Shown here one piece after another: positions 1 to 43,931 of a DNA stretch of 43,931 nt. Under the pieces are notes generated by a model. It worked only from the letters and a program-made list of their open reading frames with translations. It searched no databases and was not told where the DNA came from. A program made the translations under genes and the position numbers. Source of the DNA: a virus; IMG/VR virus record IMGVR_UViG_3300044623_000852, positions 1 to 43,931 of that record, one strand, 5' to 3'. The first letter of the stretch is position 1; every line of letters begins with the position of its first letter.

Positions 1-159
1 GTCAACGTCACCCGGCACGAACTTCTTGAGCCGGGACGTACCGTTGAGCGGGCTGTACGCGGATGCGTCAGCCGTGCCGAACGCATAGTCGATGGAGATG
101 ACTTCCCCGAGCGCTACGCCATTCCACGAGATGACCGTGCCTTGGGCATCTTGGGCCAT
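1..159 (-). CDS. Tail tube-like protein, C-terminus cut by window edge
   Basis: The first 53 codons are visible, starting at an ATG at 159; the rest lies outside the window. The visible part opens with a short polar stretch, then a DAQGTVISWNG segment that aligns with DSQGTILTFAG in the next gene upstream (175-537). The two are probably diverged paralogues with the beta-rich fold of phage tail tube proteins. Position after the tail-completion genes fits a tail tube or tube-like minor tail protein. This is inferred from context and similarity to the neighbour, not from a diagnostic motif. Confidence 0.6.
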   Translation of the reverse strand, partial: MAQDAQGTVISWNGVALGEVISIDYAFGTADASAYSPLNGTSRLKKFVPGDVD

Positions 160-174
160 TAGACCCTCCCCAAG

Positions 175-537
175 TCACTGGACGACGCTGAAGACCGCTT
201 GACCCTTGACGAGTTCGTTGGTCTGCCAAGTCACGCTGAACGACTCGCAGGTGGCGGTCGCCCCCGTCAACTGCTGGGCCGTGACCCCCGCGACGTAGCT
301 CACCAGCGAGATGACGCCCGACGCACCTTCGGCGGGGGCAATCGTCCCGAGGATGCTCATGGTCACCTTCCGCGGATCCTTCAGCGGAGCTTGCTGAGTT
401 CGCTTGAACGACCCCTTGGCCTGCCCGAGATGGGCCGCATCCAGCATCGAGATGGACCCGCCGAGGTCGAGGTTGGTGGCCTCAAACGTCGATCCAGCGA
501 AGGTGAGGATTGTTCCCTGGGAGTCATCAACTGGCAT
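175..537 (-). CDS. Putative major tail tube protein
   Basis: A 120-residue protein with ATG at 537 and an AGGAG ribosome-binding site about 8 nt upstream. It is rich in Thr, Val, Ser and Gly, has no membrane segment, and ends in a beta-type pattern (TWQTNELVKGQAVFSVVQ). It directly follows the HK97 gp10-like and DUF3168-like genes, where siphoviruses carry the tail tube gene. Its leader contains a 26-nt element (575-600) that recurs before the major capsid gene, as expected for an abundant virion protein. Family assignment is by size, composition and synteny. Confidence 0.6.
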   Translation of the reverse strand: MPVDDSQGTILTFAGSTFEATNLDLGGSISMLDAAHLGQAKGSFKRTQQAPLKDPRKVTMSILGTIAPAEGASGVISLVSYVAGVTAQQLTGATATCESFSVTWQTNELVKGQAVFSVVQ

Positions 538-574
538 GGGAGTCGCTCCTGTAGAGTGGTGAGGTCAGTGTGCC

Positions 575-600
575 GCCCAGCCCCCGTCCCCTTGCAGTTC
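575..600 (-). repeat. Leader repeat shared with the capsid gene (copy 1)
   Basis: On the minus strand this reads GAACTGCAAGGG, three variable bases, then GGGGGCTGGGC. It matches 5321-5346 at 23 of 26 positions and lies 37 nt upstream of the putative tail tube start, just after the stop of the gp10-like gene. A shorter copy (11 nt) is at 21666-21676. It has no obvious -35/-10 hexamers; a leader element, processing site or phage-specific promoter are all possible. Confidence 0.5.
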
Positions 601-601
601 G

Positions 602-1042
602 TCAGGTCAGTTTCTTTACTGACCGCTGAGCCAGCGCCATCATCGCGCTTTTCATGGTCTCTTCGATGACGCTCCGGTTGCGAAAAAAAGCTCTCCAGGC
701 AAGGTTGAACGCGGGCATCTTGCCTCGGGGGCCAGACCGCGGCGGCGACCCCCGTTCGACAAGTCCGGCATGAGGAGCGACCCCGTGGCGATACCCGACG
801 AGGCCCATAGCGGTCACGTTGGAGCCAGCCCCTAGCTGCTTGATGACCACACCGGGAGACGCCCGAAGCCGGCCGGTCCTGCTCCCCATCTTCGAAACTT
901 CCTGGCGAAGCGATGCCAGGGCAGGCTGAAGCGCCCGGTCCATCACGGCCGTGATCTCACTGATGGGGATCCTGGCGTTGTCGTACTTGCCAGCAAGCCC
1001 ACGGACGTTGTCCTCGGTGGTGTCAAGGTTCCACTGGCTCAT
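602..1042 (-). CDS. HK97 gp10-like tail-component protein
   Basis: A 146-residue protein. The N-terminal half is helical with a basic patch (KMGSRTGRLRASPG), followed by a Gly/Val segment carrying GYRHGVAPHAGLVERG and then FNLAWRAFFRNR. This His-Ala-Gly-Leu-Val-Glu-x-Gly signature is typical of the HK97 gp10 family (neck or tail-completion proteins), in which GR/AH..lvEfG is conserved. The ATG at 1042 overlaps the previous stop (ATGA), so it is translationally coupled to the DUF3168-like gene. It probably acts at the head-tail interface. Confidence 0.72.
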   Translation of the reverse strand: MSQWNLDTTEDNVRGLAGKYDNARIPISEITAVMDRALQPALASLRQEVSKMGSRTGRLRASPGVVIKQLGAGSNVTAMGLVGYRHGVAPHAGLVERGSPPRSGPRGKMPAFNLAWRAFFRNRSVIEETMKSAMMALAQRSVKKLT

Positions 1043-1470
1043 GCTGTGTCTTCCTCCACCCGCAGTTCGTAGGTCTGCGTCACCGTGTAGTCAGGAAGCA
1101 TCTGTGCATCCTGAGGGACTTCGGCCCCGTCAGACTCGGACATGAACGTGCATCGCTGAACCGTGCATCCATTCAGCGTTCCGCGGAACCGATTCAGTGC
1201 CGCCCTGACCTTCTCGGCTGCATCCAAAGCGCCCGCGTAGCTCCGGTCGTAGACCTTGACCTCAAGCATCACCACAGGACGCGACACGGTCCCGCTCAGT
1301 GACGCCGGGGACTGCGTACTGGCCCGCCGAAAACACGCGAGCGGGTACGGTGTGTTCTGCGGTGCGATGATCGGATAGATGCGAGTGCCGAAGACCGGCT
1401 GCGTCGATGCGTGAGTGCTCAGCCAGTTGAACACAAGCGACGAGAGCTTGCGACCCATTCCGTTTGCCAT
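1039..1470 (-). CDS. Tail completion / terminator protein, DUF3168-like
   Basis: 143 residues from the ATG at 1470. This start was preferred over one 39 nt upstream because it follows the preceding stop by one base and has a GGAGCGGGGGG purine tract. The protein has the DUF3168 pattern: an N-terminal helix (SLVFNWLSTHAS), then RIYPIIAPQNTPYPLACF, a central strand ending VKVYDRSYAGALDAAEKVRAAL, and a C-terminal strand TQTYELRVEED. This family (lambda gpU / SPP1 gp17 type) caps the tail tube where it joins the head. The gene order gp6-like, gp16-like, DUF3168, gp10-like is mostly standard. Confidence 0.75.
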   Translation of the reverse strand: MANGMGRKLSSLVFNWLSTHASTQPVFGTRIYPIIAPQNTPYPLACFRRASTQSPASLSGTVSRPVVMLEVKVYDRSYAGALDAAEKVRAALNRFRGTLNGCTVQRCTFMSESDGAEVPQDAQMLPDYTVTQTYELRVEEDTA

Positions 1471-1471
1471 A

Positions 1472-1813
1472 TCAACCCCCCGCTCCGTTTGGGATGTGAC
1501 GCTCAACACAAGTGAGGATCATGTAGAGCCTGCTCTCGTACTCATCGATCGCGGAAATCTCTAGCCGTCGCCCGCCGTAGTCGATCCACATGGATGACTT
1601 CAGGGCAGGGAGCATACGGATAACAACCTTGTAGAGCGTGATGCCAATTTGCTGGCCGAACTGCTGCTGCTCGCGCGAAGAGAGCGGACGCACTGCCCCC
1701 CACACGACAGCAACCAGCGAAGGAACGAGTGTCACTTCTCCCGTGTCGTTGCGGACTTGAACTGCTTGATACACCTTCAGCCGGTTGTCCAATTCGCCAG
1801 CGCTTATAGGCAT
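1472..1813 (-). CDS. Head-tail joining (head closure) protein
   Basis: 113 residues; the ATG at 1813 overlaps the previous stop as TGATG. The sequence GELDNRLKVYQAVQVRNDTGEVTLV, then VWGAVRPLSSREQQQFGQ, then YKVVIRMLPALKSSMWIDYGGRRLEI is the recognisable plan of the Phage_H_T_join family (SPP1 gp16 / HK97 gp7 type): an N-terminal R(I/L)..yq hairpin, an internal W..v.p..g.E segment and a central R....i......v.y.gr.yeI barrel. These proteins seal the portal after packaging. Confidence 0.82.
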   Translation of the reverse strand: MPISAGELDNRLKVYQAVQVRNDTGEVTLVPSLVAVVWGAVRPLSSREQQQFGQQIGITLYKVVIRMLPALKSSMWIDYGGRRLEISAIDEYESRLYMILTCVERHIPNGAGG

Positions 1814-2457
1814 CAGTAGCCTCCCCAACGAACCGTGTTCAGCATGGCTTTCACGCCGAACGGCACCTCACTCAAAGCGCTGTCGGTTGTCATTTCACGA
1901 TTGCGGTAAAGGTGAGCAACGAGCATGAGGATCGCTGACTTCACGGCCGCAGGCACCTTGGTCCCGTCCTCACCGTACCCCGCCCACCAAGTCAGCGTGA
2001 CTGCGTTTCGATCAATGATGTGGGCAGGCCAAGTCTGGCCGTAGAGCGTCCTCACGCCACCGGGGGTCTGCTGACGATCGACGCGATAACTGCTGGGGTC
2101 AAGCGTGAAAACCGTGCCGATGCCGTTGACGATGCCGGATGTGTAGGTCAGGGTGACATCCGTGAAACCAGTTGCCGTTGCCATCGGCGGGAAGGGGAGG
2201 CGGAACTCCCAAGGGAAGGCGTCGGTGCGAAGCTGCCACTGCGTGTGAACGAACGTCCGCTCCGTGTACCGCTCGGCCCACTCCCTTGCCGCTGAGATGT
2301 AGGCAGCGAATAGAGTCAGGTCTTCGCTGGTGTCATCCACGCGGCATTGAGCCTTGGCCTCGGCAATCGACACCGGCTCCACGGTCGGCTGCGTCAGCCG
2401 TACCAGCGAGCGATATTCGACAAGGCTGCGTTCAAGCGGCGTTCTCGTCGTTGACAT
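1813..2457 (-). CDS. Head-tail connector protein, gp6-like
   Basis: 214 residues from the ATG at 2457, which has GGAGG five bases upstream; an in-frame TTG at 2469 is less likely. It has the gp6-like connector pattern: PTVEPVSIAEAKAQCRVDDTSEDLTLFAAYISAAREWAERYTERTFV, a mid-section WQLRTDAFPWEFRLP, and C-terminal VKSAILMLVAHLYRNRE. The Leu-rich N-terminal helix pair and the A...yI.aAr...E..t.r.f signature are diagnostic of the adaptor ring that sits on the portal. It overlaps the upstream glycosyltransferase gene by 26 nt. Confidence 0.85.
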   Translation of the reverse strand: MSTTRTPLERSLVEYRSLVRLTQPTVEPVSIAEAKAQCRVDDTSEDLTLFAAYISAAREWAERYTERTFVHTQWQLRTDAFPWEFRLPFPPMATATGFTDVTLTYTSGIVNGIGTVFTLDPSSYRVDRQQTPGGVRTLYGQTWPAHIIDRNAVTLTWWAGYGEDGTKVPAAVKSAILMLVAHLYRNREMTTDSALSEVPFGVKAMLNTVRWGGY

Positions 2458-3190
2458 CCTTGCCTCCAACCTTCCAGGTGCCGGCAGGCTTGCCGGATGA
2501 TGCGTAGCTTCGCGTTGATTGGTGAACTGCCCCTGACAGATCAGTGTTGGGCCATGTCACGACGTACTCGCCATGACCAATGACCACTCGCGGCGTGACG
2601 AAGATGCGGTTGCCGCTCGCTCGCCACTGTTGCCAGAAGAACATATCATCGTCCACCCGGCCATCGTCCCACTCGCCGTCATCGTTCGGCTTGGAATGAA
2701 ACCAAGGCTTCCGCATGCGCCTGAGCGCCGCAGTCGAGATGATGGTGCATCCAAAGTGCGCCGCATCCACTTCCTGAGCAGCAGCGCCAAACCAGTCGGG
2801 CGTCAGGCCGGCGCTTTTGGTTTTGCCTGCCCCCTGAAACGCCCCGAGCGGGGTGATCATCACCCGACCGTCATCACGCTTCGTCTGGAACGGGGCGAGC
2901 GCATCGCACCCTAAGGCCATCGTGGTTGCGAACAGCCGCTCGATGTCTTCACGCGACATGAACGAATCGTAGTCGACGGCAAGAATGTACTCGCAATCGT
3001 CAATGGCTTCCTTGAAACCACGCGACAAGCACTGGCTCCAGAACGCACCCTGGATGATCGTCGGTTCAATACCGAGCGGTAGAAGCGCCTTCCACCAAAC
3101 CATGTGGTTGCTGGTGAATGACAGCCGTGGCATGGACATGACCGCTTTCACGCGGATGTCGGCTCTCGTGGATCCAATCTCAACCAGCAT
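2432..3190 (-). CDS. GT-A type glycosyltransferase (family 2-like)
   Basis: 252 residues from the ATG at 3190 (GGAGAAG 8 nt upstream; the ATG at 3214 lacks a site because it abuts a hairpin). Near residue 72 the protein has YILAVDYDSFM, a DxD-type metal and nucleotide-sugar binding strand; later come DAAHFGCTIISTAALRRM, an acceptor-loop pattern, and DDDMFFWQQW, a second acidic cluster. The start, AVMSMPRLSFTSNHMVW, resembles the GT-A fold's first strand. It is probably cytoplasmic, with no membrane segment. Its place between the capsid and connector genes suggests a virion or surface-glycan target, but sugar and acceptor are unknown. Confidence 0.65.
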   Translation of the reverse strand: MLVEIGSTRADIRVKAVMSMPRLSFTSNHMVWWKALLPLGIEPTIIQGAFWSQCLSRGFKEAIDDCEYILAVDYDSFMSREDIERLFATTMALGCDALAPFQTKRDDGRVMITPLGAFQGAGKTKSAGLTPDWFGAAAQEVDAAHFGCTIISTAALRRMRKPWFHSKPNDDGEWDDGRVDDDMFFWQQWRASGNRIFVTPRVVIGHGEYVVTWPNTDLSGAVHQSTRSYASSGKPAGTWKVGGKDVNDENAA

Positions 3191-3219
3191 CGTGGGCTTC
3201 TCCGGGGGCTGCAAACGAA

Positions 3220-3248
3220 CGCGGGCGGGGCGTCATGCCCCGCCCGCG
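3220..3248 (-). terminator. Perfect 12-bp GC hairpin
   Basis: CGCGGGCGGGGC and GCCCCGCCCGCG form a perfect 12-bp stem with a 5-nt loop, between the decoration-like gene and the glycosyltransferase gene. No U tract follows in the direction of transcription, so it is a terminator-like or mRNA-stabilising hairpin rather than a classical intrinsic terminator. Confidence 0.55.
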
Positions 3249-3284
3249 AGGGCGTCATGCAGCATGGTCAGCCTGTCAAGCTGA

Positions 3285-3791
3285 TCAGCCGACGTAGGTC
3301 ACATTCGGGGCGAGGTTGACACCAAGCTGGCCGCTGACGGAAGCCAGCGCACCCTTGGTCGCGGCATTCCACGGCAGTTGCTCGCCCTTCGACAGACGGG
3401 CCACGGTGTAGATCGAGCCGGTGGCGTTGCCCGTAGCCAGGACTCGGAGGTAGCGACCCTGCTGCCCCTTGAGATCCACATCAAAACGAACCACGTTGTC
3501 GGTGGTCGTATTGACGGGGTGGGGGATCGTGAAGTTTGCCGTCGCCGGGAGGGTCGTGGCAGTCGATCCGGTGAAGTTGACGATGTCGGCGTAGGTCGTG
3601 CCGTCACCCTGCTGGAGCTTGAGCGAGGTCGCCACTGCTGACGCGGTTCCGGCGGCTGCGACCTTTTCGAACACAACGTCGATCGACGCATGGCTGAAGC
3701 CGATGGTGTCGATCACCGGGGAATGGGTCTGGCTGGTCGTCAGGTTCTCGTCCAACACAGCGACGGTCTTGGAAGCTTCGACGAAGTTCAC
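3285..3791 (-). CDS. Putative head decoration / structural protein
   Basis: 168 residues, starting at GTG 3791 with GGAG upstream. It is a soluble, Thr/Ala/Val-rich, probably all-beta protein with repeated short strands (VVFEKVAAAGTASAVATSLKLQQGD, VVRFDVDLKGQQGRYLRVLATG). It sits immediately downstream of the major capsid gene and is bracketed by two strong hairpins, giving it its own transcript boundaries. Position and composition suggest a capsid decoration or other abundant virion protein. No specific family is recognised. Confidence 0.5.
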   Translation of the reverse strand: MNFVEASKTVAVLDENLTTSQTHSPVIDTIGFSHASIDVVFEKVAAAGTASAVATSLKLQQGDGTTYADIVNFTGSTATTLPATANFTIPHPVNTTTDNVVRFDVDLKGQQGRYLRVLATGNATGSIYTVARLSKGEQLPWNAATKGALASVSGQLGVNLAPNVTYVG

Positions 3792-3843
3792 AGGGTTGCT
3801 CCTGCAGGTGGCGGTGACGGTGAATTAAACGTGCGATTGAGTC

Positions 3844-3879
3844 CGCTGGGGGGGGGGCTTGGGCACCCTCCCCCCAGCG
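3844..3879 (-). terminator. GC hairpin downstream of the capsid gene
   Basis: CGCTGGGGGG (3844-3853) pairs with CCCCCCAGCG (3870-3879). The left arm sits in a run of ten G residues, which may be prone to sequencing length errors. It lies 14 nt past the capsid stop. No U tract follows. Confidence 0.5.
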
Positions 3880-3892
3880 TCAGCAGTCATGG

Positions 3893-5263
3893 TCAGGAGG
3901 CAGCAGCCCTGAGTGCCACGATCGGACCCGCGGCGGTCGCAGAGCCGATGTCGTGGTTCACGAGCGAAGCACGGGCGGTCGTGAACGTGAACGTCTGGTC
4001 GTATTCCATGAAGCGGTCGGCCGAGGTCTTGACCGTGATCTGGCGGCGATCACCGAACGAGGAGGACATGCTCATGTCCCCGAACGCACAGAGGATCTTG
4101 CCCGCCGTGCCGGTGGCATCACCGAGCATCGACACGACCTGACGAACGGGGTATCCGAGGAAGGTGTCAGGCATCGCGCCGGCCACATCATCCTTCTTGT
4201 TGCCGTTCTGGGTGATCATCAACCGGGCCATGCCAGCAGCCCAGCCGTACGGCGAAATGTACCACTTCGCGTTTCGCCGGGCGAAGACCGGCAGGCGAGC
4301 CATGACCGCCGTGAAGTCGGGGATCGTCAGCGTGTCGAACGTGGTGCGGCCAGTGCCTGCCGTCACCACACCCCTTGCGTTCGCCAGATTCGACAAGGCC
4401 GTGATGAGCCCGGTCGTGCCGTGGAATGCCGGCCCGCCGTCACCGACGAAGCCAGCATCGTCCCAGGCCTGCGCGAAGGCGAGCGCGTTTTCGATGGCCA
4501 GTTCGTCGGCCAGCCCAATCGGGCTGTCTTCGATGAGGCTATTCGGGGTGCGGTTGCCCGATCCCCACAGCTTCGCCACCAACTCGACTTGGTTGTAGGT
4601 GATCTGGCTCTCGGGCGGCGTGTCGTTCTCACCGATCGGCTGGGCCTTGAGGCCACCGACACGACGAGGAACGAAAAGCTGGTCGCTCTTCATCGACCGA
4701 CGCTTGGCCTCGGTGGGGAAGACGCCGTATTCCTCGACCAGACGGATCACCTCCGTCGAGAACTCGGGGGGCGTGAGAACACCACCGAGAGCATTGACCG
4801 AGCCCGACTGCGCCCGGACCTCATGCTCGACACACCAGCGGCGAGCCTCGGCGTCACCGAAGACGTAGCCGCGAAGGTGCATCCCGACGCGGTACGCCCG
4901 CTCGTCGCCGTCGGGGCCAAGGAACACCTTGGATTTCGGCTGGCCACGGGGGACAGCCGGGATCGAACGCCGCTCAGGCTCACGGCCCGAAGAAGCGGAT
5001 CCGTCGTTGCCCGAGTCGTTCGACTTGCTGGCGGGAGCGCTGCGGTCGAGAACCGAACGCAGTTCCTTCTGACGCGCTTCCATGCGCTCATGGAACTCGA
5101 TCCGCCCCTTGATCTTGGCGGCTCGCTCAGAGAGTTCCTCCATGCGTTGAACGCTCTCCTCGGGCATCCCCTTCTCCTCGGGAGCCATTTCCTCCAGAGC
5201 GCCCATCTCGGCGAGAACGCTGGTAAGTTCGTCGAGCAGTGCCTTGACTTGGGAAGTCGCCAC
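3893..5263 (-). CDS. Major capsid protein, HK97 fold with N-terminal delta domain
   Basis: 456 residues from GTG 5263, chosen because AGGAG lies 9 nt upstream. Residues 1 to about 85 are a charged coiled coil (VKALLDELTSVLAEMGALEE... RAAKIKGRIEFHERMEARQKELRSVL), the scaffolding delta domain normally removed by the prohead protease. A low-complexity Ser/Asp linker follows, then the HK97 gp5-like core: GGVLTPPEFSTEVIRLVEEYG, NQVELVAKLWG, ELAIENALAFAQAWDDAGFVGDG, and a C-terminal FLGYPVRQVVSML..GKILCAFGDMS with DRFMEYDQTFTF. These are hallmark strands of the Phage_capsid family. It is downstream of portal and protease as in HK97. Confidence 0.95.
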   Translation of the reverse strand: MATSQVKALLDELTSVLAEMGALEEMAPEEKGMPEESVQRMEELSERAAKIKGRIEFHERMEARQKELRSVLDRSAPASKSNDSGNDGSASSGREPERRSIPAVPRGQPKSKVFLGPDGDERAYRVGMHLRGYVFGDAEARRWCVEHEVRAQSGSVNALGGVLTPPEFSTEVIRLVEEYGVFPTEAKRRSMKSDQLFVPRRVGGLKAQPIGENDTPPESQITYNQVELVAKLWGSGNRTPNSLIEDSPIGLADELAIENALAFAQAWDDAGFVGDGGPAFHGTTGLITALSNLANARGVVTAGTGRTTFDTLTIPDFTAVMARLPVFARRNAKWYISPYGWAAGMARLMITQNGNKKDDVAGAMPDTFLGYPVRQVVSMLGDATGTAGKILCAFGDMSMSSSFGDRRQITVKTSADRFMEYDQTFTFTTARASLVNHDIGSATAAGPIVALRAAAS

Positions 5264-5320
5264 GTGGAGGGCTCCTGTGCGGGTGCGGTGGAACGCGAGT
5301 CGCGTCCAACGCACTTTCAG

Positions 5321-5346
5321 GCCCAGCCCCCCAACCCTTGCAGTTC
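5321..5346 (-). repeat. Leader repeat shared with the tail tube gene (copy 2)
   Basis: This matches 575-600 at 23 of 26 positions (GAACTGCAAGGG and GGGGGCTGGGC blocks kept, three-base spacer changed). It lies 57 nt upstream of the capsid start, right after the zinc-ribbon gene. The shared leader of the two probably most abundant virion proteins suggests a role in strong late expression. Confidence 0.5.
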
Positions 5347-5363
5347 CGCGAGCGCGTGTTTTA

Positions 5364-5531
5364 TTACGCGCGCCTGCGGACTTCTGCCGCAGAGACGATC
5401 TGCTTCCCCGTCGCCTTGCAGCGGTCGCACCGCAAGTAGCGAACCTGTTGCTCGCCGCAACGAACGCTGCTCACGGTAGAGAACCTTCCTGCCCGGCACT
5501 CCGGGCAGGACTCACCCGATCTTGCGGCCAT
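5364..5531 (-). CDS. Small zinc-ribbon protein
   Basis: 55 residues from the ATG at 5531, overlapping the protease gene by 20 nt. It contains CPEC near the start and CDRC about 25 residues later, separated by a basic strand (RFSTVSSVRCGEQQVRYLR): a four-cysteine zinc ribbon like those in transcription or nucleic-acid-binding factors. The C-terminus is basic (AAEVRRRA). It lies between prohead protease and capsid, a spot usually free of regulators, so a role in late expression or capsid assembly are both open. Frame choice rests on the cysteine pattern. Confidence 0.6.
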   Translation of the reverse strand: MAARSGESCPECRAGRFSTVSSVRCGEQQVRYLRCDRCKATGKQIVSAAEVRRRA

Positions 5532-6588
5532 GCTTTTTGAGGAACTCCCGGTATTCGGCGGAACGGCGAGCCTGCGGCTTCGGCCGCTTCGCACTTCCAG
5601 CCTTCATGAACTGGTCGAACGAACGCTTGGCAACCTCGACGTCAGAATCCGGGTAGGCCGGGTACGTCGTGGGAGAGACGTCGTACAGAGCTTCGATGTC
5701 CGTCACGGTGCGAACAGAACGGCCATTCTCCACGCCCCAATGCTCGCCGCCCGGTGCGCAGATGAACCCGAACGACGAACCCTTGACGATGCCGTCTTCG
5801 ATGTTCATGCGCAAGTCTTGGCCGTAGGAAGTTCGCGGGAACGGGAACTCGTACCGCAGGCCACGCTCATCAACGATCAGCCGAAGCGTGTCTGGGTAAC
5901 GGGCCAGCGGGTAGTTCGCGTCGTGGTTCCACAGGGCTCTCGGCTCGATCGGGAGCGGTGCTTCCCGGTTGGTCAGAACCCGATCGAAAGCGCGAGGGTC
6001 GATCCGCTCCACGAAGTCCCCCGCCGCATCCCGAAGATCCAGTGACAGGAGGCCGAACACGCTGGCATACCCAACGCACCATTCTCTCCGCGTTACCTGA
6101 AGCCCTCCATCGACCGTCGCCTCAGTCGCCTCATCGGCCCGCGTTTCGACTTTGATGGCGGGAAAACCAAGGATGGAGCTGAGAAGCGTTCGGCGTTCGA
6201 TGTTCACTGAATTGCTCCTTTGAAGCGTTGCTGATTCTTCTCTGGCGTTCATCTGTCTGGTGAGCTTTGCGCACCACGCTTTACCAGGGTCTCCACCCCA
6301 CAAACCCCAGGCAATTCTCCCGTTTGAAGGAAACCCCTTCTCGCCTGGTGAAAAGCCCTCGCCCTTTTTGTCGACTTCGTGCCTTGCGAAATAGCTCACC
6401 ATTCTTCGTGCTGTGTCAGGGCTGATGGTCGTGCCATTCGACAAGTCACGCGCGCGGGCAATGCCCACCTCCGTGCCGCCACGGCCAAACTCTCGCCGCC
6501 ACGCCAACGCACGTGAGGCTTCCTCGCGGACTCCTGCTGGCGGCGAGAAGTCGATGCCGTCGTAAATGGCGCGAGTCTCCCCGTTCAT
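5512..6588 (-). CDS. Prohead protease (HK97 family, peptidase U35) with N-terminal accessory domain
   Basis: 358 residues, ATG overlapping the portal stop as ATGA. The C-terminal two thirds is the HK97 gp4-type maturation protease: EWCVGYASVFG, FVERIDPRAFDRVL, ALWNHDANYPLAR (catalytic His), GIVKGSSFGF (catalytic Ser) and YDVSPTTYPAYPDSDV (the S..typAYpds strand). It should cleave the capsid delta domain. The first roughly 115 residues are a separate domain, with PPAGVREEASRALAWRREFG, GGTEVGIARARDLSNG, ARHEVDKKGEGF and RIAWGLWGGDPGKAW. It is known from many phage head proteins but has no established function. The fusion is unusual for an HK97-size protease. Confidence 0.92.
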   Translation of the reverse strand: MNGETRAIYDGIDFSPPAGVREEASRALAWRREFGRGGTEVGIARARDLSNGTTISPDTARRMVSYFARHEVDKKGEGFSPGEKGFPSNGRIAWGLWGGDPGKAWCAKLTRQMNAREESATLQRSNSVNIERRTLLSSILGFPAIKVETRADEATEATVDGGLQVTRREWCVGYASVFGLLSLDLRDAAGDFVERIDPRAFDRVLTNREAPLPIEPRALWNHDANYPLARYPDTLRLIVDERGLRYEFPFPRTSYGQDLRMNIEDGIVKGSSFGFICAPGGEHWGVENGRSVRTVTDIEALYDVSPTTYPAYPDSDVEVAKRSFDQFMKAGSAKRPKPQARRSAEYREFLKKHGRKIG

Positions 6589-8360
6589 GAAGAAACTCCC
6601 GTGTTGGACTGCTGCGGTTCAACCGGCGGTGGTGCGGCCTGCTGCGGCAAAGCACCAGCAACGATCTGGCTTGCTTCCTCTTCCTGAATCGTCGGGAACG
6701 AAGCAACGATCACGGCGATTGCCGCTTGCTTGTCGATCGTGCCAGCGGAGATGCTGGCGAGAATCTGGAGCAACGCTGCAACCTGCGCCCCGTTGAGTGC
6801 CGTGTCTTGTAGCGTGACGTCGGGGGCTGGTTCCGCACCAACGAGCGCCGAATCGATGACCGCTGGATCAACGGCACTGGCTGGCGTTGCTGCCTCGGGA
6901 GCCGAGTCGGCCCCCATCACGATTCGTGACGCTTCCTGCCGCGTCAGCGTCGGATACGCAATGACGAGCAGTTCGATGGCCGAGGACCGCATCAACGTGC
7001 CGGCAGAGACTTTTGCCAGAACCTCCAGAACACCGCTGATGTTCACCGTCGCGGCAGCGTTCTTCGCGGCAGCAGCAGCAGCGTTCGTTGCGGCCTGCTC
7101 CAGCGTCTGCATATTCATCTGGACGAATCGTTGCTCGCCGCCAGCAACGCGGTTCTTGCCTTCGGCCGTCCTCACCTCGTTGACGCACAACCACCCGTCT
7201 TGCAAACCGCTGTGGTAGTACGCGGCTCGCCCGGCAGCATCGCCTCGCATCAATGCCGTGGCGTCGAACTCCGGGTAGAAACCAGCTTCGCGGTCACGGT
7301 AGGTGAGTAGATCGCGGCTGATCGTCGTCTCAAAGCGACGGATCCAAGCCATCATCGTGTAGGTCAGAAAGTCCAGCCCCTGCTGCTCGATGTTGTTGTT
7401 CGTGCTGCGATCAAGCATCCCGATCAAATGGGGTGGGACTCCCATCACACGGCAGCACTCTTCGGCTTGGAACTTCCGCGTCTCAAGGAACTGGCTGTCG
7501 GAGTTGCTGCCCTCAAACGGGATCGGCTTCAGCCCGCCGGTCAGGATCGCCGGTCGATGCGCACGGGACGGGCCACGATGAACCCGCTCCCAGGTGTAGC
7601 GAATCTCGTCCCTCGCCTCCTTGGACAACTCGTCCGTGTCTGTGGCAAGGACGATGCCGGGGCGAGCCCCGTTGCCAAAGTACGCAGCCCCGTGAACCTC
7701 GCACGCGCGAGCAAGGCCGATGGCATCTTGAGCCACCTCGTAGGGAACAATCCCGTTGACGCCGTCGTTTGTCAGCCAGCGAAAATGCGTCAACTGCTCT
7801 TGGCGATACGGCTGCTGACGGCCGTTGCTCTCGGAGTAGATGTACCCAAGCCGTCCATCCTCCATCCTGCTGCACTTCATTCGCGTCGGGTGAAGCGGGA
7901 TCAGTGCCATGATTCTGGCCTGCTCCAGCCCAATCTCACTGTCAGACGAGTACACCTTCTCGTCCATCGCCTGACCACTGGTCCCAAGATGAATCACCTT
8001 CTGCGTGACCCACTCCCATGTGGTCTGCCAGGAGTTGGGGCCGTGGCAGAACAGGCGGTGAAGCCAGTGTTCCTCGGCCACCCGCTCGCCTTCTGGCGTC
8101 TTCTGCATGATGCGAAGGGGGAGATTCGCCAGAGTCTCCCCGATGACCCGCAGGCAGGCGAGGTAGACCGTCGAGCGAAGCACCTCGTCGGCATCCACAT
8201 TGATGCCAGATGGGTTCCCCTGGGTTGCCGCCAGGAATCTCCCGGCGTCGTTGTCCCACAAGAAATTGCGTGACTCGCCGTTGTCGAACCGAATCCGGCT
8301 GTCGGAAGGAGGATCCGAGAAATCCTCTGGAACCCACAGAAGTCGAGAGGACGCGATCAT
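6585..8360 (-). CDS. Portal protein, HK97 family
   Basis: 591 residues from the ATG at 8360, which overlaps the terminase stop as ATGA; longer starts are not needed. The core has typical portal features: VLRSTVYLACLRVIGETLANLPLRI, WVTQKVIHLGTSGQAMDEK, LIPLHPTRMK, LTHFRWLTNDGVNGIVPYEVAQDAIGLA, and CRVMGVPPHLIGMLDRSTNNNIEQQGLDFLTYTMM. The C-terminal tail holds two homologous segments (about residues 440-484 and 522-570), each ending in FPTIQEEEASQIV or YPTLTRQEASRIV. The family forms the dodecameric DNA channel. The tail makes this protein longer than the usual 400-450 residues. Confidence 0.95.
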   Translation of the reverse strand: MIASSRLLWVPEDFSDPPSDSRIRFDNGESRNFLWDNDAGRFLAATQGNPSGINVDADEVLRSTVYLACLRVIGETLANLPLRIMQKTPEGERVAEEHWLHRLFCHGPNSWQTTWEWVTQKVIHLGTSGQAMDEKVYSSDSEIGLEQARIMALIPLHPTRMKCSRMEDGRLGYIYSESNGRQQPYRQEQLTHFRWLTNDGVNGIVPYEVAQDAIGLARACEVHGAAYFGNGARPGIVLATDTDELSKEARDEIRYTWERVHRGPSRAHRPAILTGGLKPIPFEGSNSDSQFLETRKFQAEECCRVMGVPPHLIGMLDRSTNNNIEQQGLDFLTYTMMAWIRRFETTISRDLLTYRDREAGFYPEFDATALMRGDAAGRAAYYHSGLQDGWLCVNEVRTAEGKNRVAGGEQRFVQMNMQTLEQAATNAAAAAAKNAAATVNISGVLEVLAKVSAGTLMRSSAIELLVIAYPTLTRQEASRIVMGADSAPEAATPASAVDPAVIDSALVGAEPAPDVTLQDTALNGAQVAALLQILASISAGTIDKQAAIAVIVASFPTIQEEEASQIVAGALPQQAAPPPVEPQQSNTGVSS

Positions 8361-9988
8361 AAGACGATGATTCCAGGCTTGGGCTTCGGTGCTTTGTTCA
8401 CGATTTGCTCTTGCTCCCACCACCCGAGAGCGAAGATGAGTGCCACAATCCCGTCGATTCTTCCGTTGCTCTTTTTCTTGACCGGCCGCATGTCCTCGTA
8501 TGCGTTCGTCTCGACCGTCACCGCTGCTGCCTGAGCGGACAGCGCCGGGTTGCCGCCGTGCCGCAGCTTCCGCTCCAGCACCAGCGCCTCCAGCCGCTTC
8601 GTCGGGGCTGACATTGCCCGAAACGACTGCGGGTATTCTTTGACGTTCAACCCCTCCCCTTGCAGTTCCACGGCAAGTTGAGTAGCCCCGCTGATGTCAA
8701 CGACGATCTGCTCAATCGTGTGTTTTGCCGCATAATCCAGCACCCATTCACGAATCTTGCCGTGGTCGATGACGTCGCCATCCGTGGCGTAAATCCACCC
8801 CTCTTCAACCCAGCGGGAGTAGGGCAGATGGTCTCGTCGCTCGGCTTCCTGAACCCGATCCTTCGGCATGAACAGCATCGCCTCAACGTCAAACGTCCCG
8901 TCCTCGTTTGGAAACACGGCAGACGCGGCCGAGAAGTCGATCCGCTTGGACAAGTCCATGCCAAGGATGCATCGCCTCCCGGTCAGGTCTCCTGGGTTGG
9001 CGTTGCAAGCGTTCCACTTGTCGGGGTCAATCCAGCGGTCGGCTGATTCTGTCCACACCCCAAGCGACCGCCGCAGCCAGCCATTCAACTTCGACGGCTT
9101 GTTCTTCGCTTCCATCGCGTCGGACGCGAACGACTCCTCTGTCATGGTGATGCCCATGCCAGGGTTGCACCGCCGCCACACCTCGGGGTCGAAGTAGTCT
9201 TCGCCGATCGCCGGCCCGTAGATCTTCCCGTAGAAGCGTGGATCGTAGGACGGGCTGGCGAGCACTTGCTCCGCGTACTCATGCTGCTCCCAGCACAAGC
9301 TCTGCCGATCGCTCCCGGCCGTGGTGATCGTGATGAGCAGCGGGTGCTTTCTTGAACGGCCAGCGTACCGAAGCGAATCCCACAAAAGCCGGTCGCTTTG
9401 CGTATGCAACTCGTCAAAGAAGATGAACGAGTAGGACGGCCCCTCGGCCGCACCAGCGTCACGCGAGATGACAGACAGGCTTGAGCCAGTGGCTCGGTGG
9501 TAGATGGTCTTCGTTGACCGAACGACCTCCAACTCACCAGCCAGGGCAGGGGAGCGCAGGACCATGTCGGCCATCTCGTCGTAGATGACCGACGCTTGCT
9601 TGCGAGTCTTGGCTGCGATGCAGCCCAACGCACCCGGCTCATCGTCCCCGATCAACTGGTAGGTGCCGAGCCAAGCGAGAGCGCTTGATTTGGCGTTTTT
9701 TTTCGGCACCTCGATGTAGACAACGCGGTATCTACGAAGCCTCTCTTCAGTGTCTTCACGCCACCCGTAGATGGGACGGATCAGCCACTCACGGTGCCAG
9801 TCAATCAGCTTGACCGGCTCACCGGCCTTGGCCGTGGGCGAGTCCTTCGTGTGGCAGCAGAGCGACTCGATGAAGTCTTCGACCGCAATTGCCTTGGCCT
9901 CGTCATAGACGAAGCCTGGGACGTACTCAGCTTGCCGAATGGCGGGCGCGCCACTGAGCCAGAGGGGAGGTTGGGCTGCTGTTTCCAT
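8357..9988 (-). CDS. terL: Terminase large subunit
   Basis: 543 residues, the usual size. The ATPase has a Walker A-like EVPKKNAKSS (about 93-102, with Lys-Lys-Asn-Ala in place of the common RKNGK), Walker B SFIFFDELH (about 188-195) and a coupling motif TITTAG. The nuclease domain begins at ILGMDLSKRIDFSA (about 341-355) with acidic residues again at IVVDISGATQLA. This is the Terminase_1 / HK97-like group. It overlaps the small-subunit gene by 62 nt and the portal gene by 4 nt. Confidence 0.95.
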   Translation of the reverse strand: METAAQPPLWLSGAPAIRQAEYVPGFVYDEAKAIAVEDFIESLCCHTKDSPTAKAGEPVKLIDWHREWLIRPIYGWREDTEERLRRYRVVYIEVPKKNAKSSALAWLGTYQLIGDDEPGALGCIAAKTRKQASVIYDEMADMVLRSPALAGELEVVRSTKTIYHRATGSSLSVISRDAGAAEGPSYSFIFFDELHTQSDRLLWDSLRYAGRSRKHPLLITITTAGSDRQSLCWEQHEYAEQVLASPSYDPRFYGKIYGPAIGEDYFDPEVWRRCNPGMGITMTEESFASDAMEAKNKPSKLNGWLRRSLGVWTESADRWIDPDKWNACNANPGDLTGRRCILGMDLSKRIDFSAASAVFPNEDGTFDVEAMLFMPKDRVQEAERRDHLPYSRWVEEGWIYATDGDVIDHGKIREWVLDYAAKHTIEQIVVDISGATQLAVELQGEGLNVKEYPQSFRAMSAPTKRLEALVLERKLRHGGNPALSAQAAAVTVETNAYEDMRPVKKKSNGRIDGIVALIFALGWWEQEQIVNKAPKPKPGIIVL

Positions 9989-10445
9989 GCACTGAAACCT
10001 GTGACCGACTTGATGGGGTCATCCCGAACTCTTGCTCAATCCGAAGCATTGCGGCGTGATGCCGATGCATCTGCGTTGCCCACGGTGCAACCTGCGTGTA
10101 CTTGATTCGCAGCTTGCCATCCGTGCGGTTCGGGTCGGGCTCCCAATGGATGTACTCCTCGCCTGCCGTCTTCACTTTCTCATAGCAGGCAAGGTACAGG
10201 ACGGTTTCGATGCAGTAGCGGACCAGAACGGGGATGTCGGACTTCGTCAGGACACGCGACGAAGACAGCAGCTTGACGATGTCTCGCCACACTTCGACCG
10301 CTTTGCCGTCCAGCGTTCGCGGTGGCGGGAAGTCTTCTGGAACTGCCTCGGGAGTGGGCTCAGAAGCGTTTGCCGCCTTCTTGCTAGGGTTCCCCTTGAG
10401 CATGGAAATGACGGTTGGCTCTGGAGCGGGTCCGCGTTTTCCCAT
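9927..10445 (-). CDS. terS: Terminase small subunit, P27 family
   Basis: 172 residues, ATG with GGAG upstream. The N-terminal signature MGKRGPAPEPTVISMLKGNPSKK is diagnostic of the P27/Terminase_4 family, followed by GKAVEVWRDIVKLLSSSRVLTKSDIPVLVRYC and a C-terminal helix HRHHAAMLRIEQEFGMTPSSRSQV. It recognises phage DNA for packaging. The three-base gap from the UDP-galactopyranose mutase stop means the packaging genes are transcribed together with the sugar cassette. Confidence 0.93.
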   Translation of the reverse strand: MGKRGPAPEPTVISMLKGNPSKKAANASEPTPEAVPEDFPPPRTLDGKAVEVWRDIVKLLSSSRVLTKSDIPVLVRYCIETVLYLACYEKVKTAGEEYIHWEPDPNRTDGKLRIKYTQVAPWATQMHRHHAAMLRIEQEFGMTPSSRSQVSVHGNSSPTSPLAQWRARHSAS

Positions 10446-10448
10446 GAA

Positions 10449-11537
10449 TCACTCCTTCACAAGCTCAAGGGCAATCGTCATGGCCCGTGCAATTGCTTGG
10501 TCCATGTCAAGGTAGCGATACTCACCAAGCCGTCCTGCAATTACGACCCTGTTCGCTGCCTGAACGCGACGGCGGTACGACTCATAGATCATGGCATTGC
10601 TTTGGCTTGGAAACGGGTATTCGTAATCAGATGGGTTCTCAGGCGTGAATGGAGTCTCGGTAGTGATGACAGATCCACAGATTCGATTGCCGACGTCAGG
10701 CCTCATCATGTGCTTCCACTCAAGCGTCCTGATATGGGGCCCACCGCCGTGTGTCGGGTTGTTGACCTGACCTCGTCTCTGAATGAAGTTAGCATTTTCG
10801 AAGTAGCTGTGATGACGCTGCTGGCCTCGATACTGAAGGCGACCAAGATCAAAACCGAAAAACTCGTCTATCGGGCCTGTGAATACTAAACAGCACTTAG
10901 CCGTGATCTCGGTTCTCCTCTGAAGGTAGTCGTAGTTCAGTATCACAGGGATTCCGTCGAACATGCGACGAGTCCATGCCGCATAGCCTTCTACAGGGAT
11001 GCCTTGGTGCTTAGCGCGTGGTGTCAATCTTTCGTCGCCATCAGCCCGAACGTCAAATCGCTTGCACAGTTCAGGGCCGAGCATCGTGCACGGCACCCCC
11101 CACTGCTTCTCGTTATATTCCTTGACAAACTGAGCGTAGATTCTCCTCGGCATAAGAGAGAGGGCAGCATCCTCAAGGTTCCTTGGACTGCCGCTGAACT
11201 CTGCCTTCCAGTCACTGCCAAGACGACTGTTGATGTACTCCGCTGACAGAGGCCACTGAACAAGTTCGCCGTGTACATCAGACAGGACAGCAGCCTCGTA
11301 CCGATAGAACTCCCCGAACCTCGTAGCCCACTCCCAGATGCGGTCGCATGACGTTCGGAAGTAGTGAGGACCGTAGGTGTGGATTCGGATACCAGAACAA
11401 TGAGCGTGATCATGGACGTTTCCACCCATGTGAGACCGACGATCAACGACCACCACTTCTCGGCCGGCATCAGACAGCGTTCGTGCAATTACCGCTCCGG
11501 TAAGGCCAGAGCCGACAACAAGATAGTCGACTTTCAA
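10449..11537 (-). CDS. glf: UDP-galactopyranose mutase
   Basis: 362 residues, start TTG at 11537 overlapping the sulfotransferase stop (TTGA). It interconverts UDP-galactopyranose and UDP-galactofuranose using reduced FAD. Seen here: the Rossmann FAD motif VGSGLTGAVIARTLSDAG with VVVVDRRSHMGGNVHD, YGPHYFRTSC, EYNEKQWGVP, the HQGIPVEGYAAWTRRMF block, and a C-terminal GRLGEYRYLDMDQAIARAM that closes the FAD site. Length is normal (360-400) and all major blocks are present, so it is probably active. It implies galactofuranose is supplied to a phage glycosyltransferase. Confidence 0.93.
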   Translation of the reverse strand: MKVDYLVVGSGLTGAVIARTLSDAGREVVVVDRRSHMGGNVHDHAHCSGIRIHTYGPHYFRTSCDRIWEWATRFGEFYRYEAAVLSDVHGELVQWPLSAEYINSRLGSDWKAEFSGSPRNLEDAALSLMPRRIYAQFVKEYNEKQWGVPCTMLGPELCKRFDVRADGDERLTPRAKHQGIPVEGYAAWTRRMFDGIPVILNYDYLQRRTEITAKCCLVFTGPIDEFFGFDLGRLQYRGQQRHHSYFENANFIQRRGQVNNPTHGGGPHIRTLEWKHMMRPDVGNRICGSVITTETPFTPENPSDYEYPFPSQSNAMIYESYRRRVQAANRVVIAGRLGEYRYLDMDQAIARAMTIALELVKE

Positions 11538-12370
11538 TGCACGACTCCAGCTGACTTCCAGACGGAAAGCGCGCGCGACAGAATCTCACTAGATGTCAAC
11601 CGACATCTGTCGTTGACGCCTTCGTAGCCACCGAGGAAGCAGTCTGCTTCGTAGATGCGTCCAACTTCTTTCAAGGCCCACTTGGAGTATTGAAACTCTG
11701 CGGGAACCGCCATCGCTGGCGTTTTGACGTAAAGCTTGGAATGCCGATTGAGGGGCACGTTTATTCCAAGCGAATCATTGACCGCCCTCCAGTCATCAGC
11801 AAGGCATTCGTATCGTCCGACGAACGAAAAAAATGGATACACCCATGTCCATTGAGGGGACGTCAAGAAGAACTTCAAAGACGATTGCTGGCCGGCGGCA
11901 TACCTTGAATGACCAAGCATCTTAACGAAGTCATCAAGGGACGAGCATCCGTGAAGGAGCGTTTTTTTGCCGTTGGCTTCCCATGCGGTCAAGAGGTTGT
12001 AGATAGACAGCAGCCGCGTCCACGGGTTTCGGATGAACGTAAAGCTATACCGCCTCTGGAACTCGACGGCAGGGAGGCTTCCGTGTTTTAACAAGCCTGC
12101 AACAGGCGTGTGGTTGTGACAGACGCTGATCAAAGACCGAGGGTGAGATGAGTAGAATGCACGTGCATGGTCTGCTTGATTGATGCGAACATAATGACAG
12201 ACGCACTCTGACAGGACTCCGTGCATTGACTCCGATGCAGTGCGCGGGATCTTCGTAAAGAGAAATGGCTTTGCGGACTGAGCCTTCCCTCTGCGCTTCA
12301 TCTTTTCGTCGCGGGCTGCCATCGACAAAAGCAGCGAGTCGATGCTTTTTTTAGGGCGTCCCGGCATCAT
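11534..12370 (-). CDS. Sulfotransferase (Sulfotransfer_2-like)
   Basis: 278 residues, ATG overlapping the upstream stop (ATGA). Two PAPS-binding motifs are visible: the 5'-phosphosulfate loop FLFTKIPRTASESM (about 36-49), where the family usually has IPKTaStS, and the 3'-phosphate strand SFTFIRNPWTRLLSIYN (about 109-125). A later FFSFVGRYECLADDWRAV matches the fVGryE..e.d segment of carbohydrate sulfotransferases. The normally conserved Lys of the first loop is Arg here. It probably transfers sulfate from PAPS to a sugar hydroxyl. Translational coupling to a glycosyltransferase and a sugar mutase favours a glycan acceptor. Confidence 0.78.
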   Translation of the reverse strand: MMPGRPKKSIDSLLLSMAARDEKMKRRGKAQSAKPFLFTKIPRTASESMHGVLSECVCHYVRINQADHARAFYSSHPRSLISVCHNHTPVAGLLKHGSLPAVEFQRRYSFTFIRNPWTRLLSIYNLLTAWEANGKKTLLHGCSSLDDFVKMLGHSRYAAGQQSSLKFFLTSPQWTWVYPFFSFVGRYECLADDWRAVNDSLGINVPLNRHSKLYVKTPAMAVPAEFQYSKWALKEVGRIYEADCFLGGYEGVNDRCRLTSSEILSRALSVWKSAGVVH

Positions 12371-13242
12371 GCCCCCCGCTTCTTTCTGTACTTCTCATCA
12401 AGGATCACTGGGCAAGCGTACTTCCATTGGACCATGTGATGAATCCGGCGATGCTTGCCGCCCATCGTGGCAATCTTCACGCAGGAGGGTGCCACAAGGA
12501 CCGAGTAGAAAGACTTGATGTACGTCCCCATTTCAAGATAGATGTCGGTGCATCCCCCGGATTCAGCCTGTGTCTGAGGTTGCCATAGACGCAGTCGCGG
12601 AATGGTGACAAACAACTCACCTCGTCGCCCGCACTCGACATACAGGTTGACGTCATCGTTGACTCGCCCACGAAACGTCACCTTGGCATCTGTGCGAAAA
12701 AAGAAACTGTTCATTGCCTTTCTGGAGAACAGCCCTCTCTTGGCAAGCCCTGCAAACTTCCCGTCGCCGCCGCCAATAAAATCGCCCCCCTGCGCAATCG
12801 CGACAGACGTTGCTCCAGAGTCGTCAAGGAATGAAAGACACGCCTCGATGATTGGATCAAGATTTTTCGTCACCACGTTTGACGTAATGTAGTCACCCTG
12901 GTTATTCATCGCCCACCCGAACTGGGGGTAGTCATCGTCAAGCTGCCAGAAGTGTGTAAGCCCTAGCTCACGGGCAACAACGAAGTTCCAGTTGCGAGCA
13001 AATACAACAGAGTTTCTCTTGCCGTAGTTGTCGCAGGCATCGACTGTCTTAGCCGCCTGCTTTTTGTCAAAGACAACAACCTCGCGGCCATAGTTTGAGA
13101 GATACTTGTCAAGCTGTGCATCCTCGTTGTCAACGAGCAGGAAGATTTGTCCTGTGTATCCACCCTTCTTCAACGCACGATAGGTCAGGACGTTGTCTGC
13201 GCGTCCGTGCGTCAGGATGAACGTGGCGAAATCACTCCTCAT
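12367..13242 (-). CDS. TET-associated-type glycosyltransferase (DNA-modification class)
   Basis: 291 residues from the ATG at 13242, chosen for AAGGAG 7 nt upstream. It follows the plan of the phage TET-associated glycosyltransferase family: FATFILTHGRADNVLTYRALKKGGYTG, VVVFDKKQAAKTVDACDN, VVFARNWNFVVAREL, WQLDDDYPQF (metal-binding acidic cluster, about 102-104), IAQGGDFIGGGDG, AMNSFFFRTD, GRVNDDVNLY and TYIKSFYSV with PSCVKI. Relatives are thought to glycosylate hydroxymethylated bases in phage DNA. No TET dioxygenase or base methylase lies in this window. The ParB-like gene next door is its common partner. Confidence 0.75.
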   Translation of the reverse strand: MRSDFATFILTHGRADNVLTYRALKKGGYTGQIFLLVDNEDAQLDKYLSNYGREVVVFDKKQAAKTVDACDNYGKRNSVVFARNWNFVVARELGLTHFWQLDDDYPQFGWAMNNQGDYITSNVVTKNLDPIIEACLSFLDDSGATSVAIAQGGDFIGGGDGKFAGLAKRGLFSRKAMNSFFFRTDAKVTFRGRVNDDVNLYVECGRRGELFVTIPRLRLWQPQTQAESGGCTDIYLEMGTYIKSFYSVLVAPSCVKIATMGGKHRRIHHMVQWKYACPVILDEKYRKKRGA

Positions 13243-14071
13243 CGGCAGACTCCTTCTCGGCCGAGTATGCCGCATCAAGTGCTTTTCCGAGCCTCGTCCA
13301 GCCGCTCGAAATGGCCTTGTTCAGATCAACAATCACAAGCGCACTGTCTTCCATGAGTTGCTGAACGTCGGCAGCGGAATGGGCGTAGTAGTTTGCGATC
13401 TCTTGAAAATTAAAAACGACATGGCGGTATGCAGCCGCGCGCAGGAACTGCTTGTCTTCATCCGGTAGGCCGCTCGCATCAATTGCGAGAATGAGTGCTG
13501 ATGCCTTTTCATCGTTGTATATCGCCGTCAGTTCGGGCTTAGGGCCGGTGATTTCATATGGCGGAACCTCGACCTTGTCGGTGTAGGGGTTCGCCTCAGA
13601 ATCGTCGCCCTCGTCTCCATCACTCTCTTCGTCACCGTCAGGGATGTCTTGTGTCGGCGACATCGCAAGCGCTTGAAGCTGAAGACCCTCCATCATCTGT
13701 TGGAGCGCTTCGTTGTCGGTAGCCACCCCCTTGAGTAGCTCTTGCAACTTGTCCGCGTCACTGTCAGCCATCGACGCCAGCGGGTCGAGCGTGAGCAGCA
13801 GCTTGTCGGCCTCTTCCTCAGTGACGTCGAGGATCAGCACCGGCACCTTGGCGTCGGCCACTGTCTCAGCCCGTAGGTGGCCGTCGATGAGCATGAGCGA
13901 CCCGTCAGGCAGTTCACGCGCGATGCAGGCGTCGGCAATGCCGATCTCAGCAAGCACACCCCGGAGCGCATCCTGCTGCTCCTTTGGGTGTGTCCGCCAG
14001 TTCTTCGGATTCGGCAACAGTTCGCTCGCCGGCACCCGCTTGAACGCTTTGATTCGATCTCGCACCTTCAT
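13232..14071 (-). CDS. ParB-like nuclease-domain protein with C-terminal accessory domain
   Basis: 279 residues from the ATG at 14071 (GGAGG about 8 nt upstream). Residues about 10-95 are a ParB/sulfiredoxin-like domain: VPASELLPNPKNWRTHPKEQQDALRGVLAEIG, then SLMLIDGHLRAETV and VPVLILDVTEEEADKLLLTLDP. An acidic linker (DGDEESDGDEGDD) leads to a second domain, NPYTDKVEVPPYEITGPKPEL..LPDEDKQFLRAAAYRHVVFNFQEIANYYAHS..VQQLMEDSALVIVDLNKAI. It is seen in other phages beside glycosyltransferases of the type encoded next. The role is unproven; DNA binding or modification is inferred. Confidence 0.8.
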   Translation of the reverse strand: MKVRDRIKAFKRVPASELLPNPKNWRTHPKEQQDALRGVLAEIGIADACIARELPDGSLMLIDGHLRAETVADAKVPVLILDVTEEEADKLLLTLDPLASMADSDADKLQELLKGVATDNEALQQMMEGLQLQALAMSPTQDIPDGDEESDGDEGDDSEANPYTDKVEVPPYEITGPKPELTAIYNDEKASALILAIDASGLPDEDKQFLRAAAYRHVVFNFQEIANYYAHSAADVQQLMEDSALVIVDLNKAISSGWTRLGKALDAAYSAEKESADEE

Positions 14072-14294
14072 CGTGATCCTCCGGTGATCGCTGCTCGCTT
14101 CCACGCGAGCGGTAGCATTTCCGCGAGCAGAACTTGCCCGCAGCCTTGATCGTGTTCGTGCGGTATCGCCGCTGAAAACAGCACCCGCACACCGCACATC
14201 GTCTTACCCGACAAGTCAAGCACAGTGCCGGTGGTGGTCCCCGGCGAACGCTGACAACGGAATCTCTGCACTCAATGCACGGCCTGCTACTCAC
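13947..14294 (-). CDS. Small zinc-finger protein overlapping the ParB-like gene
   Basis: 115 residues if read from GTG 14294, which overlaps the HNH gene end and has AGGAAA upstream. The first 55 residues hold CIEC, CLTC, CAVCGCCFQRRY and FCSRKCY, two or three Cys4-type zinc-binding knuckles like those in short phage zinc-finger proteins. The stop comes 125 nt inside the ParB-like gene in another frame, an overlap much longer than any other here. The C-terminal part could be a non-conserved extension. The frame is chosen for its cysteine pattern. Confidence 0.5.
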   Translation of the reverse strand: MSSRPCIECRDSVVSVRRGPPPALCLTCRVRRCAVCGCCFQRRYRTNTIKAAGKFCSRKCYRSRGSEQRSPEDHDEGARSNQSVQAGAGERTVAESEELADTPKGAAGCAPGCAC

Positions 14295-14616
14295 GGGCTG
14301 TTTTCCTTGCATGGCAACGGATGCAACGGCAGGCTCCATTCCCGATGTCGTAACGAGACGCGCCGTTTTCACAGTGATTCGTCCCGTGAATGACTGGAGA
14401 AACGTGATCGGCATGGGCTTCCCTTTTCTCGGAGCAGACCCTGCCGCAATCCACGCAAGTCCAGTTGTCCCTCACAAGAACCGCTCGTCGCCACGACGCA
14501 TGGCGGCTGTCGCAGTAGCCGCGCTGGTAGGCATTCGGGCGACGTTCCACAGGAGGGGGAGCAGCGGACGCCACCAAGCGAACCGGCTTGAATCGTTCAG
14601 GGCGCTTTGGCATCAT
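14287..14616 (-). CDS. HNH endonuclease
   Basis: 109 residues from the ATG at 14616, overlapping the upstream stop (ATGA). It has [13 protein letters not shown] (first Cys pair), [13 protein letters not shown] (the HNH metal strand, Asp-His), and [15 protein letters not shown] (second Cys pair and final helix with His). HNH proteins of this size beside terminase genes assist cos packaging in HK97-like phages. Here four cassette genes separate it from the small terminase in the same transcript, so that role remains an inference. Confidence 0.88.
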
Positions 14617-15575
14617 TCCCACCTGTCAGCGTCGACCATCTCTTGAACCAGACTGCGGAAGCTGCACCGAGGCTCCCACCCGAGCACCTCCCGGGCCTTC
14701 GAAGCGTCCCCCAAGAGCAAATCCACCTCCGCAGGCCGGAACAAGGCCGGATCAACCACCACGTGCTCCTCCCACCGCAGCCCCACGCGGGCAAAGGCCA
14801 TCTCGCAGAACTCGCGGACGGTGTGCGTCTCGCCCGTGGCAATCACGTAGTCGTCGGGGGTTTTCTGCTGGAGCATCAGCCACATCGCTTCGACGTAGTC
14901 TTTGGCGAAGCCCCAGTCGCGCTTCGCGTCGAGGTTCCCCAGGTGCAGCTTGTCCTGCCGGCCTCCGGCGATCCTGCCGACCGCGCGGGCGATCTTCCGC
15001 GTGACGAACTCCTCGCCGCGCCGGGGGCTTTCGTGGTTGAAGAGGATCCCGCACGACGCGTGGAGGCCGTAGCTCTCGCGGTAATTCACGGCCGCGTGAT
15101 GGGCGTAGACTTTCGCGCACCCGTAGGGCGACCGCGGGTGAAACGGCGTCTGCTCGGACTGCGGTGCCGTGCCCGGCATCCCGCCGAACATTTCAGAGGA
15201 GGAGGCTTGATAGAACCGCACGCGATGCCCTGCGTCTTGAAGCTCACGAACGGCGTCCAGAAGGCGAACCACCCCCGTCCCGGTCACATCAGCCGTGAAG
15301 GCGGGTTGGTGAAACGACGCGTGAACGTGAGACTGAGCGGCGAGGTTGTAGACCTCGTCGGGGCGGACCGCCCTCACGATACGGCCCAGCCCGGCCGCGT
15401 CCCCGAGGTCGCCACTGTGAAGCGTGAGGCGGTCAGCGAAGGCGGAAATTCGCCACAGGTTCGCCGAAGATGAACGCCTCACGATGCCGTGGACGTCGTA
15501 GCCCTTGGCCAGCAGCAGCTCGGCGAGGTAGCTGCCGTCCTGGCCGGTGATGCCGGTGATGAGTGCGCGTTTCAT
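14613..15575 (-). CDS. gmd: GDP-mannose 4,6-dehydratase
   Basis: 320 residues from the ATG at 15575 (ATGA overlap with the LamG gene). An extended SDR enzyme: [19 protein letters not shown] (NAD(P) loop), [35 protein letters not shown] (catalytic Ser/Thr region), [12 protein letters not shown] (Tyr-x3-Lys), then [16 protein letters not shown], which is specific to GDP-mannose dehydratases. It produces GDP-4-keto-6-deoxymannose, precursor of GDP-fucose, GDP-rhamnose and GDP-perosamine. No epimerase or reductase follows, so the host would have to complete the sugar. Codons are more GC-biased than in the neighbours, hinting at recent acquisition. Confidence 0.92.
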
Positions 15576-16405
15576 TTCCACACCCCAGCCACGTTGATCT
15601 TGGCTTCACTCAGCCTGAACCCTGTCCCGTTGTGAACGTAAGCATCCGCCGCCCGCCACGTTCCTCCCACGTTGACGCTCAACTTCCGCGGCAGTCCCGC
15701 CGCCCGATCCGGCCGCGGCGTCAGCCCGATGCCACGACGGGAGGCGAGGAGGCGGATTTCGGCAGGCGTGAGAGCGCGGTTGTAGATGCGGGCGTCGTCG
15801 ATCTGACCGTTGAGGTTGTATGAACTGGTGGCACCGGAAATTGCGCCAATCGTCACTGGCGTTTTTACCGTATTGATGCTGATGCCAGTTGCGCTGGTCG
15901 TGACCGGCATACGAACGCCGTCGAGGAAGACACTGCAGGCAGTTGCGTTATTCGCAGATGCGTCGTAAGTCGTAGCCAGATGGTGCCACAAGTTGTCGTA
16001 AGTCCACGCAGACGCAGCACCAGAGCCAGATATCTCAACTCCAACGCCCGTTGTGGTGTCGCGGTACAGAGCGAATCGGCACCCGCTGAACGTGTTGCCA
16101 CCATAGGCGATGAACTCCGCGTTGCTGTTTGCCGACATCTTGAACCACACAGACAACGAACGAGCCGCCGAGCCAACAGGAAAACCGTTGCTGCTTGTTC
16201 CCAAAACGAAGTCATTGGCACCATCAAAGTTGAGCGCAACACCGCTGCCGCTCGCCCGCCAGTTGTCCTGGCCACCCATGTTGGTCAACGTGCCGTGATT
16301 GTTCCGCCCGCTCCGGTCGATCAGCGTCAGGCCGCTGGCCCCGAGCGACGGCACCCAACAGCCGACGAGCCCTTGGCGAAGCGATGAGTGTTCGTGGCGT
16401 GACAT
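15572..16405 (-). CDS. LamG-domain adhesin, probable receptor-binding fibre tip
   Basis: 277 residues. The start [29 protein letters not shown] is the classical N-terminal strand of LamG/concanavalin-like domains, followed by [38 protein letters not shown] and [22 protein letters not shown]. After the jelly roll (about 10-225) come two copies of a short strand motif, SVNVGGTWR and KINVAGVWK, as in phage tail-tip proteins. It probably binds a host surface glycan. It is coupled to fibre genes upstream and to gmd downstream. Confidence 0.85.
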
Positions 16406-16905
16406 CAGTTGATCGTTTGATAGACGGGCTGGAGCCGGATTTGGTGACTCCCGGCGGTGCTGTTCAGGTTCACGCCGGTCGAGTGCGTGATGAACAACAC
16501 GACCTTCGGCGGCAGCACGCCCCCGAACGCCGCAGCGAGCGACACCGGGCCGAAATGGTAGACGCGGTCGCTTGTGTTTGCCGTTGCCATCGCGGCAATG
16601 TAGCGGCAGATACTCGCCTTGATGTCGGCGCTCGTGATCGTCTCACTCGACTCAGACCCGTCCATCACGTCCGGCCAGTTGGTGCCGTCCCACGACCCCA
16701 CAGCCCACACCTCAATTGACCTTGCGGCGGTTGGCGAGGTGCCCGCGGTGATCTTGCCGCTGACAAGGTAGTCGAGGAACAGGTTTGCTGAGTTGTCGAT
16801 GGTTGCCGACTCTCGCCCCGTCAGGAGGTTGGTGTCGCTCGCCATCGACGCCAGCGTGATCGTCAGATCAGTAGCGGTGCCGTAGGCCAACTTCAAATCA
16901 GCCAT
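16405..16905 (-). CDS. Unrecognised virion protein of the fibre module
   Basis: 166 residues, beta-rich and without membrane segments. It has the pattern TDLTITLASMASDTNLLTGRESATIDNSANLFLDYLVSGKITAG and later ARSIEVWAVGSWDGTNWP, consistent with a structural protein. Similar proteins occur near fibre genes in other phages with no assigned role. It overlaps the LamG gene by one base (TGATG) and the gene upstream by 8 nt, so it is part of the same translational chain. Confidence 0.7.
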   Translation of the reverse strand: MADLKLAYGTATDLTITLASMASDTNLLTGRESATIDNSANLFLDYLVSGKITAGTSPTAARSIEVWAVGSWDGTNWPDVMDGSESSETITSADIKASICRYIAAMATANTSDRVYHFGPVSLAAAFGGVLPPKVVLFITHSTGVNLNSTAGSHQIRLQPVYQTIN

Positions 16906-17347
16906 TGGTCATTCTCCGAGCGTTGATGACAAGCCCCACGCCGATCTCCGGCAGCCCCACCGATTCCGCCCACGGGATCGAGTGATCAGCCAGAGCCGAC
17001 AGCGCGTCGGCCTGGGCCTGCGAACAGATGCCAGCCTGGACAAGCGCGGCCCGCATCCCGATCACCGCGGGCCGGTCCATGTCGACGCTCTGGATCGTGC
17101 CGCTCTGATCGTCGATCCACGCCAGCACGGTGATCGCCAGAGCCCTGACTGCGGGCGTGGGCGATTCCCGAGCCTCGATCAGCGCGGGCCAGTAGCCGCC
17201 TTCGATTGCCGTCTGCCGGACGAGCCACGTCGGCACCGGGCGACGGACGGACACACGGAGCCCGTTGACCGCGTCGGCCAGGAGCTGGTCGGAGAGCCCG
17301 GCGTATTGCGGCTCGCGGATCTTTGCGGCGAGAGCGGCGAGATTCAT
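16898..17347 (-). CDS. Conserved phage protein of unknown function
   Basis: 149 residues from the ATG at 17347 (ATGA with the fibre gene). It is helical: AALAAKIREPQYAGLSDQLLADAVNGLRVSVRRPVPTWLVRQTAIEGGYW, then ALAITVLAWIDD and SVDMDRPAVIGMRAALVQAG. The (Y)aGLSDq..aDalN start is shared with small helical proteins found near phage fibre genes. It could be an assembly chaperone for the fibre, but that is only positional. Confidence 0.72.
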   Translation of the reverse strand: MNLAALAAKIREPQYAGLSDQLLADAVNGLRVSVRRPVPTWLVRQTAIEGGYWPALIEARESPTPAVRALAITVLAWIDDQSGTIQSVDMDRPAVIGMRAALVQAGICSQAQADALSALADHSIPWAESVGLPEIGVGLVINARRMTNG

Positions 17348-18333
17348 GCTGAGTACCTCAGATAGATGTCGCCGGAACTCCCGCCAGACGGGGCGGCCGT
17401 GCCGCTGGTGATCGTCTTTTGGCCATCGGTGATGCCGTAGCCAGCAAGCGTCGTCGGCGTGCTCGTGATGGTCGACCACGCCTGGTTATGTGCCGTCGGC
17501 GTCCTCGCATCGGAGAGCCGCGCGTCGTTGCCGACGCATGCGGTGGTGGAGGTGGTCCCGTAGCTCACCGACAAGGTGCCGCTGTCGATGCCCAGCCCCG
17601 TGCCAACGCGGATCGGCCCAAGGTTTTCCGTCGTGGCCGGAGACGAGTCAGCCTTGTTTTCGAGCGCTCCGCTGATGGCCTGGATTGCCGACTCGACGTT
17701 GAGCGCTGCGGGCGTGAACGCGCCGTACCCTCCAGCAACAGAAACGGTCGTGGCCGTCTGGTCACCGGTGTTGGTGCCAGAAGACGTTCCCGAGAACGTA
17801 CCCGACTGCGTGGCGAGGCTTCCGAGCCCCGTGATCGTGCCGACGGCCTGCGTTCCGGTGTGGTTGGCCCGCTGGATCGCGTGAGCCTGAACAGCGGCAT
17901 CGGCAGCAGCCTGATCGGTGCTGACCGGCTTGGATGCGTCGGCCACGTTGTCGACGGCTGAAAGCCCGACCATCGCCTTCGTGATCCCGCCGACCGTGCC
18001 GGTGAACGTCGGGCTGGCAATCGGGGCCTTCGCGTCCAGAGCCGCCTGGAGGCCGGTCGTGTCAGCAATGGCGTGCGTGTGGGCCGAAGGCGGGAACGTC
18101 GCCGGCTTGTCGGTCAGGTCGTTCCATGACGAGACGCCAGCGGAGACTGTGATCGTCAGTGTGTTGCCTGCCGCAGCAATTGTCCCGCCAACCACGGCCA
18201 GAGACACCACGCCAGACAGGCCGTTCAGTGACAGGACGCCAGTCGAGGACGGGATGCTGACAGACGCACCGCCGTCTCCGTTGACCGAAACAGTCGGTGC
18301 TGTCCCACCACTGATGACGACGTCCACGCTCAT
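17344..18333 (-). CDS. Tail fibre protein
   Basis: 329 residues of low-complexity Ser/Thr/Ala/Gly sequence typical of trimeric fibres. Recognisable pieces are SWNDLTDKPATFPPSAHTHAIADTTGL, LDAKAPIASPTFTGTV, VGLSAVDNVADASKPVSTDQ, and a second RANHTGTQAVGTITGLGSLATQ block with GTNTGDQ. The His-x-His and GLsnVdNtsD..KPvS motifs are well known in trimeric fibre shafts, where they bind metal or form repeats. The C-terminus (SGDIYLRYSA) resembles short fibre caps. Confidence 0.85.
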   Translation of the reverse strand: MSVDVVISGGTAPTVSVNGDGGASVSIPSSTGVLSLNGLSGVVSLAVVGGTIAAAGNTLTITVSAGVSSWNDLTDKPATFPPSAHTHAIADTTGLQAALDAKAPIASPTFTGTVGGITKAMVGLSAVDNVADASKPVSTDQAAADAAVQAHAIQRANHTGTQAVGTITGLGSLATQSGTFSGTSSGTNTGDQTATTVSVAGGYGAFTPAALNVESAIQAISGALENKADSSPATTENLGPIRVGTGLGIDSGTLSVSYGTTSTTACVGNDARLSDARTPTAHNQAWSTITSTPTTLAGYGITDGQKTITSGTAAPSGGSSGDIYLRYSA

Positions 18334-18653
18334 CGGTACACCTCAAACCATCCGTCGAGGTAGGTCGTAGCGTCGTTAGGCGAAGAACCAACCTTCGTCC
18401 TCCAGCGGTAAGTGCCCACTGGAATTGCTGCCATCTGGCTCTTGGTAAGCGCGAACGACAGAACGCCATTTGTCCCTGAAGCAGCAACGGCTGACGAAAC
18501 GAGCGCGACCCGCTCGCCAGTGACCAGTGACAGAATCTCACTGGTCGCGGTGCATCCTGACAACGAAATCGAAAACACGGCTGACTCTGACATAGAGTCG
18601 CCGCGTGGCTTCTTCGCGTTCAGTTCGCCGGGCAGTCTGTCGATGGTTGCCAT
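18330..18653 (-). CDS. Small structural protein of the fibre module
   Basis: 107 residues; the start at 18653 overlaps the previous stop (TGATG). After a charged N-terminus (RLPGELNAKKPRGDS) it is an immunoglobulin-like beta pattern: SAVFSISLSGCTATSEILSLVTGERVALV, LSFALTKSQMAAIPVGTYRWRTKV and TYLDGWFEVYR. Such small domains resemble baseplate or fibre-attachment proteins. No named family is claimed. Confidence 0.65.
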   Translation of the reverse strand: MATIDRLPGELNAKKPRGDSMSESAVFSISLSGCTATSEILSLVTGERVALVSSAVAASGTNGVLSFALTKSQMAAIPVGTYRWRTKVGSSPNDATTYLDGWFEVYR

Positions 18654-18922
18654 CAGTTACCCCCCGGCTTGCACTTGCAGTTCTCGCCACATGGGCAAGG
18701 TTGAGGAATGCTTCCGTCGTGCTTGATGACCTTCGTTCCCTTGCAAGGGCAAGGCTTCGAAGGGCCAGGGGCTGGCGGCGATGGCGATGGCGTCTCCTCC
18801 CGCGCCATAGAGGCATACGCAGCAGCGACAGCCGCCTGACACCGCTGGTCTTCCTCTGCCACGACAACAGGATCAGCGGCGAGCGCTGATACCCACAGGA
18901 CGATGGTTCGCCAGAGCGTCAT
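18653..18922 (-). CDS. Small exported cysteine-rich protein
   Basis: 89 residues from the ATG at 18922. The N-terminus (MTLWRTIVLWVSALAADPVVVAEED) looks like a short signal peptide or anchor. A Pro-rich linker (PSPSPPAPGPSKP) leads to CPCKGTK and CPCGENCKC, giving six cysteines in about 25 residues. It belongs to a run of small membrane-targeted genes between the fibre genes and the papain-like peptidase. An outer-envelope or lysis role is possible but unproven. Confidence 0.65.
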   Translation of the reverse strand: MTLWRTIVLWVSALAADPVVVAEEDQRCQAAVAAAYASMAREETPSPSPPAPGPSKPCPCKGTKVIKHDGSIPQPCPCGENCKCKPGGN

Positions 18923-19077
18923 CGATCGCCTCCTTCGTCGCGGTCGAGCCATGCCGCGATTGAAGCCGACATCCTGGCCACCAGACACCAGCCGATCAGC
19001 ACGATCACCACGCCGACAGCGCTGCCGATGGCAGAGACGCCGATGATCCAAAGAGCAAACTCGTAAATTGGTGGCAT
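18919..19077 (-). CDS. 52-residue single-pass membrane protein
   Basis: A very short gene, ATG at 19077 and TGA overlapping the next ATG (ATGA). It has one strongly hydrophobic stretch (FALWIIGVSAIGSAVGVVIVLIGW) followed by a short helix and a charged tail (WLDRDEGGDR). It overlaps both neighbours, which supports it being translated. Size and topology would fit a holin or holin-associated protein, but one-segment membrane proteins have many roles. Confidence 0.65.
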   Translation of the reverse strand: MPPIYEFALWIIGVSAIGSAVGVVIVLIGWCLVARMSASIAAWLDRDEGGDR

Positions 19078-19397
19078 CACCAGCCCTCCGACCAATCGAT
19101 TTTTCTTGCCGGCGAGGGGACGTCGCCTGACTTCACAAGTGTGGCTGTCGTGTCAACTACTGTTTGGCGAGTTCCCTGAACGATCCGAGGCTTCTCTTCG
19201 GCAAACGCCATGACCCACAGCAGGGACTTCGCAGCGTGAACAACCCATCTCACCGCCGGTCGCTTCACCAATGGTGACGGGGCCGGTGGCGAGAATGGGA
19301 ACGGTTGGGGCTGAGACGAAAAGGCGAGCGACCATCCGGCAAACATCACGATGATGATCAAGAGCAACGCGGGGAGGGTGATTTTCATGACTCTCAC
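19077..19397 (-). CDS. Membrane-anchored small protein
   Basis: 106 residues from GTG 19397 (GTGA overlap) or 103 from ATG 19388. The N-terminal hydrophobic helix (ITLPALLLIIIVMFAGWSLAF) is an uncleaved anchor or signal, followed by a Pro-rich spacer (PQPFPFSPPAPSPLVKRP) and a second mildly hydrophobic segment (KSLLWVMAFAEE). The arrangement of anchor plus proline-rich periplasmic spacer recalls spanin-like proteins, but no lipobox is present. It is coupled to the papain-like peptidase gene. Confidence 0.65.
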   Translation of the reverse strand: MRVMKITLPALLLIIIVMFAGWSLAFSSQPQPFPFSPPAPSPLVKRPAVRWVVHAAKSLLWVMAFAEEKPRIVQGTRQTVVDTTATLVKSGDVPSPARKIDWSEGW

Positions 19398-20545
19398 GGT
19401 GCGAGGGAGTAGGTCGGGGCAATCGTCTCGACAGGCGGAAGCTTGCCAGGGGCAGGCTCAAACCACTCGCCGTTGTCCACGCGGCGGTAGACATTCAGCG
19501 GCGTCACCCCACTGACAGCAAACGAATCGCCTTGCTCAATGGCCGATTCGATGTTTCGCCGTTCGGCGTAGAACGATCCTCGGGGCTGATCTCGCCACAG
19601 CGGGCCAGCACACCAATCGCCGCTCCAAGAGTTGACGATGAGGGCCAAGTCCCTAGGCTTTTTCGTATCTGGGCCAGCGTTCTTCGCATGACGAACGCCA
19701 ACCACGCAGAGCGCATGGCTCCATGACTTACCCCGCTCCAGAACGCCGTCATCATCGCGAGTCGGCATCCGGCCATCAGTGCGGCCATACCCCACGTTGC
19801 TACACAAAACGACGCAGCGGCCCGTCTCAAGTGCGGCACAGACGTCGCCCCAGGTGTTGACCTGAGCAACCTCAATGGCTCGGTTCTTCGCAGCGTCGGG
19901 GAGGAGAGCCGCGGGGACGCCTCGGTATCCCCAATCACGGGATCGCGGGATAGAGTATTCGCGTAGGTCGAACTCTCCGTAGACCTGACGGAACAAGATG
20001 CCGCCAGAGCCGGCTCGGGTCTTTCCGCTGACCCACCGAGCCGCACCCGCACCCGTCGCGCCGTCGCCCCCAGGTTGCGTCTGCTGGCCCATGCCAGCCG
20101 TACGGGCACCGCCGTAGATGACCTCGGTGCTGACGAGCGGAGGCGGCTGAGCGAGCCTTCCGGTCTCCCAATCGACGGCCATCGATCCCTGGCAGGCCAA
20201 TGCGTAGGCAAAGCTGACGCACGTTCCTGCTCCTCCTTGATCAAGGGCTTCGAACGGGATTCCGTAGACAGAACGCCATGCCTTGTCGATGGAACGCTGA
20301 AGGAACACATCCCGGTATTCCACTTTCGCCAGCGATTCCTCGGCGGCAGAAGCAAACGTCGGGTGCTCCAACTCGCCAAGGAACGTGCGAGTGGCGTCGG
20401 GATCAGGGATGTACCCCTCACCGAAACGCGATTCAATCGTGTCAACGGCCCGCTGCGTTGCCCGCTCAACAATGGTCGACAACACTGCCGCAGCGACCAC
20501 GAACGCGACGGCCGACCAACTCCAAACTTGCTGCTGCTTCGTCAC
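19394..20545 (-). CDS. Papain-like cysteine peptidase, membrane-anchored
   Basis: 383 residues from GTG 20545. A hydrophobic segment (VWSWSAVAFVVAAAVLSTIV, about 7-26) anchors the N-terminus. The papain-fold catalytic set is complete: Gln103 and Cys109 in DQGGAGTCVSFAYA, His277 in SWSHALCVVGV and Asn305 in IVNSWSGDW. C1 peptidases are uncommon in phages. Placement among small membrane proteins suggests action on host envelope proteins, during lysis or entry; cleavage of virion proteins is an alternative. No glycosidase or amidase endolysin is seen in the window. Confidence 0.82.
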   Translation of the reverse strand: MTKQQQVWSWSAVAFVVAAAVLSTIVERATQRAVDTIESRFGEGYIPDPDATRTFLGELEHPTFASAAEESLAKVEYRDVFLQRSIDKAWRSVYGIPFEALDQGGAGTCVSFAYALACQGSMAVDWETGRLAQPPPLVSTEVIYGGARTAGMGQQTQPGGDGATGAGAARWVSGKTRAGSGGILFRQVYGEFDLREYSIPRSRDWGYRGVPAALLPDAAKNRAIEVAQVNTWGDVCAALETGRCVVLCSNVGYGRTDGRMPTRDDDGVLERGKSWSHALCVVGVRHAKNAGPDTKKPRDLALIVNSWSGDWCAGPLWRDQPRGSFYAERRNIESAIEQGDSFAVSGVTPLNVYRRVDNGEWFEPAPGKLPPVETIAPTYSLAP

Positions 20546-21222
20546 TCAGGCGTCCTCCCTGCTGCGACTGCTGCCGCAGAAGAAACGTCATGAAATGCCC
20601 GGATGAACTTGTCTCTTCCAGCAGCATCAACAGGCCCGCCCGAGTCTCCGACCGCTGCATCAAGGAAGGCTTTGATCCGTTCCTTGGCGAGCGGCTGGCG
20701 CTGGCCGAGTGTCCCGCCCTCCATGCGGCCGTCTCTGGCAACTCGACGCAGTTCGTCAAACGCAGAGGCCGTCTTGAGTCTCGGGTCGGTGAGCGTTCCG
20801 TCGTAGCGGATCTGGTCTGAAAGCCACTTGAGGAGATAGTGGGTGGTCAGTGCATCCTCAGCCGCATGCTCACCGACGAATGCCCCTCTCAGGTCAATCG
20901 TCGGCCAGCCTGCTGGAGCAGGGGCAGGCGGATTGTCGGGGGACGGCGACGGGGCAGGACGAGCCGCAATCGCCCACGAAATCATCGCCCCTGCCGCAAG
21001 GATCGAAATGACAGTGAGTGGATGCGGGCTGGTTCCCGGCGTGGCGTACGGATCCTGACCGCCACGCCACCGAAGGTTCGGCGGTGGGGCTGGCCTTGCG
21101 GAAGGATCTACGGGTGCCTGCGTCACCAGCGGCGTCAGCTTCACCGCCTCCGCTGGTGCGTTTTTTCGCAAGGCAAACCACACGACAGCGGCAACGAGAA
21201 TCCACGGCATCAGTTCGATCAC
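20542..21222 (-). CDS. Two-segment membrane protein of unknown function
   Basis: 226 residues from GTG 21222 (GTGA overlap); an ATG at 21210 is in frame. Hydrophobic segments are PWILVAAVVWFAL near the start and TVISILAAGAMISWAIA near residue 85, joined by a proline-rich loop (QAPVDPSARPAPPPN). A second Pro-rich stretch precedes a helical soluble domain (AAEDALTTHYLLKWLSDQIRYDGTL). It is coupled to the peptidase gene. Partner or inhibitor of the peptidase, or a lysis protein, are possibilities. Confidence 0.6.
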   Translation of the reverse strand: MIELMPWILVAAVVWFALRKNAPAEAVKLTPLVTQAPVDPSARPAPPPNLRWRGGQDPYATPGTSPHPLTVISILAAGAMISWAIAARPAPSPSPDNPPAPAPAGWPTIDLRGAFVGEHAAEDALTTHYLLKWLSDQIRYDGTLTDPRLKTASAFDELRRVARDGRMEGGTLGQRQPLAKERIKAFLDAAVGDSGGPVDAAGRDKFIRAFHDVSSAAAVAAGRTPE

Positions 21223-21620
21223 TTCGGCGGCTCCGACGGGATGGTGATGACGGCAGCAGGCGAAGAAGCATCGCGGATAAGCGACAACACTTGCTCCAGA
21301 GCGCCGCCAGCAGCAGCCAGGACAAGCGAGCGGATCGCCGGGCGAAGGATGAGCCAAGCCGGCCATGCGAGCGTAGGAACGCAAGCGTCGGCCACCGCGT
21401 CGAACAGCACCGCCACAGCCTGGATCGCCCACACCTTTTTCTCGGCCTTGTCGGTCGGGATGGACTCAAGACCAGTGACCGCCAATCGAAGAAGTCCGAC
21501 CGTGAGCGAACCGAACTCAGCAACGGTCAGCCCGCCCACAGCTTTCGCGCGGGCGTCACCAATGAACTTGGCGACAACGGACTCCAGTTCCTGCGGCGTC
21601 AATGGTGCGACAACTGCCAT
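21219..21620 (-). CDS. Unrecognised helical protein near the membrane module
   Basis: 133 residues from the ATG at 21620, preceded by GGAAGGAG. The sequence is alpha-helical (TPQELESVVAKFIGDARAKAVGGL) with an amphipathic to hydrophobic centre (IQAVAVLFDAVADACVPTLAWPAWLILRPAIRSLVLAAAGG) that may insert into a membrane. It overlaps the next gene by 4 nt. Holin-like properties are possible but not diagnostic. An 11-nt partial copy of the capsid leader repeat lies at 21666-21676 upstream of it. Confidence 0.6.
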   Translation of the reverse strand: MAVVAPLTPQELESVVAKFIGDARAKAVGGLTVAEFGSLTVGLLRLAVTGLESIPTDKAEKKVWAIQAVAVLFDAVADACVPTLAWPAWLILRPAIRSLVLAAAGGALEQVLSLIRDASSPAAVITIPSEPPK

Positions 21621-21676
21621 GGTGGTTGGTACTCCTTCCACGCAGTTTGATGGCCGTCTCGCGAGCCTTGCAGTTC

Positions 21677-22102
21677 CTAGCCCGATCCGTCATCAAAGAA
21701 GTCTCGCGTCTTGACGCGGCTTCCGATGTGATCGTGAAAATGGCCTATTCCAACGACTTGAACCGTGAAGGGGACCGTGCCCTCCTCGGGTCGGCAATGC
21801 GTCCCGTGGATCTGAACGCCACCCACGCCGCTTTTTAGTTCTTCCACCCGCCGAGCGATCTCAGGAGCGAGGTCACATGATTCGCCGCTGGCTTTTTCCT
21901 CTTCCGAGGACGGCTTTGGCGACCATTTCGGCTTGGCCCTCAACGACCGGTCATGCCTTGGAGCAAGTTTCCAGATGACCTTGAGTCGCAGGACTTGGTC
22001 TTTTGTCACCGAATACCGTTCGCACAATACAGAAATCGGAACGTGATCCGCCCAATCAACCGCGAAGTGAACCATCGAAATGACAGCAGTGTTTCCGGCC
22101 AT
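21677..22102 (-). CDS. Small helix-turn-helix-like protein
   Basis: 141 residues, ATG at 22102. Residues about 20-55 (HVPISVLCERYSVTKDQVLRLKVIWKLAPRHDRSLRAKP) look like a helix-turn-helix of the type used by small phage regulators, where a short recognition helix (TKDQVLRLKVIW) is followed by a basic tail. The C-terminal half is not recognised. It lies between the glycosyltransferase and the membrane module, so it may regulate late genes. Confidence 0.55.
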   Translation of the reverse strand: MAGNTAVISMVHFAVDWADHVPISVLCERYSVTKDQVLRLKVIWKLAPRHDRSLRAKPKWSPKPSSEEEKASGESCDLAPEIARRVEELKSGVGGVQIHGTHCRPEEGTVPFTVQVVGIGHFHDHIGSRVKTRDFFDDGSG

Positions 22103-22110
22103 GGTTGCCC

Positions 22111-23013
22111 CTATGTGGGTGAAACCACGGCTTCACTCTCGTCAGGGATCCAATGCATCAACGTTCGCTGAGATGGGTTCAGATAGAAGTCCCACCCTGC
22201 CGCACACATCGCCCGATGAAGGCCGACGTGCTCAATGTCACCGTCAATGCTCACTGGAGCATGCGTAAAAAACGGGTCAGCGCGGTAGATCGTGAGCGCG
22301 CCGAACGCGGAACGGCACTGGATCGGTGGTGAACCTGGAGTCGGGAGCCAGAGGGGGAAATGGCGTTCCCAACGGTGCTTCCACCCTGCGTACCTCCATG
22401 CCCATTGGTCGTAATGGCAGAGAAGCTTGACTCGACCGTCGTCCTGCGTGGGGAGTTCCTGCTCGTAGAGAGAAACACTTGCCATGCCAGCAGCTTTCGG
22501 AAGCCGATCCATCCAGCCGATGCCATTGACGATCCCAAACGTCGACCATCCACCCCACGGATCAAAGTCTACGGCGAGAATGACGTCAGAATCGCCGAAA
22601 TGATCGGCGGCAATGTCGCGGTATCGCGTTCGGTACTCGGCATATCGTTCGACTCTCGCCGGCTCAAATCCAGACAGCCGCTCACGACCGATGTCGCGGC
22701 AATCTGCGATCACTTTGCCAGGATGCTTTTCTTCCCAATCGAGAAGGATGTCCTTGGTGCCGTCCGTAGAGTCGTTCTCAACGACCACCGCTCGCCAATC
22801 AGCGAACAAGCTACCGATGACTTCAAGCCGCGCGAGATTTGAAGGCAGAACGCCAGCAATGCCACGGGCCATGCCGACGATGCACACCTTCTGCGTTTTC
22901 GCTGAGGCGAAACCTTCAGCCGCAACTTCGTTTGCAAGCTCAGAGAACTCCTCGTCGATGGGTAGGGCGTCGTCAGGAGTCATGCGAAACGGATTGATTC
23001 GATAGGTTGTCAC
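22111..23013 (-). CDS. GT-A type glycosyltransferase
   Basis: 300 residues, GTG 23013 overlapping the upstream stop. KVCIVGMARGIAGVLPSNLARLEVIGSLF precedes WRAVVVENDSTDGTKDILLDW, the classical GT2 first-strand and ENxSxDGT motif. SDVILAVDFDPWGG supplies the DxD metal site (about 151-153), and later come FGALTIYRADPF and DGDIEHVGLHRAM, an acceptor loop and probable catalytic acid. It is a soluble cytoplasmic enzyme. This is a different subfamily from the one at 2432-3190, so the phage has at least three glycosyltransferases. Confidence 0.8.
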   Translation of the reverse strand: MTTYRINPFRMTPDDALPIDEEFSELANEVAAEGFASAKTQKVCIVGMARGIAGVLPSNLARLEVIGSLFADWRAVVVENDSTDGTKDILLDWEEKHPGKVIADCRDIGRERLSGFEPARVERYAEYRTRYRDIAADHFGDSDVILAVDFDPWGGWSTFGIVNGIGWMDRLPKAAGMASVSLYEQELPTQDDGRVKLLCHYDQWAWRYAGWKHRWERHFPLWLPTPGSPPIQCRSAFGALTIYRADPFFTHAPVSIDGDIEHVGLHRAMCAAGWDFYLNPSQRTLMHWIPDESEAVVSPT

Positions 23014-23738
23014 GCTGCCTCCTCAATCGCGGAGCAGCACCCCGCAGCCACAGGAACAACCGCGAACGCATCGTCATGCGAGAACATGGCCGGAACGCGA
23101 CCGTCGCCAGGATCGACCGTCACGACAGCCGATGGATCGAGCGCCCTGAACCAACCACGCAAGTCCGATGGATCGACCCTCAGGACCATCTCATCGGCGG
23201 TCCCCAGAGCCGGGCAGGCTGCAAGACGCCTCCCTTCGGCGGTCTCAAACGACACGCACCTCCGTGAAAACCGCACCTGAAGGCGGTCATCGCCGGTGAC
23301 TGAACCGGACCCACGCGACACGGCCTTGAGGAAGTCGGCGGCAAGCACCTTCGTGGGGTGGGAACGCCGCTGCGGCACGGAATCCCTCCACGGAACTGAT
23401 TCGCAATGGCATGGATCAGCGATCACCGAATCGCTGCCAACGCTTAGGTGAACGCGACTGCCGCATCGCATCAACTGCGCTGGCCTGTCTCCGTTGCGAC
23501 GAGCCACGGCAAGCATCCTCCTGGCCGATGAAGCGTGGATCATGACGTCGGCATCATCAACGCTCTGCTCAACGTCGGCCTCGGCCGCGTAGACGCGGCC
23601 ACCGCTCCGAACGACGAACGCCACCATCCCGCAACGAACGTCAATGCGAACGCACCGGCCCGATGCCGCTCCGATTGTGCCAGAGAGGCAGCGAGCCAGT
23701 TGGCTCGCAGATATTCGACACAACGGGGATGATCGCAT
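23010..23738 (-). CDS. Possible diverged sliding-clamp-like protein
   Basis: 242 residues from the ATG at 23738 (AAAGG 7 nt upstream); a coupled GTG at 23849 would add an implausible Arg-rich leader. No family is certain. Segments resemble DnaN clamps in order: ISASQLARCLSGT; VMIHASSARRMLAVARRNGD, like the clamp's VpAk.LldivrkL; LMRCGSRVHLSVGSDSV; VLAADFLKAVSRGSGSV; VSFETAEGRRLAACPA, like the ATDGhRLA signature; EMVLRVDPSDLRGWFRAL; and AMFSHDDAFAVVPVA near the end. At about 240 residues it would be a shortened clamp. It is far from the replication genes, so this is a hypothesis. Confidence 0.4.
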   Translation of the reverse strand: MRSSPLCRISASQLARCLSGTIGAASGRCVRIDVRCGMVAFVVRSGGRVYAAEADVEQSVDDADVMIHASSARRMLAVARRNGDRPAQLMRCGSRVHLSVGSDSVIADPCHCESVPWRDSVPQRRSHPTKVLAADFLKAVSRGSGSVTGDDRLQVRFSRRCVSFETAEGRRLAACPALGTADEMVLRVDPSDLRGWFRALDPSAVVTVDPGDGRVPAMFSHDDAFAVVPVAAGCCSAIEEAA

Positions 23739-23845
23739 TGATGAGCCTTTCTTGGGGGAGCCGAGCGATCGCAGCGGGCGGTGCCGGGGAGTGAGTACCG
23801 GCTGCGTGGAGCGTGGACACGCCCGCCCACTGCGATGACCCAAGA

Positions 23846-24247
23846 TCACTCGTATCGGATGCAGGCGAACCAGCCGCGGGATCCTCGCGCAACGCCGACT
23901 TCACGGGTGCGATAGCGGCCATAGAAGCAGCACCGCCGAATGGCATCGTCAGCGCTCGCCGTCGAGAAGCCGATGCCCTCACGGCATCCACTGTTATGCC
24001 CCTGGTGGCGAAGGACGCCGGTTGACGCCATCACTTCAGCGTCTGACTGTGCCGAGCCGTTGACCACCGTGATGTCATTGTGCTGATGCACGACAACGCG
24101 GCGGGGGGCAGCGTGATGAACGACCTGACGGCGAGGAGCAACGACGCACGTACCGCCGTCACACTCCGCTGGAGGAGATCCAGCACTCACGAACGAGGAA
24201 GAAAGAGCGAGGCAGACTGCCAGAATCATGAGCGAGAAAGGACGCAT
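23846..24247 (-). CDS. Exported protein with His/Val-rich N-terminus
   Basis: 133 residues, ATG with GGAGGG upstream. A clear signal peptide (MRPFSLMILAVCLALSSSFVSAG) is followed by ECDGGTCVVAPRRQVVHHAAPRRVVVHQHN, a short His-rich, basic stretch, and a C-terminal domain with paired cysteines (GCREGIG, RCCFYGRYRTREVGVARGSRGWFACIRYE). Its export suggests a host-envelope function such as superinfection exclusion or lysis. No family is recognised. Confidence 0.65.
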   Translation of the reverse strand: MRPFSLMILAVCLALSSSFVSAGSPPAECDGGTCVVAPRRQVVHHAAPRRVVVHQHNDITVVNGSAQSDAEVMASTGVLRHQGHNSGCREGIGFSTASADDAIRRCCFYGRYRTREVGVARGSRGWFACIRYE

Positions 24248-24275
24248 GGGAACCCTCCGTGGGACACACGAACAA

Positions 24276-24295
24276 CGCCGTCAACCATGACGGCG
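24276..24295 (-). terminator. Short hairpin after the VRR-NUC gene
   Basis: CGCCGTC and GACGGCG form a 7-bp stem with a 6-nt loop in the 61-nt gap between the VRR-NUC stop and the exported-protein start. In the transcript it is followed by UUGUU, so weak intrinsic termination is possible. Confidence 0.4.
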
Positions 24296-24308
24296 ATTTG
24301 CACTCGGC

Positions 24309-24701
24309 CTAGTCTTGGACGCGACGAACCGTTTGCCGTCGCTCACGAATCGCAACACCGGGATCAGTGGTCGTTCGCCGGGAAGGGGAAGGTGGCGGGC
24401 AGAACGCCCACCCATTGACCAGCGCGGACTCAGCCTGCTCGACGCTTGTCACGCAGAAGCACTGGCATCCGCCTTTCGTGCTGATCTCTGACATTCGCCG
24501 CTGCTGCAACAGGGTGGGTTCCGACTTCTTCCCTAACCCCGGCTGTTTCACTTCAAGGAACACAGCCCGCCCATCCTTGAGCATGAGAAGGTCAGGCAGG
24601 CCAGCCTTCTGCATCGGTCCCCCGTGCAGCTTCGTCGGTAGCCATCCGTGGCGTTCGGCCATCCGAACAATACCGGCGACGATCGTGCGTTCCAGCGGCA
24701 T
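24309..24701 (-). CDS. VRR-NUC domain nuclease
   Basis: 130 residues. The VRR-NUC restriction-endonuclease-like fold is seen in WLPTKLHGGPMQKAGLPDLLMLKDGRAVFLEVKQPG, with Asp37, Glu50 and Lys52 as the PD-(D/E)xK triad, and LLQQRRMSEI as the following helix. Standalone phage VRR-NUC proteins are structure-specific nucleases, thought to act on branched or replicating DNA. The start at 24701 has AAGG upstream. Confidence 0.9.
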   Translation of the reverse strand: MPLERTIVAGIVRMAERHGWLPTKLHGGPMQKAGLPDLLMLKDGRAVFLEVKQPGLGKKSEPTLLQQRRMSEISTKGGCQCFCVTSVEQAESALVNGWAFCPPPSPSRRTTTDPGVAIRERRQTVRRVQD

Positions 24702-24773
24702 CCTTGCGCTCCCCGTAGAAGTTGCGATGCCCGAACAATTGAGCGTATCGCATTCAGGTCGTCAAGGGCAGCG

Positions 24774-25112
24774 TCACGTTTCTTGAAACAGATACGCCTC
24801 GATGACACTCCTCAAGGCGGGGTTGTTTATGCGCATGAACTGAAGGTACTGCCGGCCATTCTCCTCGGCATCTGCCTCCTGCAATGTCTTTCCGACAAAG
24901 CGACCAGAAGAAAAACGAAACGCTGATGCTTCTGATTTTCGCTCTGTGGCTGTTTGGTGAGACTCTCGGGCTCTATTCAGCGGATCGACGCGGACGACAA
25001 CGCCGCAGTACACGCACTCCAGAACTGCGTACTTTGCCCCATCTGCCAGGACTTCATGCGACACGTACCCGCAACGTGCGCATGGGTGCTTGTCCCACAA
25101 ATCGATTGCCAT
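24774..25112 (-). CDS. Zinc-ribbon protein with DUF3820-like tail
   Basis: 112 residues, ATG with AAGGAG. An N-terminal zinc ribbon (Cys11, Cys14, Cys33, Cys36 in HPCARCGYVSHEV and VLECVYCGVVV) is followed by FRFSSGRFVGKTLQEADAEENGRQYLQFMRINNPALRSVIEAYL. This last block has the F.(S)GRf.GKtl.ev......YL.wm layout of DUF3820-like domains found next to nucleases and helicases. A nucleic-acid-related role is likely. The ribbon plus tail fusion is compact and may be specific to this phage group. Confidence 0.7.
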   Translation of the reverse strand: MAIDLWDKHPCARCGYVSHEVLADGAKYAVLECVYCGVVVRVDPLNRARESHQTATERKSEASAFRFSSGRFVGKTLQEADAEENGRQYLQFMRINNPALRSVIEAYLFQET

Positions 25113-25150
25113 GCGTCACTCCTTGAACGCGATTCCTAGACTGTGTCGAT

Positions 25151-25552
25151 TCATCGAACTCGCCCATGCGATTGAGCGAGCCTTTTGGTGCATTTCTCGC
25201 ATCGTCCGTTCTGGCGATGCTCACAATGCAAATCCTCCTCGGTCTGCATCGCCAGAAGGCTTCTTGCTCGGCAGTACGCAGCAAGCTCAGCGATTTCCTC
25301 TGGAGTCCTGTCTCCAGGCATCGGGCCGTCGTTCATCGGCTCACAGTGATCGTCTTCTCGTTTGAGGACGATCCTCGGTGCTGGCTTGTTCCCTCGCCAG
25401 CCGCCTTTTTTGCGTGGCGGCAGATTGAACCGATTGGCCCACGACTTGATCGTCGTGTCGCTAACGCGGAAACGAAGTGCGATGTCTTCGACCGTCAGGC
25501 TCATATTCATGTACGCGGCGCTAAACGCCTCGCGGGATGGCTTCGTCGTCAC
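25151..25552 (-). CDS. Helix-turn-helix DNA-binding protein
   Basis: 133 residues from GTG 25552 (GTGA). The N-terminal half is a helix-turn-helix: AAYMNMSLTVEDIALRFRVSDTTIKSWANRFNLPPRKKGG, as in small phage regulators and transposase-like HTH domains. The C-terminus carries CEHRQNGRCEKC, a probable zinc knuckle. It may control the accessory operon. The target is unknown. Confidence 0.75.
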   Translation of the reverse strand: MTTKPSREAFSAAYMNMSLTVEDIALRFRVSDTTIKSWANRFNLPPRKKGGWRGNKPAPRIVLKREDDHCEPMNDGPMPGDRTPEEIAELAAYCRARSLLAMQTEEDLHCEHRQNGRCEKCTKRLAQSHGRVR

Positions 25553-25764
25553 CCGTTCTTCTCCAATGCTGCGTCTCGTTGCTTCATCAAGTCACGGCAG
25601 TACACCCTTAGAGCGTCACGCTCCTCGCAGTGCAGCTTGTATTGCGCTAACAGCCTTTCGACGAGGCACGTCGTGTGCCACCGGTGGCAGTTCTCAGAGT
25701 GCGTTTGAATCCGCTGATGCTGCTGGCGTAGCCACGCTTTCGCATCTGCGATTACGTCAGCCAT
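25549..25764 (-). CDS. Small helical protein
   Basis: 71 residues from the ATG at 25764, overlapping the DUF551 gene by 8 nt. It is all-helical and charged, with ENCHRWHTTCLVERLLAQYKLHCEERDALR. The CHRW...C arrangement could bind a metal ion. No function is recognised. Overlap with both neighbours supports translation. Confidence 0.6.
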   Translation of the reverse strand: MADVIADAKAWLRQQHQRIQTHSENCHRWHTTCLVERLLAQYKLHCEERDALRVYCRDLMKQRDAALEKNG

Positions 25765-26107
25765 TTGCTGCCTCCGGCCCCGGCGGCAGCGGCTGCCAAT
25801 GCGTGATTTTCTTTCCCGGGTTCTCGTCGTCGTCCAGCCATTGCCCGAAGGAATCAAGGCTCGCAACGTGAGCGCCGAGGCTGCTCAATACCCACACCAA
25901 CTGCATCCTTTCCGGCAGCCTCTCGCCCACGCTGACCCACCGCCGCTGCTCGCGGAGCCGGTCAATTTCTCGGATAGCCCACGCGACAACGTCGCTTGCA
26001 TGCGCGTACTCAACGTCGTCGGGATCGCCACACCCCATCCCGCGAAGTGCTGGCGGAAGTGTGCGCAGCAGTCGTTCCATGCGAGCGTCGAAGGTTTCCT
26101 CACTCAC
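25757..26107 (-). CDS. DUF551-domain protein (copy 1)
   Basis: 116 residues from GTG 26107 (GTGA). The C-terminal half has the DUF551 pattern RRWVSVGERLPERMQLVWVL ... KKITHWQPLPPGPE, an N-terminal W(v)sv.eRlPe and terminal tHWqPLPp. The N-terminal half is helical with AHASDVVAWAIREIDRLREQ. DUF551 proteins are common accessory proteins in phages and have no known activity. It is paralogous to the next gene upstream. Confidence 0.8.
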   Translation of the reverse strand: MSEETFDARMERLLRTLPPALRGMGCGDPDDVEYAHASDVVAWAIREIDRLREQRRWVSVGERLPERMQLVWVLSSLGAHVASLDSFGQWLDDDENPGKKITHWQPLPPGPEAANG

Positions 26108-26694
26108 TCCCCCACCTCCTTTGTTTCCGGCCCCGGCGGCAGCGGCTGCCAGTGAGTGGCGTTGAACCCTCCGCGGTCTGTCTGCCACGCAAGCCCTCCA
26201 CCGCCAACGAACGTGGCTTCCATGACTTCGCCGTTGATGAAAGCCAGGACGAGCGATCCAACTTCCGGCAACCTCTCGCCCACCGGCACCCACCGCCGTT
26301 CCTCGCGGAGCCGATTGTTCTCTGCCTCCAGTGACTCAACCTTCTGCAACAGCGTCGAGATCGACCGCCGCTCCTCGACCAACTCTGCCAGCCGCGTTGC
26401 CACCTCACCAAGACACGCGGGGATCACGCCGTCCTCGGTGTTGATCGTGCGGGCGAGGATTCGCACGGCCTCGATCAGCGTTGCGTCGGATTTCGGGAAC
26501 ATCGCCCGCCCTTCTCCGTCGCACTCCTTGCACGATTCCTTGCAGCGGTGATCCATGCCGAAGCCGCCGCAAGCCGTGCAGGCGAACGGTGCCGCAATCG
26601 CCTCGGCCAGCGTCGGCAGCGGCCTTGTCCTGCCGTCCTCGGCCGCTCGGACGGCGGCGTCCCTTGCCGTGTCCTGGCACCATGCGTGGTTCAT
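26104..26694 (-). CDS. DUF551-domain protein with zinc motif (copy 2)
   Basis: 196 residues from the ATG at 26694 (TGATG). Residues about 35-60 hold CTACGGFGMDHRCKESCKECDGEG, a DnaJ-like Cys-rich zinc motif. A coiled coil (RRSISTLLQKVESLEAENNRLREE) leads into the DUF551 domain RRWVPVGERLPEVGSLVLAF ... THWQPLPPGPE. The last domain nearly duplicates the neighbour, down to a 23-nt identical DNA stretch encoding the QPLPPGP end. The neighbour lacks the zinc part. Confidence 0.78.
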   Translation of the reverse strand: MNHAWCQDTARDAAVRAAEDGRTRPLPTLAEAIAAPFACTACGGFGMDHRCKESCKECDGEGRAMFPKSDATLIEAVRILARTINTEDGVIPACLGEVATRLAELVEERRSISTLLQKVESLEAENNRLREERRWVPVGERLPEVGSLVLAFINGEVMEATFVGGGGLAWQTDRGGFNATHWQPLPPGPETKEVGE

Positions 26695-26849
26695 CAATTG
26701 CCATCCTTTGCTTCCAGGGCTTCCACTCGCTGCTCCAGGCGGTCGAGTCTGTGGTTCGTGTCGCCGCGCCACCCAACGCTTGCCAGCGTAAGGCCGAAGC
26801 ATAGGAACCCAGCGACAGACAGCGCGACAAGAAACAAGTCGGGGCTCAT
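26694..26849 (-). CDS. 51-residue membrane protein with coiled-coil tail
   Basis: ATG at 26849 overlaps the upstream stop (ATGA) and the TGA overlaps the next ATG. One transmembrane segment (LFLVALSVAGFLCFGLTLASVGW) is followed by a short coiled coil (NHRLDRLEQRVEALEAK). Topology resembles phage small anchors that oligomerise through a cytoplasmic coil; a holin-like role is possible. Confidence 0.65.
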   Translation of the reverse strand: MSPDLFLVALSVAGFLCFGLTLASVGWRGDTNHRLDRLEQRVEALEAKDGN

Positions 26850-27076
26850 TCCGGTCCATCCTTCCGCGTGCAGTCCTCTAACATCGCGTGCAACGGAACG
26901 TAACCGTGACTCCCGTCGTATGCGTTGGGCGCGTGGCCAGCCCAGCGCTTCGCCCGCAGGCAAAACGTCCCGTCTTCACAGAGGTGGAAGCATGGCGGCC
27001 CACCGTTCCCCACAACCTGCCCCCAGTCGGCGTGTTCGGCCGCGTGGAGCAGAGCCTCTTGCTTCTTGTCACCCAC
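26846..27076 (-). CDS. Conserved phage protein of unknown function
   Basis: 76 residues from GTG 27076. It contains PPCFHLCEDGTFCLRAKRWAGH, a conserved Cys/His/Trp core also seen in small accessory proteins of other phages, with no assigned function. The Cys-His-Cys-Cys-His set could bind zinc. It starts one base after the preceding stop. Confidence 0.6.
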   Translation of the reverse strand: MGDKKQEALLHAAEHADWGQVVGNGGPPCFHLCEDGTFCLRAKRWAGHAPNAYDGSHGYVPLHAMLEDCTRKDGPE

Positions 27077-27283
27077 TCACCCCTCCCGCGGCCGTGCCGC
27101 TTCCTGTTGATCCGCCAGCCAATCCCACCAATCCGCCACCTGCCGTAACCAAGCCGCAGCCCGCCGCCACTCGCGCGGCTGGCGGGCGATGCCGTCCGCA
27201 ATCGGCACCTTCACAGCCGCCTCCAGCGGCTGGGCCTCGCCGCGAATCGCTCCGCGGTGCCGAAGGTCGCGTGGTTTCCTCAC
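27077..27283 (-). CDS. Small basic protein
   Basis: 68 residues from GTG 27283 (GTGA overlap with the exported-protein gene). It is Arg- and Trp-rich (IARQPREWRRAAAWLRQVADWWDWLADQQ) and helical. No family is recognised. Coupling to both neighbours is the main support. Confidence 0.5.
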   Translation of the reverse strand: MRKPRDLRHRGAIRGEAQPLEAAVKVPIADGIARQPREWRRAAAWLRQVADWWDWLADQQEAARPREG

Positions 27284-27642
27284 AGCCCCGTCGCCTTCGT
27301 GCCGGGCTTGTACGGCCCGTTGGAGTAGCCCATGTCAAGCTGCACCAGCCGCACCGTCGCGGCCCGAAGCTCTGCTTGCGACAGCAGCCGCCAGGACGAT
27401 CCGCTGCCGACGAACACCCAGGTGTTCGGATCGCCGGTCGGCACGGTGTCGGGATAGCCACGCCAGTCGGCGTAGCCGTGGTAGGTCTTGCCGCCGAGCG
27501 TGACCGTCACCCAGCCGCGGAAGAGGGTCGTTCTCGGAATCGCTGCCGGGACCGGCGACTTCCGAGGGGCCATCGCCCCCTCGCCGGACGCACCGACGAG
27601 AGCCAGAGCCGCCACCGCTACCAACGTCGAGACGAAACGCAT
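27280..27642 (-). CDS. Small exported protein
   Basis: 120 residues from the ATG at 27642 (GAAGGG upstream). A signal peptide (MRFVSTLVAVAALALVGASGEGA) precedes a basic Pro-rich linker and a beta-rich domain (TTLFRGWVTVTLGGKTYHGYADWRGYPDTV ... NTWVFVGSGSSWRLLSQAELRAATVRLVQLD). It is the second exported protein of the accessory region. Envelope modification or superinfection exclusion are plausible, with no specific evidence. Confidence 0.65.
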   Translation of the reverse strand: MRFVSTLVAVAALALVGASGEGAMAPRKSPVPAAIPRTTLFRGWVTVTLGGKTYHGYADWRGYPDTVPTGDPNTWVFVGSGSSWRLLSQAELRAATVRLVQLDMGYSNGPYKPGTKATGL

Positions 27643-27702
27643 TTCAGAATCCCTTCGAGGAATCGAACCGTGGCCGCCGTCGTGACGCACCACACCGCAA
27701 GG

Positions 27703-27787
27703 ACGCCAAGAGGGGGTCGAACCCTCGTTGCCGGCAGAGCCGGATTCTTCCGCGGCTGGGCGCGCCCAGCACTTGAATTATTGGCGT
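27703..27787 (-). ncRNA. tRNA-like structured element
   Basis: An 85-nt region with perfect 7-bp ends (ACGCCAA with TTGGCGT) that would form an acceptor stem. Position 8-9 is TA, and near the 3' end is a canonical T arm, GAGGG-TTCGACC-CCCTC. Two more stems lie between: a 16-nt perfect palindrome GCTGGGCGCGCCCAGC and CCGGCTCTGCCGG, the latter like a variable arm. A normal 7-nt anticodon loop with T33 is not found and no CCA is encoded, so this may be a degenerate tRNA, a tRNA mimic or a coincidence. It lies in the 152-nt gap between coding genes. Confidence 0.3.
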
Positions 27788-27794
27788 CGTCACA

Positions 27795-28025
27795 TCACCG
27801 CTTCGCAACCACCATGCACTTCGTCACGGCCGAGATCCGCTTCGCCGCGTAGGCTTTCAGGTCTTCGACAACAGACGGCGAGAGAAGTATGTCCGCGTCA
27901 ATCGCGTTCACCACTCGCTCGACCGTCTGCCATGTCCTTGCCCTGTGGATCTGCGACCGAAGTTTCGCGGCCTTCACAGCAGCGATTGAATCAAGATCAA
28001 CTTCAAGCGGGGGGACCATCGTCAC
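27795..28025 (-). CDS. Small helical protein
   Basis: 76 residues from GTG 28025 (GTGA) or 74 from ATG 28019. It is helical: LDSIAAVKAAKLRSQIHRARTWQTVERVVNAIDADILLSPSVVEDLKAYAAKRISAV. No family is recognised. It is coupled to the coiled-coil gene just upstream and is the last gene before the tRNA-like element. Confidence 0.6.
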   Translation of the reverse strand: MTMVPPLEVDLDSIAAVKAAKLRSQIHRARTWQTVERVVNAIDADILLSPSVVEDLKAYAAKRISAVTKCMVVAKR

Positions 28026-28438
28026 GCTCCTTTCAGTTTGCTACGGATGTCTTGCCGAAGCTGAGTACGTATGCCAGCAATCTCGGCCTCAAGCTCTTCG
28101 TTGCGTTGAATCAACTCGCGCCCAATGACAACGGTCATCAAGATGGCTTGCGAGAACTCACTCCCTGTTGCCATGCCGGCAAATGTCTCAAGCCTGTCAA
28201 ATGCGTTCGACCAATCGGCAAGCTTGCCGGCGTCACGGCTCATGCTCGGTTCCACGTTTTGGGCGTAGCTGTTCACAAGATCGTCAAGCCAGGAAAGCTC
28301 TCTTCGAACGCGATCCTTGGCTTTCAGTCGCTGATCCAGTTCATCAAAACCGTCAGCGACGTTGTTCGCTACCTTGTCGGCAGTGATGCCAAGCACGTGA
28401 AGCGACCGAACGATCTCCAAAACGCTCGCTGCCTTCAT
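28022..28438 (-). CDS. Coiled-coil protein coupled to the UvrD-like helicase
   Basis: 138 residues from the ATG at 28438 (TGATG with the helicase stop). It is helical throughout with two likely coiled coils (VADGFDELDQRLKAKDRVRRELSWLDDLV, and IQRNEELEAEIAGIRTQLRQDIRSKLKG at the C-terminus). Coupling suggests a helicase partner or replication accessory. No recognised domain. Confidence 0.65.
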   Translation of the reverse strand: MKAASVLEIVRSLHVLGITADKVANNVADGFDELDQRLKAKDRVRRELSWLDDLVNSYAQNVEPSMSRDAGKLADWSNAFDRLETFAGMATGSEFSQAILMTVVIGRELIQRNEELEAEIAGIRTQLRQDIRSKLKGA

Positions 28439-30120
28439 CACAGCACCTCCATTCGCGGCGTGTTGTGACGGCCTTCGTTGACGATGAACAGGTTTCGCCT
28501 TGCTCTCGTCACGGCGACGTAGGCAATCCGGCACTCCTCGTCGTGCTGCCTCTCGTCCTCGGCACCGTTCTGGACGCGGCCGGATGTTGTCGTGAGGAAA
28601 GCCACGCTGTCGGCCTCCATCCCCTTGACGCTGTGGATCGTCCCGACACGGCACTTCGGCTCTGCGGCCAACTCCATGCCGTGGTTCTTGGCTTGCTTTC
28701 TCCACACATCAGCGTGATCAACAAGCTTCTCCCATGCCCCGCTGGTGATCGCGGCTTGAAGGGCAGGGGATGCGCCGACGTCTTGAAGATCCGCGGGAAG
28801 GATGAAATCCCAGCGGTCCATCTCGTCATCCGACGAGAACCGCTTCTTCGTCCCGCGAATGAGCATCGGCTGCTTCACTCCTGGCGAGAGCATCCCGTTG
28901 CTTGGGAGCAGTTCCGTCGCCCGTCGCCACTCCAAGCCGGTAATTGGCTCACCCCGCTCCAGCTTATAGAGCGCCTGCAAGCCGTCTGAGCGGTGAGTCG
29001 GGCCTTCAGGGGCATTCGTCCAGCGGCAGGGCTTGCCTCGCCCATGCATCGCGGCGGCCAGCCGGCCAGCTTGGTAGCGGGTGCGAGCAATGAGCAGCCA
29101 CGACTCTCGCGGATCAATGCGGTCCACCATCTCATCAAGGCCATCGGCCGACTCAACTCGCCCGTCATGGTCTGCCGGCTCGATGTGTCGATCAAAGTAG
29201 CCACGGTGCATCCTCCGCAGGCATTGTTCGCCTAACCGAAGAATCGGCGCAGGGCAGCGATACGACTTCGGCATGATCTGCTCCTTGGTGGCCTTCCACC
29301 CCATGAAGCAATCAGCGTTGCTGCCTGCGAAGCCGAACACACTTTGAAAGGGATCGCCCACCACATAGCACCAACGGACGCTCGGGGCTGCGACGAACCG
29401 CTTGCACACCAAGTCGAGGAGTGGGCTTGCGTCCTGCTGCTCGTCAAAGAGCCATGCGGACACCTCGGGGACCGGGGGTAGATTCCCCTTATATATATAG
29501 GAGCCTTCTGACACATCGAATCGAACTCCAGCTTGCGCGGCGAGGAGATCTACGAAATCGATTCGGTCGCCAACTCGCTTCGCCGTCTCATACCTGTCGA
29601 GCATCGGCTTGATCTTGGCGAAGTCGGGGAGCGAATCATCGACTCGGCGCTGATTTCGCACGACCAACTCGACCGGCACAAGCATCGAACGAGCCAAAGC
29701 CCAGCAGTTCAACGCTGCGGAAGCCTCGGGGTCACCGCTGAACGTCACCGCACCGGTGTCATCATCGATGGAGACCTGAACCTTCACGCCCATGGCCTCG
29801 CTGATCCACTCTAGGTCAGCCTGCTTGTCGGTAAGCAACTGCCCGCCCGAAAGCCCCTGAAGCCTGTAGCAAGCACTGTGGACCGTACGGAACCACCCCT
29901 CCTTGGACAGCAGCCCCTCGGAAACCCCCCAAGCCTTCGACGCACGGCCAACGGCCTCGGCCCGTGCAGCGCGAGTCATGGAGGCAAACCCCAGCCGCAG
30001 CGGGTCGCCGCCGAGCCTCTCCAGTGCCAGTTCCATCTTGGACAGGATCGCTGTTGTCTTCCCCGTCCCGGCCCCACCGACGAGCCTCGCAACTTCCGCT
30101 GGCTTGCTCAAACTTCCCAT
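28438..30120 (-). CDS. UvrD/Rep-like SF1A DNA helicase
   Basis: 560 residues from the ATG at 30120 (GAGGAGG 7 nt upstream). SF1 motifs in order: Walker A LVGGAGTGKTTAIL near the start, WFRTVHSACY (Ia), WLFDEQQDASPL (Walker B, II), VVGDPFQSVFGFAGS (III), PKSYRCP (IV), TIHSVKGMEADSVAFL (V) and RIAYVAVTRARRNLFIV (VI). Motif II has DEQQ, a common phage variant of DEaQD. It is a 3'-5' translocase for replication or recombination. It follows the Prim-Pol gene after a 190-nt gap with dyads. Confidence 0.92.
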   Translation of the reverse strand: MGSLSKPAEVARLVGGAGTGKTTAILSKMELALERLGGDPLRLGFASMTRAARAEAVGRASKAWGVSEGLLSKEGWFRTVHSACYRLQGLSGGQLLTDKQADLEWISEAMGVKVQVSIDDDTGAVTFSGDPEASAALNCWALARSMLVPVELVVRNQRRVDDSLPDFAKIKPMLDRYETAKRVGDRIDFVDLLAAQAGVRFDVSEGSYIYKGNLPPVPEVSAWLFDEQQDASPLLDLVCKRFVAAPSVRWCYVVGDPFQSVFGFAGSNADCFMGWKATKEQIMPKSYRCPAPILRLGEQCLRRMHRGYFDRHIEPADHDGRVESADGLDEMVDRIDPRESWLLIARTRYQAGRLAAAMHGRGKPCRWTNAPEGPTHRSDGLQALYKLERGEPITGLEWRRATELLPSNGMLSPGVKQPMLIRGTKKRFSSDDEMDRWDFILPADLQDVGASPALQAAITSGAWEKLVDHADVWRKQAKNHGMELAAEPKCRVGTIHSVKGMEADSVAFLTTTSGRVQNGAEDERQHDEECRIAYVAVTRARRNLFIVNEGRHNTPRMEVL

Positions 30121-30151
30121 CTTCACGCCTCCTCACTCGCGACTACCGTGT

Positions 30152-30173
30152 GGACCGAAAAACTTTTCGGGCC
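30152..30173. promoter_or_regulatory. Dyad symmetry upstream of the helicase gene
   Basis: GGaCCGAAAA and TTTTCGGgCC form a 22-nt near-perfect palindrome (one mismatch pair), 32 nt upstream of the helicase start. A second inverted pair, CCAGCG at 30201-30206 and CGCTGG at 30237-30242, encloses a CCCTGAAAAAC repeat. These sit in the 190-nt gap, the largest within the replication module, and could be operators or stem-loops. Confidence 0.35.
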
Positions 30174-30310
30174 AACCCGCTTCCTAAACCGCTTTTCAGT
30201 CCAGCGTTCGTGCCTTGTTTTTCAGGGCTAAACGCTCGCTGGCCCAAAAGCCCACCCTAAAAGACCCCAAGAGCCCCCCTCTTCAAAAACGGCCATATAC
30301 AAGGGGGGAA

Positions 30311-32119
30311 TCAGTCATCACCCGCTCCGTCGATCGCCATCGACTCCAGTGCAGCAAGTTCCTGCCTCGTCCACACGACGTAGTTCTTCCGCGTGTCGCC
30401 AAGATGCCGGAACCTCCCGTGCTTGAAGTCCTGTGCCCCGAGGCTCCCAAGCAGTCGCCGTTTAAGTGCGAGCCGCTCGCCCTCAGTGACCTTGTGATTT
30501 CGCTCAATGTCCTCCCACACCTTCCCCCAAATGAACCACAACGTGCCGTCCTGCCTCCATGCGGCCCGTCCTGTCGGGTCGGGTATATCCTCGTCGCTCG
30601 GCTGGGAAGCCTGCATAAGACGATCGTGGAGCCAGCCAGCCAGAACCACGTACCGAAGGGATGACGCCCCCGGCCATTCCTCCTCGGCCGTCTCCAGCAG
30701 TTTCGCCTTGACCCCCTGCGTCCTGCGGCTCCTGGGCGTCTTGCTTGTGGCGTAGTCCTGAACCTTCAGCCCCCCGTCCCAAATGCCGTGCCACGCCTTC
30801 GGCTCGGCGTCGAGCATGATCTTGCCGGTCGCCGCCAAGACCGCAGCGGCGACTTTCATCGCACTGCGGTACTGATCCACGGTCAGGGAGACGTTCCCCG
30901 AACGGTTGGTCGTGTACTGCTTCCAAGCCGGAACGTGCAGTCGGTACTCCAGCGGATCCGAATGAACGATGGTAAGTTGCCAATCCCCCGGCCCCCATTC
31001 CGGCTCGGAGTCAGTGTTGGGGGTCAGCGGTGCGAACGACAGCCCGCTGGCCGTGAACGCTTCGCACGTTTTCTTCGGCACTGCCTTGCGTGGCTTCTTG
31101 CCGCCTTCGGCCGGCGGATCGCCACCCCCGTCACCGTTTGACGAATGGTGCCCCCTGCTCTCTGCCTCACCGCCGCCGTCACGCTCCGTCAGGTTTGCTG
31201 CCTCCATGGCGCTCTCCGGGTCATGCCCTGAGATGTGCGTCTTGCGAGCGAATGAGATGGCAGACCGAACCACCGACACAACCTCACCGTCAGGCAGAGG
31301 AGGCTTGCACATTGTCGCGTTGATGGCCCGCATCTTGGCGAGCAGATCCTGCTGCTCCTGCGGCCTGTCGATGTCCGGTCCACTGCGGAACGCCTCACGC
31401 ACGGCAAACCGATGCAGCTCGTTGTTCCTTCCTGGCCCATCGCCTCCGTACTGAACCGGATCATGGAGCAGCATCCTCGATGGCTTCTTTCCATTCCCAC
31501 CCTGGATGCCGCTGCCGTCATCGTTCCACAGGATCGTCAGTAGCTTCTCGGGGATCGGTGCCAACTCGACTTCGCTCGGGGACAAGCCATCAACCCACTG
31601 GTACACCTTGCCCGTGTGGTGCGTTGACGGCGGGATCACCGACTGCGATGCCCGCCCTCCGTTGCCGAAGCGAAACTCAATGCCCCGTAGCTTTTTCACT
31701 TGGATCGGCGGCAGGCTTTCATCCCACCGAAATAGCCGATGCGGACCGCGACCAGCGATGTAGGTCGGCGTGTAGATTTCACCGAGCCCCAAGTCCGACC
31801 AAGCAGCGGAGGCTTCCGGCCCGTCAAGTTCGACGTCAATCAAGCCGCTGGCTGGCCCGAGCAGAACCCCGATGTTGACGGGAGTGTCGCTGTCGAGCCA
31901 CGACAGGATTTCATCCTCGTCGGACGTTGCTCGCATCTGCCACCCGTCGCCACCAGCCGGATGCTTCCCCGGCGTTCCGCAGTCTTTGCCCTTCCAGCAA
32001 GTGCAGACAGTCGGCTCGCGGACGCCATACAGCCTGACAAGCTTCCATCCTTTGTCGTAGGTTCCAAGGAGCGATCCAATGCCCATTTGGTGAATCCGTT
32101 CGTGCGGTGTCTGTGACAT
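30311..32119 (-). CDS. Prim-Pol type primase-polymerase
   Basis: 602 residues, GGAGG upstream. The N-terminal domain (about 20-200) has a Cys-rich lead-in CTCWKGKDCGTPGKHP, then VNIGVLLGPASGLIDVELDG with catalytic Asp95 and Glu97, AGRGPHRLFRW with His127, and GIEFRFGNGGRASQSVIPPSTHHTG with Glu148: the three Prim-Pol motifs. A PriCT-like helical segment follows (GRNNELHRFAVREAFRSGPDI). The C-terminal third is helical and may bind DNA. It probably primes, and may extend, phage DNA. No separate replicative polymerase is visible. Confidence 0.88.
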   Translation of the reverse strand: MSQTPHERIHQMGIGSLLGTYDKGWKLVRLYGVREPTVCTCWKGKDCGTPGKHPAGGDGWQMRATSDEDEILSWLDSDTPVNIGVLLGPASGLIDVELDGPEASAAWSDLGLGEIYTPTYIAGRGPHRLFRWDESLPPIQVKKLRGIEFRFGNGGRASQSVIPPSTHHTGKVYQWVDGLSPSEVELAPIPEKLLTILWNDDGSGIQGGNGKKPSRMLLHDPVQYGGDGPGRNNELHRFAVREAFRSGPDIDRPQEQQDLLAKMRAINATMCKPPLPDGEVVSVVRSAISFARKTHISGHDPESAMEAANLTERDGGGEAESRGHHSSNGDGGGDPPAEGGKKPRKAVPKKTCEAFTASGLSFAPLTPNTDSEPEWGPGDWQLTIVHSDPLEYRLHVPAWKQYTTNRSGNVSLTVDQYRSAMKVAAAVLAATGKIMLDAEPKAWHGIWDGGLKVQDYATSKTPRSRRTQGVKAKLLETAEEEWPGASSLRYVVLAGWLHDRLMQASQPSDEDIPDPTGRAAWRQDGTLWFIWGKVWEDIERNHKVTEGERLALKRRLLGSLGAQDFKHGRFRHLGDTRKNYVVWTRQELAALESMAIDGAGDD

Positions 32120-32143
32120 TCGTCCCGTTTTCCTCCAGCGGTT

Positions 32144-32174
32144 CCGACCGGGGGGCGAACTGCCCCCCGGTCGG
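32144..32174 (-). terminator. Perfect 13-bp GC hairpin
   Basis: CCGACCGGGGGGC and GCCCCCCGGTCGG form a perfect 13-bp stem with a 5-nt loop, between the SSB-like gene and the Prim-Pol gene. No U tract follows. It may attenuate transcription or protect the upstream mRNA end. Confidence 0.5.
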
Positions 32175-32189
32175 CTTCCGCAAAATCAG

Positions 32190-32981
32190 TCACTCGTCGG
32201 TTTCGATCTGACGCTCGACAGCCTTCAGCGGGTTGGTGTAGAGACGCTGAATCGCAGCACCGGCCTCCTTGCTGATCTTGCCCGTGAGACGCGGGATGAT
32301 CTGCGAGTAGTCGATGCCACCCTGAGACGTTGCCTTCTCCAGCGTCAGGGAAACCCTGGCACGGAAGTGAGGAACCTCCAGCCGAGTCACGAACGGGGCG
32401 ACGGTCTTCAACGAACCCGGCCCGGCCGAAACGATCACAGGAAACGCCTCACCCTCCTGCAAGATCGCCATAACGCGCGACTCCTTGCACCGCCGCCCGA
32501 AGCCGCCGCGACCGCTGCCGTCCTTGTTCCACGGCAGACGGTTCCAGTCGTAGAGCCGGTTGCCGATGCGGCACTCCTCCAGAGCGACCGGGTCGATGTC
32601 ACCGAGATCGTCACTGACTCGCTCGGCTGTCCGAAGGTCGTAGGTCACCAGCAACGGTGGCTTTCCCTTCTGGATGTCCTCGCTATTCCACAAGACGCCA
32701 CGCTGGCCGTAGTAGGTGAGGATGCCCTCAATGGCCTTCGTCTCCACCTCGTTGTTCCCCGAGTCCAGATAGACCCAGGTTTTCCCGCCACCCGCTGGCG
32801 TCTTGACCTTCACCAGTGCGTTGAGGTCAAACCCACGCCCCTGCGTGTTGGCCTCAATCGCCTCCGCGATGTCACTGTCTGGCATCAGTGCCGGAAACAG
32901 CGAGACATCCACCTCCTCCAGACGAGACAACGACGTCCCGCCGCTTGCTGCAACTGCCGTGCTTGCTGAACTCTTAGCCAT
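32190..32981 (-). CDS. Conserved phage replication-associated protein (SSB-like)
   Basis: 263 residues from the ATG at 32981, with GGAGG 9 nt upstream. It follows the plan of a phage/plasmid family found beside Prim-Pol and helicase genes: GGKTWVYLDSGNNEVETKAIEGILTYYGQRGVLWNS, RCKESRVMAILQEGEAFPVIVSAGPGSLKTVAPFVTRL, ARVSLTLEKATSQGGIDYSQIIPRLTG. The single barrel-like core and location suggest single-stranded DNA binding or replisome scaffolding; this is inferred from synteny, as the family has no agreed function. Confidence 0.65.
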   Translation of the reverse strand: MAKSSASTAVAASGGTSLSRLEEVDVSLFPALMPDSDIAEAIEANTQGRGFDLNALVKVKTPAGGGKTWVYLDSGNNEVETKAIEGILTYYGQRGVLWNSEDIQKGKPPLLVTYDLRTAERVSDDLGDIDPVALEECRIGNRLYDWNRLPWNKDGSGRGGFGRRCKESRVMAILQEGEAFPVIVSAGPGSLKTVAPFVTRLEVPHFRARVSLTLEKATSQGGIDYSQIIPRLTGKISKEAGAAIQRLYTNPLKAVERQIETDE

Positions 32982-33011
32982 GAACACATCCTCCATGCCT
33001 GACTTCTGAAA

Positions 33012-33021
33012 CCCAAACAAT
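33012..33021 (-). repeat. Junction element, degenerate copy
   Basis: CCCAAACAAT, related to the TCCGAACAAT element of the early region (33-42 kb). It is 9 nt past the stop of the gene at 33031-33474 and about 30 nt before the SSB-like start. Confidence 0.3.
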
Positions 33022-33030
33022 TAGCCGCCG

Positions 33031-33474
33031 TCAGAGCGCTCTGCTCCGAAGTTGCGACTCCACGAACTCCGTCACCAAGCCGTCAAAAGCGGTCCCAGCG
33101 ACGAAAGACTCACCACGATTGCGGCCACGGTTCTTCGCCCGTTCAGCCAGCCATGCCTTGAGGGTTGCCGTTGCAACGGTCGTGATCTCCTCGGCAATCC
33201 CCTCCTTTTTTGCTGCGTCCAGCACCTTATCACGCTGGTCTGAGTTGACCGAAAGCCTCAGAGACTCCTGCATCCACCACGTTCGCCCGGCAACCTTGCA
33301 TCCGTCGAGGCCACTTGCCCCGAGGGACTCCAGCGCCAGCCGCTCCATGCGTTCAAGCCGTTCGTTCGCTGACTTGAGCGAGGCTTCGGCGGCTGACTTC
33401 TCGTCACGCAGCCTCGCCACCTCAGACAACAGGTCGGACAACTCGCTCGGAATAACCACCTCACCCGTACTCAT
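33031..33474 (-). CDS. Conserved phage protein with coiled coil
   Basis: 147 residues from the ATG at 33474 (TGATG). The N-terminal half is a coiled coil (ELSDLLSEVARLRDEKSAAEASLKSANERLERM), then GCKVAGRTWWMQESLRLSVNSDQRDKVLDAAKKEGI and VATATLKAWLAERAKNRG. The GrtW....slsv...nrd.Vl..a...gi block occurs in phage proteins next to replication genes. The role is unknown. Confidence 0.68.
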   Translation of the reverse strand: MSTGEVVIPSELSDLLSEVARLRDEKSAAEASLKSANERLERMERLALESLGASGLDGCKVAGRTWWMQESLRLSVNSDQRDKVLDAAKKEGIAEEITTVATATLKAWLAERAKNRGRNRGESFVAGTAFDGLVTEFVESQLRSRAL

Positions 33475-33758
33475 CAGTTGTTCTCCGGTTCGACCAAGAC
33501 ACACTGGACTACGGCCTGCCAATCGACCGTTCGGCGTAGGGCAGTCGCCAACGCCGCACTGAAAAACTCGTCCATCTGCGACATTGGCTCACGAAGCTCT
33601 TGGCAGATTTCGTGTTGGAGCCGAGCCGCCACCCGCGTGATGCACCAGCCTTCGCTCACCTGACTCGCAATGCGACGGCAGAGCTTCTTGTTCTGGCGAA
33701 TCATCTTCACCATGACCAGCGTCTCGCGATTCGCCACTACGTCACCGCTCAAGATCAT
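33474..33758 (-). CDS. Small helical protein
   Basis: 94 residues, mostly helical (VKMIRQNKKLCRRIASQVSEGWCITRVAARLQHEICQELREP). Start overlaps the helicase stop (ATGA) and the end overlaps the next gene. No recognised domain. It may be a partner of the SNF2-like helicase. Confidence 0.6.
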   Translation of the reverse strand: MILSGDVVANRETLVMVKMIRQNKKLCRRIASQVSEGWCITRVAARLQHEICQELREPMSQMDEFFSAALATALRRTVDWQAVVQCVLVEPENN

Positions 33759-35137
33759 GCCACTGCCTCCTTCCGGCTTGATAGCCGAGCCATAACGGAT
33801 GAAACGACGTCGCTCTTTGTCGTGAGTGCCCGATACACGGCCTCGTCAATCGTGTCGCGGGCAACAAGGTGGTAGTAGTGGCAGCAAGCGGACTCCTGGC
33901 CCGGCCTGCGGAGCCGCCGCAGTGCCTGCTCATAGATGCCCGGCGACCAATCGACCGAGTAGAAGACGGCGTGAGCAGACCGCGTCAGGTCGATCCCCTC
34001 CGCACCAGCACGAATCTGAACGCCGAGAACGTCGCTGTTCCCTGCCTTCCATGCAGCAAGAGTCTTTTCGCGGCCACTGACCTCGCTGTATCGCCTTCCC
34101 GTCTCCCGGCACAGTGCCTCAATCTCACGGGCATCGGACGAGAAGACGTAGAACACCACCAGCGGCTCTGCTCGGTCGAAGTCATCCAGCCAATCCCGAA
34201 GCGCTGCTCGCTTCGCCGGCATCCCGTCGATCAGCGATGCCGCTTCGGCCTCATCCACGCGGGCATATCCGCTCGTCGCCTGCCGCAGCCGGATCGTTCG
34301 GGCTAGTGCATTTGCACAGGTTACGAAGCCCGAGGACACCTCGGCCACCAACTCACGCTCCAACTCCTTGTAGAAACGCATCGTCTGCGGCGAGAGGTCA
34401 ACGGCGATCCGCTGGTGCGTCTCTTCTGGCAGATCAAGGACATCCTCGGTCGCCACCTTCCACACCCAAGGGTCCGTGATCTCAGCGAACTCCTCCTGCC
34501 GGATGTATCGCTTCACCTGGGACGGGAACATCGGGTTGACCTCGGCAAACCGCGACCGACAGCGGACGTATGACGGCCCGAAGACTTCGGGCTTGACGAA
34601 GCGGAACTGCCCGAACATATCCAGCGGACCATTCGGCATCGGCGTCCCCGTCAGGGCGAGCCGTCGAGCCGATTGATTCTTCGCAGCCAGTGCCGCAAGC
34701 CACTTGCTCGCCCTTCCGGTCGGTGACTTTGCCCGATGAGACTCATCAAGGATGATCCATGACCACGGCATGGAAGCGATGGCCTTGCCCAAATCGCCCT
34801 GCCAGACGGCGTCGTAGTTGGCGATCACCACAAGCGGTGTCGCCCCAGCCACCGTGACCGCCTGCTTGAGCCGTTCCGCCCTCTTCTTGGTGGCTCCCTG
34901 CGTCAGCAGCAGCGGCCTCGCTGGCCTACCCAGCACACCGCTCGCCATCAACGCACAAAGGGTCTTGCCGCCACCCATGCCGATCGCTGCCATCGCCCCC
35001 GGCTTGTCTCCAAGCCACTCAACGAACCGCGTCTGATGCTGCCTCGGCTCGTAGCCCCCGGCCGATGCCCGCTCGACCGCCTCACTCCACCATTCACCAA
35101 CGGCCTGCGGAGTGACCACAAGGATGTTCTTGCTCAT
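33755..35137 (-). CDS. SNF2-type superfamily 2 helicase
   Basis: 460 residues. Motifs: YEPRQHQTRFVEWL (Q-like), AAIGMGGGKTLCAL (Walker A, about 51-60), VVIANYDAVW, WSWIILDESHRAKSP (DESH, about 126-135), LALTGTPMPNG (III), then in the second lobe VVFYVFSSDAREIEAL, VLGVQIRAGAEGIDLTRSAHAVFYSVDWSPGIYEQALRRLRRPGQ (V and VI). This matches the small phage SNF2 helicases of replication modules. DNA remodelling at replication forks is likely. Confidence 0.93.
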   Translation of the reverse strand: MSKNILVVTPQAVGEWWSEAVERASAGGYEPRQHQTRFVEWLGDKPGAMAAIGMGGGKTLCALMASGVLGRPARPLLLTQGATKKRAERLKQAVTVAGATPLVVIANYDAVWQGDLGKAIASMPWSWIILDESHRAKSPTGRASKWLAALAAKNQSARRLALTGTPMPNGPLDMFGQFRFVKPEVFGPSYVRCRSRFAEVNPMFPSQVKRYIRQEEFAEITDPWVWKVATEDVLDLPEETHQRIAVDLSPQTMRFYKELERELVAEVSSGFVTCANALARTIRLRQATSGYARVDEAEAASLIDGMPAKRAALRDWLDDFDRAEPLVVFYVFSSDAREIEALCRETGRRYSEVSGREKTLAAWKAGNSDVLGVQIRAGAEGIDLTRSAHAVFYSVDWSPGIYEQALRRLRRPGQESACCHYYHLVARDTIDEAVYRALTTKSDVVSSVMARLSSRKEAVA

Positions 35138-35457
35138 GGACGATCCTCCGCAAGCTCCAGCAGCTTGCCGTCAACGTCCTCGCGGTTCTCCTCGACGTAG
35201 TTCTCGACCATCTCCTTCGCACGATTCCAGACCGCGAGCGTGAAGTCTGCCGTCCCTGGCTTCTTGGATGACAAGCACAGCAGTCGCCAGTCGAGCAGTT
35301 CCACTTCGTCAGGGGTCGGGGGCCAGCCGTCGCCGTTTGAGTCACGCCGACAGCCGGGATCGCCGGCATGGACGATGAACTCGACCTCGACATGGAGCGT
35401 GGCGAAGCCTCGGCCAAGCTCATCGTTCTCGTCAGGGATCTCGATGGTGAGTTTCAT
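35134..35457 (-). CDS. Conserved phage protein of unknown function
   Basis: 107 residues, ATGA-coupled to the SNF2 gene. It begins with an amphipathic strand pair (KLTIEIPDE, ATLHVEVEFIV), then GDPGCRRDSNGDGWPPTPDEVELLDWRLLCL with conserved-looking Pro-Asp and Trp positions, and an acidic helical C-terminus. Soluble, acidic overall, possibly a nucleic acid mimic or adaptor. No family is recognised. Confidence 0.6.
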   Translation of the reverse strand: MKLTIEIPDENDELGRGFATLHVEVEFIVHAGDPGCRRDSNGDGWPPTPDEVELLDWRLLCLSSKKPGTADFTLAVWNRAKEMVENYVEENREDVDGKLLELAEDRP

Positions 35458-35852
35458 GGCCCCACCTCCTCGGCGTTGGCGGCGACGATCTCAGCCTTGA
35501 TCGCCTCCAACTGCCGGTCGATCGCATCGCGGTATTGCGTCAGCTTCTCGCAGGCTTTCGCCAGAGCCTCGTTGCGGGTGTTGTAGGTGTTGTGATCGAC
35601 CGTCCGCAGGAACACTTGGCCGAGTCCACCACTGTGGCGGCAGACCGCGACGTTCCCCGGAAGTCGACCGAGGCACTCGTACGCTGAAATCCAATACTGG
35701 CAACCAGTCTTATCGTCGCACCTGTCATGAATGAACATGGTGTAGATGTGAGAGCCATCGGGGATCGGCGTTCCGTAGGTCTCAATCATCCCCGCGATAG
35801 CTGCCGCTGCCTCGGCGTCTCCGGTCATCGTCTCTGTTGATGCTTGGTCCAT
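35454..35852 (-). CDS. Unrecognised soluble protein
   Basis: 132 residues from the ATG at 35852 with AAGGA upstream; it ends by overlapping the next gene (ATGA). Central part: GTPIPDGSHIYTMFIHDRCDDKTGCQYWISAYECLGRLPG, a mixed strand region with three cysteines, and a helical end (LAKACEKLTQYRDAIDRQLEAIKAEIVAA). No family. Confidence 0.6.
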   Translation of the reverse strand: MDQASTETMTGDAEAAAAIAGMIETYGTPIPDGSHIYTMFIHDRCDDKTGCQYWISAYECLGRLPGNVAVCRHSGGLGQVFLRTVDHNTYNTRNEALAKACEKLTQYRDAIDRQLEAIKAEIVAANAEEVGP

Positions 35853-35904
35853 AGCGCGTTCCTTGCTGTGAGAGGGGGGAAGAGAATCCGTTCCTGAAAA
35901 GAAG

Positions 35905-35947
35905 TGCCGGGGGGCAGGGGGAAACGGAGAAACCCTGCCCCCCGGCA
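35905..35947 (-). terminator. Perfect 15-bp GC hairpin
   Basis: TGCCGGGGGGCAGGG and CCCTGCCCCCCGGCA form a perfect 15-bp stem with a 13-nt loop, 15 nt after the DUF932 stop. It is the longest hairpin in the window. No U tract follows in the transcript. Confidence 0.55.
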
Positions 35948-35962
35948 ACAGACAGCGGGGGA

Positions 35963-36853
35963 CTAGACCGCCATCTCCAACGCAATCCGCTCGGCACGGC
36001 GAACCGCACCGTCACGGAGCGAACGGATCACACGCCCCATCTCGTCGGGCCGACGCTGACGGGACGCCTCATGCTGCACGAACCCCTGGACGGCATTGAA
36101 TGCCTCCCAGGCAGACACCTGAAAGTCATTGCCCATCGTCGGGCGACCTGTCTTGACTCGCTCGTTCTGGAGCCTGCGGAAAATCGCCTCGGTGCGGTTC
36201 CGATGGATCGTCGCGGCACGACCCTCATCCCGCTTCGGCTCTCCGTAGACGGCGTTCAGGAACTCGACCATCTGAACCTGACGCCCCTCCATCGACTCGA
36301 TGAGTGCCGACAAGCTGCCCCACGACTCCTTGAGCGTGGAGAACTGCCCGATGAGCGTGTCCATCTCGCTGCGGAGTCCGCCGGTATGCCAGATCGAAAC
36401 CGTCGTGCCCTTGGTCTGCCGCATGATGTGCATATTGGAACAGGCATCACGCCAGTACCCCATCGAAGCCCTGAATGCCTGACCGCCGTACCCCGCGTTG
36501 ATGATCACGCGAGGGAAGACGTTGTCGGCGGTGCCGTAGACAGCCTTGCGATGCTCGACCGTGGGCTGGATGGAGACGAAGTGACCGTTGCGGAATCCGC
36601 ACTGGACGTCGGCTACACCGTCGAAGGCAGCGGACGCGGCCTCCACCAGAGCGAGGACATCGTCGGTGGTGTGCGGGACGTACCGCTGGCTCACGCTGCC
36701 TTGACCGACAACGTCATGCGTGTCGGAGCGGAACAGGGCGTACCACGGTGTCCGCATCCCCTCGGGGCCAGCCAGCGGGAAGCGGTCCACGCTGAAATCG
36801 AACGCTGACTTCACCTTGCTCACAACCGAGTTGTCCATCGTCGCGATGCTCAT
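35963..36853 (-). CDS. DUF932 protein
   Basis: 296 residues with the AAACGGAGA ribosome-binding sequence. It matches the phage/plasmid DUF932 family: TPWYALFRSDTHDVVGQGSVSQRYVPHTTDDVLALVEAA, then FVSIQP, VFPRVIINAGYGGQAFRASMGYWRDACSN, and a helical C-terminal part with WEAFNAVQGFVQHEAS. The family is widespread in phages and plasmids near replication genes. Its biochemical role is unknown. Confidence 0.85.
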   Translation of the reverse strand: MSIATMDNSVVSKVKSAFDFSVDRFPLAGPEGMRTPWYALFRSDTHDVVGQGSVSQRYVPHTTDDVLALVEAASAAFDGVADVQCGFRNGHFVSIQPTVEHRKAVYGTADNVFPRVIINAGYGGQAFRASMGYWRDACSNMHIMRQTKGTTVSIWHTGGLRSEMDTLIGQFSTLKESWGSLSALIESMEGRQVQMVEFLNAVYGEPKRDEGRAATIHRNRTEAIFRRLQNERVKTGRPTMGNDFQVSAWEAFNAVQGFVQHEASRQRRPDEMGRVIRSLRDGAVRRAERIALEMAV

Positions 36854-36888
36854 GATCTGTTCTCCGTTTTCTGAGTAGTGTTTCCAAG

Positions 36889-36900
36889 CCTAAACAATCA
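36889..36900 (-). repeat. Junction element (TCCGAACAAT family)
   Basis: CCTAAACAATCA on the plus strand. Minus strand TGATTGTTTAGG, located 36 nt upstream of the DUF932 start. One of six related copies in early gene junctions. Confidence 0.4.
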
Positions 36901-36951
36901 GTCCAGCGTCCCGGCCAACGCGGCCGCAACGCAAGTCATCGAATCCCGAAA

Positions 36952-37239
36952 TCAGCCGATTCTGCTGGCGATCTGCTCCGCTTTCGTCAGGAGCGTGAGC
37001 AGAGATGCCGCGTCACTTGCAAGCGAGCGAAGTTCCTCATGGGCTTCGTCTGGCGTCATCTCATTTCCCTTCACGTCGTCTTCCACGATGCCGCATGACA
37101 TATGAATCCTCATGCTTCGCAGTGCGCAGTCGAGTTGCTTTCTGATGACGCCAATCATCGTCGCGGTTGTTCTGGTCTGGTCGGCCAGGAGTCGGACAGA
37201 AAGCTGGTCGTGCTTCTGCTTTGTCGCGGTCATGGTCAT
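36952..37239 (-). CDS. Small helical early protein
   Basis: 95 residues from the ATG at 37239 (AAACGGAACC). Helical throughout: SVRLLADQTRTTATMIGVIRKQLDCALRSMRIHM and EAHEELRSLASDAASLLTLLTKAEQIASRIG. No recognised domain. It follows a junction element. Confidence 0.6.
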   Translation of the reverse strand: MTMTATKQKHDQLSVRLLADQTRTTATMIGVIRKQLDCALRSMRIHMSCGIVEDDVKGNEMTPDEAHEELRSLASDAASLLTLLTKAEQIASRIG

Positions 37240-37266
37240 GGTTCCGTTTTGAAAAGGGTTGGGGAG

Positions 37267-37277
37267 TCCGAACAATC
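37267..37277 (-). repeat. Junction element (TCCGAACAAT family)
   Basis: TCCGAACAATC on the plus strand, 2 nt past the stop of the gene at 37280-37522 and followed by GGACTCCCCAACCCTTTT in the transcript direction. Confidence 0.5.
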
Positions 37278-37279
37278 GG

Positions 37280-37522
37280 TCAGGAAGGGATCTGCGTCAC
37301 GCGAATCGTCTCGCCCGTCCAGGGGTTGATGCACTCTTCGCGGTGCAGCCCCTCCTGCTCACGGATCACGGCACACAGGTCTTCGATCAACGTCAGGACG
37401 TTGTCTACGTTCTTCGGGTTGTCGCCTACCTTCGTCTGGAGTCGCGTCTTCAGGTCATCGCGGCCAAGCGACCGGATCGCGTCCTGAATCTTCTTGAAGT
37501 CCATCTTGGAAGCAGGGGTCAT
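37280..37522 (-). CDS. Small early protein of unknown function
   Basis: 80 residues, CCAACGGAGA upstream. Mostly helical: MDFKKIQDAIRSLGRDDLKTRLQTKV and VDNVLTLIEDLCAVIREQEGLHREE, ending CINPWTGETIRVTQIPS. Small, charged, soluble. No family. Confidence 0.6.
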   Translation of the reverse strand: MTPASKMDFKKIQDAIRSLGRDDLKTRLQTKVGDNPKNVDNVLTLIEDLCAVIREQEGLHREECINPWTGETIRVTQIPS

Positions 37523-37554
37523 CGCAAGTCTCCGTTGGAAAGGGTGTTAGGGAG

Positions 37555-37565
37555 TCCGAACAATC
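37555..37565 (-). repeat. Junction element (TCCGAACAAT family)
   Basis: TCCGAACAATC overlapping the stop codon of the gene at 37564-37806 (TGATTGTTCGGA in the transcript). Confidence 0.5.
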
Positions 37566-37806
37566 AGCCGCGAAACGGAACCGTCGCCTTGCCGCTACGG
37601 TTGATAGTGCAGCGGGTCTTGCTACCCCACTTGCGGAACCCGTCATTCACGAAATCGCAGAGGCTCTGCTCGATAGCGGCCGCACGATCAGCGGCCTCAC
37701 GGCAGGCCGTCTCGACTTCGTGCCGGTTAAACTCCTCGGCCGTCATTCCGGTGGCCTTGCGGGCAGCGATTCGGGCAGCAATGCGAGCCTTCGTTGCGTC
37801 GTCCAT
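37564..37806 (-). CDS. Small basic early protein
   Basis: 80 residues from the ATG at 37806, with AAACGGAGACAAG upstream. Start MDDATKARIAARIAARKATGM, then HEVETACREAADRAAAIEQSLCDFVNDGFRKWGSKTRCTINRSGKATV. Helical with a short basic tail. It is the first gene behind promoter 37861-37888. No family. Confidence 0.62.
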   Translation of the reverse strand: MDDATKARIAARIAARKATGMTAEEFNRHEVETACREAADRAAAIEQSLCDFVNDGFRKWGSKTRCTINRSGKATVPFRG

Positions 37807-37860
37807 TTTCTTGTCTCCGTTTTTAAGAACCCCCCGAGGCGTCCGCCCCGGTATGACCCT

Positions 37861-37888
37861 AATATACACTATCGGCAAACGGTGTCAA
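37861..37888 (-). promoter_or_regulatory. Sigma70-type promoter P1
   Basis: On the minus strand, TTGACA (37888-37883), 16 nt, TATATT (37866-37861). The flanks CTATAG upstream and GCCGATAG within the spacer are shared with the promoter at 42973-43000. The leader to the gene start at 37806 is about 50 nt. Confidence 0.75.
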
Positions 37889-37951
37889 TAGCCTATAGAA
37901 ATAATTTTTCCCTCCCGTTTTGCTCTCGTTTTTCAGGGTTTTGCCGTTTTT

Positions 37952-38044
37952 GCCCCCCGGCCCCCCCCCGGCCCCCGGCCGGTTTTGGGCCCCCGGCCGG
38001 TCCCCCCGGCCCCACAGCGGGCCAGCCGGGGGCCGGGCAGGCGG
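37952..38044. other. G-run-rich non-coding block
   Basis: A 90-nt stretch almost entirely G and C between the 46-residue gene and promoter P1. On the minus strand it holds at least five runs of three or more G. It is likely to fold into strong stems or a G-quadruplex, and may act as a transcription barrier ahead of P1. No gene is seen in it. Confidence 0.5.
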
Positions 38045-38185
38045 TCACGGGCCAGCCCCCCCGGCCCCACGGACCACCGCGTCAATGAACGCGGTGACCG
38101 CTCGGGCCATCGGCGTGTCGCTTCCCAACTCCTGGCCAATACGGACGAGCGTCAAGGCCATCACGATTGAGTCGATGGACTTCAT
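38045..38185 (-). CDS. 46-residue protein coupled to the Pyr_excise gene
   Basis: A very short gene: ATG at 38185 overlaps the previous stop (ATGA). Sequence begins MKSIDSIVMALTLVRIGQELG and continues MARAVTAFIDAVV before a Gly-rich end. Helical and mildly hydrophobic. The last codons run into the GC-rich block. No function is assigned. Confidence 0.55.
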   Translation of the reverse strand: MKSIDSIVMALTLVRIGQELGSDTPMARAVTAFIDAVVRGAGGAGP

Positions 38186-38667
38186 GCCATCACCTCCTTC
38201 TCAACAGGCCAGACGTAAGACAAGTCCGATGGCTCATGCCACCCGAACTGACAGTAGTGGCCGTAGTCCTTGCGAAGCAAGTTGCTGCGATGGCTTGCGT
38301 GAAACGATTCGTAACCAAGCCAGTTCGGAAGTCGCCAGCCAAGAATGTCAGCGCGTGAAACAACGGCAGCATCGAAGATCGCTTGGCGAACCGCGACGAA
38401 CTGATCGAAGAGAGTGTCTCGGTAGCCTCGGCTTCGCCATTCACAGCACATCACCATGCCGTACCCCGCAAGGGCAACCTCATGCCCTCGCCACATCCTG
38501 GCCGCTGGATGGTGCGACCACGCGGACTTCGTTGGCTGATGATCGCCAACCGGAACGCCGAGTGCGAGGAGCAGTTGTTTGGTTTCGACTCGCTGCTTGC
38601 CGAGCCGCTTTCGGTCAAGACATCGTGCCGAATGCGTGAACGATGCGTAAGGAAGAAACGTCTGCAT
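38182..38667 (-). CDS. Pyrimidine dimer DNA glycosylase-like protein (Pyr_excise family)
   Basis: 161 residues. MQTFLPYASFTHSARCLDRKRLGKQRVETKQLLLALG is the conserved N-terminus of this family (related to T4 endonuclease V), followed by AWSHHPAARMWRGHEVALAGYGMVM and C-terminal SFHASHRSNLLRKDYGHYCQFGW. The Thr, Arg and Glu of the catalytic helix region fit glycosylase/AP lyase chemistry, but activity in this bacterial branch is not proven. It would excise UV-damaged or modified bases. Confidence 0.8.
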   Translation of the reverse strand: MQTFLPYASFTHSARCLDRKRLGKQRVETKQLLLALGVPVGDHQPTKSAWSHHPAARMWRGHEVALAGYGMVMCCEWRSRGYRDTLFDQFVAVRQAIFDAAVVSRADILGWRLPNWLGYESFHASHRSNLLRKDYGHYCQFGWHEPSDLSYVWPVEKEVMA

Positions 38668-38993
38668 CAGAATCCCTCCCCCAAGCTCTTTGACTGAAAC
38701 CTAGCCTTGCGCACGATCACCGAACGTCTGACGATCTTTTCGTGCGACCCTGTGTCCCCGAGGAACTTGTTCAGAGACAGGTCAAGTTCATAGGCAAGCA
38801 AGTCGCCGTTATCATCCAAGGTGCCCTCGTTGCACTGCACCTTGATCACGGCCACGGACGGACGCCCTAGCTTGTCGAAGGTGTTGACCCTGGCCGTGGC
38901 CTCGATGCCGTGTTGTTTGCCTGTCGCTTGCAGCATGATCGACCGCGTATCGGGCGACGTCGCAAGCCAAGCCCCAATGCTTTTCATCGGCAT
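38667..38993 (-). CDS. Unrecognised early protein
   Basis: 108 residues. Beta-rich: RSIMLQATGKQHGIEATARVNTFDKLGRPSVAVIKVQCNEGTLDDNGDLLAYELDLSL, ending with a basic tail (RRSVIVRKARFQSKSLGEGF). The stop overlaps the next start. No family. Confidence 0.55.
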   Translation of the reverse strand: MPMKSIGAWLATSPDTRSIMLQATGKQHGIEATARVNTFDKLGRPSVAVIKVQCNEGTLDDNGDLLAYELDLSLNKFLGDTGSHEKIVRRSVIVRKARFQSKSLGEGF

Positions 38994-38996
38994 GGT

Positions 38997-39242
38997 TCAC
39001 CCCACCTTCGCGTTGACGTTGAGCCACCCGACGAACGCAACCTTCGGCCGGGGGACTTCCACGGCCCTGACCTCTTCGCTGTCCTGAAGCCCCAGCTTCT
39101 TGAGCTTTCGCTGAGCCTTGGCGAACGTCGTGAACCACTCCTGAACAACACCAGACGGCGTGTCTTCTTCGTGGTACGTGATCCCGTAGATCACATGGCA
39201 TCGCACCGCTCTGGCCTTCTTGACCTTTGCTTTTGGTTCCAT
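38997..39242 (-). CDS. Small basic early protein
   Basis: 81 residues from the ATG at 39242 (TGATG). Lys-rich start (EPKAKVKKARAVRCHVIYGITYHEED) and WFTTFAKAQRKLKKLG. Soluble, mixed secondary structure. No family. Confidence 0.55.
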   Translation of the reverse strand: MEPKAKVKKARAVRCHVIYGITYHEEDTPSGVVQEWFTTFAKAQRKLKKLGLQDSEEVRAVEVPRPKVAFVGWLNVNAKVG

Positions 39243-39889
39243 CACTTCACTGCCTTTCGTTGAATGTGTTTCCTTGCCGCCGCAATCAAGTCTTTTCGCC
39301 GCCTCTTCGCCGCGTCTTTTCGCGGCACTTCCACCTTGAACTCAAACCTTGCGACCGCCCTCCCCTTGCGAACGGCGACCCGCCCGCTGTCGAGGATTGC
39401 GACCATTTGCTCTGGTGTGTGGCACAACTCCCCCGGAGGCGGCTGCAACACCCACGCACCGCTCCCCGACCTTTCAACCGTGAGGTATTCACGCACCTCA
39501 TCCACTCGCATCGCATCGTTGGGCTGCATTGAGTGGCGGTCGAGCCGGACGGCGGTCAGCACCATGCCGAGGATCGATCCGCTGAAGTAGGCCACCACGT
39601 TCATTGGCCTGACGTACTCAGCGCTGTCGAGCAGGAACTCGCCAAGCGGATCCTCGCCGTTTTTAGCCACCCAGCGGGAGTAGTCGAGCCAGCTTGCTTT
39701 CGCTTCATCGGCTGTTGGAACGTCCTCCTGATTACACAACTCATGGTCGCCGTCCGAGTAGTTGTCGACGGTGTAGCCTGTCTCGCTTTTGGTGTCGCAC
39801 CAGTAGGTGGTCTTGTGCCAGCCACCCGGCGAACCGCAATCGTTGTCGCCGCATTGCCACGCGGTTTGGACCCATATATCGCAGCACAT
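39242..39889 (-). CDS. Unrecognised early protein with Cys-rich N-terminus
   Basis: 215 residues from the ATG at 39889 (TGATG). The first 70 residues carry CCDIWVQTAWQCGDNDCGSPGGWHKTTYWCD and HELCNQED, a possible zinc-binding region. The middle is helical and the C-terminus strongly basic (KVEVPRKDAAKRRRKDLIAAARKHIQRKAVK). Nucleic-acid binding is likely. The final AVK codons and stop match the end of the next gene upstream at DNA level. Confidence 0.58.
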   Translation of the reverse strand: MCCDIWVQTAWQCGDNDCGSPGGWHKTTYWCDTKSETGYTVDNYSDGDHELCNQEDVPTADEAKASWLDYSRWVAKNGEDPLGEFLLDSAEYVRPMNVVAYFSGSILGMVLTAVRLDRHSMQPNDAMRVDEVREYLTVERSGSGAWVLQPPPGELCHTPEQMVAILDSGRVAVRKGRAVARFEFKVEVPRKDAAKRRRKDLIAAARKHIQRKAVK

Positions 39890-40128
39890 CACTTCACCGC
39901 CTTTCGCTGCCGCCCGACCTTCCGAACCTTGCCCATGAACTCCTTGCCGTTGATCCACCACTCGCCGTCGCCGTCACGGTCAACGGCTGCGAGGTCGAGC
40001 GAATCCCATTCCTGCTTGGTGTAGGCGGGACCGCCCTCGTCGTGCTGGTCGTACATCACCTTGATCCGCTCGCCGTTCGGCATCGCCAGAACGTGAGTCG
40101 CTTGCCACATGCGGCTGTCCTCGTTCAT
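39889..40128 (-). CDS. Small early protein
   Basis: 79 residues from the ATG at 40128 (ATGA). MNEDSRMWQATHVLAMPNGERIKVMYDQHDEGG then DLAAVDRDGDGEWWINGKEF and a basic end (KVRKVGRQRKAVK). The final 19 nt resemble the end of the gene at 39242-39889, pointing to a duplicated junction. No family. Confidence 0.55.
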   Translation of the reverse strand: MNEDSRMWQATHVLAMPNGERIKVMYDQHDEGGPAYTKQEWDSLDLAAVDRDGDGEWWINGKEFMGKVRKVGRQRKAVK

Positions 40129-40421
40129 CGGACTCCTCCACACTTGACGCCATTGATGGCCTGAGCCACCCGGTTCCCGGCCAGTACGAACTCAAGGTTG
40201 AACAGCACGATCGCGTAGTTGCGAGCAGCGGACTTCAGCCCTTCCAACAGATCACCGAACGTCTCATCGAAGACTGCTTGCACCTCCGCACGAAGACGGG
40301 GGGCAAGTTCTTCAGCCTGCTCCGCTATTTCATTGTCGGTCCACCCAAGCTCACGCAGCCGTGAGATGCAGGAGTTGGTTGCCTTGTCGCAGGCATGACT
40401 TGTGAGTTGATCCAGGGTCAT
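40125..40421 (-). CDS. Small helical early protein
   Basis: 98 residues with AAACGGAGA upstream. Helical: MTLDQLTSHACDKATNSCISRLRELGWTDNEIAEQAEELAPRLRAEVQAVFDETFGDLLEGLKSAARNYAIVLFNLEFVLAG. No recognised domain. Confidence 0.6.
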   Translation of the reverse strand: MTLDQLTSHACDKATNSCISRLRELGWTDNEIAEQAEELAPRLRAEVQAVFDETFGDLLEGLKSAARNYAIVLFNLEFVLAGNRVAQAINGVKCGGVR

Positions 40422-40445
40422 TGGTTGTCTCCGTTTGAGTCGTGT

Positions 40446-40622
40446 TCAAGAGTGCCAGTGCTGAATCTTGCCGCCGAGTTTCTTTGCCGCACGAACCGCC
40501 AAGTCGCGGCGGCGGTGCTTGCGTCCAACAACATCCATCCGTCCGTTCTCTGTGGTCCGAAGGATCCAGTAACGGCCAGACGAGTCACGCTCCCCGATGA
40601 TCGTGATGACCTTGACTTGCAT
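40446..40622 (-). CDS. 58-residue basic protein
   Basis: ATG at 40622 (TGATG). MQVKVITIIGERDSSGRYWIL is a strand-loop-strand start, then TTENGRMDVVGRKHRRRDLAVRAAKKLGGKIQHW. Highly basic tail, likely nucleic-acid binding. No family. Confidence 0.58.
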   Translation of the reverse strand: MQVKVITIIGERDSSGRYWILRTTENGRMDVVGRKHRRRDLAVRAAKKLGGKIQHWHS

Positions 40623-41368
40623 CACTCGCCCTCCTTGGCGAAGGCATTGGAGCGGTCGAACGATGACTCCCACGCAGCGTCGGCAGCGGCTCGGTACTGC
40701 TCCGCAAGTGTCGAAAGCTGGCGATTAATCTCCATCCACGCATGGCTCTCGGTCGCGAACAGCCGAGTGGGGTTGATGTTCATGCTGCCCCAAGTGCTTT
40801 CGATGGATTGGCAGACGTAGCCGCGAGCTTCCTTCCGCCCGACCAGAACCTTTCGGGGAGCGGCATCAAGTGGCGTTGCGCCGACGTTGCGTGACGGCAC
40901 GTAGTAGGCAGTTGTGCCCTCAAGCTCCGTCAGCGGCTCATTAACGGTCACGGCGGGGAAGGCGGCAGCGAACGACTTGCAATACTGTCGCCACACCTCG
41001 GCACTCGCGGACTTGGACGATGCGGTGTCAACGTGCCGCACCTCAACCCCCGCCCCGATGTGCGCGTCACGGAACTTGTTGAAGAGTGGATCAACAACAA
41101 TCGTCGTTTTCGGAGACGGGTGGGCAGAGCAGATGGCATCGCACACCTCACGGCCTTGCTTGGTCCACGGGAGGTGAATGAACCTTGTGTATAAGTGCCC
41201 CCGGCACTCTTGGTACTGCCCACTTGCTGCTTTGATTTTCTTTCCCCACTTCGCCACGAAGCCCTCCGGGTTGCGAAGGTGAATCGTGATCTTGTGGATC
41301 GGCGTGATCGTGCGGCCGAGGATGTGGTCGAGTGTCGGATTCTCGGAAACGTAGTCGATGTCGTGCAT
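40622..41368 (-). CDS. Unrecognised early protein
   Basis: 248 residues from the ATG at 41368, following a junction element. Sequence: MHDIDYVSENPTLDHILGRTITPIHKITIHLRNPEGFVAKWGKKIKAASGQ, with many Lys; then VWRQYCKSFAAAFPAVTV, NVGATPLDAAPRKVLVGRKEARGYVCQS and a helical acidic end. Soluble. The length and mixed alpha/beta pattern suggest an enzyme or DNA-binding protein, but no motif is recognised. Confidence 0.6.
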   Translation of the reverse strand: MHDIDYVSENPTLDHILGRTITPIHKITIHLRNPEGFVAKWGKKIKAASGQYQECRGHLYTRFIHLPWTKQGREVCDAICSAHPSPKTTIVVDPLFNKFRDAHIGAGVEVRHVDTASSKSASAEVWRQYCKSFAAAFPAVTVNEPLTELEGTTAYYVPSRNVGATPLDAAPRKVLVGRKEARGYVCQSIESTWGSMNINPTRLFATESHAWMEINRQLSTLAEQYRAAADAAWESSFDRSNAFAKEGE

Positions 41369-41408
41369 GGCTTTTTCTTTTGTGTTGTGAGTTAGTGGAG
41401 GACAGGTA

Positions 41409-41419
41409 TCCGAACAATT
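41409..41419 (-). repeat. Junction element (TCCGAACAAT family)
   Basis: TCCGAACAATT overlapping the stop codon of the gene at 41418-41681 (TAATTGTTCGGA in the transcript). Confidence 0.5.
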
Positions 41420-41681
41420 ACCAGATGCGAATCGACTGTGATTCCCGCTTGGGCTCAGGGTTGTTGGGGGTGCTGATCTCTTCAAGGATGGAGGTCAGCG
41501 TGTCGAAGATGTCATTCAGTCGCGGCAGCACATCCGTCTCGGCGTTCACCATGTTGGAACGCGAGCCGTCGCCGTAGGGCGAGGCCATCTTCCGCAGGAT
41601 CGCTGCCCTCATGTGCTTGAGGTCGGTGCAGGCACTTGCGATGCCTTCAATCATCCGGTTGCGTTGCTCGTTGAGTCTCAT
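41418..41681 (-). CDS. Small helical early protein
   Basis: 87 residues from the ATG at 41681 with AAACGGAGAACGACG upstream. Helical: MRLNEQRNRMIEGIASACTDLKHMRAAILRKMASPYGDGSRS, then VLPRLNDIFDTLTSILEEI. Similar in plan to the gene at 37280-37522. No recognised domain. Confidence 0.6.
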   Translation of the reverse strand: MRLNEQRNRMIEGIASACTDLKHMRAAILRKMASPYGDGSRSNMVNAETDVLPRLNDIFDTLTSILEEISTPNNPEPKRESQSIRIW

Positions 41682-41727
41682 CGTCGTTCTCCGTTTGAGA
41701 TGGTGGAAGGTGTAGAAGTCCCGTCGA

Positions 41728-42237
41728 TCACTGATCAATCCAAATGCACCAAGCAGCGGCGACGTCATGCCGAACGCCGTTGATGATCGTCGCTCGGTCG
41801 CGTCCGCAGATCTTCGTCCCCGGCTTGCGAGGCTGGAGGTAGCCGCACTCGATCAGAACCCTGTTGCAGTCGCGGACCAGTGCCCGCTCCTTGTTCCACT
41901 CCGCGACGTCGAGAACGTGGCTGAACACTTCCGCCCCATCGAATCCCTGCTCCTGGCACTCCGGGTCGTTGTCCCAGACGTCGTTGATGTAGGCGATCTC
42001 GGCCTTGAGTGCATCGCTGCCGTGCGTTTCGATGGCAAGCAGGAGCCGAGAGCGGTTCGGGAGGTAGTCGCTTGCTCGCATGGTCGGCTCCGCTTCGACC
42101 AACTCCAACTCGTAGTCCTGAAACGGCTCGCCGTCCGAGACGAACTCGGCAACGGCCTTCGCTTCGGCAATCGACGGGAATCGCTCCTCGGCAAGATCGG
42201 GGTCCAGTTCGTCGCACTTGATTCGGTAGCTGGTCAT
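41728..42237 (-). CDS. Unrecognised early protein
   Basis: 169 residues. A short beta start (MTSYRIKCDELDPDLAEERFPSIAEAKAVAEF), a central helical region (RSRLLLAIETHGSDALKAEIAYINDVWDND), and a Cys/His/Trp-rich end (VLIECGYLQPRKPGTKICGRDRATIINGVRHDVAAAWCIWIDQ). It lies behind a hairpin and junction element. No family. Confidence 0.6.
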   Translation of the reverse strand: MTSYRIKCDELDPDLAEERFPSIAEAKAVAEFVSDGEPFQDYELELVEAEPTMRASDYLPNRSRLLLAIETHGSDALKAEIAYINDVWDNDPECQEQGFDGAEVFSHVLDVAEWNKERALVRDCNRVLIECGYLQPRKPGTKICGRDRATIINGVRHDVAAAWCIWIDQ

Positions 42238-42268
42238 GGTTCGTTTCCTTGTGGTTCGTGGAGTCCCG

Positions 42269-42295
42269 ACCCGGCCTCCACAGCGGAGGCCGGGT
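42269..42295 (-). terminator. Perfect 11-bp GC hairpin
   Basis: ACCCGGCCTCC and GGAGGCCGGGT form a perfect 11-bp stem with a 5-nt loop, between the zinc-ribbon gene and the next gene. It immediately follows the junction element at 42297-42307 in the transcript. No U tract. Confidence 0.5.
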
Positions 42296-42296
42296 A

Positions 42297-42307
42297 TCCG
42301 AACAATT
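42297..42307 (-). repeat. Junction element (TCCGAACAAT family)
   Basis: TCCGAACAATT, 2 nt past the stop of the zinc-ribbon gene, with a hairpin directly behind it. Confidence 0.5.
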
Positions 42308-42309
42308 GG

Positions 42310-42921
42310 TCAGGCGGGGAACTTTTCAAGCAAGTTCTTGATCGACCCGTAGACTTCCCGCTGGGCCCGTTGTTCGGCGTCTTGGTTGGCATTGGCCAGC
42401 AGAGACGTCGAGCGACCTCCGCCAACGTGCATGAGGAGCGAGTCGAGAAAGTGATCGCTGATGCCGACCAAACCTTCGCGTCCGTTTTTCTTGAACCGCT
42501 CATCGGCATGAGTCCAGAACACATACTTGTGCTGCGCGAGCAGCATTGATTCGGACCACTCAATCGCGTCGGCAGGATTGAGCGTTGCCCGCTCAATGAA
42601 CTTGCTCTTGGCTTCTTCGTATGACTTGGTTGCGTAGCTGACCTTGTCGGCAACCCTGTCGGCCAGCGTGACGGCGGGAGCGGCAACCGCCGGCTCCCCG
42701 AAGACGCCACCCTTGGCGATCGCGGCGGCTCGCAGCCGTTCAATCTCGGCCAACGCCTCGGGGCTCTCGCCGTTGTCCGACACCTCGTTTTCCCAAGAGC
42801 CGCGTTCGTAGCACTCGGGGCAAAGCTCAGCGGAACCGTTGTCCCCGGTGTCCCGCGTCTTGCGGCCGCAATCGCCGCACTTGAAACAGCCGCCGCGATT
42901 GAACTTGCTTGCGTTCTTCAT
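42310..42921 (-). CDS. Early zinc-ribbon protein
   Basis: 203 residues, AAACGGAGAGACG upstream. N-terminal zinc ribbon FKCGDCGRKTRDTGDNGSAELCPECYERG, then a helical region with LAEIERLRAAAIAKGG and DKVSYATKSYEEAKSKFIERATLNPADAIEW. The CGxCGrkTRDTgd..lCpeCYe signature is common in small phage proteins. It is the first gene behind promoter P2, so a regulatory or host-takeover role is likely. Confidence 0.68.
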   Translation of the reverse strand: MKNASKFNRGGCFKCGDCGRKTRDTGDNGSAELCPECYERGSWENEVSDNGESPEALAEIERLRAAAIAKGGVFGEPAVAAPAVTLADRVADKVSYATKSYEEAKSKFIERATLNPADAIEWSESMLLAQHKYVFWTHADERFKKNGREGLVGISDHFLDSLLMHVGGGRSTSLLANANQDAEQRAQREVYGSIKNLLEKFPA

Positions 42922-42972
42922 TTTCGTCTCTCCGTTTTGAACCTTGCCGGGGGGTCCGCCTCGGCTGCTTCT

Positions 42973-43000
42973 ATCATACCCTATCGGCGTTTTGTGTCAA
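42973..43000 (-). promoter_or_regulatory. Sigma70-type promoter P2
   Basis: TTGACA (43000-42995), 16 nt, TATGAT (42978-42973) on the minus strand. It shares the CTATAG, TATTGACAC and GCCGATAG flanks and the exact spacer length with P1, so the two are a duplicated promoter block. Leader of about 45 nt to the zinc-ribbon gene. Confidence 0.8.
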
Positions 43001-43069
43001 TAGGCTATAGAAAAATATTTTCCCTCTCGGTTTTACCCTGAAAAACGCGATTTGCCGCCGCCTACGTCG

Positions 43070-43085
43070 CCCCCCAACGGGGGGG
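43070..43085 (-). terminator. GC hairpin upstream of P2
   Basis: CCCCCC (43070-43075) pairs with G residues at 43079-43085 over a 3-nt loop, just after the stop of the gene at 43090-43347. A short but stable stem, without a U tract. Confidence 0.4.
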
Positions 43086-43089
43086 TAGT

Positions 43090-43347
43090 TCAGGGGCAAC
43101 CGGGGGCCGGGGACGGAGACGCCCCCCCCGTGAGCCGCACTGGAGCGGCGGTCTCAATCCAGACGCGAGCGCCGCATGACAGCGGCTTGTCTGGAGAGTA
43201 GACGATGACGCACGGACCAAGGACTTCAACGCGAGTCGCGTAGACGTTCGTGCGTCCGTTCTTCACCGTCAACACAGGGTGACGATCGCCGGTCTTGAGA
43301 TTCCGACGAATCACGTGCTGATTGACATGGATGATGGTCTTGCCCAT
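43090..43347 (-). CDS. Conserved phage protein of unknown function (IHVNQH family)
   Basis: 85 residues from the ATG at 43347 (88 from 43356). MGKTIIHVNQHVIRRNLKTG, then PVLTVKNGRTNVYATRVEVLGPCVIVYSPDKPLSCGARVWIETAAPVRL. The IHVNQHVIr.n.k.g..nPvltVk......a..V.i.Gps.vvyspd.PL.CGArvWi.T pattern is that of a small beta-rich protein seen in many phages and near early operons. Function unknown. Confidence 0.7.
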   Translation of the reverse strand: MGKTIIHVNQHVIRRNLKTGDRHPVLTVKNGRTNVYATRVEVLGPCVIVYSPDKPLSCGARVWIETAAPVRLTGGASPSPAPGCP

Positions 43348-43368
43348 GCAAGCCATTTTCCATGCTCG

Positions 43369-43635
43369 TCAAGAAGTGGCTGGCTTGGATCGCTTCTGCG
43401 TCTTCGGGACAAGCCGCTTGGATGCGATCCAGACGGGATTCCCGCTGGTCGCGTGAATGAGCGGACGGAGACGGGGGAGATCGGCAGCAGAGATTGCCGC
43501 CAGCCGCTTCCCGCCGTTCGTGTAGATCCCGCACCGCGCATTGCGAGCCGCTCGCGTGACCGTCTTGACGGCACACCCAAGCTTCTCTGCTGCTTCAACT
43601 GACGAAAGGTAGACCACTTCGTTGCTCTCTTCCAC
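43369..43635 (-). CDS. Helix-turn-helix early regulator
   Basis: 88 residues from GTG 43635, with GGAGG 8 nt upstream. ATG codons at 43656-43650 are rejected because they overlap the -10 box of the promoter at 43652-43679. The HTH is YLSSVEAAEKLGCAVKTVTRAARNARCGIYTNGGKRLAAISAADLPRL, a MerR/excisionase-like winged form. The C-terminus is basic. It could be an excisionase or early repressor. Confidence 0.7.
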   Translation of the reverse strand: MEESNEVVYLSSVEAAEKLGCAVKTVTRAARNARCGIYTNGGKRLAAISAADLPRLRPLIHATSGNPVWIASKRLVPKTQKRSKPATS

Positions 43636-43651
43636 TGGCCGTTCCTCCATC

Positions 43652-43679
43652 ATCATACGGTCGTGACTTTTTTTGTCTA
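43652..43679 (-). promoter_or_regulatory. Sigma70-type promoter P3
   Basis: TAGACA (43679-43674), 16 nt, TATGAT (43657-43652) on the minus strand. Same spacer length and -10 as P2, with CTATAG overlapping the -35 instead of lying upstream. It drives the HTH gene; transcription would begin about 7 nt after the -10, near the ribosome-binding site. Confidence 0.65.
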
Positions 43680-43922
43680 TAGAGTGACTTCAGTTTTCAG
43701 CCCAGCTTTGAGCGTCGGCGACCAGCAACGGCATCGTTCTTCGCCGCTGCCGGGGGGAGTGCCGCCGACTACCTCGGCCACGGTCACGGCAGCGGGGAGA
43801 AGGTCGCAGCCGCGTGGTACGTGGACCCGAGGCTCCAAAAAAAGCAGCCAGCGTGGTCGCTTCTTCCGCGGCTTGGGCTTGGGGGCGACTTTCCACCGAG
43901 CAATTGACGGGTATTCATTCAC
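43677..43922 (-). CDS. Small basic protein at the window edge
   Basis: 81 residues from GTG 43922, next to a ten-base C tract at the end of the window; the frame stays open, so it may extend further. Sequence: IARWKVAPKPKPRKKRPRWLLFLEPRVHVPRGCDLLPAAVTVAEVVGG, basic at the start, then a hydrophobic stretch. The stop overlaps promoter P3. No family, moderate doubt that it is coding. Confidence 0.4.
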   Translation of the reverse strand: MNEYPSIARWKVAPKPKPRKKRPRWLLFLEPRVHVPRGCDLLPAAVTVAEVVGGTPPGSGEERCRCWSPTLKAGLKTEVTL

Positions 43923-43931
43923 CCCCCCCCC

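Follow-up and report, generated by a model that had tools for sequence, protein, structure and literature searches.

What is the short repeat that recurs at the junctions of early genes in the phage genome IMGVR_UViG_3300044623_000852, and does it act in DNA, in RNA or only as a boundary for gene exchange? We analyzed the whole 43,931-base stretch of this IMG/VR record, hereafter the window. The initial annotation had placed exact copies of TCCGAACAAT at positions 37267, 37555, 41409, and 42297 and degenerate copies at 33012 (CCCAAACAAT) and 36889 (CCTAAACAAT, the core with two mismatches), all of which we recover. Because the early genes occupy the minus strand, the element is read as 5'-ATTGTTCGGA-3' after the upstream stop codon, and its short form in the reading direction of the genes is GATTGTTCGG. 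The window contains the 10-mer TCCGAACAAT five times, every time on the plus strand, whereas its dinucleotide shuffles (n = 100) average 0.08 copies, an excess that bears out the impression of greater-than-chance regularity. The fifth exact copy, at 24662, had been overlooked and, like a one-mismatch copy at 24730, belongs to a gene for a VRR-NUC-like endonuclease. In the early 12 kb the pattern ATTGTTYRG is found six times, whereas first-order Markov sequences average 0.11, and all eight of its copies in the window lie on the coding strand. Positions 1 to 24,000 hold no copy. The repeat is thus real.

The exact early copies lie close to stop codons. The core element at 42297..42306 (minus strand, as are all copies, cassettes, promoters, and hairpins of the window given below) begins 3 nt past the stop of gene 42310–42921 and opens a spacer cassette (42238..42309) that consists of the element, a GC-rich 12-bp hairpin immediately behind it (42269..42295, with no U-run), and the leader of gene 41728–42237. 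The copy at 41409..41418 overlaps the TAA of gene 41418–41681, and the start of gene 40622–41368 follows 50 nt on. The copy at 37555..37564 overlaps the TGA of gene 37564–37806 within a short cassette, TGATTGTTCGGACTCCCTAACACCCTTTCCAACGGAGACTTGCGATG, and that at 37267..37276 lies 3 nt past the TGA of gene 37280–37522, in a short cassette before gene 36952–37233. Two variants complete the set, one (ATTGTTTAGG, 36889..36898) 45 nt upstream of the DUF932 gene 35963–36853 and the other (ATTGTTTGGG, 33012..33021) at the junction of the DUF7307 gene (33031–33474) with gene 32190–32981. At these two sites the gene calls end elsewhere than at the neighboring TGA or TAA, so that the original description of most copies as touching or closely following a stop holds for the four exact early copies and fails for the two degenerate ones. 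The frame of gene 36952–37233 is open past its TGA as far as the TGA of the next element (36952–36854, minus strand), and the element may therefore mark where this gene stopped in an ancestral phage. In most relatives that retain the DUF932 junction, GCTGGACTGATTGTTTAGG is kept at the place corresponding to 36889, and it is at the 33012 junction that the element is most constant across relatives.

To count the element in related phages, as the initial annotation had proposed, we collected approximately 30 related IMG/VR contigs using the SNF2 helicase, the DUF932 protein, and DNA patterns; these contigs are fragments, their genes were called with our own script and checked by synteny only, and statistics over them ignore phylogeny. 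The count supports a widespread element, with 150 copies of ATTGTTYRG in 29 stretches, of which ≈118 are intergenic. Nearly all run with transcription and almost all fall in the early half, and the reversed pattern, used as a control, occurs zero times or once per record. The 105 nonredundant copies give the consensus TGATTGTTYRGRYWYCC and, less strictly conserved behind it, NAAC; this result is independent at the flanking positions only, since ATTGTTYRG was itself the search pattern. The core persists among phages whose DUF932 proteins are 59 to 64% identical to that of the window and is absent from low-G+C contigs bearing DUF932. A comparison with 50,697 phage records returned no nucleotide match to a named relative, protein comparisons gave only distant ones, and a 20-mer consensus searched against 84,980 bacterial and archaeal genomes gave three single matches, about as many as expected by chance. 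The operon starts next to genes for a tyrosine integrase and an HTH_17/excisionase-like protein, which suggests that these phages are probably temperate; from the integrase sequence, the host may be a planctomycete.

The element is distributed selectively over junction types. In the early block it occupies 105 of 192 gaps of 31 to 100 nt and none of 167 tighter junctions (0/139 overlapping and 0/28 near-abutting), and several other gaps of 31 to 100 nt carry decayed copies, for example TGATTATTCGGATACCC. The next start codon lies 31 to 94 nt downstream in 115 of the 118 intergenic copies. On the other side, the upstream stop is built into the element (as TGATTG) in 75 of 118 copies, and overall its distance takes values of 2, 6, 12 to 14, or 41 to 60 nt, in differing frames. 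A stop-codon context or readthrough signal is ruled out by this variation in distance and frame, which excludes any signal locked to the terminating ribosome. The element is constant at the F5–F3 junction, the most stable of the backbone, and is accordingly more than a recombination scar. When neighbors change, its presence tracks the upstream and downstream gene families alike.

The VRR-NUC gene illustrates the relation to the downstream gene. Here the upstream copy (24730..24739) lies 38 nt 5' of the start codon, and in relatives the element is found ≈40 to 65 nt before the start whether that stretch is noncoding or the end of the upstream gene, a constancy of position that ties the element to the downstream gene. 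This copy is thus position-conserved as a leader. The exact copy within the gene (24662..24671, codons I-V-R) is probably in part a coding coincidence, since relatives show synonymous changes there. F28 likewise retains the element inside its coding sequence. In L018 (18921 and 19016) and L037 (19390 and 19485), two IVRV motifs 95 bp apart mark the end of one gene and the start of the VRR-NUC gene, and their uncommon codon combination, ATT GTT CGG GTA, indicates that the element may be retained even where the sequence is translated.

The spacers that carry the element fall into a few types, namely a short type, one with the hairpin CCCGTGCTGCGG-GCGTT-CCGCAGCACGGG, one with the hairpin ACCCCGCCGCAC-WG-TGCGGCGGGGT, and one in which a hairpin precedes the element, and each ends in a tail around AAACGGAGACACGACGATG. 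Hairpin and element occur in either order, the hairpin coming first upstream of DUF932. Long leaders form a stem of at least six pairs in 36 of 38 cases, compared with 46% of shuffled leaders. Similar spacers recur between unrelated genes: among nonindependent pairs of similar spacers, 113 of 197 with the element share neither flanking gene, compared with 3 of 38 without it. A 97-kb contig that is otherwise different has precisely its stop-to-ATG spacer in common with several phages, at 90 to 93% identity, and its upstream gene is common to a second group and its downstream gene to a third. Near-identical spacers between unrelated genes show that these spacers are portable. The idea that the element is a boundary for gene swapping survives to this extent and no further, since junctions with the element are not rearranged more than others. 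In the comparison with gene gain and loss, conservation of neighbors at element junctions is no lower than at other junctions with spacers (permutation p of 0.11 and 0.95; variable region). We thus reject a swap hotspot, there being no enrichment of rearrangement at elements, and exchange driven by the element is not borne out by this comparison of gene orders. The Shine–Dalgarno tail of early leaders in the window and relatives (GGAGAACA/GGAGACAC) resembles the target of the T4 endoribonuclease RegB, GGAGRAYARAA (PMC3014915).

Other junctions of the same operon carry σ70-like promoters. In the window these lie on the minus strand at 42973–43000 (TTGACA-16-TATGAT), 37861–37888 (TTGACA-16-TATATT), and 43652–43679; an imperfect dyad, CTATTGAC...CGATAG, recurs over the −35 box and spacer of the first two and of most promoters in relatives and is a candidate operator for a phage repressor. 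Of 49 promoter windows (−40 to +5), a single one contains an element-like site, a scarcity that speaks against the element being an operator itself. Behind nearly every promoter is a hairpin with a conserved CGGACA loop and a changing stem, represented in the window at 42946..42965 (loop CGGACC) and, for the second promoter, at 37834..37851 (loop CGGACG). These hairpins were picked by loop and not by pairing, and the 13 distinct ones contain 14 compensated cells compared with 4.7 in shuffles, with a covariation score of 0.46 compared with 0.13 when shuffled and ≤0.12 in slid controls. Such strong covariation indicates that the leaders of this phage group make use of RNA structure. Long G/C runs (GGCCGGGGGCCC and similar) are found in promoter-bearing spacers (37950–38060 and 43060–43130 in the window), and a run of 10 C ends the contig (43922–43931).

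Hairpins and elements can share a leader. In L091, and by eye in L027 and L095, the element lies in the leader just behind a σ70-like promoter, and in L028 a CGGACC hairpin comes after the element. Hairpins of another class, whose RCGUU pentaloop is not among the leading loops of coding sequence, occur on at least eight different stems in spacers, before or after the element; their stem statistics are inflated because they were selected as hairpins. Within the core, a mini-hairpin, GUUYGG/CCNAAC, is more common than in shuffled tails, and its covariation is not convincing. The CGGAYWCC part of the element resembles CGGACACC of the promoter-proximal hairpin, a likeness that may be due to chance. 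An Rfam scan of the early region yielded one chance-level miRNA match away from the elements, and the CGGACA-loop leader hairpin matches no Rfam family. Intrinsic terminators were considered and rejected, as no U-run follows the stems behind the element; the early region has no more terminator-like sites than chance would give.

We tentatively favor a reading, to which we assign nearly even chances, in which the element acts at the RNA level, as a leader element or a processing element, and so provides each uncoupled early cistron with a leader of its own. Between cistrons in the early operon of these uncultured phages would lie an RNA leader of standard build that has the repeat as its 5' boundary, with the element (GAUUGUUYGGRYWYCC) at or near the upstream stop, followed by an optional strong hairpin and a common Shine–Dalgarno leader (≈CAAACGGAGACACGACGAUG). 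Most junctions that lack translational coupling to the next gene would have such a leader. The element would work in the transcript, where it would either be processed or bind a trans-acting factor that begins a separate leader for the following cistron, and it would give internal cistrons what the promoter-linked hairpin leaders may give the first ones. What the data establish is the repeat, with its orientation, location, and conservation, together with portable spacers and covarying hairpins; action in RNA, through cleavage or protein binding, and any effect on expression are inferred. Several considerations run against the RNA reading: the mini-hairpin of the core does not convincingly covary, a direction-dependent protein site in DNA would give the same orientation, the order of hairpin and element is variable, and the element tracks the upstream gene as well.

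Among readings in DNA, an unlikely one though with some merit is that the copies are stoperator-like sites, at which a phage repressor binds and stops elongation, thereby silencing the early operon of the prophage. The stoperators of L5 and other Cluster A mycobacteriophages are asymmetric, transcription-oriented, and found in short intergenic spaces (PMC9283540), and the many copies described here share all of these features, in an operon that begins beside an integrase and an excisionase-like gene. However, the sequence is another one, the copies are limited to the early region, L5-type sites also occupy promoters, which the element does in the single case of 49 noted above, and the promoters bear a different recurrent sequence, the CTATTGAC...CGATAG dyad; moreover, among the genes examined none was recognized as coding for a cognate, L5-like repressor. 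It is less probable again that each early gene has its own start at a noncanonical promoter served by a modified or alternative polymerase. The orientation of the element and its place 31 to 94 nt before start codons, sometimes within upstream coding sequence, would fit, but a profile of aligned copies has no second conserved box at promoter spacing, near-consensus σ70 promoters already serve other junctions of the operon, the element of L091 is downstream of such a promoter, and none of the window proteins examined, which cover part of the genes, matches an RNA polymerase or sigma factor.

We rate no higher than this the proposal that the boundary is kept mainly for homologous recombination, with single early genes exchanged as cassettes. 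Unrelated genes are flanked by similar spacers, the 97-kb contig shares just the spacer from stop to ATG, and genes move with the element at both ends; yet the rearrangement comparison gives element junctions no excess, swapping needs no element at the conserved F5–F3 junction or inside the F28 coding sequence, where it is nonetheless kept, and short conserved functional leaders would passively yield the same pattern. Very improbable is an ordinary duplicated ribosome-binding leader in which the GATTGTTCGG part has no function of its own. The Shine–Dalgarno tail is indeed shared as well, but no part of the spacer is more conserved than the core, which variable sequence and hairpins separate from the Shine–Dalgarno sequence and which persists across the divergence in DUF932 proteins given above.

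The element is akin to several phage junction repeats, among them start-associated sequences (SASs), stoperators, and T4 cassettes, and is a member of none of these groups. SASs, which the initial annotation had brought to mind, are short asymmetric repeats of unknown function, mostly in one orientation and upstream of different gene families, some with an extra inverted repeat, and their consensus GGGATAGGAGCCC overlaps the Shine–Dalgarno sequence just before the start codon (PMC3203893). The likeness stands insofar as the element is an oriented asymmetric repeat before many nonhomologous genes, and breaks down in sequence, in overlap with the Shine–Dalgarno sequence, and in distance: GATTGTTCGG (consensus TGATTGTTYRGRYWYCC) stops well before the Shine–Dalgarno sequence, 31 to 94 nt from the start and not a few, in most cases starts at the stop of the preceding gene, and is restricted to early genes.

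T4-type mobile regulatory cassettes, which combine an early promoter with a stem-loop, are reportedly portable intergenic units between different genes. The element spacers resemble them as portable units with a stem-loop among different neighbors (the 113 of 197 pairs), but lack conserved promoter hexamers, the promoters being at other junctions, and instead have a conserved stop-adjacent core and a shared Shine–Dalgarno tail. The nut sites of λ are promoter-proximal leader hairpins with a conserved loop, a varying stem, and a conserved single-stranded motif. Only the promoter-proximal hairpins of the present phages share with them a conserved-loop RNA hairpin in early leaders, whereas the element has many copies at junctions and a variable order of motif and hairpin; no candidate gene for an antiterminator was found.

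A broader version of the RNA-level reading, speculative and somewhat doubtful, would unite the element, the CGGACA-loop promoter hairpin, and the RCGUU junction hairpins in one RNA-based system, recognized by a factor from phage or host, through which each uncoupled early cistron is licensed or processed and to which genes are added as plug-in units. Small genes are constantly gained and lost in phage early regions, and newcomers need to be expressed in a foreign operon; a standard portable leader before unrelated genes would explain how this is achieved and could give a handle on a regulator of this uncultured phage group. The motif in any case helps to recognize these phages and to delimit their small early genes, and adds one more well-sampled case to the functionally unexplained junction repeats of phages. 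Finally, the L060 UvrD-like helicase is 852 residues long rather than 560, with an insertion in the helicase core starting CQPAGTPVLTASGYKPIEDL that looks like an intein.
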